Virus record (IMG/VR): IMGVR_UViG_3300031566_000185 | Coordinates: 1-35,966 of that record | Strand: one strand, 5' to 3' | Source: a virus | Length of the DNA: 35,966 bases | Shown here: piece after piece, positions 1 to 35,966 of the stretch | How the letters are laid out: each line of letters opens with the position of its first letter | How positions within the stretch are numbered: the stretch's first letter is position 1 | The notes under the pieces: model-generated | The model's database searches: none | The model's input: the letters and a program-made list of their open reading frames with translations, nothing else | What the model was told of the DNA's origin: nothing | Translations under genes and position numbers: made by a program

Positions 1-83
1 TATATCGGAACTGTTTTTCGGTGACAGGCAAAGACCGGGTTTCTTATGGATCAGGCGACGATCTGAAAAACAGTTCCGATATA
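1..83. repeat. 19-bp perfect inverted repeat at the window edge
   Basis: Bases 1-19 (TATATCGGAACTGTTTTTC) are the exact reverse complement of bases 65-83, separated by 45 bases. As RNA this would be a long stem with a large loop. No T-run or transposase accompanies it. It could be a regulatory stem, the edge of a mobile element, or a fold-back/assembly artefact, because it begins at the very first base of the window. Confidence 0.6.
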
Positions 84-182
84 CAGGGGGCCATCGAAAA
101 TAGGTCGTATCAAGCCACTGTCTAGTTGGAGAATACCGTTTTTGTCGCAGTACCGGAATATTATTCGCATGAGAAAAACAGA

Positions 183-419
183 ATGAAAAAAAGCAAAAAA
201 TCCAAAAAAAAACAGCTACCGGACGACAAGATGATCCGGTATGTAATCAGCCGGGGCCTGGTTGGAGCATATGGTGGAACACCGGAGATGTACATGGCCT
301 TCGGCACCGACAGGATGATATCGGTTATTGACGAACTTTTCAAGGATTACAAGATCAGCCGGGATATAATCGCTAGTATTGAAAATTACAGGATGCGCAT
401 TAAAAAGGAGAAAGTATGA
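183..419 (+). CDS. small basic hypothetical phage protein
   Basis: About 78 aa, beginning with a strongly basic stretch (MKKSKKSKKKQ) followed by a mixed helical region. I chose the ATG at 183. An upstream in-frame TTG at 126 would give 97 aa but has no Shine-Dalgarno site. The stop overlaps the start of the RecT-like gene (ATGA), so it is translationally coupled to the recombination operon. I do not recognise the family; the basic N-terminus could bind nucleic acid, which is only inference. Confidence 0.55.
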   Translation: MKKSKKSKKKQLPDDKMIRYVISRGLVGAYGGTPEMYMAFGTDRMISVIDELFKDYKISRDIIASIENYRMRIKKEKV

Positions 420-1351
420 GCAACGAAATCGTTGAGTACAAAAGCAAGCAGGCCATTATCCCGTTTGCAGAAGCATGGAAAGAAGCCCAAATTTATGCTG
501 CCAGCGGAATGATTAACAAGGATTTCAGAACCCCGGAAGCGTGTTACGTTGCGCTCCGGATGTCGGAACAAATGGGCGTTGATCTCTTCATGCTGATGCA
601 AAGCCTTTACCGGGTCCACGAAAAAGTCGGTATCGAAGCCAAGTTCGCAATCGCCATGATAAACGATTCAGGCATTTTTGGACCTCTGACTTACAATATT
701 TCAGGAGATGCTGACGACTACGGTTGTTTCGTATCAGCAAAGCGGCGCTCGGATGGAATCGTAGTCTCTGGGTCCCGCGTGACAATCGGGATCGCAAAGG
801 CAGAGGGTTGGTATTCGAAAGCAGGGTCGAAATGGAAGACAATGCCAGAGCAAATGCTTCGATACCGATCCGCCACGTTTTTTGCACGTACCGAATGCCC
901 GCAGGTTCTCCTTGGAATGCATACGCGTGATGAGATTGAGGACTCCGGGCCAGAGCCGGTTTCGTCTTTGCCTGAAACCTATGAAACAGTTTCCGAAATT
1001 CCAAACATCCCAATGGACGCCAAGCCGGAACCGGCCACGGGAAAAGTATCGTTCCCTGCCCTAAATATATGTTGTAACGGAGCCTGCGAATACAACGATA
1101 AAAACGAAATGTCCGGGTGCAAGGATTTTGACAACGCGAAACGGCAAAAGAACACAGACCATGACGATCCGTTCATCCTTTTTTGCGAACGGTGGGAACT
1201 TGCCAAGCCCCACACGATACTTGCGTCGATCACGAAAAGCCTTATTGACGACGCAAAGGCCGCGCTCGGATGGAAGCACGGGGTTGAAAGCACGGAAGAG
1301 CGATGGGAACTTATTTACAACATTTTTGGTCTTGATGGGGTGGCGTCATGA
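416..1351 (+). CDS. recT: RecT-like single-strand DNA annealing protein
   Basis: 311 aa. The N-terminal two thirds resemble phage RecT-family annealing proteins. A central segment (about residues 125-170) has the family pattern of a Gly/Ala-rich strand, then EGW, then TMPEQMLRYRSATFFART, then a CP-x-VLLGM block and an acidic tail. These proteins coat 3' single strands made by a partner exonuclease and anneal homologous DNA. That partner is the RecE-like gene two small genes downstream. The C-terminal third holds a Cys cluster (NICCNGACEYN, then SGCKDF) that may bind metal, which is less usual for RecT. The start has a good ribosome site (AAAGGAGAAAGT). The family call rests on motif memory only. 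Confidence 0.75.
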   Translation: MSNEIVEYKSKQAIIPFAEAWKEAQIYAASGMINKDFRTPEACYVALRMSEQMGVDLFMLMQSLYRVHEKVGIEAKFAIAMINDSGIFGPLTYNISGDADDYGCFVSAKRRSDGIVVSGSRVTIGIAKAEGWYSKAGSKWKTMPEQMLRYRSATFFARTECPQVLLGMHTRDEIEDSGPEPVSSLPETYETVSEIPNIPMDAKPEPATGKVSFPALNICCNGACEYNDKNEMSGCKDFDNAKRQKNTDHDDPFILFCERWELAKPHTILASITKSLIDDAKAALGWKHGVESTEERWELIYNIFGLDGVAS

Positions 1352-1506
1352 AATACATCGTGACCACAAAATTTCCGCTTTGGATCGCCAAGACCAAGCC
1401 GAAGCCAAAAGACATCGCGCTCGTCATTCTTGGCCATATGAGAGAAGAATATCCGGGTTACGAATCAAAAATGGTTGAATGCGAAAGCCAAGAGGTGGTG
1501 TCATGA
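1348..1506 (+). CDS. small hypothetical protein between recT and the exonuclease
   Basis: 52 aa (MKYIVTTKFPLW...). It starts inside the last codons of the RecT-like gene (ATGA overlap) and ends with another ATGA overlap with the next gene. The double coupling supports translation despite the short length. It contains no recognised motif. The position inside a recombination operon suggests an accessory role, but nothing in the sequence defines it. Confidence 0.55.
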   Translation: MKYIVTTKFPLWIAKTKPKPKDIALVILGHMREEYPGYESKMVECESQEVVS

Positions 1507-1676
1507 ATTATATGAAAATTATTTTCACGATAACTTCAATCCTGATGATGGTTCCGTCCACCAGCGAAACTATTTCCATGTTTATCCGAAATAGTTTCGA
1601 CGAAGAATCATTACGCACAAAGCCAGCGGTTGCATGGTTGGTTGGCCTACTTCTTCTTGTCTATATGTGGGCATAG
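1503..1676 (+). CDS. small membrane protein
   Basis: 57 aa from the ATG at 1503, overlapping the previous stop. An N-terminal hydrophobic segment (IIFTITSILMMV) and a C-terminal one (VAWLVGLLLLVYMWA) give two likely membrane spans around a polar middle. It lies two bases before the RecE-like exonuclease start. Such two-span proteins are common in phage early operons. The function is unknown. Confidence 0.5.
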   Translation: MNYMKIIFTITSILMMVPSTSETISMFIRNSFDEESLRTKPAVAWLVGLLLLVYMWA

Positions 1677-1678
1677 CG

Positions 1679-2683
1679 ATGACTAACTATTTCCGAAAAC
1701 CCGGCCTATCATCAGGAAAGCTATCAACGGCCCACAACGGAGGCGTATGGTGCCCGGACATGGTCCTCAAAATGGAAGAGATGGACGAAGCCAAGCTGTT
1801 TTGGACACCGGCCATGAGCTTCGGCCATGCTTTCGAGTCCATTATCCAGGACATGGCCACCGGCTCGGATACTTTCGGCGAACAGTTTTTCCGGTCTGAT
1901 GTCCAGACCGCCCCGGTCATGGATGCGAAGTCTACCGCCGCCAAGATTGTCTGGACGCAAAAATATTTTCATGAAAGCGCCCACAAAGAAGGCATGTTAA
2001 CCGACCTGATGAAGATCAACAAAGACGGGAGCTACCGCAAGGGGTCGGAGGCGACGAACGAGCTTGCTGATGAATGTATTTGCCGGTCAGGCGGTGCGCT
2101 CCCGATCACAAAAGAAGATTACAAAGCCCTGTCAGAACTCGCAGAGAAAACGATTGCCATGCCGATTCCGAAATTCTGGGGGGCATGGCCGAGCATGAGG
2201 TTCGTTGGGGATTTCCTCGGTCACTCGAAGTGTATTTTTCAGGAGGAATTCTACTGGTCCCGGGACGGGATCTTGAAAAAGGGGAAGACCGACTGCGGCA
2301 TTTTTCATAAGGATGACAACGGAAGCATGGCCGCAATCATCGACCTGAAATGGACCGCAACAGGGCCGAATTTTGAGGGCCGACTCAAAAGAAAATACTG
2401 GATCCAGGCGCAACATTATCAGGAAGGTGTGTTCGAAAAGTACGGTGTCCAGCCGTTGCCTATGCTGTTCGTGGTCGGAATCGGAAGTGATAAAAACACG
2501 CCGTCGATGCCCACTGCGATGATGGTCGAGGATATGGTACATTCCGAGCGTGATTGGTGCGCTTGCTCCGGATGCAGGCTCAGGAAATACGAGGAGATAT
2601 GCCGTAAATATGATGCATGGGAGAAATCCGGACGTGGCCCTGTCGGGTTTCTTCCTGCGCGAGAGGTTAGGGCGAGGATATGA
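1679..2683 (+). CDS. RecE-like PD-(D/E)XK exonuclease
   Basis: 334 aa; start ATG at 1679, because the further in-frame upstream ATG at 1634 lies inside the preceding gene. The central part carries the nuclease signature: KTDCGIF (Asp), a loop, then AAIIDLKWT (the D-x-K motif), then WIQAQHYQEG, the Q-x-x-x-Y-type helix typical of lambda-exo/RecE/Cas4-like nucleases. In this family the enzyme chews 5' strands to leave 3' tails for the RecT partner encoded upstream. Near the C-terminus a Cys-rich segment (CACSGCRLRKYEEIC) could be a metal or Fe-S site like those of related Cas4/AddB nucleases; this is inference. It overlaps the next small gene by ATGATGA. Confidence 0.75.
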   Translation: MTNYFRKPGLSSGKLSTAHNGGVWCPDMVLKMEEMDEAKLFWTPAMSFGHAFESIIQDMATGSDTFGEQFFRSDVQTAPVMDAKSTAAKIVWTQKYFHESAHKEGMLTDLMKINKDGSYRKGSEATNELADECICRSGGALPITKEDYKALSELAEKTIAMPIPKFWGAWPSMRFVGDFLGHSKCIFQEEFYWSRDGILKKGKTDCGIFHKDDNGSMAAIIDLKWTATGPNFEGRLKRKYWIQAQHYQEGVFEKYGVQPLPMLFVVGIGSDKNTPSMPTAMMVEDMVHSERDWCACSGCRLRKYEEICRKYDAWEKSGRGPVGFLPAREVRARI

Positions 2684-2778
2684 TGACGTTTATCTACGCA
2701 TATCTTATTGTCTGTTGTATCGAATCGGGGCTTTCTGAATATATCGATATTGAGGGTGGAAACCGAATTCAAAAATGA
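2680..2778 (+). CDS. 32-aa hypothetical peptide
   Basis: Starts at the ATG overlapping the exonuclease stop and ends with an ATGA overlap into the next small gene. The N-terminus is hydrophobic (FIYAYLIVCCI), the rest polar. Coupling at both ends is the only support. It could be a small membrane peptide or a translational bridge that carries ribosomes between genes. Confidence 0.4.
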   Translation: MMTFIYAYLIVCCIESGLSEYIDIEGGNRIQK

Positions 2779-2936
2779 AAGGGACGAAAAATGAAGTGCG
2801 GAATGATACTACACGCTGGCGGATCAAATTCGCCGGCAGCAAAAAAGAACAGACTCCGGAAGGCATTCGCGGGCAGGATATTGTGGAATTCGGAACGGTT
2901 CGGGCAGGCGGTACGGATGGCGGATGGATCGCTTGA
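2775..2936 (+). CDS. 53-aa hypothetical protein
   Basis: Coupled to the previous stop by ATGA. The composition is ordinary and charged (MKGTKNEVRNDTTRWRIKF...), ending in a Gly-rich tail. A longer ORF in another frame (2791-3048) overlaps it; that one has an AGGGA site seven bases before its ATG and a highly basic C-terminus. I favour this frame at the 5' side because the ATGA chain continues. The sequence alone does not settle which frame is used. Confidence 0.45.
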   Translation: MKGTKNEVRNDTTRWRIKFAGSKKEQTPEGIRGQDIVEFGTVRAGGTDGGWIA

Positions 2937-2955
2937 CGCGGCCCCGGTCAACCTG

Positions 2956-3048
2956 ATGAGAAGGTCAAAGCTGATGGATAAAATCCGTAAACGTCGGGAC
3001 CGGCGAGCCATGATTTCCATGGCTCGTAAGGAGCGACGTGAACGATGA
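2956..3048 (+). CDS. very basic 30-aa peptide (or C-terminus of an 85-aa ORF from 2791)
   Basis: The frame MRRSKLMDKIRKRRDRR... is dense in Arg and Lys and ends by an ATGA overlap with the next ORF. It could be the end of an 85-aa protein starting at 2791, or a separate short basic peptide starting at 2956. No family is recognised. Basic peptides like this sometimes bind RNA or DNA, but there is no direct evidence here. Confidence 0.35.
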   Translation: MRRSKLMDKIRKRRDRRAMISMARKERRER

Positions 3049-3098
3049 CGGCGGATCTGAGAAGAAAAGTGCTTCGAGACAGGAGGCGAAGGTGTGAT

Positions 3099-3338
3099 AT
3101 GATGAACAAGGTAGAGACTGGAGATGTAAGGCCATTGAAAAAATGGCGATATCACCCAGAACAATGCGACATTTGCGGAGACGGTTCCGAAATCCTGACA
3201 GAAGCGACAGATCCGGGATATGGATACGACGGCGACTTAATGCGATGTAGGGGTTGCGGGGCCGTTGGGCAATGGACAGTGCATGGCGAGGGCGACGCGT
3301 ACGCTGATTGGGATGTTATCGAAGGGTGGGAACGATGA
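3099..3338 (+). CDS. Lar-like zinc-ribbon protein
   Basis: About 79 aa. It has two knuckles, CDICG and CRGCGAVGQW, followed by a W...E.....W tail. This resembles the Lar-family restriction-alleviation zinc ribbons common in phage early regions. An AGGAGG site lies about 12 bases before the ATG at 3099. An upstream in-frame ATG at 3045 (97 aa, coupled by ATGA) is the alternative start. The family link is suggestive, not certain. Confidence 0.55.
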   Translation: MMNKVETGDVRPLKKWRYHPEQCDICGDGSEILTEATDPGYGYDGDLMRCRGCGAVGQWTVHGEGDAYADWDVIEGWER

Positions 3339-3763
3339 AAGAAAAAGATATCCAAAGGCTTTTCGGTAAGCAAAACAAAATAGATGGCGTTTTCGAATTG
3401 AAATTATGCAAGGGAAAATCGATCCGGTGGGATGCAGTAAAGCCGCATCAGATAGAAGCCCTGAAAATGGCTAGGTCTGAATCAGGGTTTTATTACAAGA
3501 TCCCAGACGCAAAATCTGTTTTCAGACCTACGCCGGACGGCAAAGAGCAGATGAGTTTCACATCTCGAAAACCGTTCGACTGCTTTTTGGTCAGGAATAT
3601 TCCGGCGTGGGTGGTTGTGTGTTGGTATGTCCTAAGAAAGAGAAAAACGCTGTATTATATCAGCATCAAATCTTTTTTGTTTCTCAGATCAAGAGCAACA
3701 AGGAAATCATTTACGGAGGATGACGCTGCGGCAATGTCTTCTCACATTTTGGAATTGAAATAA
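3335..3763 (+). CDS. Hjc/RecU-like PD-(D/E)XK nuclease (Holliday junction resolvase candidate)
   Basis: 142 aa from ATG 3335, coupled to the previous stop. Pattern: an N-terminal Q-x-x-FGKQ helix, then GVFELKLCKGKS (the E-x-K catalytic strand), a helix HQIEALKMA, GFYYKI, and KPFDCFLV near the middle, followed by hydrophobic strands. This order is typical of small archaeal-Hjc/RecU-type nucleases that bind and cut branched DNA. With RecE-like and RecT-like partners in the same operon, a role in resolving recombination intermediates is a reasonable inference. It is the last gene of the leftmost plus-strand operon. Confidence 0.6.
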   Translation: MKEKDIQRLFGKQNKIDGVFELKLCKGKSIRWDAVKPHQIEALKMARSESGFYYKIPDAKSVFRPTPDGKEQMSFTSRKPFDCFLVRNIPAWVVVCWYVLRKRKTLYYISIKSFLFLRSRATRKSFTEDDAAAMSSHILELK

Positions 3764-3774
3764 AAATAACAACC

Positions 3775-3846
3775 GGTGCGGTCAGTTACCATGGCCTTAC
3801 TTTCACGATTCCCATGGGATCGCGGGTTCGAATCCCGCCCGCCCCA
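3775..3846 (+). other. degenerate tRNA-like element (acceptor and T arm only)
   Basis: The 3' half looks like a perfect tRNA end. The T stem is GCGGG/CCCGC around TTCGAAT (3822-3838). It is followed by CCGCCCC and discriminator A, which pair with GGTGCGG (3775-3781) with one mismatch. The total length of 72 is right for a tRNA. The D arm does not fold, and the only anticodon-like stem (3790-3794 with 3812-3816) has a 17-base loop. It is therefore a relic, a tRNA-like decoy structure, or an attachment core copied from a host tRNA 3' end. Confidence 0.5.
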
Positions 3847-3860
3847 CACAAGGTGACGAT

Positions 3861-4574
3861 ATTCAATTTAAAATATTTTTCGTAATAATCTTGATGACAT
3901 CAAGCGTGTCAGCGCTCGAAAGCCTCTATGATCAATCCGAAATTGACGAATATCCATCACTTTCGGCATGGGCAAAATCAACAGAGGGTAAAAACAAGTC
4001 ATTCGGATGCGCCCCGGCTGCATGGACGTACGTGTCTGATATCGTTGAGCCAAACGCCACGAATCTAATTTCGTGCCTTGGAACCGGCCCGGTAGATGTC
4101 GAAGTCAAATCGATATTGCAAGACAGGCAGAACCCGTGCTTTAAAATTGCGATGATGTATGGCCTTTATCAGATAATGGTGACCGACCCAAAGACATTCG
4201 AGACACCGACATGGAATCTTTCGCAACCTCTGGTTCAAGGTGTTTATTCCGGAGATCAGGCCATGGCCGGCGAAGACATCATTTCGAGAATCGAAACGTC
4301 AACTGGCCCGTCAATTGTCCACGTCAACGGCTATGATTACGATCATATATGGCTTGTTACCGGAATGGAAGAAGGCAAATTTATGGTTTTTCCGAACAAG
4401 ATATTTGATTTCAGGAATGGTGATTTTGGGAAAAACTTTTATGGGTTCGATCCTCAGATGAATTTTGTGAACCTGCGGGCCTTCGATGGGTCTCCGGTGC
4501 CGACTCCTGACGATCTTTACGGTGCCAACACCGGGTTTTGTTTTTTATCGTCTGTTATGCCTGCTCTTCAATAA
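3861..4574 (+). CDS. secreted C39/papain-like cysteine peptidase candidate
   Basis: From the in-frame ATG at 3894 the protein is about 226 aa. The in-frame codons just upstream (3861-3893) read as a Sec signal peptide (QFKIFFVIILMTSSVSA, cut before LES). The mature part has GCAPAAW (Cys about 130 bases into the ORF) and much later DYDHIWLVTG followed by a hydrophobic strand and FPNK. This Cys...His...Asn order is that of C39/papain-like peptidases. The start is odd. No ATG precedes the signal peptide; the options are ATT at 3861 (AAGGTG five bases upstream) or GTG at 3853 with a -1 shift at T-TTA-AAA. Its end overlaps the convergent tail gene by 20 bases. Confidence 0.6.
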   Translation: MQFKIFFVIILMTSSVSALESLYDQSEIDEYPSLSAWAKSTEGKNKSFGCAPAAWTYVSDIVEPNATNLISCLGTGPVDVEVKSILQDRQNPCFKIAMMYGLYQIMVTDPKTFETPTWNLSQPLVQGVYSGDQAMAGEDIISRIETSTGPSIVHVNGYDYDHIWLVTGMEEGKFMVFPNKIFDFRNGDFGKNFYGFDPQMNFVNLRAFDGSPVPTPDDLYGANTGFCFLSSVMPALQ

Positions 4575-5466
4575 AAATTCCACCGGATGTGACCGCAGTG
4601 TTTTCAGAATTCCACGCGATCGACATGCCATTAGCGTTCGTTCCGTACATCTGGTTGACAAGATTTTTTGTGGCCGCGGCTTCCTCGCCCACCGCAAAAT
4701 CTGGGGGCAGCCCAGTTTTAGGATAGGGGTCAACAAAAATTGGTTCGCGCTTTCCGATTACGTGTATGAGGCGCATCCAGTCTGTAATATCTTCTAGATT
4801 TTTTATCGTTGCAGGCGGCGAAAGATTCATACCCCTGTGTTTGGGCCTGTTGTCCGAAGTCTTGTCCCCTCCGTATGTTTTATCGGTTCGCGTATCGTCT
4901 ACGCCAGAGACATGCGCCATCCCGTTGTAGAAATTATCTTTCGGCTGAAACTGTTCGCCGATTATCACACGTCCAATTTCATAATAGGATTTTGTGGAAT
5001 CGATCATGGTAATCCGCCAATGGCCCATGACAAAATTCGGTATCGAATCCGGAAGATAAACGACAAAATTTTTATACGGCCGTATGGTGTCTATAATCTC
5101 TTCGAAATACGAAGAAAATATTGTGTAGTTTATCGCATTGCAAACCTGATCGAATTTTATGTTTCCGGCAATGTCCCACAACTGTATCCTGAAAGTCCCC
5201 GTGACAGGAGCAAGGGTATCAAGGTTGTGGTTGATTATGGCCACCCCTCTTTTCGCCGGTTTGTTCATCTGGACCCCGGAGGTTACATTGACGCCGTCAA
5301 CCCATTGAGACCCTCCGGCTGTAGACCTCCATGTCAGCTTTCTTGCAGTCTCCCTGAGCCTGTTGGCGCTGTACCCTGACACCGCAGTTGACGACGTGAG
5401 CGTCCACTCGTCAACGGCTTTGTTGCGTGTCCAGAAAATGCATTTTTCGGTGCTTATGCAAGTCAT
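4555..5466 (-). CDS. distal tail/tail-tip structural protein
   Basis: 303 aa; the last gene of the minus-strand structural operon, one base beyond the tail-hub gene. It is beta-rich with regular Trp and Asn residues (segments KRGVAIINHNLD and FRIQLWD) and the overall look of tail-tip or fibre-associated proteins that follow the hub gene in siphoviruses. No enzyme motif is visible. The role (distal tail component or host recognition) follows from position and composition, not from a recognised domain. Confidence 0.5.
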   Translation of the reverse strand: MTCISTEKCIFWTRNKAVDEWTLTSSTAVSGYSANRLRETARKLTWRSTAGGSQWVDGVNVTSGVQMNKPAKRGVAIINHNLDTLAPVTGTFRIQLWDIAGNIKFDQVCNAINYTIFSSYFEEIIDTIRPYKNFVVYLPDSIPNFVMGHWRITMIDSTKSYYEIGRVIIGEQFQPKDNFYNGMAHVSGVDDTRTDKTYGGDKTSDNRPKHRGMNLSPPATIKNLEDITDWMRLIHVIGKREPIFVDPYPKTGLPPDFAVGEEAAATKNLVNQMYGTNANGMSIAWNSENTAVTSGGIFIEEQA

Positions 5467-5467
5467 A

Positions 5468-7051
5468 TCATCCCCACAAAGTCAAGACCGTTTCGAACCG
5501 GTCATAGTTTTCATTGATTCCGATAATCATCATCCTGGTATCGTTCAGCCCGTGCCTATACCATGGCGTTCCGTCTTTCAGTTCTGTCTTGAACGTGACA
5601 CTGACAATGTCCCCGATATTGTAAATCAAATCCTGGCACTTGATCTTGATCGTCGTTATCGACCTGGAAATTTTCAACAGGTTGACCCACCTTACGGCCG
5701 CGTCCTGGCTGTCAACAATTGATGTAACGCGAACCAGGGTGCTTTTCTTGGCCGGATTGTCGTAAAGAACCGAAACGGTAGGGTCTGTGTATGTGTCCTG
5801 CCTCCATGTTGTGTACAATATAGATTTTTGAGTCTCAGACAGACTCGCCGAAAGATCCTGCCTTGAAAGCACTGCGAAATTTTCGTAGTAGCTGATGCTG
5901 GCCGTATCTATTACCTGCCCGGTCGGCTTTATCGAAAGCGAATTGTCAAGGATAGCAACAGGCGAAATATTGGACATTTCAGAATTAATAATATGGTCCG
6001 GCGTCTTCAATGCCGGGTCAGTGATTTCCTCCATGCGGAAAACGCCATCGCGCTGGAAGCTGTAGTATGCAGGAACACCAACGGAAAGCTGCCGGATAAC
6101 GTCCATGACCGACATTTCCGACTGGACAAGATAATTCACCTCCCACGGGAGCGCGATGTTTGCCGCCGCGACCGCAGCCGCGTCTATGGCCCCGGCTGAA
6201 AAAGTGGTGATTAGATTCGTGATGTCAGTGGCCCATGGTGAGAATCCCCACGCCCCGAGGACTACACATGTGATTGCCCCATTGGGTATGTAGCCGAGGG
6301 CAAGCGTGAATGTCCCGTCTCCATTGTTTGTATACTGTGCCCCGGTGAGCGTTACGCCCGCGTCCTTGACTTGGAGAATTGAATACGGGACAGTGTTGTC
6401 GTGAAACGCGAAACGCATATTATTGGGCGCGACCGCCCGACTGTCAACGCATATCGGCTCCATGTGCGAAATGAATCCGATGCAAAACGGTATTGTCTTC
6501 CCGAGATTTCCGGTGGGTGCGAACGGGAAAGCCGCTGCGGTGATCGTTGTCTTCGCTATCGTGTCCCGGTATGCCCGGTTTTCGTTTCCAAAACATGGAA
6601 CCGTCAGCGTCATATCATCCTTGGCCGGGCTGCCCATTGTCCCTGAAAAAGTTTTCCTGTATTCGAGCCACGGAACATCGTCGCCGCCGAACCACACGAA
6701 CGCGGGTTGATTTTCAAGGATGTAATCTTTTCCAAGATCATCAAAATATATGCCTGACCCATCGGGGCTGATGTCATATCCGTCTTCCCTCGTCAGGATG
6801 ATATCAGACCACGACGGTGCCGGAGGATTGCCTCCGATCTCGTTGGTATTGTATCTGAGCGCCGGCACCGATGAGACGCCCTTGTGGATTATGCCGGTGA
6901 AACCGATCGGCTCTTCCCGCTCGATATTCGAAAACACGAAGTCGACGACATTGGCCGGGACCGCTCGTTCACGCGCCTGTAATAGTACGATTACCCGCTT
7001 TTCGGAATCCGGCTTGTCCTTGAATTCGGCCCATGTTTTTGCTCTTGCCAT
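5468..7051 (-). CDS. tail hub / tail tip protein
   Basis: 527 aa. It lies downstream of the tape measure, where siphoviruses encode baseplate hub proteins. The middle contains long beta-strand repeats, and the C-terminus has the pattern IKIKCQDLIYNIGDIVSVTF then MIIGINENYD, as in tail proteins where a terminal OB-like/hub domain closes the tube. The start overlaps the stop of a 20-aa leader ORF (TAATG). It probably forms the ring or plug at the tail tip and contacts the fibre protein encoded next. Confidence 0.6.
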   Translation of the reverse strand: MARAKTWAEFKDKPDSEKRVIVLLQARERAVPANVVDFVFSNIEREEPIGFTGIIHKGVSSVPALRYNTNEIGGNPPAPSWSDIILTREDGYDISPDGSGIYFDDLGKDYILENQPAFVWFGGDDVPWLEYRKTFSGTMGSPAKDDMTLTVPCFGNENRAYRDTIAKTTITAAAFPFAPTGNLGKTIPFCIGFISHMEPICVDSRAVAPNNMRFAFHDNTVPYSILQVKDAGVTLTGAQYTNNGDGTFTLALGYIPNGAITCVVLGAWGFSPWATDITNLITTFSAGAIDAAAVAAANIALPWEVNYLVQSEMSVMDVIRQLSVGVPAYYSFQRDGVFRMEEITDPALKTPDHIINSEMSNISPVAILDNSLSIKPTGQVIDTASISYYENFAVLSRQDLSASLSETQKSILYTTWRQDTYTDPTVSVLYDNPAKKSTLVRVTSIVDSQDAAVRWVNLLKISRSITTIKIKCQDLIYNIGDIVSVTFKTELKDGTPWYRHGLNDTRMMIIGINENYDRFETVLTLWG

Positions 7052-7113
7052 TACGACACCCTGTCCAATAATAGATCCCGCTCCAGGGCAAGTTGTCTCA
7101 GTTCGTCATTCAT
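7051..7113 (-). CDS. 20-aa leader ORF coupled to the tail hub gene
   Basis: MNDELRQLALERDLLLDRVS, with AAGGA seven bases upstream of the ATG and a TAATG overlap with the hub gene start. The hub gene lacks its own clear ribosome site, so ribosomes may reach it by terminating here. The peptide is a charged amphipathic helix. It may serve only as a translational coupler. Confidence 0.5.
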   Translation of the reverse strand: MNDELRQLALERDLLLDRVS

Positions 7114-7252
7114 AAAAAATCCTTGACATGGTTAATCGGTTATGCCATATTGTCGGTGGCTGGACGAACTGAAAAAGTTCCATCCAGGCCAACCAAATGG
7201 TCCCTTCTGGGATGAAAATGGCTGTTATTCGAAAGAGTGACAGCTTTTTCAT
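7106..7252 (-). CDS. doubtful 48-aa ORF opposite the small RNA
   Basis: This minus-strand ORF overlaps its neighbours on both sides (ATGA at 7249-7252; stop overlapping the 20-aa leader), as real operon genes do here. Its product is rich in Trp, Phe and Ile (MKKLSLFRITAIFIPEG...) and matches no family I know. The same bases form the plus-strand small RNA, so either the two share the DNA or the ORF is fortuitous. Confidence 0.3.
   Translation of the reverse strand: MKKLSLFRITAIFIPEGTIWLAWMELFQFVQPPTIWHNRLTMSRIFYE
7123..7151 (+). promoter_or_regulatory. plus-strand sigma70-like promoter for a small RNA
   Basis: A perfect -35 TTGACA (7123-7128), a 17-base spacer and a -10 CATATT (7146-7151, four of six consensus bases). 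It faces against the tail operon. The expected start, about 7-9 bases past the -10, falls at the 5' edge of the first stable hairpin of the predicted RNA. Confidence 0.6.
7155..7249 (+). ncRNA. novel structured small RNA antisense to the tail operon
   Basis: About 95 nt with three successive hairpins. H1 (7155-7194): an outer stem 7155-7164 with 7183-7194, including bulges, and an inner stem GAACT/AGTTC (7166-7170 with 7176-7180). H2: TCCC/GGGA around TTCT (7201-7212). H3: a 10-bp stem with a GAAA loop, then five Ts (7221-7249). H3 contains T-G wobbles that pair only in plus-strand RNA and would be A-C mismatches on the minus strand. A TTGACA-17-CATATT promoter lies just upstream. No protein of size is encoded on the plus strand here. 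I do not recognise the RNA family. Confidence 0.6.
7221..7249 (+). terminator. intrinsic terminator of the small RNA
   Basis: GCTGTTATTC, loop GAAA, GAGTGACAGC, then TTTTT. All ten pairs form if two G-U pairs are allowed, and the loop is a stable GNRA tetraloop. The structure is specific to the plus strand. Confidence 0.7.
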
Positions 7253-7533
7253 TTCAGCAGCAGATAATTGTCACCGTCAACAGCCCCGAATCCGCCGATT
7301 TCAGATTGCCACCATGCGTCGAGAAATGGCCTGATATCGCCTGGACAATCCGAAATCAACAGGCGATTGCCGGTCCTTTTGATACCAATTTCGGCCCCAA
7401 AATCAAGCGCCCGGAGTAATAATTGGTTGACTCGCTTGGATTTGTTTCCGCCCATGTCTTTGTTTTTTTCGAGGACGCGGGGCGGTAGTTTCAATATTAA
7501 TTTTTCGGAAATTTCTCGCCTGCTCATGACCAC
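7249..7533 (-). CDS. hypothetical protein after the tape measure
   Basis: 94 aa. It starts inside the last codons of the tape-measure gene, at an ATG about 10 bases upstream of that stop. The N-terminal 50 residues look helical and charged (RREISEKLILKLPPRVLEKNKD). The C-terminus is compact with the pattern DIRPFLDAWW. Position suggests a tail-tip assembly protein; no family is recognised. Confidence 0.55.
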   Translation of the reverse strand: MVMSRREISEKLILKLPPRVLEKNKDMGGNKSKRVNQLLLRALDFGAEIGIKRTGNRLLISDCPGDIRPFLDAWWQSEIGGFGAVDGDNYLLLK

Positions 7534-10500
7534 ATATTCCCCCTTTGAATAAAGCCGCTCGATCTAAGATACGCTTCCGCCGCTGTTTTTTCGGCCGGTG
7601 ACGAAAGTTCAGCCGACCCGTTTTTTGCCCTGTTTTCCAATTCCGGAAGAAAAAAATCCGTCAGCCTGCCGGCGTCGATTCCTGGCCTGGAAAGGATCTG
7701 CCTCAAAAGCTGATTCCGCTCCCGTGCCAGCGCGTTTGCCTCTCGTTTCAATTCGTTGCCCTCGCCGAGCCTTGATACTGTGTCGTTGAGGAGTAATTCG
7801 GACATGACCGCGCCCCGCGCTCCGGATATTTCCCCGGGGAGCGATCCCATAAAAGAGCCTATGCCGATGGGGCTGTCATCCCGCGCCATGGATCCTCCGA
7901 ATGGGGAACCGGACATAATCGCCTTGCCAACATCTTCCGCCCATTCCATGCCTTTGACGGGAATAATGCCCTCGCCGACTGTCACATTGAGGGCACCATC
8001 TTCTTTTACTACCGTTCCGCCTGTCGCCGCTCCGCCGCTTACCCTTCGCTCGGCCAATTCCTGTTGCCTGACTTCTTCTCGCCACGCCTCGTGTTCCGCA
8101 GCCTGATCCGCGCCAGTCGGGTCGATAACAGAGTTCTTGTCAAGCATGTTCAGAGAAGTCCAATCGATAAGGCCATCCATTTCTCTGCCGCCTACCGACG
8201 CGGCGGCAAGGGCCAAGGCGTCCATCGTATCGTTCCAATATGTCCCGGCGATCTTGGCGGACGTTGACGCGCCAATACCGCCCTCGCCGGTTCTCCATCC
8301 CATATTTTCTTGTACTGCTACCGGGTCAAGATTCGCTGAGAAAACGTCTTGAAATTTTTGAAACTGATCCGGGCTCAACGCTCCGGTTGCGCCGGCTATG
8401 ACGCCGGTTGCAGTATCCATTGTAAGATTCATGGCCTGGAAATATGCGTTCCTGGCGTTGTCCTCGGCACTGCCTGCGTCACCTTCAACGGCTGGCATTC
8501 GGCCAGCGAATCCGTCAGGCGTCCACGTTCTCGCCGAGTTCGCGATATCGTTATAATCGTTTAGCTCGAAAGTCGCGGTCCCGCCCTTGGCAACGTCAGC
8601 AACTGTACCGATAAGGCCCCCGACGAATGCGCCACCTACTCCTCCGACTACGTTTCCGATTCCGGGGACGACAGAGCCTATTGATGCGCCAATGGTTGCG
8701 CCTGTAGTAGCGCCTATTGTGCCCATGGAGCTTTGCATGTGTTCGTCGCCGGCCATTGCAAACAGTGACCATGCTGCCGCGCCCCATCCAGCGCCCTCAA
8801 GAACTCCGCCGAATGATAATGCAGTGCCTGCGCCTGCCGTGCCTGCAACCGTACCTGCCGCTGCTCCAGTAGCTGCTCCAGCGCCTCCAGCAGCCGCCCC
8901 CGCCGCTGTACCAGCTCCAGCCGTCAATGCTTGGTATGCCGCGACGCCCTGCTGGATAGCCTGTAGCGCCTGCATTGCGCCCTGAACGTAGTTCTCGTTT
9001 TCAAAAGACTGCCAAGCCCCGATCCCAGACCCTACCGCCCCAAATCCTTGGCCTAGTCCACCGGCAATCGATGAAGCCTTTTGCTCGGCATATGTTTCAA
9101 GCCCGGACGCCATCGCGTTTGCAACTTGTTTCGCCGCTTCCGTGTTGTCGCCGTCCTGAAATGCCGTGTATGCTTTATACAGCGCGGCACCGGCCCCGGA
9201 ATAGTCAGAGGCTTGTCCTATAGTTGATGGTCCTTCGGATGGGTCGACGCCAAAATACTCCTTGATCTGGTTTCCCCATTCATCGTACCCGGTCGCATCT
9301 TTCAGGCTTTGGGTCAAGTCCGCAGGCAGGATTGATTCTCCGGCATGGGCAAGGATCGGGACAACCCCGCCGACAGCCGAACCCGGCCCGGTTTGCCCGA
9401 CATCAAAAGCCCCGTCTTTTGCTGACGGGGCTCCGCCGAAAAGAGCATCGAACCCTCTGATCGCAAGCCCTGTAATCTTTTCAGCCGCCAACGCCCCCGC
9501 CATCTCTCCGATTTTGGTAGTTACAGTTGTAAGCATTCCTTGCCATACGCCCCCCCAGTTAACCGACATTTGCCCGGATTTCGTCTCGATGTCTTTTTTG
9601 AGATCGTCCATTTCTGTGACGATTGCTGACATATTCCCGGCGAGGGTCTCGCGTTCCAGTTCAAGGGCACGGGTGGCACCGGTTCCGGCCTCTTCTATCA
9701 GTCCAATGGCAAGGCCGGTGTTTTCTTCGAGCGTCAGCGTCGTATTGTTGGCGTTTTCCAATTCTGTTTTGTAAGCATCAATGCCGTTGGCGGCGTCGCC
9801 GAGCGCTGAAGTAGCGGCCAGCCCCTGAGCCTCAAGAGCTGTCAACGCTCCGGCCCCGGAATCTCCGATCAGTTGTATGGCAAGGTCTGTGTTCTCGCCC
9901 AAAGTAGTTATGACGTTACCTGAACCGTCCTTGATCTCCCGTTGAAGATCCGCCGCCATCCTTTGGGATTCTCCATACAGTTCTTCGGCAAGATCAAAAT
10001 TGCCCTGAAGCATAGCGGCCTCGGCTTCGGCGACGGTCTCGGCATATTCGAGCTTGTCGTCTTGGAAAACTTCCCACTCGGTCATGGTCTTACGGTTGGC
10101 GTCCCGTATCATTTCCTGGGTGTCAATCGTGACGCCTGCGATATCATTGTTGATATCCCGGATTTCGTCACCGATGTCCCTCCAGGATTTTTCGATCTTA
10201 TCAAGTTCTTTTTCGATCTCGGAAGTATTGGCGACAACAGCCCGGCCCAATCCGGAAGCAAGTTTTTGGGCCTCCTGAAATAGTTTGGCGGAAAGCTTGA
10301 AATCTTTTTCAAGAATCGCTTTTTCCGCCGTCGAAATCTTTTTGGCGACGGCAAGTTTATCGTTCTGAAAAAGTTCGAAGCTGTTCATTTTTTTCCGGTT
10401 GGCGTCCCGGACAAGATCGAGCGTGTCTGATTCGGCTTTTGATATGCTGGCGTTGGTGGCGATTGCGGATTTTTCAAGTTCGGCATAAATATCTTGAAGG

Positions 10501-13247
10501 TCTTTTAATTCGGCTTCTAATTCTGAAGTGTCGCCGGGTTCGAACATCGACTTGAAAACATCACCGATCCCGCTTGCCAGTGCGCCTTGGATTGTTCCAA
10601 ATATCTCTTGGCCGGCGTCGGCCCACGTCATCATGTCTCGTTTTGACTTCGCCGCGCCCAGCCTGACCCCATCGAAAAAATTGTCTGACGATTCCAGTTT
10701 TTTGATATCCAGGGCAAGGATCGCGTCGGTTTCTTGCTTTTTTACATCGACCGCGCCAACGCCAGCATCGGCCAACTTCTTGGAGTATGCTTGTATCCGT
10801 TCGATTTCCGAGTTGTAATATTCCTGACTGAAAGCCCCGGATGTTTTGTAAAATTCAAGCCGGATGTCTTTGTTTGCAATTTGTTGCTCGGTAAGAAAAA
10901 TCCCGTATGCAAGATCGTTCTCTTTCAGCCCTTCGACATTCAATTTTTTGGATGCCAGAACGAGGGCCATAGCGTCGTCAAAGGAACCTGTTTCCGATGC
11001 AAGGAAGGCGTCTTTGATGTCCAGGTATTGTTTGTCGAGCGCGGCCTGGGATTCAACCGAAAGTTCCTTGACGCCCAAATTTTCTTTGATGAAATCTTCG
11101 TATACGTTTTTGGAGGCTTCAAGCGATTTTTCGAAATCCTTGGCGCTTTGCTCGTCAATTTTTATGATTTCACGGGTTCTTTCGGCCCGATCTTTTACCG
11201 CCTCATCGTTATGCTTCGTCCATCGCTTGGCCTCTTCATCAAGCCCTCCGAAGAAATCTTTAAGGGAATCGTCAACTCCTTTTTTCTGGGCTTTGACGCC
11301 GGCAGCAACTTGCTTTACGGTTTTTCCGAGACGCTCCGCGTTCAGCTTTTCGAGCTTCTTGTTTTTGCCTTTCTCGATTTTGATCAATGCGTCGGCTTCG
11401 AGCGCGGCCTTGGCGGCCACGGTCTTCATGTTCTCAATTTCTTTTTGCGTGAACATTGCCGAGCCCGCAGCCTTTTTCCGCATAGTTTCAAGCTGTCGGT
11501 TCCCGGCTTCTTGCGCGGCGTCGGCCCCGGTTTTGTATCCTTGGTGTTCAAGGGCGATCATGTCTATTGTTTTCTGAAGGGTGGCAAGCGCTGCCTTGCG
11601 TTCTGCGTCAACGATCTGGACAGAATCGGCAAGCCCGCCCATATCACGGATGGCCATGCGGATTGACCGGGATGCGTCAACCATGTTCTGTTTCATGTCG
11701 TACTGGCCGAGCGCGGCGAACCCTTCGCCTGTCATCTGGATAAAGTCAGCGAAATCTCTGGCCATGTCGATGACGGTGAGCGCGAAGATATCCTTGATTG
11801 CGGCCCAAGTTCTTTTCCCCTTGAATTCCATCTCGATAAACCCGCGCATCACCATGTCGGTCCACGCGAGGCTGACTAGCCTGACATCTTCGAATTGTTC
11901 GAAAAGGAAATCACCGATTTTCCAGCCGGCAAAAGCGGCAAACAACGAGCCTGCGGCAATCGTGACGACTCCGAGCGCGCCGGTTGCAGCCGTAGCGGCA
12001 ATGGATGTGCCAAAAAGCGATGTGTTCAGTGCGCCGGTAGTCGCCGCCCCGCCAAGCATTGCCGCGCTCATGACTTCAGTTGCGAATGTGACCGTCGGGA
12101 TGATGATTGCCGACGCCTTCAACCCGAGTATGAGGGCGCCACCAAGCCCGATTATTTCGAGAAGGGGCACGAACGCATCCACAAGGCCGACGATCATGTC
12201 CTTGTTTTTTTTGACGAAGTTTTCTACTTCATGCCCACCTTCCTTCATGGCCGGCAGCCAGTTGTTATATATCGAGAGAGCAACATCATTGATTTGTGAA
12301 AAAAGTATCTTAAACTGATTTTCCAGGGAGCCCCGCATTTTTTCGGCTTGCGCGGCTGATTCCCCCATGCCATCGGATGCGTGCCTCATCTCGTTCACAA
12401 GGTACGCATAAGACCCTTTTTGGGTACCGGAGATCTTGTTCAGTAGCGCGGCCACGGTTGGGAGCGCGATCTTGCCATATACCGAAACGATTTTATCGGC
12501 TTTCCAGTGGGCTTCATGTACCGCCCGCAATGTCGGGATCATGCCCTCGTTTGCAATACCGAGTTCGCGCGCGGCCTTGGATGTGTTGGTGTAGACGTTT
12601 TTGAGTTGGGTACCGGCTTCCCCGCCCTTGATCGCCTGGGATGCTGACACCGCAAGCGCGGCTGTTACTTGGTCGATGTCATCGCCGTAAAGCCTGGCGA
12701 CGCCGGCGACTTTGGACATGGCCTCGCCGAGTTGCAGTGTGTCCATGGCGGATCGGTTCGTGGACGCAACGTAAACGTCGGCGACGTGCTGCATGTTTTG
12801 GAAACTGATACCCATGGCCGTCGCCGAGTCGGTGATAACATCGGTGGCCTTGCCGAGCGCCATGGTGTTCTGGATGGCAGTCTTGAAATCAAGCATGACT
12901 GAGAGATTTTTTATCGATTCGGTGGCGTCAAGCCCTGCCTTAGCCATGAACAGAAGGGACGCTCCGGACTGCGTGGCCGTGTGCTCTGTCGTCGCTCCGG
13001 CTTCACGTGCCGCCGCTTTAAGGGCGATCAAATCCTTTTCGGTTCCCCTCATCGCGGCGCCGGTGTTGATCATCATCTGTTCAAAAGGCATGCCGATCTT
13101 GACGACCGAAAGACCTATCGCCGCGATGCCAGCAACGATTGCACCCGACGCTTTCTTGAAATCTTTCTCGGCGTCGTTCATGTCTTTGCGCATCTGTTGC
13201 AGGCCGGTGGCCTTGTATTCTACCCTGGCTGATCCGAGCACTGGCAT
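7524..13247 (-). CDS. tail tape measure protein (TP901 type)
   Basis: 1907 aa. The N-terminal 350 residues match the TP901-type tape-measure core (AAREAGATTEHTATQSGASL, then QAIKGGEAGTQLKNVYTNTS). Hydrophobic spans follow (about 360-450), then long coiled coil. Residues about 935-1010 and 1040-1110 are tandem copies sharing RDANRK-x-M, (F/V)FQ-(N/D)DKL and an alanine-rich helix. The C-terminus has an Ala/Gly-rich stretch and a glycine-zipper membrane segment (GATIGASIGSVVPGIGNVVG). At roughly 1.5 angstrom per residue the tail would be near 285 nm, long for a siphovirus. It sets tail length and probably helps DNA cross the inner membrane. Confidence 0.95.
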   Translation of the reverse strand: MPVLGSARVEYKATGLQQMRKDMNDAEKDFKKASGAIVAGIAAIGLSVVKIGMPFEQMMINTGAAMRGTEKDLIALKAAAREAGATTEHTATQSGASLLFMAKAGLDATESIKNLSVMLDFKTAIQNTMALGKATDVITDSATAMGISFQNMQHVADVYVASTNRSAMDTLQLGEAMSKVAGVARLYGDDIDQVTAALAVSASQAIKGGEAGTQLKNVYTNTSKAARELGIANEGMIPTLRAVHEAHWKADKIVSVYGKIALPTVAALLNKISGTQKGSYAYLVNEMRHASDGMGESAAQAEKMRGSLENQFKILFSQINDVALSIYNNWLPAMKEGGHEVENFVKKNKDMIVGLVDAFVPLLEIIGLGGALILGLKASAIIIPTVTFATEVMSAAMLGGAATTGALNTSLFGTSIAATAATGALGVVTIAAGSLFAAFAGWKIGDFLFEQFEDVRLVSLAWTDMVMRGFIEMEFKGKRTWAAIKDIFALTVIDMARDFADFIQMTGEGFAALGQYDMKQNMVDASRSIRMAIRDMGGLADSVQIVDAERKAALATLQKTIDMIALEHQGYKTGADAAQEAGNRQLETMRKKAAGSAMFTQKEIENMKTVAAKAALEADALIKIEKGKNKKLEKLNAERLGKTVKQVAAGVKAQKKGVDDSLKDFFGGLDEEAKRWTKHNDEAVKDRAERTREIIKIDEQSAKDFEKSLEASKNVYEDFIKENLGVKELSVESQAALDKQYLDIKDAFLASETGSFDDAMALVLASKKLNVEGLKENDLAYGIFLTEQQIANKDIRLEFYKTSGAFSQEYYNSEIERIQAYSKKLADAGVGAVDVKKQETDAILALDIKKLESSDNFFDGVRLGAAKSKRDMMTWADAGQEIFGTIQGALASGIGDVFKSMFEPGDTSELEAELKDLQDIYAELEKSAIATNASISKAESDTLDLVRDANRKKMNSFELFQNDKLAVAKKISTAEKAILEKDFKLSAKLFQEAQKLASGLGRAVVANTSEIEKELDKIEKSWRDIGDEIRDINNDIAGVTIDTQEMIRDANRKTMTEWEVFQDDKLEYAETVAEAEAAMLQGNFDLAEELYGESQRMAADLQREIKDGSGNVITTLGENTDLAIQLIGDSGAGALTALEAQGLAATSALGDAANGIDAYKTELENANNTTLTLEENTGLAIGLIEEAGTGATRALELERETLAGNMSAIVTEMDDLKKDIETKSGQMSVNWGGVWQGMLTTVTTKIGEMAGALAAEKITGLAIRGFDALFGGAPSAKDGAFDVGQTGPGSAVGGVVPILAHAGESILPADLTQSLKDATGYDEWGNQIKEYFGVDPSEGPSTIGQASDYSGAGAALYKAYTAFQDGDNTEAAKQVANAMASGLETYAEQKASSIAGGLGQGFGAVGSGIGAWQSFENENYVQGAMQALQAIQQGVAAYQALTAGAGTAAGAAAGGAGAATGAAAGTVAGTAGAGTALSFGGVLEGAGWGAAAWSLFAMAGDEHMQSSMGTIGATTGATIGASIGSVVPGIGNVVGGVGGAFVGGLIGTVADVAKGGTATFELNDYNDIANSARTWTPDGFAGRMPAVEGDAGSAEDNARNAYFQAMNLTMDTATGVIAGATGALSPDQFQKFQDVFSANLDPVAVQENMGWRTGEGGIGASTSAKIAGTYWNDTMDALALAAASVGGREMDGLIDWTSLNMLDKNSVIDPTGADQAAEHEAWREEVRQQELAERRVSGGAATGGTVVKEDGALNVTVGEGIIPVKGMEWAEDVGKAIMSGSPFGGSMARDDSPIGIGSFMGSLPGEISGARGAVMSELLLNDTVSRLGEGNELKREANALARERNQLLRQILSRPGIDAGRLTDFFLPELENRAKNGSAELSSPAEKTAAEAYLRSSGFIQRGNMWS
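9408..9432 (-). other. terminator-like hairpin inside the tape-measure gene
   Basis: AGCCCCGTC and GACGGGGCT form a perfect 9-bp stem around a 7-base loop. Read on the coding (minus) strand, the stem is followed by TTT. It sits in the codons for APSAKDGAF. It could attenuate transcription or slow ribosomes, or it may be a chance repeat in a GC-rich coding segment. Confidence 0.4.
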
Positions 13248-13540
13248 TAGAACACATTAAATCCTGTTATTTCGTTTTTTCTGAGGGCGCGCCTCATCAC
13301 CTTTTTTTCAAGTTCAACGAAAATTGCGTATCGAACCGGGATGATGACACGACCAGAGATAGATGCCGGGTTTATTTTCGCCGGGTCTCGCCTCAAAATA
13401 GACAGAGAGTGACCGGTGTCTACCGGCCAATTCCTGGCAGTTTCTTCGCGGACTTTTTCGAGTTGGGTATTGACCATGGCCTCCATATTGGCTATGGCCT
13501 GGGCTTCGACTTCTTTTCCGAACCATTCTATGTCAGCCAT
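13247..13540 (-). CDS. HK97 gp10-like neck/tail completion protein
   Basis: 97 aa. The pattern NWPVDTGHSLSI...GRVIIPVRYAIFVE is that of HK97 gp10-like proteins, in which a VDTG-x-L turn is followed by beta strands and a Y-A-x-(F/Y)-(V/L)-E motif. These usually sit between head closure and tail terminator genes, but here the gene lies directly before the tape measure. The stop and the tape-measure start share one base, so they are coupled. It may act as a neck or tail-assembly factor. Confidence 0.6.
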   Translation of the reverse strand: MADIEWFGKEVEAQAIANMEAMVNTQLEKVREETARNWPVDTGHSLSILRRDPAKINPASISGRVIIPVRYAIFVELEKKVMRRALRKNEITGFNVF

Positions 13541-13790
13541 TGACTTTCACCATTGCATATGCTACGGAATCCAAAAAGGAGGATTTATGATTCACATTTT
13601 CGATATATCCGACCACGAAGAGATACGGAAAATCAAAGCCGGTTATTTCGACAAGATTATCGACGAAGATAATTGCGTTGTCATTTGCTCTCCGGAATTC
13701 AAGTTCTTGCTTGATTTTGCGATAAATGGACGCATGGGGCGCGATGCAGGAACGCGGCTCCGTCACGTTTGGAGTATGTAGCCTATGCAT
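13533..13790 (-). CDS. hypothetical 85-aa protein in the tail operon
   Basis: It overlaps both neighbours by 8 bases, as expected for a co-translated gene, with a GGAAGG site about 13 bases upstream. The product has a Cys/His-containing N-terminus and then ordinary strands (NAIIFVDNLVEITGFDFPYLFVVGY). A plus-strand ORF with a stronger ribosome site occupies the same DNA (13587-13781), so only one may be real. Confidence 0.45.
   Translation of the reverse strand: MHRLHTPNVTEPRSCIAPHASIYRKIKQELEFRRANDNAIIFVDNLVEITGFDFPYLFVVGYIENVNHKSSFLDSVAYAMVKVNG
13587..13781 (+). CDS. plus-strand ORF with strong ribosome site, antisense to the tail operon
   Basis: 64 aa (MIHIFDISDHEEIRKIKAGY...). An ideal AGGAGG (13577-13582) lies four bases before the ATG. 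The product is acidic and well balanced, more protein-like than many shadow frames. No family and no clear promoter are visible; a TTGACT at 13540 lacks a good -10. It would be the only protein gene facing right inside the 22-kb tail/head block, so it may be a moron or a chance ORF. Confidence 0.4.
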   Translation: MIHIFDISDHEEIRKIKAGYFDKIIDEDNCVVICSPEFKFLLDFAINGRMGRDAGTRLRHVWSM

Positions 13791-13983
13791 TCTTGCCGCA
13801 CCTTCCGGTCATAGTCGCAAGCGCGGTAACTGCCAAACCGACAACGCCGGTGACCTTCTCGCTTTCCGGGGGCCATACCAAAACCGCGATGGCTATGGCC
13901 ACGATCCCAAATATTTTTCCCGTATCTGGTTTAATCAGTATTTTGAGAATTTGTTCCATCGGCCGGCCTCTGGTAACCATCAT
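13783..13983 (-). CDS. small two-span membrane protein before the tape-measure cluster
   Basis: 66 aa, coupled to the stop of the GT frame by ATGA. Two hydrophobic stretches (IFGIVAIAIAVLVW and VVGLAVTALATMTG) flank a short PPESEK turn, which gives a hairpin in the membrane with short polar ends. This is the shape of small holins. A holin role is possible given the endolysin elsewhere in the operon, but the location among tail genes makes it uncertain. Confidence 0.5.
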   Translation of the reverse strand: MMVTRGRPMEQILKILIKPDTGKIFGIVAIAIAVLVWPPESEKVTGVVGLAVTALATMTGRCGKNA

Positions 13984-14929
13984 TTCCCCTTCCGGAACTC
14001 GTCAGCCAATATCGAGACCCGCTGCCAACAATCCCAGATATCACGGACCCCAGACATCTTCATCGCCGCCCGAACATCAGCGGCCCCAGCTTGCGGGCCA
14101 GTTTTTGAAAACACCGTCCACGCCTCGGAATTGGCGGCCATGAGTTCGATTTTGCAGCCCTTGAGCATCCCCGACTCTCCGGTCCACTCATTGCAGAAAA
14201 AGTTCATGAGCGAGGTGTATGCCTCGTCCTCGTTTTGCTGCCGTTCCTTGTATTCGCGCGGCTTCGGCGCGCCCCCGTATTTGTCCGAGATGAATTCCCC
14301 GTAAACTGACACGGGGACCCCGGCCGACTTGAACGACGCTCTCTGTTTCTCGAATCTGCCGAACGAGAACGCTATCCTTTCGGCCCATGCCCTTTTGCAT
14401 GCTTCGCAGCCCTGGGGGTGGACTCGGTCGCGTCGCCCGCTTGCCCATTGGGCGACGCAAACCAGTTTTTTTCTTCTGCCGACGCCTCATCGTTTGCGAT
14501 TTTGTCGAGCATAGGGCCGATGTGCTTGGTCACAAAATAATCAAGGGCGAAATGTCCATCGGTTTTAAGATGCACAAAGCGTTTCTGATTTTTCGGGTTT
14601 GAGTTGAGCTGCTCGCCGGCTTCATCAAGGAAGCCAACCCATGACCCCTTTTCCCCGCCACACCTTGCTGAAAAAAGGTTCTCTTTCATTTTTTTATCCG
14701 AAACCAGAACCGTGACTTCGCCGGTGGACCCGACAGACGCCCGCATTGAATCCTCGCGAACTGTGGAAAAATCCTCCTCGGACATGCTGAATATTTTGAT
14801 TTTTCCACCACCTAGTTCGAACGTTTTTGGCTCTTCGAAAATCGGCGACCCGTCATCTTTGAGCGGATTCCATTCCCATACATCCGGGATGTCGATCATC
14901 TTTGAAATTTTCTTTGTGAGCTGCTGCAT
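13980..14929 (-). CDS. tail assembly chaperone GT (produced by -1 frameshift)
   Basis: The T part is an open frame from 13980 up to the slippery site. A -1 slip at 14471-14465 would join the first 155 codons of G to 161 more, giving about 316 aa. The joined sequence continues with LVCVAQW...HPQGCEACKRAWAERIAF and on to the 110-residue C-terminal part ending FRKGK. The added segment has a C...C-x2-C pattern seen in many GT extensions. Lambda-type G and GT proteins bind the tape measure and tail tube subunits and hold them for assembly. The order (tube, G/GT, tape measure) is canonical. Confidence 0.75.
14372..14929 (-). CDS. tail assembly chaperone G (unshifted product)
   Basis: 185 aa from ATG 14929. 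An in-frame extension to 15112 exists, but it runs through the intergenic hairpin and lacks a site. The frame has a globular N-terminus (IDIPDVWEWNPLKDDGSP...) and a low-complexity Gly/Lys/His tail after the slippery site, as is common when the unshifted C-terminus is dispensable. It sits directly after the tail-tube gene. It is the major product expected if shifting occurs at the usual few percent. Confidence 0.7.
   Translation of the reverse strand: MQQLTKKISKMIDIPDVWEWNPLKDDGSPIFEEPKTFELGGGKIKIFSMSEEDFSTVREDSMRASVGSTGEVTVLVSDKKMKENLFSARCGGEKGSWVGFLDEAGEQLNSNPKNQKRFVHLKTDGHFALDYFVTKHIGPMLDKIANDEASAEEKNWFASPNGQAGDATESTPRAAKHAKGHGPKG
14465..14471 (-). promoter_or_regulatory. programmed -1 frameshift slippery heptamer A-AAA-AAC
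   Basis: In the G frame the codons GAA-AAA-AAC (minus strand) give the classical X-XXY-YYZ heptamer A AAA AAC. A -1 slip leads into the T frame, which is open from here to 13980. Seven consecutive As make this one of the most slip-prone signals known. Confidence 0.8.
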
Positions 14930-14971
14930 TTTTTCCGACCTTTCTGTTTTTCCGACCTGTTTGTTTTCATC

Positions 14972-15000
14972 GCCACCGGGCAGGCCGGCCACCCGGCGGC
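14972..15000 (-). other. strong intergenic hairpin between tail tube and G genes
   Basis: The minus-strand RNA forms a stem of about 13 pairs (including three G-U pairs) around a 3-base loop. The A-C mismatches on the plus strand become G-U pairs on the minus strand, so the structure is specific to the operon transcript. No T-run follows, so it is more likely a processing or stability element that separates abundant tail-tube mRNA from the low-level chaperone mRNA than a terminator. Confidence 0.6.
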
Positions 15001-15041
15001 GATTTTGGCAACTGTCAAGAACTCCTTGTCGGTTGGCCAAT

Positions 15042-15824
15042 TTAGAATTGGAATCCGGCGCGCAGCCACGTCGTGGGCGACGCCGTGTCAATTTCCATGT
15101 ATCCGGTTTCAACGATGGTGATTTGGAGCGCGGTTACGGTATCGACGGTGACGATTCTCCCGAAGTTCAGGCCAGGAGTCAGGTCGGTGTCATCAAGATA
15201 AATCTTCATCCCAGGTTCGACCCCGTCGTCGGTGAAACTCCCTGCGGCCCGGTCAATGGTCGTCGCCGTGAAGGCAAAATCGGTTGCGAGGTCTTCGAGG
15301 TTGACGCTGGCCTTGATGTATCGCGCTGATTGAACCATGTTTCCCGTGACGGTAAAGAACACCGCTGCGTTTGTTGCCGCGCTCGGGATCTGGAAAGCAG
15401 CGACATCAAGCCCGCCGTTCGGAGCCCCGCCCCATTCTGCCGGGGCCGTGTTCGGTATCAGGATGATGTCTTGGGATCGGTCTGACAGGTTCAGCCGGGC
15501 GTAGATCCAGATGTCTTTATTGGGGAGTGCCTGGCACTGCCCCCTTCGGTAGAGTTCGCGCTGAACGGCGGATTCATGATACCAGTTCGCGGAAAACCCG
15601 ACGTCTTCAAAGCTGGGTTGGCCGGCGACGTTCGTTCCGATTGATCCAGACTCTGCCGCCGCTGACGTGGCCCGCATGAACCCTACCGGGAGCTTAATTT
15701 CCGTTAGCCCTGGCATGAGCTCGCGCAATGCCCCCGACTGATCGGACCAAATTTGCATAGCCCCTTGCGCTGACTGGAGCACTTCCGCAACTTTTATTGC
15801 GCATGTCGTGTATTCTACCGCCAT
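15042..15824 (-). CDS. major tail (tube) protein
   Basis: 260 aa, immediately before the G/GT pair and after the tail terminator, the standard place for the tail-tube subunit. It is mostly beta, with internal domains (IKLPVGFMRATSAAAESG; RAAGSFTDDGVEPGMKIYLDD). The later half resembles the Ig-like or tube-extension part of lambda gpV-type proteins. Hundreds of copies would stack around the tape measure. Confidence 0.7.
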   Translation of the reverse strand: MAVEYTTCAIKVAEVLQSAQGAMQIWSDQSGALRELMPGLTEIKLPVGFMRATSAAAESGSIGTNVAGQPSFEDVGFSANWYHESAVQRELYRRGQCQALPNKDIWIYARLNLSDRSQDIILIPNTAPAEWGGAPNGGLDVAAFQIPSAATNAAVFFTVTGNMVQSARYIKASVNLEDLATDFAFTATTIDRAAGSFTDDGVEPGMKIYLDDTDLTPGLNFGRIVTVDTVTALQITIVETGYMEIDTASPTTWLRAGFQF

Positions 15825-15836
15825 CGTGTTGCCTCC

Positions 15837-16274
15837 TTATGTATATGTTTTTTCGACTCGGAAATGGAATTCGCTCATTGCGACATATTTTCCGAATCTG
15901 TCTCGTTTTTCTTTTTCGTTTTCCGTCGCCCGGAACCCTGAATTCCGCTCCAGGTATACCAGGATATTGAACCCGATGTCAGCGCTCCCGTCTGTTCGCG
16001 TGCTCAGTGACAATTCGACAGCGTCCCGAATTTCGTCAAGGGCGATATCGTCGCTTCCGTACATTGTGATTTGGAAGCTGTTCTCTTCGGACTGAGAGAT
16101 CGAAGCCGTCGTGTCGGTGACGGTGACCCACCCCCACGCCGCATACGGGGCCACGACTTCTCCGGGGATGTTGTTTTCACGGTAAAACCTGCGGCCGATC
16201 ATATCGGTGAACCATTCCGTCGTGTTGATGTAATCGAGAAGAAGGTTCGTTATTTGGGTTGTGATTCCTGGCAT
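15837..16274 (-). CDS. tail terminator-like protein
   Basis: 145 aa. The N-terminus TQITNLLLDYIN...RRFYRENN is followed by a strand-rich core with Gln/Glu-rich turns (SQSEENSFQITMYGSDD) and an ELSLSTRTD helix region. The layout and position (between head-closure genes and tail tube) fit the gpU/DUF3168-type tail terminators that stop tube polymerisation and dock the head. Confidence 0.6.
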   Translation of the reverse strand: MPGITTQITNLLLDYINTTEWFTDMIGRRFYRENNIPGEVVAPYAAWGWVTVTDTTASISQSEENSFQITMYGSDDIALDEIRDAVELSLSTRTDGSADIGFNILVYLERNSGFRATENEKEKRDRFGKYVAMSEFHFRVEKTYT

Positions 16275-16475
16275 TTATTCTGGCTCTATCTCGACACAGG
16301 AATCCCATTTGCCTGCTGGAAAAGTTGCCTTCACCCTGTGGATGGTCAACTGATCCCCCTCTTCCGCCACTAGGAGCTGTAGCACGCCACCTGATTCTTG
16401 ATAAAAATGGGTCGCCTTGATTTTGTGCTTTGTTCCGGAACCGGTTGTCGTTACTTCGAATGTCCTCATTTCCAT
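16275..16475 (-). CDS. small hypothetical protein of the neck region
   Basis: 66 aa, between head closure and tail terminator, starting four bases after the previous gene. It reads as one small beta domain (FEVTTTGSGTKHKIKATHFY...). No motif is recognised. It may be a connector accessory or a regulatory protein. Confidence 0.55.
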   Translation of the reverse strand: MEMRTFEVTTTGSGTKHKIKATHFYQESGGVLQLLVAEEGDQLTIHRVKATFPAGKWDSCVEIEPE

Positions 16476-16478
16476 ATT

Positions 16479-16850
16479 TTATCCCACCTTATCCACTTTT
16501 ATCGAACAGTTGATTACCCAATCATCACGCATGTCGTCAGGCAGAACAACCCCGTCGATGTTATACGTGATCGTTTTTTGGTTGAAAGTGACTTCGGCCT
16601 TGTCGCCTTGTTGAATGTGAACGTCCCAGCCTGGAGTCCTGAAATACAGGTCGATTCGGTCCCGGCCCTGAAATGTTCCGGCTGCGTATTTTTCTTCTGA
16701 TTCTAGAATCACCCTGGCGAAATTGATCGACTGAACGATATCTTTCGGCGTCCCGAGAACTCTTGGATCGCCGCCCCTCGCCTGCGTCCATTGCTCACGG
16801 TATATCTTGCCTTTATTCCTGAATGCGTGTGGTGGTAGGTTTTTTTTCAA
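16479..16850 (-). CDS. head closure/head-tail joining protein candidate
   Basis: 123 aa. The start is TTG at 16850, overlapping the stop of the upstream zinc protein (TTGA). A helix near residues 35-55 (KDIVQSINFARVILESEEK) is followed by beta strands (DRIDLYFRTPGWDVHIQQGD, KAEVTFNQKTI). This resembles SPP1 gp16-like head-closure rings. It follows the adaptor gene in the usual order. Confidence is moderate because no exact signature is seen. Confidence 0.5.
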   Translation of the reverse strand: MKKNLPPHAFRNKGKIYREQWTQARGGDPRVLGTPKDIVQSINFARVILESEEKYAAGTFQGRDRIDLYFRTPGWDVHIQQGDKAEVTFNQKTITYNIDGVVLPDDMRDDWVINCSIKVDKVG

Positions 16851-17020
16851 TCAATCACCATCGTATACCTGCCTGTTTCTATCGGCGATCTGATTTCGGA
16901 TATCGGCGGTTTGTCACACGTCCCGCAATATTCTTTTCGGCTTCCGGCAACATACCCAGGGGATCCTATAAACCTGATCGTTGCGATTATTTTTTGGCTT
17001 CCGCATTTTTCGCAAGTCAT
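16847..17020 (-). CDS. small zinc-knuckle protein
   Basis: 57 aa, found from the DNA between the endolysin and the head-closure gene. CEKCG near the N-terminus and CGTC about 30 residues later give a four-Cys zinc ribbon. It is joined to both neighbours by overlaps (ATGA with the M15 gene, TTGA with the next). The function is unknown. Confidence 0.55.
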   Translation of the reverse strand: MTCEKCGSQKIIATIRFIGSPGYVAGSRKEYCGTCDKPPISEIRSPIETGRYTMVID

Positions 17021-17376
17021 CTCTTATCCCACCTCGCTTTTTTTGCCCGGACATCAACATGAGTTCGCCCGACGTATCGACCGATTCCATATTTTGTCGG
17101 GTATTTCTTTTCGAGGTAATCAGCAACCACATCGGGGTCGATATCCGCCACCCAAACATCAGCCGCTTTCGCAAGCAAGTGCTGGCTGTCGTCTTCTCCG
17201 CCAACCTCGCGGTTATGTTTTTCGCACCGGTTTGGGCCCGAGATATGAACTGAAATGTCAAAGTGACCATGCAAATCTTCGAGGACGATATTGAGTTCAG
17301 CGTCCACCGTATCGAATCCGCAACCGCACTCGCAGGCGTGTTCCCATCTTGAAAAATGTTCGGATATATCGCCCAT
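17017..17376 (-). CDS. M15 peptidase endolysin
   Basis: 119 aa. Residues about 48-76 read SGPNRCEKHNREVGG...SQHLLAKAADVWV, giving the H66-x6-D73 zinc motif of M15 D-Ala-D-Ala peptidases, and the closing GRTHVDVR supplies the second His (H106). It cuts the peptide stem of peptidoglycan, probably as the lysis enzyme. No signal peptide is present, so it would need a holin to reach the wall. Its location inside the head-tail connector cluster is unusual but known in some phages. Confidence 0.85.
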   Translation of the reverse strand: MGDISEHFSRWEHACECGCGFDTVDAELNIVLEDLHGHFDISVHISGPNRCEKHNREVGGEDDSQHLLAKAADVWVADIDPDVVADYLEKKYPTKYGIGRYVGRTHVDVRAKKARWDKR

Positions 17377-17543
17377 TATCTGGCGATCATTTCCAGAATC
17401 CTGACGAGGTAATCGTCGTACTTGTTTTCTGTTTTTTCGGCCTCGATTTTGAGAACCGGAAGGATCAGTCTTAATAAAATGGACAGGCTTTCTGATATCA
17501 ACGCTGCCGGTATTCCTCGTTCCATTGTTGTTTTATCTTCCAT
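17376..17543 (-). CDS. 55-aa helical hypothetical protein
   Basis: It overlaps the endolysin start by TAATG. The middle (ISESLSILLRLILPVLK) is one long hydrophobic helix and the C-terminus is charged. One membrane span or an amphipathic helix is likely. A gene directly before an endolysin could be a holin, but the sequence alone does not show it. Confidence 0.5.
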   Translation of the reverse strand: MEDKTTMERGIPAALISESLSILLRLILPVLKIEAEKTENKYDDYLVRILEMIAR

Positions 17544-18338
17544 TTACCACCTCAATTTCGTGAGCGAGACGCCCCGGTCCCAGTTGGCCATCATCAAGTT
17601 CATGTTCGGGCTCGATGCAAGGTAAATCCCCTGCTCATTAACGAAGTGAGTTGCCATCGACAGTATCGCCGATTCGGCAACCTCCGGGATCGTTTTTCCA
17701 AGGCATGTCCAGATTAATGTGTCCGGCCCTTCCGCCTGTGTCGCGCCGGTTTCCCCGGTCAAGAATGGTTCTGTTGGGCCTGATGTTCCCCCTGGCGTTG
17801 CCTCGTAAACAAGGTTATGAGCCATGGCCCATGTCGGCCTCATCTTGTACCCGGTGGCGTAGGCGAAGTTTTCAACCCAATCCGCGCCAACCGGGTGCCC
17901 ACAATCGAAATCAATCGTGATCGGGTACTCTGCTTGCGTGTCGACATCCGGCCAGTCTTTTTCACGGTTCAAGACAATCCTGCTGTTCCCGTTGTCGTCC
18001 GCCTCCACGCTGAAATCTGTGAATGTTTGCGGGGCCCCGTCAGGGTCGATGTAGCTGATTTCGACGACGTCGGTGTTCCCATATGACACGCGCATTTCCC
18101 GGCCTTGGCATTGCCCATAATCCTGATTTCCGAACCGCCACGGGTTCCACCGCATCCGCTGGAATGACATCTTCATGCCTGACTGTTTTTCGAACATGTC
18201 CACGGACGAGGCTATGGCCTGGGCATATCTTGGGTCCTCTAACGTAACGTTGGGGTCCCTAATGATCCAATTATGGAACTGGGCCACGGATACCGGTGTG
18301 ACGGTTGGGGATATCAGTGTTTTATAGAGGCTTCTCAT
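17544..18338 (-). CDS. head-tail adaptor (phiE125 gp8/HK97 gp6-like) with inserted motif
   Basis: 264 aa. Residues 1-70 read as the adaptor start (P-V-S-V-A-Q-F-x-N-W then D-x-x-Y-A-Q-A-I-A-S-S-V-x-x-F-E-x-x-S-G), followed by strands. An insert near residues 150-205 carries the common phage motif GGTSGPTEP...TGETGATQAEGPDTLIWTCLG, found in many virion proteins as an exposed domain. The core forms the dodecameric ring under the portal. Position, just after a membrane-protein cluster, is unusual, but the family call is fair. Confidence 0.7.
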   Translation of the reverse strand: MRSLYKTLISPTVTPVSVAQFHNWIIRDPNVTLEDPRYAQAIASSVDMFEKQSGMKMSFQRMRWNPWRFGNQDYGQCQGREMRVSYGNTDVVEISYIDPDGAPQTFTDFSVEADDNGNSRIVLNREKDWPDVDTQAEYPITIDFDCGHPVGADWVENFAYATGYKMRPTWAMAHNLVYEATPGGTSGPTEPFLTGETGATQAEGPDTLIWTCLGKTIPEVAESAILSMATHFVNEQGIYLASSPNMNLMMANWDRGVSLTKLRW

Positions 18339-18663
18339 TTTCCCTTTTTTTCAAAAAATAGTAATCGATCAGCCCCCGGCCCAACCCGCGGACCTGATAA
18401 AATCCTTTTTGCGTCAATTCATGCCCCACGGTTCCTTCGTCACCTTCAACACATGTGATCAATGACCGGAATGCGTCGCTTTTCTTCGGGCATTTCGGCT
18501 TCTGGCTTGGCTTCGGCGTTGTCGTCGCAGTCTCAGCAACAGGCGCGGCAATCACAGGGCCAACAACAGGCGCAGGCGCAGGCGCAGGCGCATTCGGAAC
18601 CGGTGGCGAAAACCCGACGATACCGGCGATCAGGATTGATACGGTTGCGATTTTCAGTATCAT
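18322..18663 (-). CDS. secreted or anchored Pro/Ala-rich protein
   Basis: 113 aa from ATG 18663, coupled to the previous stop by ATGA. An N-terminal hydrophobic helix (ILKIATVSILIAGIVGF) leads into a Pro/Ala linker and a basic C-terminal domain with two Cys (KPKCPKKSD; LITCVEGDEG). The shape, membrane anchor plus periplasmic reach, is spanin-like, but no coiled coil is evident. It overlaps the adaptor start by 17 bases. Confidence 0.55.
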   Translation of the reverse strand: MILKIATVSILIAGIVGFSPPVPNAPAPAPAPVVGPVIAAPVAETATTTPKPSQKPKCPKKSDAFRSLITCVEGDEGTVGHELTQKGFYQVRGLGRGLIDYYFLKKRENEKPL

Positions 18664-18845
18664 AGCCCGGTCCGCAGTGTCCGCGAGAAAGGCGTGTTCG
18701 GGCCCCACGGATGCCATTCATAACTGATTTCAATTTTCGGCTTCGGGCCTGTTTTCGCTCCGCCGTCTGCCGACATGACTCCGGCAGGACAACCGAAACA
18801 AAAAAGCATGATTACCAAAATCGATGAACAGATCAATCTTTTCAT
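18660..18845 (-). CDS. small secreted protein
   Basis: 61 aa: KR, a hydrophobic core, then Cys/Gly (LFCFGC) and a Pro/Gly/Trp-rich mature part. It could be a short lipoprotein (a poor lipobox ending FGC) or a Sec-secreted peptide. It sits between two anchored proteins, consistent with an outer-membrane spanin partner, which remains a guess. Confidence 0.5.
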   Translation of the reverse strand: MKRLICSSILVIMLFCFGCPAGVMSADGGAKTGPKPKIEISYEWHPWGPNTPFSRTLRTGL

Positions 18846-19009
18846 TTTTTCTCCTCCATTTTTTTCAATCTTGTGTCAATATCAACTATCTGTTTGTGAG
18901 TCTTACCCCAAGCATCCTTGACCCAAAGATACGACACGATATATGATGTCAGCGTGACACCGCCGATAAGCACCAAAATCGCATCGTATACATTGAAATC
19001 ATTTTGCAT
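18842..19009 (-). CDS. small TM protein with cytoplasmic/periplasmic helix
   Basis: 55 aa, found between two genes. The first half is one membrane span (DAILVLIGGVTLTSYIVSYLW) and the second a charged helix (THKQIVDIDTRLKKMEEKK). Both ends overlap neighbours (ATG inside the 129-aa gene; ATGA into the 61-aa gene). Together with its coiled-coil neighbour it could be part of a lysis or anti-superinfection complex. Confidence 0.55.
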   Translation of the reverse strand: MQNDFNVYDAILVLIGGVTLTSYIVSYLWVKDAWGKTHKQIVDIDTRLKKMEEKK

Positions 19010-19388
19010 TTCCTGCCTTATTCTCGGACTGTAGCCTTATGACGTCAGTCCTCAGAATGTCGATTTGAGTCCATAGTTTCGTATGTGCAGATTGCCTGCT
19101 GTCATCGCGCTTGACAAATTCCTCTTTGAGTAATCCTATCTCTCGCTGGATTACATCGCAAATGTCTTTGTGTCGGGCACTGCAATCCTCTTTGTAAATA
19201 AAAGCAGGCTTTCCGTTTGGGAAAAGGCCGTCGCTCAGCTTGTCAACCTTGGCTTCGAGTTTATTATTTTGCACGATTGACTGCTCAATCTTAAACCCCT
19301 GACGTGTTATCATCCTCGAAACAAGAGCGACCTGAGCGATAAGCGCCATAACAAACCCGGCTGCTTTTAACATGAAAGCAGCGTCCAT
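18999..19388 (-). CDS. membrane-anchored coiled-coil protein (i-spanin-like)
   Basis: 129 aa. An N-terminal span (MLKAAGFVMALIAQVALV) precedes a long heptad-rich region (NNKLEAKVDKLSD... and LLKEEFVKRDDSRQ... LRTDVIRLQSENK). The single TM and rod plan is that of i-spanins such as Rz. It carries two Cys that could pair. Coupled to the upstream secreted gene by TAATG. This is a lysis-cluster candidate; the call rests on architecture. Confidence 0.55.
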   Translation of the reverse strand: MDAAFMLKAAGFVMALIAQVALVSRMITRQGFKIEQSIVQNNKLEAKVDKLSDGLFPNGKPAFIYKEDCSARHKDICDVIQREIGLLKEEFVKRDDSRQSAHTKLWTQIDILRTDVIRLQSENKAGNAK

Positions 19389-19777
19389 TATTCAGCCAAC
19401 CTTGAAACCCCGGAAAGATCATCCCACCCATCAGCAACGGCCTGCAAAAGGATCTCGTCAGTGATCTGGCCCAACGTCCCTGCGTCGATCAGCGCGGCCA
19501 CATTCGTGTCGTTGACGATCAAGGTATAAATCGAGTTCAAAGACACCTGCGCATTTATGATTTTCTGGGCGAATGCGTCCCGTAGGGCGTGATCTCGAAC
19601 GTCCACGTCCTCGGCCTTGACAACCCTTGCCTGGATCATCAGCGCGCACTCTGCCCGCCGTTCGAAAATCGGACCTGTTACCGGGCCGTTGATTACGTTC
19701 ATCCTTGCGTCGAAATCCGCTGATGCCGGAATCGAAACGAGCAGAATCAAAAAAAGAACCATCATTATTTTTTTCAT
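19388..19777 (-). CDS. secreted hypothetical phage protein
   Basis: 129 aa from ATG 19777, preceded by a strong AAAGGAGG. A Sec signal peptide (KKIMMVLFLILLVSIPASA, cut before DFD) is followed by a helical domain with LRDAFAQKIINAQVSLN and DEILLQAVADGW. The mature domain resembles a phage head-region protein family I know only as uncharacterised. A signal peptide on it is unusual. An upstream in-frame ATG at 19828 lacks a site. Confidence 0.65.
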   Translation of the reverse strand: MKKIMMVLFLILLVSIPASADFDARMNVINGPVTGPIFERRAECALMIQARVVKAEDVDVRDHALRDAFAQKIINAQVSLNSIYTLIVNDTNVAALIDAGTLGQITDEILLQAVADGWDDLSGVSRLAE

Positions 19778-19787
19778 ATCGCCTCCT

Positions 19788-20942
19788 TTATAATTGGTCG
19801 GACATTGCCCGCCAACCGAGCGCGCCATCGCACCAGATGGTCACGGCCTCGCCCGGTTGCATTGTCTTTGATCCGAACAAAAATTGATTGCCGACAGCCG
19901 ACAAGCCCGAGTTGCCAACCAAAATTATATTTCCAGCTGTCTGATCGTGTATCAGCGTAATGACGAGCCACGGAGCCGCCTGTATCCCAGAGACGTTGAC
20001 ATTCGCCCCGGTTGTTGACATTATCCAAATGCGGTTGTCAGTATATCCAGCCGGGGCCCAATTGTTGGTAGCCCCTGACAGGCTCGGCGGCCTCAATACT
20101 GATGTTGTCGACATCGTTCCGGCGATTTCTGTGTTGCGTTCCGTCTTGATATTGTCGGCGAAAACAAGCGTGTCGTCAGCCTGTGCCCACGTCATCAGCC
20201 CGTCGAACAGGTCCCCGTCAAATGTCAGCGTGTAGTCGACGCCTGCTTCGCCAGACCCTACGGTCGTATTTTCCGAAAGGGCTATGTCCCCTCCGGTTGC
20301 CGCGATCGTCAAGTCCCCGCTTGCGTCAGCCTCCATCGTGAAAAGGTTCGATGCGTCATAGCTGCCAGTTACCTGGGGGCCAGTTGTGTTCCTGACCTCG
20401 AAAATGCCTGATGGGTTACGCACGTTTATCCCTACATTTCCACCCATAAAAAAAGAAAAACCATTTGACCTAAGCACGATTCCGTCAGCGGTTATTTGGC
20501 TAGCCGGATCGATTGTTATAAGGCTGTCCACCCCGCCCGTTGTATATCGCGTGCCTCCGCTGGCAGATGATATGTTGAATCCGCCGTTTGAGGTGATGAT
20601 TTGATGGTTTCCGGCGCTTGGAATAAATTCTAGATATTGCCCACCAGAGTGGTAAAATCTACTTGTGCCAACTATGTGAAGATTGGCCTCGTCCCATGAA
20701 ACGCCAGTCGCAGGCACCCACGCTGATCCGTCCCACCACATCATTTGCCCGGCATCGGTTCCGTCGCCTATCAGGTCGGATGCGAACGCTATTTGCGACG
20801 GTAGAGGCTCCGTGTCCTCCGGGTTGTAATCCGAGGCAAGCATTCCGCCGCCACCGGAGATCGTGTAGACGAACTGATTCGCGGAAACCCGGTAAGGGAT
20901 CAAGAGCGCCAAAATCAGGATAATCGGAAATAATCTTCTCAT
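19788..20942 (-). CDS. secreted fibre-like beta protein
   Basis: 384 aa. The signal peptide RRLFPIILILALLIPYRVSA precedes a Gly/Ser/Thr-rich beta-solenoid-like body, including the common fibre motif NVGINVRNPSGIFEV and repeated DTL/ADN turns. This is the look of tail fibres or spikes, yet the Sec signal would send it across the inner membrane, where virion proteins do not normally go. It could be a cell-surface coat protein made during infection or carriage, or a fibre with a cleaved leader. It overlaps the previous stop by ATGA. Confidence 0.6.
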   Translation of the reverse strand: MRRLFPIILILALLIPYRVSANQFVYTISGGGGMLASDYNPEDTEPLPSQIAFASDLIGDGTDAGQMMWWDGSAWVPATGVSWDEANLHIVGTSRFYHSGGQYLEFIPSAGNHQIITSNGGFNISSASGGTRYTTGGVDSLITIDPASQITADGIVLRSNGFSFFMGGNVGINVRNPSGIFEVRNTTGPQVTGSYDASNLFTMEADASGDLTIAATGGDIALSENTTVGSGEAGVDYTLTFDGDLFDGLMTWAQADDTLVFADNIKTERNTEIAGTMSTTSVLRPPSLSGATNNWAPAGYTDNRIWIMSTTGANVNVSGIQAAPWLVITLIHDQTAGNIILVGNSGLSAVGNQFLFGSKTMQPGEAVTIWCDGALGWRAMSDQL

Positions 20943-21457
20943 CTGAGTACCAACCTCAAAACACCTTTCCCGCCGGCACCGGCCCCGGTTATTGTTATTG
21001 TCAGAGTTTTAAAAGCGGCACCTTCCGTGCTCCTCAATACCCTGCCTCCATATGCGTTCCCGTCTGGCGTCTGGAATTGCGGAATCGTTGATTCGATGAG
21101 GGTCGCCGATCTGTCAATGAGCGCGGTCCCGAAATATGATAGCGCGTCTCCGTCCTGAACGGTGATGTCGTAATCCGCTGTTGGCGCTGTTCCGGTATCA
21201 GGAATTGTTACGGCTTCGCCGATGAATTTTCCGAGGAGCGCGGCCGTCAGGTCAAGGCCGTCTTCGCTCGGATCGACATTCACGGTTTCATCGATATCAA
21301 ACGTGATGTCGCCGGCCCCGTCTGCCTCCCATGCGCATGTGACGACGATTGAGTTCGTTCGCCCGTATGTGAGCGCCGATATTTCTACCGACTGGGCACC
21401 GGCGAAACCGGCGAAAACAGGGAAGAGCAAGAACGCCAACACGATTACTTTTTTCAT
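20939..21457 (-). CDS. secreted beta-rich protein
   Basis: 172 aa. The signal peptide KKVIVLAFLLFPVFAGFAGA is followed by strands (SIVVTCAWEADGAGDITFDID) and a C-terminal GAGAGGKGVLRLVLR. Its tail resembles the extracellular face of capsid or fibre modules. It is coupled to the next small gene by ATGA. It probably belongs with the 384-aa protein; together they may build an envelope structure. Confidence 0.6.
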   Translation of the reverse strand: MKKVIVLAFLLFPVFAGFAGAQSVEISALTYGRTNSIVVTCAWEADGAGDITFDIDETVNVDPSEDGLDLTAALLGKFIGEAVTIPDTGTAPTADYDITVQDGDALSYFGTALIDRSATLIESTIPQFQTPDGNAYGGRVLRSTEGAAFKTLTITITGAGAGGKGVLRLVLR

Positions 21458-21606
21458 TTTTTGTCCTGTCTTTCAGTAAATCCATACCCTGCCATCCGAG
21501 CGCCCATTATATCAAGATGCTTTTTGGCGGCTTTTTGCATTTCTTCAACTTCACTCAGATCGAAAACCGTTGTGCTTGGAAGATCTGGTATTCTCTTGAT
21601 TCTCAT
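21454..21606 (-). CDS. 50-aa hypothetical protein
   Basis: MRIKRIPDLPSTTVF... with a helical middle (EVEEMQKAAKKHLDIMG). It shares ATGA overlaps with both neighbours, so it is very likely translated. No family is recognised. Confidence 0.5.
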   Translation of the reverse strand: MRIKRIPDLPSTTVFDLSEVEEMQKAAKKHLDIMGARMAGYGFTERQDKK

Positions 21607-21953
21607 TTTTTCACCTTCTTGGCACGTTTTTTGACCTGGGATTTCGAATCATCCGGAAGCTCTTCAACGGGCACGAACCGAAGTCCGGAGTCTTTCGGGT
21701 ATTCTACCGGGTCAATCTCCGGTTCATCTGCCACCATCCGAGACCTTGACGGGGTGGGTATCACGTCGCCGAATTCGACAGGATACAGTCTCTTGATATG
21801 ACCCGCCTTGAGAATCGGAACCTTGTCATATACGGTGTCAATGTCCTCAATATGGCCGGCCTCGATATGGGGGGCCGCGACGGTGGGCGGTATCTCAATA
21901 ACCCGCCCAACGCCCGGCCATCCTGGAATCTGTTTCAGGATTTTGACTCTCAT
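21603..21953 (-). CDS. small head-region protein with duplicated motif
   Basis: 116 aa from ATG 21953, coupled by TAATG. The N-terminus MRVKILKQIPG...AAPHIEAGHIEDID is like short phage proteins found after the capsid gene. A second copy of the motif (ILKAGHIKRLYP) follows about 23 residues later. The acidic middle and Lys-rich end suggest a disordered tail. The role is unknown, perhaps capsid accessory. Confidence 0.55.
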   Translation of the reverse strand: MRVKILKQIPGWPGVGRVIEIPPTVAAPHIEAGHIEDIDTVYDKVPILKAGHIKRLYPVEFGDVIPTPSRSRMVADEPEIDPVEYPKDSGLRFVPVEELPDDSKSQVKKRAKKVKK

Positions 21954-22453
21954 TACACCCTCAGATCCACGGCCCCTTGATTCCTCGTGAGACACATATA
22001 CGTCACGTTGATGACATTGAGCGCGTCGCTTGCCCCTATTCGAAGCGCAAGCGCCTTCTTGAACGTGAGCACCCCGGCGCTCAAATCCGCTTCCAATTTC
22101 ATCGGATCGATCTGGAACATGACTTTTTGATTTTTACCGGCGGTGGTATCGATGGTATAAGAAGCCGCCATCTCGAAATTATCCCACGCGTGACCAAGTG
22201 ACGTGTCGACATTGTACCAGATCGGCATGACCTCGGTGATCGCCTGGACGTTGGTTCCGGATACGTCATCCGCTTCCACGATGTCAAGGACCGTGTCCAG
22301 ATCCCCTCCGTAAGTGAATTCCACACGAACCCACATATTCCGCAGGTTTAGCGCGTTCAGGTATATCAGCGTCTCCCCGCCTGCCTCTGCCACTCCGTTT
22401 TTTGCGCCGACATCCTCCATGAAATCCGGCGGGCTCCAATTAATTTGGCTCAT
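21953..22453 (-). CDS. capsid-associated protein (head decoration candidate)
   Basis: 166 aa, immediately downstream of the major capsid gene. It is mostly beta (WVRVEFTYGGDLDTVLDIVEADD, VMFQIDPMKLEADL), with a C-terminal strand pair. Position and size suit a decoration or capsid-stabilising protein. No signature is recognised. Confidence 0.5.
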   Translation of the reverse strand: MSQINWSPPDFMEDVGAKNGVAEAGGETLIYLNALNLRNMWVRVEFTYGGDLDTVLDIVEADDVSGTNVQAITEVMPIWYNVDTSLGHAWDNFEMAASYTIDTTAGKNQKVMFQIDPMKLEADLSAGVLTFKKALALRIGASDALNVINVTYMCLTRNQGAVDLRV

Positions 22454-22462
22454 ATTTCCTCC

Positions 22463-23899
22463 TTATTTCCGTTCCCCCAACATGATGAACGGAGAAACAT
22501 ATTTTTCCAGGCCGGACTCGTCCGCAAAAACCTGAACTTTGTCTTTGTAGAGAGGCTGGATATCGATTTCCGTCGTCAGCTTCACGGCTGTCTGATCATT
22601 CCACCAATTGACCTCAACGGACGAACCGGTTCTCATTCCGCCCTTGTCGGTGATCAGCATCTGGTTCAGATCGAGATATGCGATATCCCCAACCCTTCCG
22701 ATGGGTGAAATCTGTTCGATTGGTATGGCCGGACGACCTCCGAGGGCTGCTTCTCCGTCTGGCGTTGCCGCAGGCTTGAAGATTCTGGAAAGCTCGCCAC
22801 CATCGCCTGTCGGGAAGTAAAGCCCATAAAGCTGGTCAAGAAGGAACTGATTGAAATACCATCGGGCATTACCCCAGCTTCTCGCTGGCATGTGCATCTG
22901 CATTTTGAGGATGTTTTCGTTTACAATCGTGTTGGCATCCTGGCCGGCTTCCGGGAGGATGTCAAGCCGGGCTTGCGCATTCATGACGCCCACGCCGGGC
23001 TCTTTCCCGCCAGACGCCTGCCAGATGTACCAATCAAGGTCCCACGCCCACGAATTCTTGAAAAGATCCATGACGATTGACTGAACCATCGGAACATCCC
23101 GCGCGAGTTCGTTCGACATATTGAACCCGGCACCGAGTTTGCGCGGCTGGATCTTGAACAGATTCGCAAAGTCCATTGCCTGCCTGACGACTTCTTGCAG
23201 CTCTTCCATGGGAACAAACCTGAGCCCGGCGTATCTGTCGCCGTCTTTTCTGGATTGCTCCCAGAAACCGTAGATTTCATGCATCCCAACTGCACCGCCC
23301 ATACTCATTCTCCGACACTGGCTGGCAAGGGCTCCGTTGCTAAATCCGTGCGTCATCAGTTCGAATGAGCGCTCTGTTTCGAGGAAGATCCCGCCCTTGG
23401 AGACAACGGCCTCTTGTTGTGTCGGATAGTCGGCTGCTCGGGAATAAACGCTCTGGATGTGCATCCTCCGCGTTTCCATTTCGACCAGCCGTTTATGTGC
23501 GGCGATCCCTTCCCGCGTCCCCTCGTTGTGACGGGAATTCCACATATCCGCAATCTGTTGACCGACCGCGTTCCGGCCTTCGTAAACGGCCTTGTCGGAT
23601 ACTTGCATGCCTGATCCGGCGCTCCTGTATTCCGCCCCGCTTGTCTTGCCTTCCGCAGACCCGGAGTTGGCCTTTGCCTCGGCTTCGAACCGCTTCAATT
23701 TGAGGTGATCCTCATACGCCTTTCTTGATGTAACGCCTAGGTTGTTCAGCGTTTCGAACTCATCGAACAGCTTCGAGCGCCCGGCTTCCTGTTCAGCAGA
23801 TCTGGCTTCGAGATCCACCGGAATTGTTTTCATATATTCCGCGTATTTCGTCTGGGCCTCTGAAATCCTGAGATTAATCTTGTCAAGTTGTTCTTTCAC
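22463..23899 (-). CDS. major capsid protein (HK97 family)
   Basis: 478 aa. An N-terminal helical delta/scaffold domain (residues about 1-90, rich in Glu/Lys/Ala) precedes the shell domain. Shell hallmarks include FELMTHGFSNGALAS, LAQ/MEE-type turns, NARWYFNQFLLDQLYGLY and a final TEIDIQPLYKDKVQVF. The gene follows the protease, which would cleave the delta domain during head maturation. Confidence 0.85.
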   Translation of the reverse strand: MKEQLDKINLRISEAQTKYAEYMKTIPVDLEARSAEQEAGRSKLFDEFETLNNLGVTSRKAYEDHLKLKRFEAEAKANSGSAEGKTSGAEYRSAGSGMQVSDKAVYEGRNAVGQQIADMWNSRHNEGTREGIAAHKRLVEMETRRMHIQSVYSRAADYPTQQEAVVSKGGIFLETERSFELMTHGFSNGALASQCRRMSMGGAVGMHEIYGFWEQSRKDGDRYAGLRFVPMEELQEVVRQAMDFANLFKIQPRKLGAGFNMSNELARDVPMVQSIVMDLFKNSWAWDLDWYIWQASGGKEPGVGVMNAQARLDILPEAGQDANTIVNENILKMQMHMPARSWGNARWYFNQFLLDQLYGLYFPTGDGGELSRIFKPAATPDGEAALGGRPAIPIEQISPIGRVGDIAYLDLNQMLITDKGGMRTGSSVEVNWWNDQTAVKLTTEIDIQPLYKDKVQVFADESGLEKYVSPFIMLGERK

Positions 23900-24522
23900 G
23901 ATTGCCTCCTCATCATCATAAATTCTTGGTATTCGATACTGTTTTCCGTTATCAAAACCGGTTCAATTTTTCTTATCTTGCTCCTGACTCTTGCCGACCT
24001 CGCTTCGACTTCGGTCGCAGTGTACGCAGGCTTTGCCACCGGGCCAACATCGATAAGCTGCCGCGCTCCGCCGGAATTAAGTATGATTGTGTTGCTTTTT
24101 CTGTCGTATTCCTCGAAATCATAATCGACCAGCGCTTGAAAGGAGCAGCCCCGAACCTCCCCCCTGACAATTGGGCCGACGACAACATCACGAATCCTTT
24201 GAGAATCCGGAATCATTGCCTCGAATGGGAGCCCTCGGCTGTCCTGATCGATTTGCATCGTGCCCGCCGATCGTTCCCCGAGGATGTAATTTTCGTTGTG
24301 GTTCCAAAGCGCAAGAATTGGCTCATCGAGCGCGAGCGCCGGCCCGAAGAATCCTTGACGGATGACCTCCTTGACGCCGTTCAGGTTGTTGAACATCGCC
24401 CCGGTTTCGACATCGAAAAGCGCTGCGTATCCACGGATTACGTGCTCGTCATCGCCTTTTTTTTCAATTTTTAATTCGGATTCTGTGAACGGGGTAAACC
24501 GTTTCATTCCATCAATCATCTT
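23896..24522 (-). CDS. prohead protease (HK97/S78-like)
   Basis: About 208 aa from ATG 24522, or 210 aa from the GTG at 24528. The family core is clear: RGYAALFDV, then LWNHNEN with the catalytic His, SAGT, and VRGEVRGCSFQ with the catalytic Ser. It processes the capsid delta domain and itself. It overlaps both the portal end and the capsid start by ATGA or longer, typical of head-gene packing. Confidence 0.85.
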   Translation of the reverse strand, partial: KMIDGMKRFTPFTESELKIEKKGDDEHVIRGYAALFDVETGAMFNNLNGVKEVIRQGFFGPALALDEPILALWNHNENYILGERSAGTMQIDQDSRGLPFEAMIPDSQRIRDVVVGPIVRGEVRGCSFQALVDYDFEEYDRKSNTIILNSGGARQLIDVGPVAKPAYTATEVEARSARVRSKIRKIEPVLITENSIEYQEFMMMRRQS

Positions 24523-25825
24523 CACCACCGCCCTGGGGTTCTACCGGGTCGCTCCCGAGTTCTTTCATTTGCATTTGCATGTAAGTATCTTGGCCCACCC
24601 CGTTTTCGAGAGGATTTTTTTGGTTGTCTTCCCTGATCTCATCAGGCTTGATGGCCCCGGCCTGCCACATGACTTTCGTTTTTTCCGCCCATGCTTTGGC
24701 GTCCATTTTTTCCAAGGCCGTGAAATCATACGCCGTGTGATACCCGGCGTCCCGTTGCGCATCGTTGAACAAGTAAGAGTTGAAAGCCTGAACGTCATTG
24801 GTCGCCCACGGTAAGAGACAGTTTTTGATATAATGCTGCCAGAATTCCACGCTGTTCGTGAACGTCGACCCCCACGATTTTCCGGTCAGCATCACGGGAA
24901 CGCCCCAGAAACCGCATATGTTTTCGTATGCCTCGCGGTTTCTTTCTGCGAGCATGGCATAATCAAGCCGATATTCTGAATTTGTGATTTCGGCACCGCC
25001 AGGAACAACCCAAAGGCCGTGGCTGCTCTTCCACCCGGCAAACTCTTCTTTTGTTTTTTCGACTATATCAAGGCGCTTGATCGTGCCAGGGTCGTCGGTA
25101 AGTTTGGCGATGAACGCCGGGCTGTAGCCGTCTCCGAAAAAACCGTCTTGCCACTGGGCAAGCGATTTCGCAGCCCCGAGTTGCTGCCGCATCATTTGGT
25201 ATGCCGGAAGGCCGATGATACCGTTGAGTGTCACCTGCCCCGGTATGGACAGAACGCGTGATCTAGGCAGAACGTCCTGACGGTATTCCGGAAAAGTTTT
25301 CGTGATTCGGTATGCGGTGTCTCCGGCCTCAGAAACGTCGTCGTATTCATTAAGTTGAGAGAGATTTCGGAGTTGGAATGGTTCGACATTGGGCGTCAGT
25401 GAAGGCCAGAGCGCGGTTGCCTCCCCGAGTCGGTTCCAGTCAATCACATCGTAAGTCCCGCCGTATGTCGCTCGATTCCATACGCGTGAGAGTTGCCACT
25501 GATAGGCGGTCATTTCCCGGTTGGCCTGACCGTTGAGCACCCGGTTTGTCGGATAATCATCGGCGATATCACGCCCGCCACCCCGGCCCGATGGGCGGGT
25601 TTTCCATACATTGCATGGGATTGCTGCCATTGACCGGCCAATCACGCTGATGCAGTTCACATTTGCTGATACTGCCAAGGCGTCGAACGCGTTCATGGCG
25701 ACGCCGGCGCGGGTCATTGTCGATCCGCCTATGCCCGATGAGCCTATGGAGCGCCAGAAATCTGAGGGCTTGTCGATTGGGTAGGAATTGCGTTTGACCA
25801 GCTTTTTCCCGAATGTGCTCCTCAT
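24512..25825 (-). CDS. portal protein (HK97 family)
   Basis: 437 aa. Family landmarks: NCISVIGRSMAAIPCNV near the start, YPTNRVLNGQANREMTAYQW, LSIPGQVTLNGIIGLPAYQ, the NRE-Y-NICG-FWGVPVMLTGKSWG region and an acidic C-terminal tail. It forms the dodecameric DNA-entry ring. It is followed by the protease in the standard order. Confidence 0.9.
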   Translation of the reverse strand: MRSTFGKKLVKRNSYPIDKPSDFWRSIGSSGIGGSTMTRAGVAMNAFDALAVSANVNCISVIGRSMAAIPCNVWKTRPSGRGGGRDIADDYPTNRVLNGQANREMTAYQWQLSRVWNRATYGGTYDVIDWNRLGEATALWPSLTPNVEPFQLRNLSQLNEYDDVSEAGDTAYRITKTFPEYRQDVLPRSRVLSIPGQVTLNGIIGLPAYQMMRQQLGAAKSLAQWQDGFFGDGYSPAFIAKLTDDPGTIKRLDIVEKTKEEFAGWKSSHGLWVVPGGAEITNSEYRLDYAMLAERNREAYENICGFWGVPVMLTGKSWGSTFTNSVEFWQHYIKNCLLPWATNDVQAFNSYLFNDAQRDAGYHTAYDFTALEKMDAKAWAEKTKVMWQAGAIKPDEIREDNQKNPLENGVGQDTYMQMQMKELGSDPVEPQGGGEDD

Positions 25826-26028
25826 TTTGCGCCCTCCTCTTCTGGCTCATCGTCATACCCGGTTTTTATCAGGAGACGTTTTTCGAGTTGCAGAGCGATG
25901 AGCGCGAAGAAGAAGCAAGCCCCGGCGGTGTAGCATGCCGGGGCGGTTCCTAATTGTAGGTACGAACCAGCGGTCATGAGGAAAGTCATGAGGAGAAAAA
26001 AGAGCAACGTGATTCTTGCTTCGGTCAT
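25822..26028 (-). CDS. small two-span membrane protein
   Basis: 68 aa from ATG 26028 (AAAAGGC upstream). Two hydrophobic segments (ARITLLFFLLMTFLMTAG and CYTAGACFFFALIALQL) are separated by a short loop. It is coupled to the portal start by ATGA and is the first gene of the leftward structural operon. A holin or superinfection-exclusion role is possible; nothing decides it. Confidence 0.55.
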   Translation of the reverse strand: MTEARITLLFFLLMTFLMTAGSYLQLGTAPACYTAGACFFFALIALQLEKRLLIKTGYDDEPEEEGAK

Positions 26029-26120
26029 TTTTGCCTTTTGAAACACGTAAAAGTGTGCGCCGGAAAGCGCCATGAACCGTGCGATGCGTCCTGCTTTGCC
26101 GGCGACTTAATATCGCATCA

Positions 26121-26181
26121 ATTGCATACTTTCTACCCAGTGTCAAGCGAAAAGTATCCAGTGGTGGATAGAAAGTATCCA
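26121..26181. promoter_or_regulatory. divergent control region: leftward promoter with operator-like repeats
   Basis: A leftward -35 TTGACA lies at 26146-26141, with only a weak -10 beyond. Two 17-bp sites, 26165-26181 (TGGATAGAAAGTATCCA, a TGGATA/TATCCA inverted repeat) and its near-copy in opposite orientation at 26123-26139, share TGG-x-TAGAAAGTAT-x-CA; a half site AAAGTATCCA is at 26151-26160. One site overlaps the leftward promoter spacer. This looks like a repressor or activator target controlling the structural operon. Confidence 0.55.
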
Positions 26182-26229
26182 TGCAGTTGAAATTGTTCCC
26201 GAAAATTTATTTTCGAATTATTTCAACGA

Positions 26230-26290
26230 ATGCAAACAAAACGCTTGACATTGAAAAAACACTGTGATAGTGTATTAGACATTGAGCGGG
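26230..26290 (+). repeat. promoter-leader repeat, copy 1
   Basis: About 61 bp nearly identical to the reverse strand of 34306-34366. The shared block runs from ATGCAAACAAAACGCTTGACA through GTGATAGTGTATTA to CATTGAGCGG, with about six differences. It contains the promoter of each cassette. Confidence 0.85.
26245..26273 (+). promoter_or_regulatory. rightward promoter of the plus-strand accessory island
   Basis: TTGACA (26245-26250), a 17-base spacer, then TGA-TAGTGT, an extended-type -10. It directs transcription into the 95-aa gene and its island. A near-identical copy in inverse orientation lies at 34351-34323. Confidence 0.65.
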
Positions 26291-26301
26291 AGTTAACCAA
26301 A
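26273..26301 (+). repeat. 29-bp leader repeat, copy A
   Basis: A 29-base block (TATTAGACATTGAGC and on to TTAACCAAA) identical at 28 positions to 27844-27872. Both precede a start codon, by 18 bases for the 95-aa gene and 39 bases for the 68-aa gene. Confidence 0.85.
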
Positions 26302-26319
26302 ACACAAGGGGGAACGGGC

Positions 26320-26607
26320 ATGACAAGAATCAGCGACGAAATGAGAGAAGAAATCAGGCAAGAAATAGCCGAAAACATAAAACTATATTCTGAGGCTGGA
26401 GACACGAAAGGCGTGAGCCGATTCGAAAGACAACTGGTCGTCATCGGCAATATCGAAAAATACGACACCGACGAATTGCGAAAATATTTTCCGAGGATTG
26501 ATTATAATGACTACGAAGAATGGTCGATAATCATCAGGGGGATAGCTGGTGGATGGTATTTAGCGGGATGCGGTCGGAGAGACCTGCCCATCGAATTTAT
26601 CAACTAG
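26320..26607 (+). CDS. first gene of accessory island, hypothetical
   Basis: 95 aa from ATG 26320, downstream of the promoter; the longer frame from 26230 runs through the promoter. An acidic helical N-terminus (DEMREEIRQEIAENIKLYSE) and a compact end (GGWYLAGCGRRDLP). Isolated Cys only. The family is not recognised. Confidence 0.55.
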   Translation: MTRISDEMREEIRQEIAENIKLYSEAGDTKGVSRFERQLVVIGNIEKYDTDELRKYFPRIDYNDYEEWSIIIRGIAGGWYLAGCGRRDLPIEFIN

Positions 26608-26620
26608 GAAAGGAAAAGAC

Positions 26621-26755
26621 ATGATCGAAATAAACGGAAAGATGGTAACGGTAACAGATGAAGACATCAGAGAAGCGTCTATCAGAAACGAAACGATTCA
26701 AGAATACCTGGAAATGGAAGCGGCTTATCAGGCAATCATTGACGAACTGGATTGA
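26621..26755 (+). CDS. 44-aa acidic hypothetical protein
   Basis: MIEINGKMVTVTDEDIREAS... with AAAGGAAAAGAC directly before the ATG. The composition is acidic and helical, resembling small inhibitors or DNA mimics, which is only a guess. It ends two bases before the SLOG gene. Confidence 0.5.
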   Translation: MIEINGKMVTVTDEDIREASIRNETIQEYLEMEAAYQAIIDELD

Positions 26756-26757
26756 AA

Positions 26758-27114
26758 ATGGAAATAAAATATGGAATAGTCGGGAGCCGATCAAGAACAG
26801 ACAAGGAAGTTGTAACGGCCTTCGTTCGGTCGCTCCCGGCCGGATCAATCGTAATCTCCGGAGGATGCCACGGCGTTGACACATGGGCGGAAAAAGCCGC
26901 ACAAAGCGTCGGTATCGAAACAAGAATCTTTTTGCCGGATAAGGCCGGATGTGGCCACCGTTGGGAATTTACAAAGGCATTCCACGCCAGAAACCAACTG
27001 ATCGCCGAGGAATGCGACATCCTTGTGGCCTTCGTCTCCAAAGATCGAAAGGGTGGCACCGAGGACACAGTCAAGAGGGCCGATAAACTTGGGAGGGAAA
27101 TATGGATAAAATAG
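26758..27114 (+). CDS. SLOG-family (DUF2493/YspA-like) protein
   Basis: 118 aa. An N-terminal GIVGSRSRTD Rossmann loop, then GSIVISGGCHGVDTWAEKAAQ, and RN-x-x-IAEECDILVAFVSKDRKGGTEDTVKRA. This is the SLOG fold of DUF2493 and DprA-like proteins, which bind nucleotides, nucleotide derivatives or single-strand DNA; related SLOG domains occur as sensors or effectors in immune systems. In a phage it could be a ligand sponge, sensor or processing factor. It precedes the ring-nuclease homolog by six genes in the same operon. Confidence 0.8.
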   Translation: MEIKYGIVGSRSRTDKEVVTAFVRSLPAGSIVISGGCHGVDTWAEKAAQSVGIETRIFLPDKAGCGHRWEFTKAFHARNQLIAEECDILVAFVSKDRKGGTEDTVKRADKLGREIWIK

Positions 27115-27302
27115 ACATGTCAGGATTCGGCCTTGATTTCGATTTCCAGACCGTCGAAAACCCGTTTCAGGGCCATTTTGACGGAAAACAGCGCGAAGAG
27201 ACGAAAATCAGGTCGTTCCTGTCTGTTTCGTGCGCCGACTCTGGAATCGGGCGGGCCATGGCTTTGAAAAACTATTGGATATGGAGGGATGGGAATGGCT
27301 GA
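27102..27302 (+). CDS. 66-aa hypothetical protein
   Basis: It overlaps the SLOG end by 13 bases and starts with GGGAGG-type sequence upstream. The product MDKIDMSGFGLDFDFQT... has a Cys, Gly and Ser-rich middle. The family is unknown. The spacing supports co-translation. Confidence 0.45.
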   Translation: MDKIDMSGFGLDFDFQTVENPFQGHFDGKQREETKIRSFLSVSCADSGIGRAMALKNYWIWRDGNG

Positions 27303-27501
27303 AACCCTAGATAAAATACTATCAGATGAATGGAAAAGCGGCCCGTTTCGGGCTTGGCTGGTGGCCGCAAGGGGAATTTTCGGTGGCTTGGCTGTGTTGT
27401 CATCAGGATATAGAGCCGCGCAATTGTGGAGCCATGGCGTTGCACCACCTGACGCGATGTCTACGAGTGCGGAATGGGACGAAACGAGGTCGATGAAATG
27501 A
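27295..27501 (+). CDS. 68-aa hypothetical protein with hydrophobic centre
   Basis: ATG 27295 (AGGGATGGGA upstream) overlaps the preceding gene. The centre (RGIFGGLAVLSSGYRAAQLW) could be one short membrane span. Co-operonic with the SLOG gene. A large antisense ORF over this region is rejected because it spans several overlapping plus-strand genes. Confidence 0.45.
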   Translation: MAETLDKILSDEWKSGPFRAWLVAARGIFGGLAVLSSGYRAAQLWSHGVAPPDAMSTSAEWDETRSMK

Positions 27502-27581
27502 TCTCCGTAACCTCCCGTCAATACATGACAGTAGGTCAGGCAAATGAAATTAACGCAATAATAAACACAGTGAAAGGATAA
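27498..27581 (+). CDS. 27-aa hypothetical peptide
   Basis: The ATGA overlap with the previous stop and a stop four bases before the next ATG suggest a small coupled ORF (MISVTSRQYMTVGQANE...). There is no other evidence. Confidence 0.35.
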   Translation: MISVTSRQYMTVGQANEINAIINTVKG

Positions 27582-27585
27582 TAAA

Positions 27586-27828
27586 ATGACTGAAATCATG
27601 AAAATTGAAACAATCACAGACGCTGAAATATTTGTACAAAATTCTGGTGTCCATGATTGGGATTGGGGAGAATACGCAAGCTCTGATGGATTCGCCGTAT
27701 GGATTTTCGCGAATTGCTCGGAAATAGACCGGGACGAATACCAGGAAGAGCTCAACAGATACCTTGTCAGCGTTGACCGATGCCAGGGGGAAATTGACCT
27801 GACTTCACAATTCGGCAATAAACTGTGA
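27586..27828 (+). CDS. 80-aa acidic hypothetical protein
   Basis: MTEIMKIETITDAEIFVQNSG... then WDWGEYASSDGFAVWIF and an acidic helix. It is acidic with many aromatics. The family is not recognised; acidic aromatic-rich small proteins sometimes mimic DNA, but that is speculation. It ends just before the second copy of the 29-bp leader. Confidence 0.5.
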   Translation: MTEIMKIETITDAEIFVQNSGVHDWDWGEYASSDGFAVWIFANCSEIDRDEYQEELNRYLVSVDRCQGEIDLTSQFGNKL

Positions 27829-27843
27829 AAGGTCCTGAATATT

Positions 27844-27872
27844 TATTAGACATTGAGCTGGAGTTAACCAAA
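27844..27872 (+). repeat. 29-bp leader repeat, copy B
   Basis: The copy of 26273-26301, with one difference. Only the 5'-leader part is kept; the promoter boxes of the longer repeat are not present here. It lies 39 bases before the ATG at 27912. Confidence 0.85.
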
Positions 27873-27911
27873 GCAAAGGCCCGGTCCGCCTGGCAAGAAA
27901 GGAATACGAAC

Positions 27912-28118
27912 ATGAAGAAAATTCAATTTGACACGGTCAACGGCATCCAAGAAGTAGCAGACTTTGACGCAGACGCAATAATAATGTACCGCCTCAAAAT
28001 GTTCGACATCGAAGGCGTGGAAGACGGATTGTATGGTGCTGAAATTGACGAAGATTTATTTGAGCAATTGGAAACTGAATACGGAATATCGAAAATGCCG
28101 GAAGGCAAAACACTGTGA
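27912..28118 (+). CDS. 68-aa acidic hypothetical protein
   Basis: ATG 27912, with AAAGGA upstream. MKKIQFDTVNGIQEVADFD... then DIEGVEDGLYGAEIDEDLFEQLE, strongly acidic. Its leader copies that of the first island gene. The long extension to 27825 runs over the repeat and is unlikely. It is coupled to the next gene by GTGA. Confidence 0.5.
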   Translation: MKKIQFDTVNGIQEVADFDADAIIMYRLKMFDIEGVEDGLYGAEIDEDLFEQLETEYGISKMPEGKTL

Positions 28119-28327
28119 ACGAAAGATTATTCGAATTCGTATCAGGCTATTGTGTCGCATCGATTGGGGCGCTTTTGGGGTTCATATTTTTCTGGAAATC
28201 CGGGGTTTCCGGCGTAATCGTGCCATACGCCGTTGTGTTTTCAGTCATTTTCGGTGGAGCGCTTAGGCTCGGCTTTTTGAAAATCTGGGGTGAATTTAAA
28301 AGCACAATGAAAGGACAGCAATCATGA
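28115..28327 (+). CDS. small membrane protein
   Basis: 70 aa starting at GTG. Two hydrophobic stretches (CVASIGALLGFIFFW and VIVPYAVVFSVIFGGALRLGF) with a charged C-terminus. It directly precedes the DUF1874 gene (4-base overlap). It may be a holin or superinfection-exclusion protein. Confidence 0.5.
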   Translation: MNERLFEFVSGYCVASIGALLGFIFFWKSGVSGVIVPYAVVFSVIFGGALRLGFLKIWGEFKSTMKGQQS

Positions 28328-28692
28328 AAAGAATCTCACTGTTGAACACAAGTATAATGACCGTAAGAGACGCATGTTACAAGTATAAATCTGCAACCAT
28401 CGCCGATTGCCGCCAACTCATGGCGACCGCCATGGCAGAAGGAACGGAAATCATTTCGGCCATCGGTCACGAATCGACAGCGGAAATCATGACCGGGTTG
28501 CTGAATTACCCGGTCAAGGTCAACCGGATTCAATATCAACAGGCGGAGGAAGATATCGCCATCGTATTCAAGATGAATGGCCGGCCACTGGAGGGGAAAA
28601 TATTGACATCGGTAGAAACCGAAGAAATCGGGTACAGTTTTGGAATCATACGCCGTATTGATTTCGTTGAAAAAATGGGGGTGAAGATATGA
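28324..28692 (+). CDS. DUF1874 / AcrIII-1-like viral ring nuclease (anti-type III CRISPR)
   Basis: 122 aa. The sequence follows the DUF1874 (STIV B116) pattern: LLNTSI at the start, then SAIGHESTAEIM with the central His (H49, close to the catalytic His47 of the characterised viral enzyme), then VKVNRIQYQQ, KMNGRPLEGKILTSVE and FGIIRRIDF. AcrIII-1 enzymes of this family cleave cyclic tetra-adenylate and thus switch off type III CRISPR ancillary nucleases. It is expressed from the plus-strand accessory island next to a SLOG gene, as expected for a counter-defence cassette. The key residues that I can see are kept. Confidence 0.85.
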   Translation: MKRISLLNTSIMTVRDACYKYKSATIADCRQLMATAMAEGTEIISAIGHESTAEIMTGLLNYPVKVNRIQYQQAEEDIAIVFKMNGRPLEGKILTSVETEEIGYSFGIIRRIDFVEKMGVKI

Positions 28693-28862
28693 AATTCATC
28701 GAGCGGTTGTTTTGCGATCACGATTTTGAAAAAACCGGCTTCGAATTCCCGAACAGCCTTTCACAAGCATCTTTGGCCGGAAAGTCTGAATTTGAATGCG
28801 AGAAATGCGGGAAAGTAATAGGGAAAGACCGTTATGTCCCAAAAAATGGAGAAATAAAATGA
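28689..28862 (+). CDS. small zinc-finger protein
   Basis: 57 aa, coupled by ATGA. CDHD near the start and CEKCGKVIG at about residue 37 give a zinc site common in small phage zinc proteins. It is coupled at its 3' end to the next gene too. No function is assigned. Confidence 0.5.
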   Translation: MKFIERLFCDHDFEKTGFEFPNSLSQASLAGKSEFECEKCGKVIGKDRYVPKNGEIK

Positions 28863-29185
28863 GATGCGAATGCGGAAAAAAAATAGGCGGGCAGACATCG
28901 GACGGACACCATACGTTCGATGAACTTTACGATCACCGTCAAACACTTTTTTGCGCGCTTATGAGGGCGCACCCAGGAAAATCATGGAAATCAAGGCTGC
29001 ATGACGACGGCACGATGTTTGAAGGCGATTGGTTTATTGCCGGAATCGAAACGCCGATGGGTCCGGCGACATATCATCTCGAAGGGCGTTTCTGGGATTC
29101 CGCAAAAGTCCTACCATTGCCGAACGCTCCGGCATGGGACGGTCACACACCAGAAGACGTGCTCGAAAGGCTGGCGAGTTTATGA
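28859..29185 (+). CDS. conserved hypothetical phage protein
   Basis: 108 aa from ATG 28859 (overlap with the previous stop). An N-terminal MRCECGKKIGG, then HHTFDELYDHRQTLF, then the recognised closing pattern WDGHTPEDVLERL. Similar proteins sit in many phage early regions with no known function. The Cys pair could hold metal. Confidence 0.65.
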   Translation: MRCECGKKIGGQTSDGHHTFDELYDHRQTLFCALMRAHPGKSWKSRLHDDGTMFEGDWFIAGIETPMGPATYHLEGRFWDSAKVLPLPNAPAWDGHTPEDVLERLASL

Positions 29186-29538
29186 GATCGGCAAGATCGG
29201 CAAAACTAAAAAAAATGGCAAGCGGAGCAGGGTTTAACCTCGAAAAATGCACGCCGATAAATTACGATATTGGGAAATGGGTGATTTGGAACGCAAGCCC
29301 GAGCGGGCCGCTGTATTTCGACGTGCTCGCGGATGTCGAAGCATGGCTTGTTGGGAAAGGGGCCACGATCAAGGATGGGAGAGGGCCTGGGAAAAGGAAG
29401 CGTGGGAAGGCCAAAAAATATATTTGGTTCTATTCAGACATGCTGAATACGATCAACGAATACGCCGGTGTTGAGGGCCTGAACTTCTCGGAATCCGTTC
29501 GGAATCTTGTCGGGTTGGGGATTAAGGCTTGGAAATGA
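29182..29538 (+). CDS. ribbon-helix-helix-like DNA-binding candidate
   Basis: 118 aa from ATG 29182. The last 40 residues (KYIWFYSDMLNTINEYAGVEG...SESVRNLVGLGIKAW) look like a ribbon-helix-helix module; the N-terminal part is basic (GRGPGKRKRGKAKK). A DNA-binding regulator is plausible, perhaps for the repeated promoters. This is inference. Confidence 0.45.
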   Translation: MRSARSAKLKKMASGAGFNLEKCTPINYDIGKWVIWNASPSGPLYFDVLADVEAWLVGKGATIKDGRGPGKRKRGKAKKYIWFYSDMLNTINEYAGVEGLNFSESVRNLVGLGIKAWK

Positions 29539-30080
29539 CGAAAAAAGCGAACCCAAAAACAAAGGCACGCCTGAGCATCCTTGGCGAGATGCTTGCATTC
29601 CCTACAATCAGCCAAAAAGATTGGACTAGCGGCGGGGCAATTGTCGGAGATCTCGTATCGTTGCAGTCAGCGCCGCCGTCAAAGTGGTATGTGTCCTGGC
29701 TTATTGAGACAAGATGCGTGCATGATCGAGAATACTTGCTGGAGAGCATAGACGACGGGTCGCTATGCTGGTGGTCTAATGTGAGCCTGAACCATTACAA
29801 CCGTGAGCGCGTTGGCAATAACCCGACGTGGAGATGGGAGGACAGGCAATTCGATTTCTGGAAGCGTTGGCGAAAAGCTGCGTCAACGGACAGCTGGCTT
29901 TTGAGACCGTCGCTTCCAGAATTTTCAGGATTTAAGGTCACGCTTTCGGTTAGAAAAACTTTTGAATCTGGCGTTTTGTTCGGAAAAGAGTTCCTTGACT
30001 GGCGGAAGCTGAAGATTTCGGATATGATAGATTACTATAACGGATGCCTGAAAAATGAATTGATGAAAAAAGGCCTATAA
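29535..30080 (+). CDS. last gene of the plus-strand island, hypothetical
   Basis: 181 aa from ATG 29535. The middle is rich in Trp/Arg (WWSNVSLNHYNRERVGNN, WRWEDRQFDFWKRWRKA). No family is recognised. It ends tail-to-tail with TerL (6-base overlap), so convergent transcripts meet here without a visible terminator. Confidence 0.5.
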   Translation: MTKKANPKTKARLSILGEMLAFPTISQKDWTSGGAIVGDLVSLQSAPPSKWYVSWLIETRCVHDREYLLESIDDGSLCWWSNVSLNHYNRERVGNNPTWRWEDRQFDFWKRWRKAASTDSWLLRPSLPEFSGFKVTLSVRKTFESGVLFGKEFLDWRKLKISDMIDYYNGCLKNELMKKGL

Positions 30081-31826
30081 ATCAGGCTCGCGCAACCCAA
30101 AATAACAAAGCCAGCCCAAGAGAACGGCTACAGCCGGGTCGATCCTCTGGGCTGTCTTTTCTTTCACCGGCCTGATCTCGCCGTCAGAGCTGTTTTTCAT
30201 TGTCAAATTGTGGAACGCCCACGCAAGGAACGGGTTGCCGCCGTGGTTGATTTTCTCGTCGATGACTTGCTTCATGAAATGGTCACAGGCTTCGTTATAT
30301 GTTCCGAACCGGCCAGTGAGTGGCGTCAACTGCGGCTTGTATCCGTGATATGTCAAATCGGTGACGACGCGCTTGGCAAGATTTGGGTCATATCCGATGG
30401 CCGCGATGTTGAACCGTATTTTCCCGGCTGCGTTCTTCATTGCTCCGATGGCCACGATGTCATCAATGAGCGCCTTGTCATCAGATACGCGACCTGGGAC
30501 AATCGTCAAGTGCCCGGCATCCGCCCATTCTAGATACCGGGCCGCGTCCCTTCTGACAGGAATTTTGTTGCCGTCTTCGTCAAGAGACTCCATAAGATCG
30601 GCATGTATCGCGACACGCTCCGATGGCAGGTATGATTTGACAAGGATTTTCACTTTCTCGCCCGGGTCTTTCGGATGGAATATGAAAGCGGCGGATGTCG
30701 TGTCCTCCACTGCGGCGATGTCAATCCCCACACTGACATCGTACCCGTCCATTTCGTCAAGATTGATGGGCTTGTCGATGTCGCCGCATACGGCCCACAG
30801 GTGCTGAGGCATCCATTGAAAAATTGCTGAAATGTCACAATTGCAACCAAACCGGAGGAAGTTGGGCCACGCCGTTGGCATCTTGGACTTGAAAGCGACT
30901 TCGGCCTCTTCCATGATAACGGATAGCGGAAAAACCTCATCGTGACCGGGGTTGAAACTTGCGACAACCTCCGCGGACGGGAAGATTTTTGCACGCAGGC
31001 TTTTTTCCTGTTCGGGACCTGGGCCGTAAAAAATAGCCAGAAAGCGCTTGTTCGTTGGGTTTGCGATTTCCTCAATGGTTGCAGCGCGCCTAGCCTGATA
31101 TAGAGAGCCCTCTTGAAAGACGTTTCCAGTCGTGGCAGTGACAATCATCTGGTGTCTTCGCGCGCGTCCTGTCCCGGCTGTGTACGTGCTCCACAGGTCC
31201 CACCCTTTTTGCCCCTTCCATTCTGATATTTCATCCATAAGTACGGCGCTCCAGCTTCCGCCCTGCTGGCCTTGTGCAATCCCGGTTCTCTTATGGATGC
31301 TGGCAAGATGCCGCCCGTCTTTTCGATATTCAATGCGATTCGGGTTCGCATAAAACGGAGTGAATCTCTCTTTTAACCCTGGGTGATTTTCGACAGAATA
31401 GAGCAGCGGCCTGTAAATATTATTGGCCTGCTCCGATGAATTCGCGACAATGGCGATTTCGGCGCCTGGCTCATCGTCCCATCCTGCGAAATATAGCGCG
31501 AGCCTATGCATCCACGGAGATTTGGCGTTTTTTTTCGGGATGATGATTGAAACGTCGCGGATTGTCCGGAGCCCGTCAGGGTCGCGTAGGCCGAACATGC
31601 GCCACTCTACATCCCACTGCCACGACGGGAGCGTGTACGGTTGCCCGTCCTTGACTCCGGCCTTGATGATGCAAGTGTCCTGTGCCGTGCGGATGGCCTT
31701 GATGGCAGCGTACGGGTCGTCAATCTTAGGTAGATTGTTGATATCGATTTTCGGTGGTATCCACAGGTCTTCGATGGGCGCGCCCGGCCTGCGGAATTCT
31801 CTAATTAGTGCTTTTGAGAGCTTCAT
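30075..31826 (-). CDS. terL: terminase large subunit
   Basis: 583 aa. Walker A-like PKKNAKS (97-103), Walker B VLMDE (about 195-199), and the nuclease strand VSVGIDIAAVED with Asp near 369 are in order, matching HK97-type large terminases. It hydrolyses ATP to package DNA and cuts concatemers. It is separated from TerS by eight accessory genes and followed in reverse strand by the portal side. The convergent end with the accessory island is unusual. Confidence 0.9.
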   Translation of the reverse strand: MKLSKALIREFRRPGAPIEDLWIPPKIDINNLPKIDDPYAAIKAIRTAQDTCIIKAGVKDGQPYTLPSWQWDVEWRMFGLRDPDGLRTIRDVSIIIPKKNAKSPWMHRLALYFAGWDDEPGAEIAIVANSSEQANNIYRPLLYSVENHPGLKERFTPFYANPNRIEYRKDGRHLASIHKRTGIAQGQQGGSWSAVLMDEISEWKGQKGWDLWSTYTAGTGRARRHQMIVTATTGNVFQEGSLYQARRAATIEEIANPTNKRFLAIFYGPGPEQEKSLRAKIFPSAEVVASFNPGHDEVFPLSVIMEEAEVAFKSKMPTAWPNFLRFGCNCDISAIFQWMPQHLWAVCGDIDKPINLDEMDGYDVSVGIDIAAVEDTTSAAFIFHPKDPGEKVKILVKSYLPSERVAIHADLMESLDEDGNKIPVRRDAARYLEWADAGHLTIVPGRVSDDKALIDDIVAIGAMKNAAGKIRFNIAAIGYDPNLAKRVVTDLTYHGYKPQLTPLTGRFGTYNEACDHFMKQVIDEKINHGGNPFLAWAFHNLTMKNSSDGEIRPVKEKTAQRIDPAVAVLLGWLCYFGLREPDL

Positions 31827-31830
31827 TCAG

Positions 31831-32277
31831 TCAGCAGCCATACCCCGCCCGATCGAAAATGGCTTGCCCCTGGCGCCCGTCGCCCTCTTCGTCAAAATGC
31901 TTCTTGATCTGTTTGAGAGTTGCCCCGCCCCTTTGCCTCTGTTTGATTTCCAGAATGCGAGGGATTATCTCATGTTGGTGGTACGTGTTCGAAAACTTCC
32001 TTACTCCTGCCGGTGCGGGGAGCAACCCTTTTTCCTGTAATGTCCTCAGATATCGCCCCGGATTATTGCCTAAATCAATATGATGATCGTTCAAAAGCAC
32101 GTCTATAGCCTCTTTCTTGGTGTACGTCATCTTCGCCTTTGGCATTGCACGGGTATCGACAGCCATATCCCACCCTATCGAAAACGATGTCCATGAAAGC
32201 TCTTTGTCCCGATCAGACATCTCTGATTGATCGGTTATCTTTTCAAAAAACTTTTTCTTTGTCTCTTCGTAATTCAT
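31831..32277 (-). CDS. MerR/winged-helix-like protein before TerL
   Basis: 148 aa from ATG 32277, coupled by ATGA. The middle has TYTKKEAIDVLLN...NNPGRYLRTLQEKGLLPAPAG, the two-helix and wing layout of MerR/excisionase-like domains, then a helical C-terminus. It may be a transcription factor or packaging recognition protein. TerS is encoded elsewhere. Confidence 0.5.
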   Translation of the reverse strand: MNYEETKKKFFEKITDQSEMSDRDKELSWTSFSIGWDMAVDTRAMPKAKMTYTKKEAIDVLLNDHHIDLGNNPGRYLRTLQEKGLLPAPAGVRKFSNTYHQHEIIPRILEIKQRQRGGATLKQIKKHFDEEGDGRQGQAIFDRAGYGC

Positions 32278-32510
32278 AGTTTCGTAATCCCCCTGATAGC
32301 GCCAACGCAAGGATCAAACATGGCGTTTTTCTTGACTTTCGGGATCGCCTTCAACACCTTGGCCGCGCATTTTTCACAGAGAAACGTGTAATTCGGCGGA
32401 TTCATGGTGTGATCATAAATCCCGACCCACCCGGTTCTGTTAGTCAACATCGTTTCCTGACAGTGATGACAGTTTTTCTTGTATCTGTTGCTTGTCCATG
32501 ATGTTTTCAT
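32274..32510 (-). CDS. small zinc-finger protein
   Basis: 78 aa from ATG 32510, with GGAGG seven bases upstream. CHHCQET and CEKCAAK are 30 residues apart, a four-Cys zinc ribbon, with a Lys-rich tail ending in ITKL. The upstream extension frame carries unrelated sequence and is rejected. Confidence 0.55.
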   Translation of the reverse strand: MKTSWTSNRYKKNCHHCQETMLTNRTGWVGIYDHTMNPPNYTFLCEKCAAKVLKAIPKVKKNAMFDPCVGAIRGITKL

Positions 32511-32730
32511 GCTGCCTCCAACTTGATGGCGAAAACTTCCACCGGGTCGGGCCCGAAATGGGGATGGGTGATCGTTTTGATCTTGCATCCGTTCCACTGG
32601 AAATATAACCTCTTTTCAACGTCTTCCCTTTTTGGGTATCCATGACAAACGCAAATTCCTCTTCCGTTTTTTTACCGGACCTTATCACATCGAAATACAC
32701 CTTAGCAACATTCAGTGTCAGGATTTTCAT
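32507..32730 (-). pseudogene. broken ASCH-domain gene
   Basis: The first 25 residues (MKILTLNVAKVYFDVIRSGK then KTEEE) match the start of phage ASCH proteins. A second frame (-1) continues with CHGYPKRED...THPHFGPDPVEVFAIKL, the ASCH end, and stops at 32507, coupled to the next ATG. The middle of the domain is missing and the frames do not match. A deletion with frameshift is the simplest reading. ASCH domains bind RNA or nucleotides; the intact ancestor may have been a counter-defence or regulatory protein. Confidence 0.6.
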
Positions 32731-33275
32731 TTTTTCCATCCAGCCCTTCCGGCCATCGTCCTGAGAATAATATCTTTCAGCTCAGGGAATGGCACGTTTT
32801 CAACGAGTCTTGTCAACATCCTGTGCTTGCGAGAGCCAGACATGCCACGCGCAAGGCGTTTTCCTTGTAAAATCCTGTAGGCTTCACCCATCCAGAGCAG
32901 CCGGACGAATTCCGCAGGGTCGACACCGTCGTTTTTCATTTGGCCGCGCACCTGCGTCAGGCCGGAAATTATCCCGGTGGTGGCCACAATTACCCCCCAT
33001 GACGCCGGGATCAAGGGCTTTATTTTACGGAGATGCTTTTCTGTGATGACAACAGAGCAATAATCGAAAATTTTCGAATACGCTTCAACCTGCCTGGGAA
33101 TCCGCTTGAGGCTGTCACAATCGGACTTGATCTCGTATCCGCACGTCAGCCCGGCGCTGGAGACAACCGCTACATCAACTATACAATGGCCTTCCATGAT
33201 TCCGAGTTCCTCATATACCGTGTAGGAATTTCCGATGCTAGCGAGTAATAATTTTCTTATTTCTGGGCCTTTCAT
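32727..33275 (-). CDS. sce7726-family PD-(D/E)XK-like protein
   Basis: 182 aa. Features: DVAVVSS, GYEIKSDCDSLKRIPRQVEAYSKIFD (E-x-K core with a Q/Y helix) and SVVITEKHLRKIKPLIPASWGVIV. The family is found in phages and mobile elements and is thought to be nuclease-like. The C-terminal half is helical, with FVRLLWMGEAYRIL. Here it sits in the cassette between TerL and TerS. The function in phages is unproven. Confidence 0.65.
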   Translation of the reverse strand: MKGPEIRKLLLASIGNSYTVYEELGIMEGHCIVDVAVVSSAGLTCGYEIKSDCDSLKRIPRQVEAYSKIFDYCSVVITEKHLRKIKPLIPASWGVIVATTGIISGLTQVRGQMKNDGVDPAEFVRLLWMGEAYRILQGKRLARGMSGSRKHRMLTRLVENVPFPELKDIILRTMAGRAGWKK

Positions 33276-33541
33276 TTTTTATGCTGCCCTTCTCCGAAAA
33301 ATGTTTTCGCCAACATGAAGTCTTGCGCCGTCCACTTTTTCCCGAAATCGCCTTGCGGTAAAATAGATTCAATCTCCGAAAGGTTCGGGTTTTTCATTAG
33401 CAATTCTCCATTTTCCCACACCTCCCACCGGTCCCCGGTTATCATTTTAAAAAATCTGGTTCCGCCGCGTTTTCTTGATTCGAATTCGCAGCTACCAATC
33501 CCGAACGATTCGTCAACTGTTTTAAATTCCAGTCCGTACAT
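33272..33541 (-). CDS. 89-aa hypothetical protein
   Basis: A mixed alpha/beta sequence with an FKTVDESFGIGSC start and KKWTAQDFMLAKTFFGEG end; it overlaps the sce7726 start by 4 bases. No family is recognised. Confidence 0.5.
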   Translation of the reverse strand: MYGLEFKTVDESFGIGSCEFESRKRGGTRFFKMITGDRWEVWENGELLMKNPNLSEIESILPQGDFGKKWTAQDFMLAKTFFGEGQHKK

Positions 33542-33550
33542 GAACCCCCG

Positions 33551-33718
33551 CTATAGTATCGCAAAAATTAACAGCGCCGCCAAGAACGCCAAAAATGTGA
33601 CCGCAAACATTAAAATCTCTTTCGGGATGTTCCGCCTCTCCTTCGGCGTTATCACTATCTTGGTCACGAATCCGTTTTGCGTCCTTACGAGTTGGCCTCT
33701 GAATCTTCTTTCAATCAT
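33551..33718 (-). CDS. small membrane protein
   Basis: 55 aa, found between neighbours. A basic N-terminus (MIERRFRGQLVR...TPKERRNIPKE) and one C-terminal span (ILMFAVTFLAFLAALLIFAIL). It is coupled by ATGA to the gene before. It may be a superinfection-exclusion or lysis peptide. Confidence 0.5.
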   Translation of the reverse strand: MIERRFRGQLVRTQNGFVTKIVITPKERRNIPKEILMFAVTFLAFLAALLIFAIL

Positions 33719-33930
33719 AGCTTCACCTCCGTCAGCTTTTTGATGTCCTCAATATTGGTTTCGAACAGCATTTTGAAATAGTCGCCGTCGCCTATAATCG
33801 AAAGCAGAAGGCGCATGTCAATGACGTTCCTTGTCGTTATCTTTTCAGAGTTCAGCATTCTAGCCGTTCGCGTGACGACGATTCCGTGTCCTTCAAGTTC
33901 TATCGTTGTTTCGATCTTGCCTATTATCAT
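33715..33930 (-). CDS. 71-aa hypothetical protein
   Basis: MIIGKIETTIELEGHGIVVTR... followed by DMRLLLSIIGDGDYFKML. It is coupled at both ends. No motif is seen. Confidence 0.5.
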   Translation of the reverse strand: MIIGKIETTIELEGHGIVVTRTARMLNSEKITTRNVIDMRLLLSIIGDGDYFKMLFETNIEDIKKLTEVKL

Positions 33931-34004
33931 GATTCCTCCGTTTTGAGAATATTCTCATGGGTACCTGGCCATGCTGAGATTTCATCGCATATTTGGTACT
34001 CCAT
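33927..34004 (-). CDS. 25-aa hypothetical peptide
   Basis: MEYQICDEISAWPGTHENIL... with a good AAAGGA site eight bases upstream. Its stop overlaps the next start (ATGA). Possibly a translational leader. Confidence 0.4.
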   Translation of the reverse strand: MEYQICDEISAWPGTHENILKTEES

Positions 34005-34031
34005 GGGGGTTCCTTTCTGTTTGGGTTGACT

Positions 34032-34280
34032 TTATTTCGAGTTCCAGCCATTCTTCATGGCAAGGATTGTCCAGCGGTTTTCGTGCAAGTCGGATATTTT
34101 CACATAACCCTCAAATACTGTCTCTTGATTTTGAGACACGAAAATACGCACATCTCCGTCGTCTATATCATCTTCGTCAGCACTGGCTATCGCAAAAAAT
34201 TCTCCGTCAAGAAATGTTTCAATTTTAATCGATGATGCTTTCTCAGAAAGTTTTTTTTCTATTTCTTCGAATAATTTCAT
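34032..34280 (-). CDS. 82-aa acidic hypothetical protein, first of the second cassette
   Basis: It sits 26 bases downstream of the inverted promoter-leader repeat. Mostly beta and acidic (ASADEDDIDDGDVRIFVSQ). The gene is the first read from that promoter, paralleling the 95-aa gene of the other cassette. No family is recognised. Confidence 0.55.
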   Translation of the reverse strand: MKLFEEIEKKLSEKASSIKIETFLDGEFFAIASADEDDIDDGDVRIFVSQNQETVFEGYVKISDLHENRWTILAMKNGWNSK

Positions 34281-34305
34281 GCAGTCCCTTCCGGTTAAAG
34301 TTTTT

Positions 34306-34366
34306 TCCGCTCAATGAATAATACACTATCACACTGTTTTTCCAGTGTCAAGCGTTTTGTTTGCAT
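34306..34366 (-). repeat. promoter-leader repeat, copy 2 (inverted)
   Basis: The reverse-strand copy of 26230-26290, differing at about six positions. The match continues from upstream of the -35 past the leader GTATTA-CATTGAGCGG. Confidence 0.85.
34323..34351 (-). promoter_or_regulatory. promoter of the second accessory cassette
   Basis: TTGACA at 34351-34346, a 17-base spacer and TAGTGT (TGA just upstream) at 34328-34323. It lies just downstream of TerS and drives the genes between TerS and TerL. Confidence 0.65.
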
Positions 34367-34371
34367 TAATT

Positions 34372-34833
34372 TCAATCGTTGAAACAATTGAACGCCGGCG
34401 CTACATACGGTTGAATGTCCAATTTTTTCCTTGCCGCAGGGTTCAGCCCGAAAGCGGTGGAATACGCCAGATACGCGGATCTGGCCGCGACCAGCATTGA
34501 GCATACCGGGTTTTTGCGCCCTTCGATTAGCTGCCCCTCTTCTTTGATGCACTTTTCAGACCGAAGCCAGTCAGACCACGCCATGCATAGGCCTTCCAAT
34601 GTCCCGATGTCCTGTGACGTGAGTCTTGCCTCGGATATAAGAACCTCGCCAGCCCTGAACCATTCGGCGGTTGCGGCCTCGTCCTCATCGAACCGGTCCG
34701 GGGGATTTGGTAGCTCTGACAAGGGCTTGCCTGCCGGGCCTGACGGTTTTGGCTTTGTGGCTGAGGTCGCCACGCCTTTGGTTTGATATTGGTTGGAACC
34801 TCCGCCTTGTCTTCTTTTGCCTTTTCCTTTCAC
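34372..34833 (-). CDS. terS: terminase small subunit (P27-like)
   Basis: 153 aa from GTG 34833 with AAAGGA six bases upstream, overlapping the previous stop. An N-terminal basic Gly/Pro-rich segment is followed by helices LTSQDIGTLEGLCMAWSDWL and a final FGLNPAARKKLDI, the P27-type signature. It recognises pac/cos and hands DNA to TerL. The longer ORF from 34878 ignores the ribosome site. Confidence 0.75.
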   Translation of the reverse strand: MKGKGKRRQGGGSNQYQTKGVATSATKPKPSGPAGKPLSELPNPPDRFDEDEAATAEWFRAGEVLISEARLTSQDIGTLEGLCMAWSDWLRSEKCIKEEGQLIEGRKNPVCSMLVAARSAYLAYSTAFGLNPAARKKLDIQPYVAPAFNCFND

Positions 34834-35171
34834 AATATATCCTTTGCGTGTCTGTGCTCCTTTTTTTGATGTTCGCACATTTCATCGCCCCATTCGACAT
34901 CCTGCCCGCATATAGAACAGAGAGCCATCATGGTCATTGACGACCCGACCATACAACAGCCGTCTGCGTCTCCGTTCATGTCTTCCGGGTTCTTGTCTCC
35001 TGTGTGCTCTACGAGTTTTCCGCATGCTTGGCAGTGCCAATCTACTGGGAATAATTCGGGAACCGGTTCGGTAATCACGGCCATTAAGATCGGATCTCCA
35101 TTTGTCGGGCACTCGATATCGTCGTGATCTAGTCCGCATCTTGCGCATTTTTTAATGTCTGAATTTTTCAT
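34830..35171 (-). CDS. multi-zinc-ribbon protein
   Basis: 113 aa. Four Cys clusters: CARCG, CQACGKL, a central DGCCM and CSICGQD. GAGGGC lies upstream of the ATG. It may be a DNA- or RNA-binding accessory protein that shares the TerS transcript. Confidence 0.55.
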   Translation of the reverse strand: MKNSDIKKCARCGLDHDDIECPTNGDPILMAVITEPVPELFPVDWHCQACGKLVEHTGDKNPEDMNGDADGCCMVGSSMTMMALCSICGQDVEWGDEMCEHQKKEHRHAKDIL

Positions 35172-35180
35172 AATATGCCC

Positions 35181-35489
35181 TCAATCATTCAGCTTGCCGG
35201 CGTCAAATTCACCGAAGACGATCTTTGCTTTTTCGTGTTGGCATTTCCCGCCCAAGAAATACGCCCGCCATATGTCAGGGGTTTCTACTCCGTCCCCATT
35301 CAGAGTGAACAATATATCAGGATGAAAGGTTGACAGCTTTTTCATATCCTCTTTCCACTCGTACCACGTCCCTTCCCATGACCCGTTTTCGATCATATCC
35401 ATGATGTCGTCAACGAAATCGAACCCATCCGGGTATTCGTCCGCCAGGTCGCCGTTGAAATCTATTTTGTAGTTTGTGTCGTATCCCAT
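35181..35489 (-). CDS. 102-aa conserved-looking phage protein
   Basis: MGYDTNYKIDFNGD... with an acidic helix and FDFVDDIMDMIENGSWEGTWYEW; an ideal GGGAGG site precedes the ATG. Small MGYDT- or MG-x-DTN-type proteins occur in many phage genomes without a known role. Confidence 0.6.
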   Translation of the reverse strand: MGYDTNYKIDFNGDLADEYPDGFDFVDDIMDMIENGSWEGTWYEWKEDMKKLSTFHPDILFTLNGDGVETPDIWRAYFLGGKCQHEKAKIVFGEFDAGKLND

Positions 35490-35492
35490 GTG

Positions 35493-35786
35493 TTAATTCC
35501 TCCCTTTAAATCCAAAAGTTCCATGTCTTGACGCTCGATGAGCCTTTCGAGTTCTTCGACATGCCAACCCTTGATAATAGCGGCTTCGCGGTCCGTTGCG
35601 AACGCCTGATATACTTGGATCTACGCCAACCCGCGCCAACCCTTGATAATAGCGGCTTCGCAAATCATATGCGAAGCATTGATACTGTAGGGCTTGCGGC
35701 GATCTCTGTAAACCCTTTGTTACCAAGGGCTCGCGGTGATCCATGCGAAGCCTTGATACTGTAGGGCTTGCTCTAAAAAAAATCAT
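35493..35786 (-). CDS. doubtful ORF translated across the repeat array
   Basis: 97 aa with a GGAAAGAG site upstream of ATG 35786. The protein repeats RSRYYQGLA twice because the DNA repeats are 69 bases apart, a multiple of three. Composition (Arg, Ser, Gln-rich) does not look like a normal protein. I regard it as a by-product of the array. Confidence 0.2.
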   Translation of the reverse strand: MIFFRASPTVSRLRMDHREPLVTKGLQRSPQALQYQCFAYDLRSRYYQGLARVGVDPSISGVRNGPRSRYYQGLACRRTRKAHRASRHGTFGFKGRN

Positions 35787-35929
35787 AATTTTGCTCTTTC
35801 CATAAAAACGAGATGTCACGCGAGCCCATTGTTATCAAGGGTTTGCGTCTCGATCTCCGTAAGCCCTACAGCATCAACGGTTTACAGCAATTTTCGACCT
35901 CTGTGAATCCTTGGTAACCGGCCCTTTGA
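35564..35929. repeat. array of degenerate palindromic repeats at the right end
   Basis: At least eight units of about 27 bp with near-36-bp spacing. Two units (35564-35590; 35635-35662) share CCAACCCTTGATAATAGCGG; two others (about 35671-35694; 35744-35768) share TTGATACTGTAGGGCTTGC. The rest, at about 35707, 35819, 35859 and 35902, are weaker or inverted. Each unit is itself an imperfect dyad (AAGCC or CCCTT arms facing AGGGCTT or AAGGG). Confidence 0.7.
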
Positions 35930-35966
35930 AAAAATTTGAAAAAATATAGCTAACTGCCCGTTGAGT

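Follow-up and report, generated by a model that had tools for sequence, protein, structure and literature searches.

A virus-encoded DUF1874 protein of the AcrIII-1 ring nuclease family in a tailed-phage genome

The open reading frame at the centre of this study encodes a member of the AcrIII-1 (DUF1874) family. We analysed it within a window of 35,966 bases, the whole of an IMG/VR record that is given as linear and belongs to a tailed phage with an HK97-like capsid, a portal protein and a terminase large subunit (TerL). AcrIII-1 enzymes destroy cyclic tetra-adenylate (cA4), the alarm molecule of type III CRISPR defence. Judged by its homology, the 122-aa protein would have the same cA4 ring nuclease activity, and we consider it quite probable that it acts as a homodimer that cleaves cA4 and thereby switches off type III CRISPR effectors. 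The gene would be expressed from a plus-strand accessory island during infection, and the protein, most likely as a homodimer, would enclose cA4 and cleave it to yield two linear di-adenylates; His49 would act as the general acid, and Arg87 and Glu90 would lie within the active site. The resulting fall of cA4 in the infected cell would leave cA4-activated type III effectors such as Csx1 off and protect the phage.

The family assignment is supported by profile and sequence searches. The reading frame is intact from ATG to TGA, and its product matches a single Pfam family at E ≤ 0.1, PF08960 (STIV_B116-like, i.e., DUF1874), with an E value of 6.6e-23 and a score of 81.2 bits, where the curated cut-off is 26, far beyond chance. 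It also matches PHROG 5063 (E 7e-19), and a phmmer search of PDB sequences recovered AFV3-109 (2j6b), STIV B116 (2j85), SIRV1 ORF114 (2x4i), 6scf and the Csx1-Crn2 fusion. The landmarks named in the original prediction are all in place, namely LLN (residues 6–8), SAIGHESTAE (45–54) and GRPLEGKIL (86–94), and its proposal of a DUF1874 protein is borne out by the profile search and by the predicted fold described below. The gene is virus-encoded and lies outside any CRISPR locus, in a record that carries portal, TerL and capsid genes (Table 1). The family is already known, and the phage protein is a new, ordinary member of it.

Table 1. Features of the ring nuclease region and related repeats, with positions in the window.
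Feature	Position	Strand	Remark
Portal protein gene, left island boundary	24512..25825	-	PF04860, E 3.7e-46
Promoter-like block at island head (TTGACA - 17 - TAGTGT)	26220..26304	+	Repeat copies elsewhere in record
Island between portal and TerL genes	26320..30080	+
SLOG/DprA-like protein, 118 aa	26758..27114	+	PF02481, E 1.5e-10, passes cut-off
Second promoter-side repeat copy, without TTGACA box	27844..27875	+	94% identical to 26273-26304
Six-gene run	28115..30080	+	4-bp overlap at each junction
DUF1874 (PF08960) viral ring nuclease gene, AcrIII-1 family	28324..28692	+	122 aa
Zinc-ribbon-like CxxC protein, 57 aa (LFCDH...CEKCGK)	28689..28862	+	Weak PHROG matches, E 1e-4 to 9e-4
WDGH-domain protein (PF25311), 108 aa	28859..29185	+	E 1e-38
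Terminase large subunit gene, right island boundary	30075..31826	-	PHROG 9, E 4e-78; PF20441, E 1.8e-21
Promoter-like block copy heading right-hand minus-strand genes	34307..34376	-	61/70 identical, as reverse complement, to 26220-26289

The residues expected of a catalytic ring nuclease are conserved. Across 26 aligned relatives, N8, G48, H49, T52, R68, R87, E90 and G91 do not vary, and G48, H49, R68, R87, E90 and G91 are also invariant in a separate set of 11 relatives. R87 and E90 align with R85 and E88 of the SIRV protein, which we take, also in view of their conservation, to be active-site residues. His49 is the predicted catalytic residue; it aligns with His47 of SIRV gp29 (position counted along the SIRV3 homologue) and with His495 of Csx1-Crn2. 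The H47A variant of SIRV1 gp29 is catalytically inactive and still binds cA4 at about 25 nM (PMC7213978), and Csx1-Crn2 H495A shows no cA4 degradation (PMC7293037). The AlphaFold monomer model of the ring nuclease (pLDDT 91.9) takes the DUF1874 fold, as a Foldseek comparison with 6scf indicates (E 3e-8, TM 0.69/0.73), and all 17 PDB matches at E ≤ 1e-3 are DUF1874 structures, including 6scf and the cA4-bound 8y7g. In the BFVD, STIV B116 and the protein of phage THSA-485A are among the Foldseek matches of the model. The same database returned fold matches at 5–11% identity and E about 1e-3 to J7KCD4 of Erwinia phage phiEaH2 and to A0A1B2IEC3 and A0A1B2IEJ3 of vB_EamM_Kwan, which may possibly be distant DUF1874 relatives.

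The protein can be compared with several known systems. It has the DUF1874 fold and the His/Arg/Glu positions of the archaeal rudivirus AcrIII-1 (SIRV1 gp29 and the SIRV family; 6SCF, 2X4I) and is likewise virus-encoded, small and single-domain, whereas identity is about 18–24%, the virus here is a bacterial-type tailed phage, and the gene lies in a six-gene run with WDGH and CxxC proteins. A different tailed phage, Thermoanaerobacterium phage THSA-485A, also encodes a DUF1874 protein; this AcrIII-1 is matched in the BFVD (Foldseek E 4e-7), with 21% identity in the structural alignment, and in a heterologous plasmid assay cA4-mediated immunity was lost in its presence (PMC7371418). The domain and the catalytic His (H495 in Csx1-Crn2) are shared with Crn2 and the Csx1-Crn2 fusion (8Y7F, 8Y7G), but those proteins come from type III CRISPR loci or have the domain joined to Csx1, while the present gene stands alone in a phage that has no cas genes. 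AcrIII-2 functions as a viral ring nuclease for cA4 (PMC12751052), but it has a SAVED domain and no sequence kinship with the present protein.

The relatives of the gene are spread over phages and mobile elements. Fusobacterium phages phiKSUM, phiBB and Fnu1 and Vibrio phage Rostov 7 are the nearest isolated phages, with 41–49% identity across about 89% of the protein (46–49% for phiKSUM and phiBB, 42% for Rostov 7), and their gene neighbourhoods differ from that described here. DUF1874 relatives were found at 19 IMG/VR loci and in 15 GTDB genomes, and a homologue is also carried by the Bacillus subtilis control genome; our searches found no relative nearer than about 51%. In the tree, the ring nuclease clusters with bacteriophage and mobile-element homologues (86/96), a group without firm internal branching order, and outside this group fall the archaeal-virus group and two homologues (L043 and L045) that share their contigs, of lengths 40,681 and 13,741, with Cas10 and are Crn2-like.

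The gene lies in a plus-strand island flanked by the portal and TerL genes, both on the minus strand, a location that the original prediction had given correctly. It is the second gene of a translationally coupled run, in the order 70-aa hydrophobic protein (probably a membrane protein), ring nuclease, CxxC protein, WDGH protein, 118-aa unknown protein and 181-aa unknown protein. The proposed operon with zinc proteins and a SLOG-domain protein stands in part: the CxxC gene belongs to the coupled run, whereas the SLOG/DprA-like gene shares only the island with it, being set off from the run by two gaps of 83–84 bp and the second repeat copy. The SLOG/DprA-like protein also has a YspA-type SLOG match (E 1.7e-4) that falls under the cut-off; we rejected it as a nucleotide-signal partner of the ring nuclease, the DprA/SLOG match having been the sole evidence for that role. 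A PADLOC scan of ten island proteins gave matches only for the ring nuclease and the SLOG/DprA-like protein. The view of the island as an inserted counter-defence cassette agrees with its position, but the counter-defence part comes down to one gene, and the PADLOC matches show no such role.

Repeated promoter-like blocks suggest that the ring nuclease may be regulated together with other phage genes. The copy at 27844-27875, which repeats the 3' part of the 70-bp block at the island head, precedes by 36 bp the sub-operon 27912-30080, which contains the ring nuclease, and the first ORF after the block on the right-hand side is 34032-34280. The argument is carried by the repeats because a simple promoter scan of the sequence found promoter-like sites to be no more frequent than in shuffles. 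From these repeats we infer that the plus-strand island, the ring-nuclease sub-operon and the right-hand minus-strand operon may share regulation. With its coupled run and with promoter-like repeats that recur at another operon of the phage, the gene should be useful for asking when phages make the enzyme.

The WDGH protein encoded in the coupled run belongs to a widespread phage family. PF25311-like sequence occurs in 156 phage records and at no fewer than 438 IMG/VR loci, usually as the C-terminal part of otherwise differing proteins; the 57-aa CxxC protein itself resembles the N-terminus of one such WDGH protein (L092; E 4e-4 in a search against 68 sequences). Invariant residues of the domain include H18, H26, H48, H73, D94 and H96. 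Its structure is predicted with confidence (pLDDT 92), and the model had no match in the PDB at E ≤ 0.001. A DUF1874-WDGH fusion is encoded in another tailed-phage contig (L014:1894-2538), on the strand opposite to the surrounding structural genes, as is the ring nuclease of the window. This is the only one of 12 other DUF1874 virus records with a WDGH domain (two of 13 with the present phage), and DUF1874 was found in none of the flanks of 79 newly fetched WDGH loci (L051–L129). The domain was rejected as a specific ring nuclease partner in view of its hundreds of viral loci, its many N-terminal parts and its rarity among DUF1874 records. The linkage between the ring nuclease and the WDGH protein may thus serve as a lead only. 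That the two proteins cooperate, with WDGH as a portable module, present on dozens of dissimilar phage accessory proteins, that would give counter-defence and other early proteins a common second activity or a targeting function, seems to us rather unlikely. No paper naming WDGH was found in the literature searched, and the fusion and the linkage would represent the first functional lead for a very common phage domain.

The distribution of Cas10 bears on whether the enzyme serves escape from type III CRISPR. An active ring nuclease could have another role, or the gene could be passenger DNA in its host. At native expression, AcrIII-1 has been reported inactive as an anti-CRISPR, a matter that is disputed (Martinez-Alvarez et al. 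2025, Nature 640 E8, with the authors' reply, E15, both as cited in PMC12751052). The diverged tailed-phage ring nuclease, with its catalytic residues intact, joins a family of disputed natural role. Cas10, called here and in the base rates from matches to its palm domain at E ≤ 1e-12, was detected in eight of the 15 GTDB genomes with a related DUF1874 gene. Two of the 15 genes sit on a Cas10 contig, are Crn2-like and were set apart from the other 13 carriers. Among these 13, which carry the gene outside CRISPR loci, six have Cas10 against 2.5 expected (p about 0.02), an expectation for which the rates of two minor phyla were assumed (0.15 and 0.02), in a set with many incomplete MAGs; the remaining seven, mostly MAGs, have no detectable Cas10. 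The base rates, with the centre genomes excluded, were 47/198 for Bacillota (G010), 12/149 for Pseudomonadota (G013) and 25/97 for Cyanobacteriota (G009). Cas10 is thus weakly enriched among carriers of related genes, which argues against a passenger or an unrelated role, as does the distribution of the family, which is found more often in phages than it is in CRISPR loci (36 phage genomes and seven prokaryotic genomes; PMC12409355). DUF1874 proteins are the commonest ring nucleases of phage genomes (36/28,114; PMC12409355). On the other side, in a separate Bacillota sample Cas10 was present in two of five DUF1874 carriers, one of them the centre genome, and in 24% overall, values that are not distinguishable. 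We judge a role other than type III escape, or none, to be unlikely. Because carriers are enriched for Cas10 over phylum base rates, a host with cA4-based type III CRISPR is plausible, but, contrary to the original prediction, the gene does not imply one.

Cleavage of cA4, rather than mere binding, is the reading we prefer for the protein itself. The DUF1874 fold could bind a cyclic nucleotide mainly as a sponge, or its target could be a different signal from cA4, such as that of another cyclic-nucleotide defence; the occurrence of the gene in genomes without detected Cas10 would fit, and signal-sequestering, non-cleaving phage proteins exist (PMC12043709). However, His49, Arg87 and Glu90 are kept, and a pure sponge would not need them, while the failure of AcrIII-1 to activate Panoptes is consistent with cA4 specificity (PMC12657218), and we regard a sponge or another signal as quite improbable. 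The protein could also be a CRISPR-associated ring nuclease, Crn2 or Csx16, picked up together with part of a CRISPR locus from a host. The PADLOC Csx16 model does match it at 2e-12, and a structural relationship links Csx16 to 2J6B, a viral DUF1874 protein (PMC12409355), but no Csx16 family in Pfam or NCBIfam matches at E ≤ 0.1, PF08960 being the sole Pfam match, and Csx16 was rejected as its family. Searches of the record for Cas10 and for CRISPR repeats found none, so that the gene is neither in nor beside a type III locus, and the Cas10-adjacent homologues lie outside its clade. Capture from a CRISPR locus is thus largely refuted, and we give it hardly any probability.

For the phage that carries this probable cA4 nuclease, searches of phage, IMG/VR and GTDB collections turned up nothing closely related to TerL, the portal protein, a 527-aa tail-region protein, RecT, the capsid protein or the tape measure protein, and we therefore claim no host. 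The best relative of TerL is at about 26% and that of RecT, from a Pseudanabaena phage, at 43%; the 527-aa protein had no match among 50,697 phage records. Close to the right end, positions 35556-35882 hold a cluster of direct and inverted repeats of 22–35 nt, possibly an origin or regulatory region. At the extreme left end (positions 1-83) lies an inverted repeat whose 19-bp arms match perfectly and enclose a 45-nt loop.
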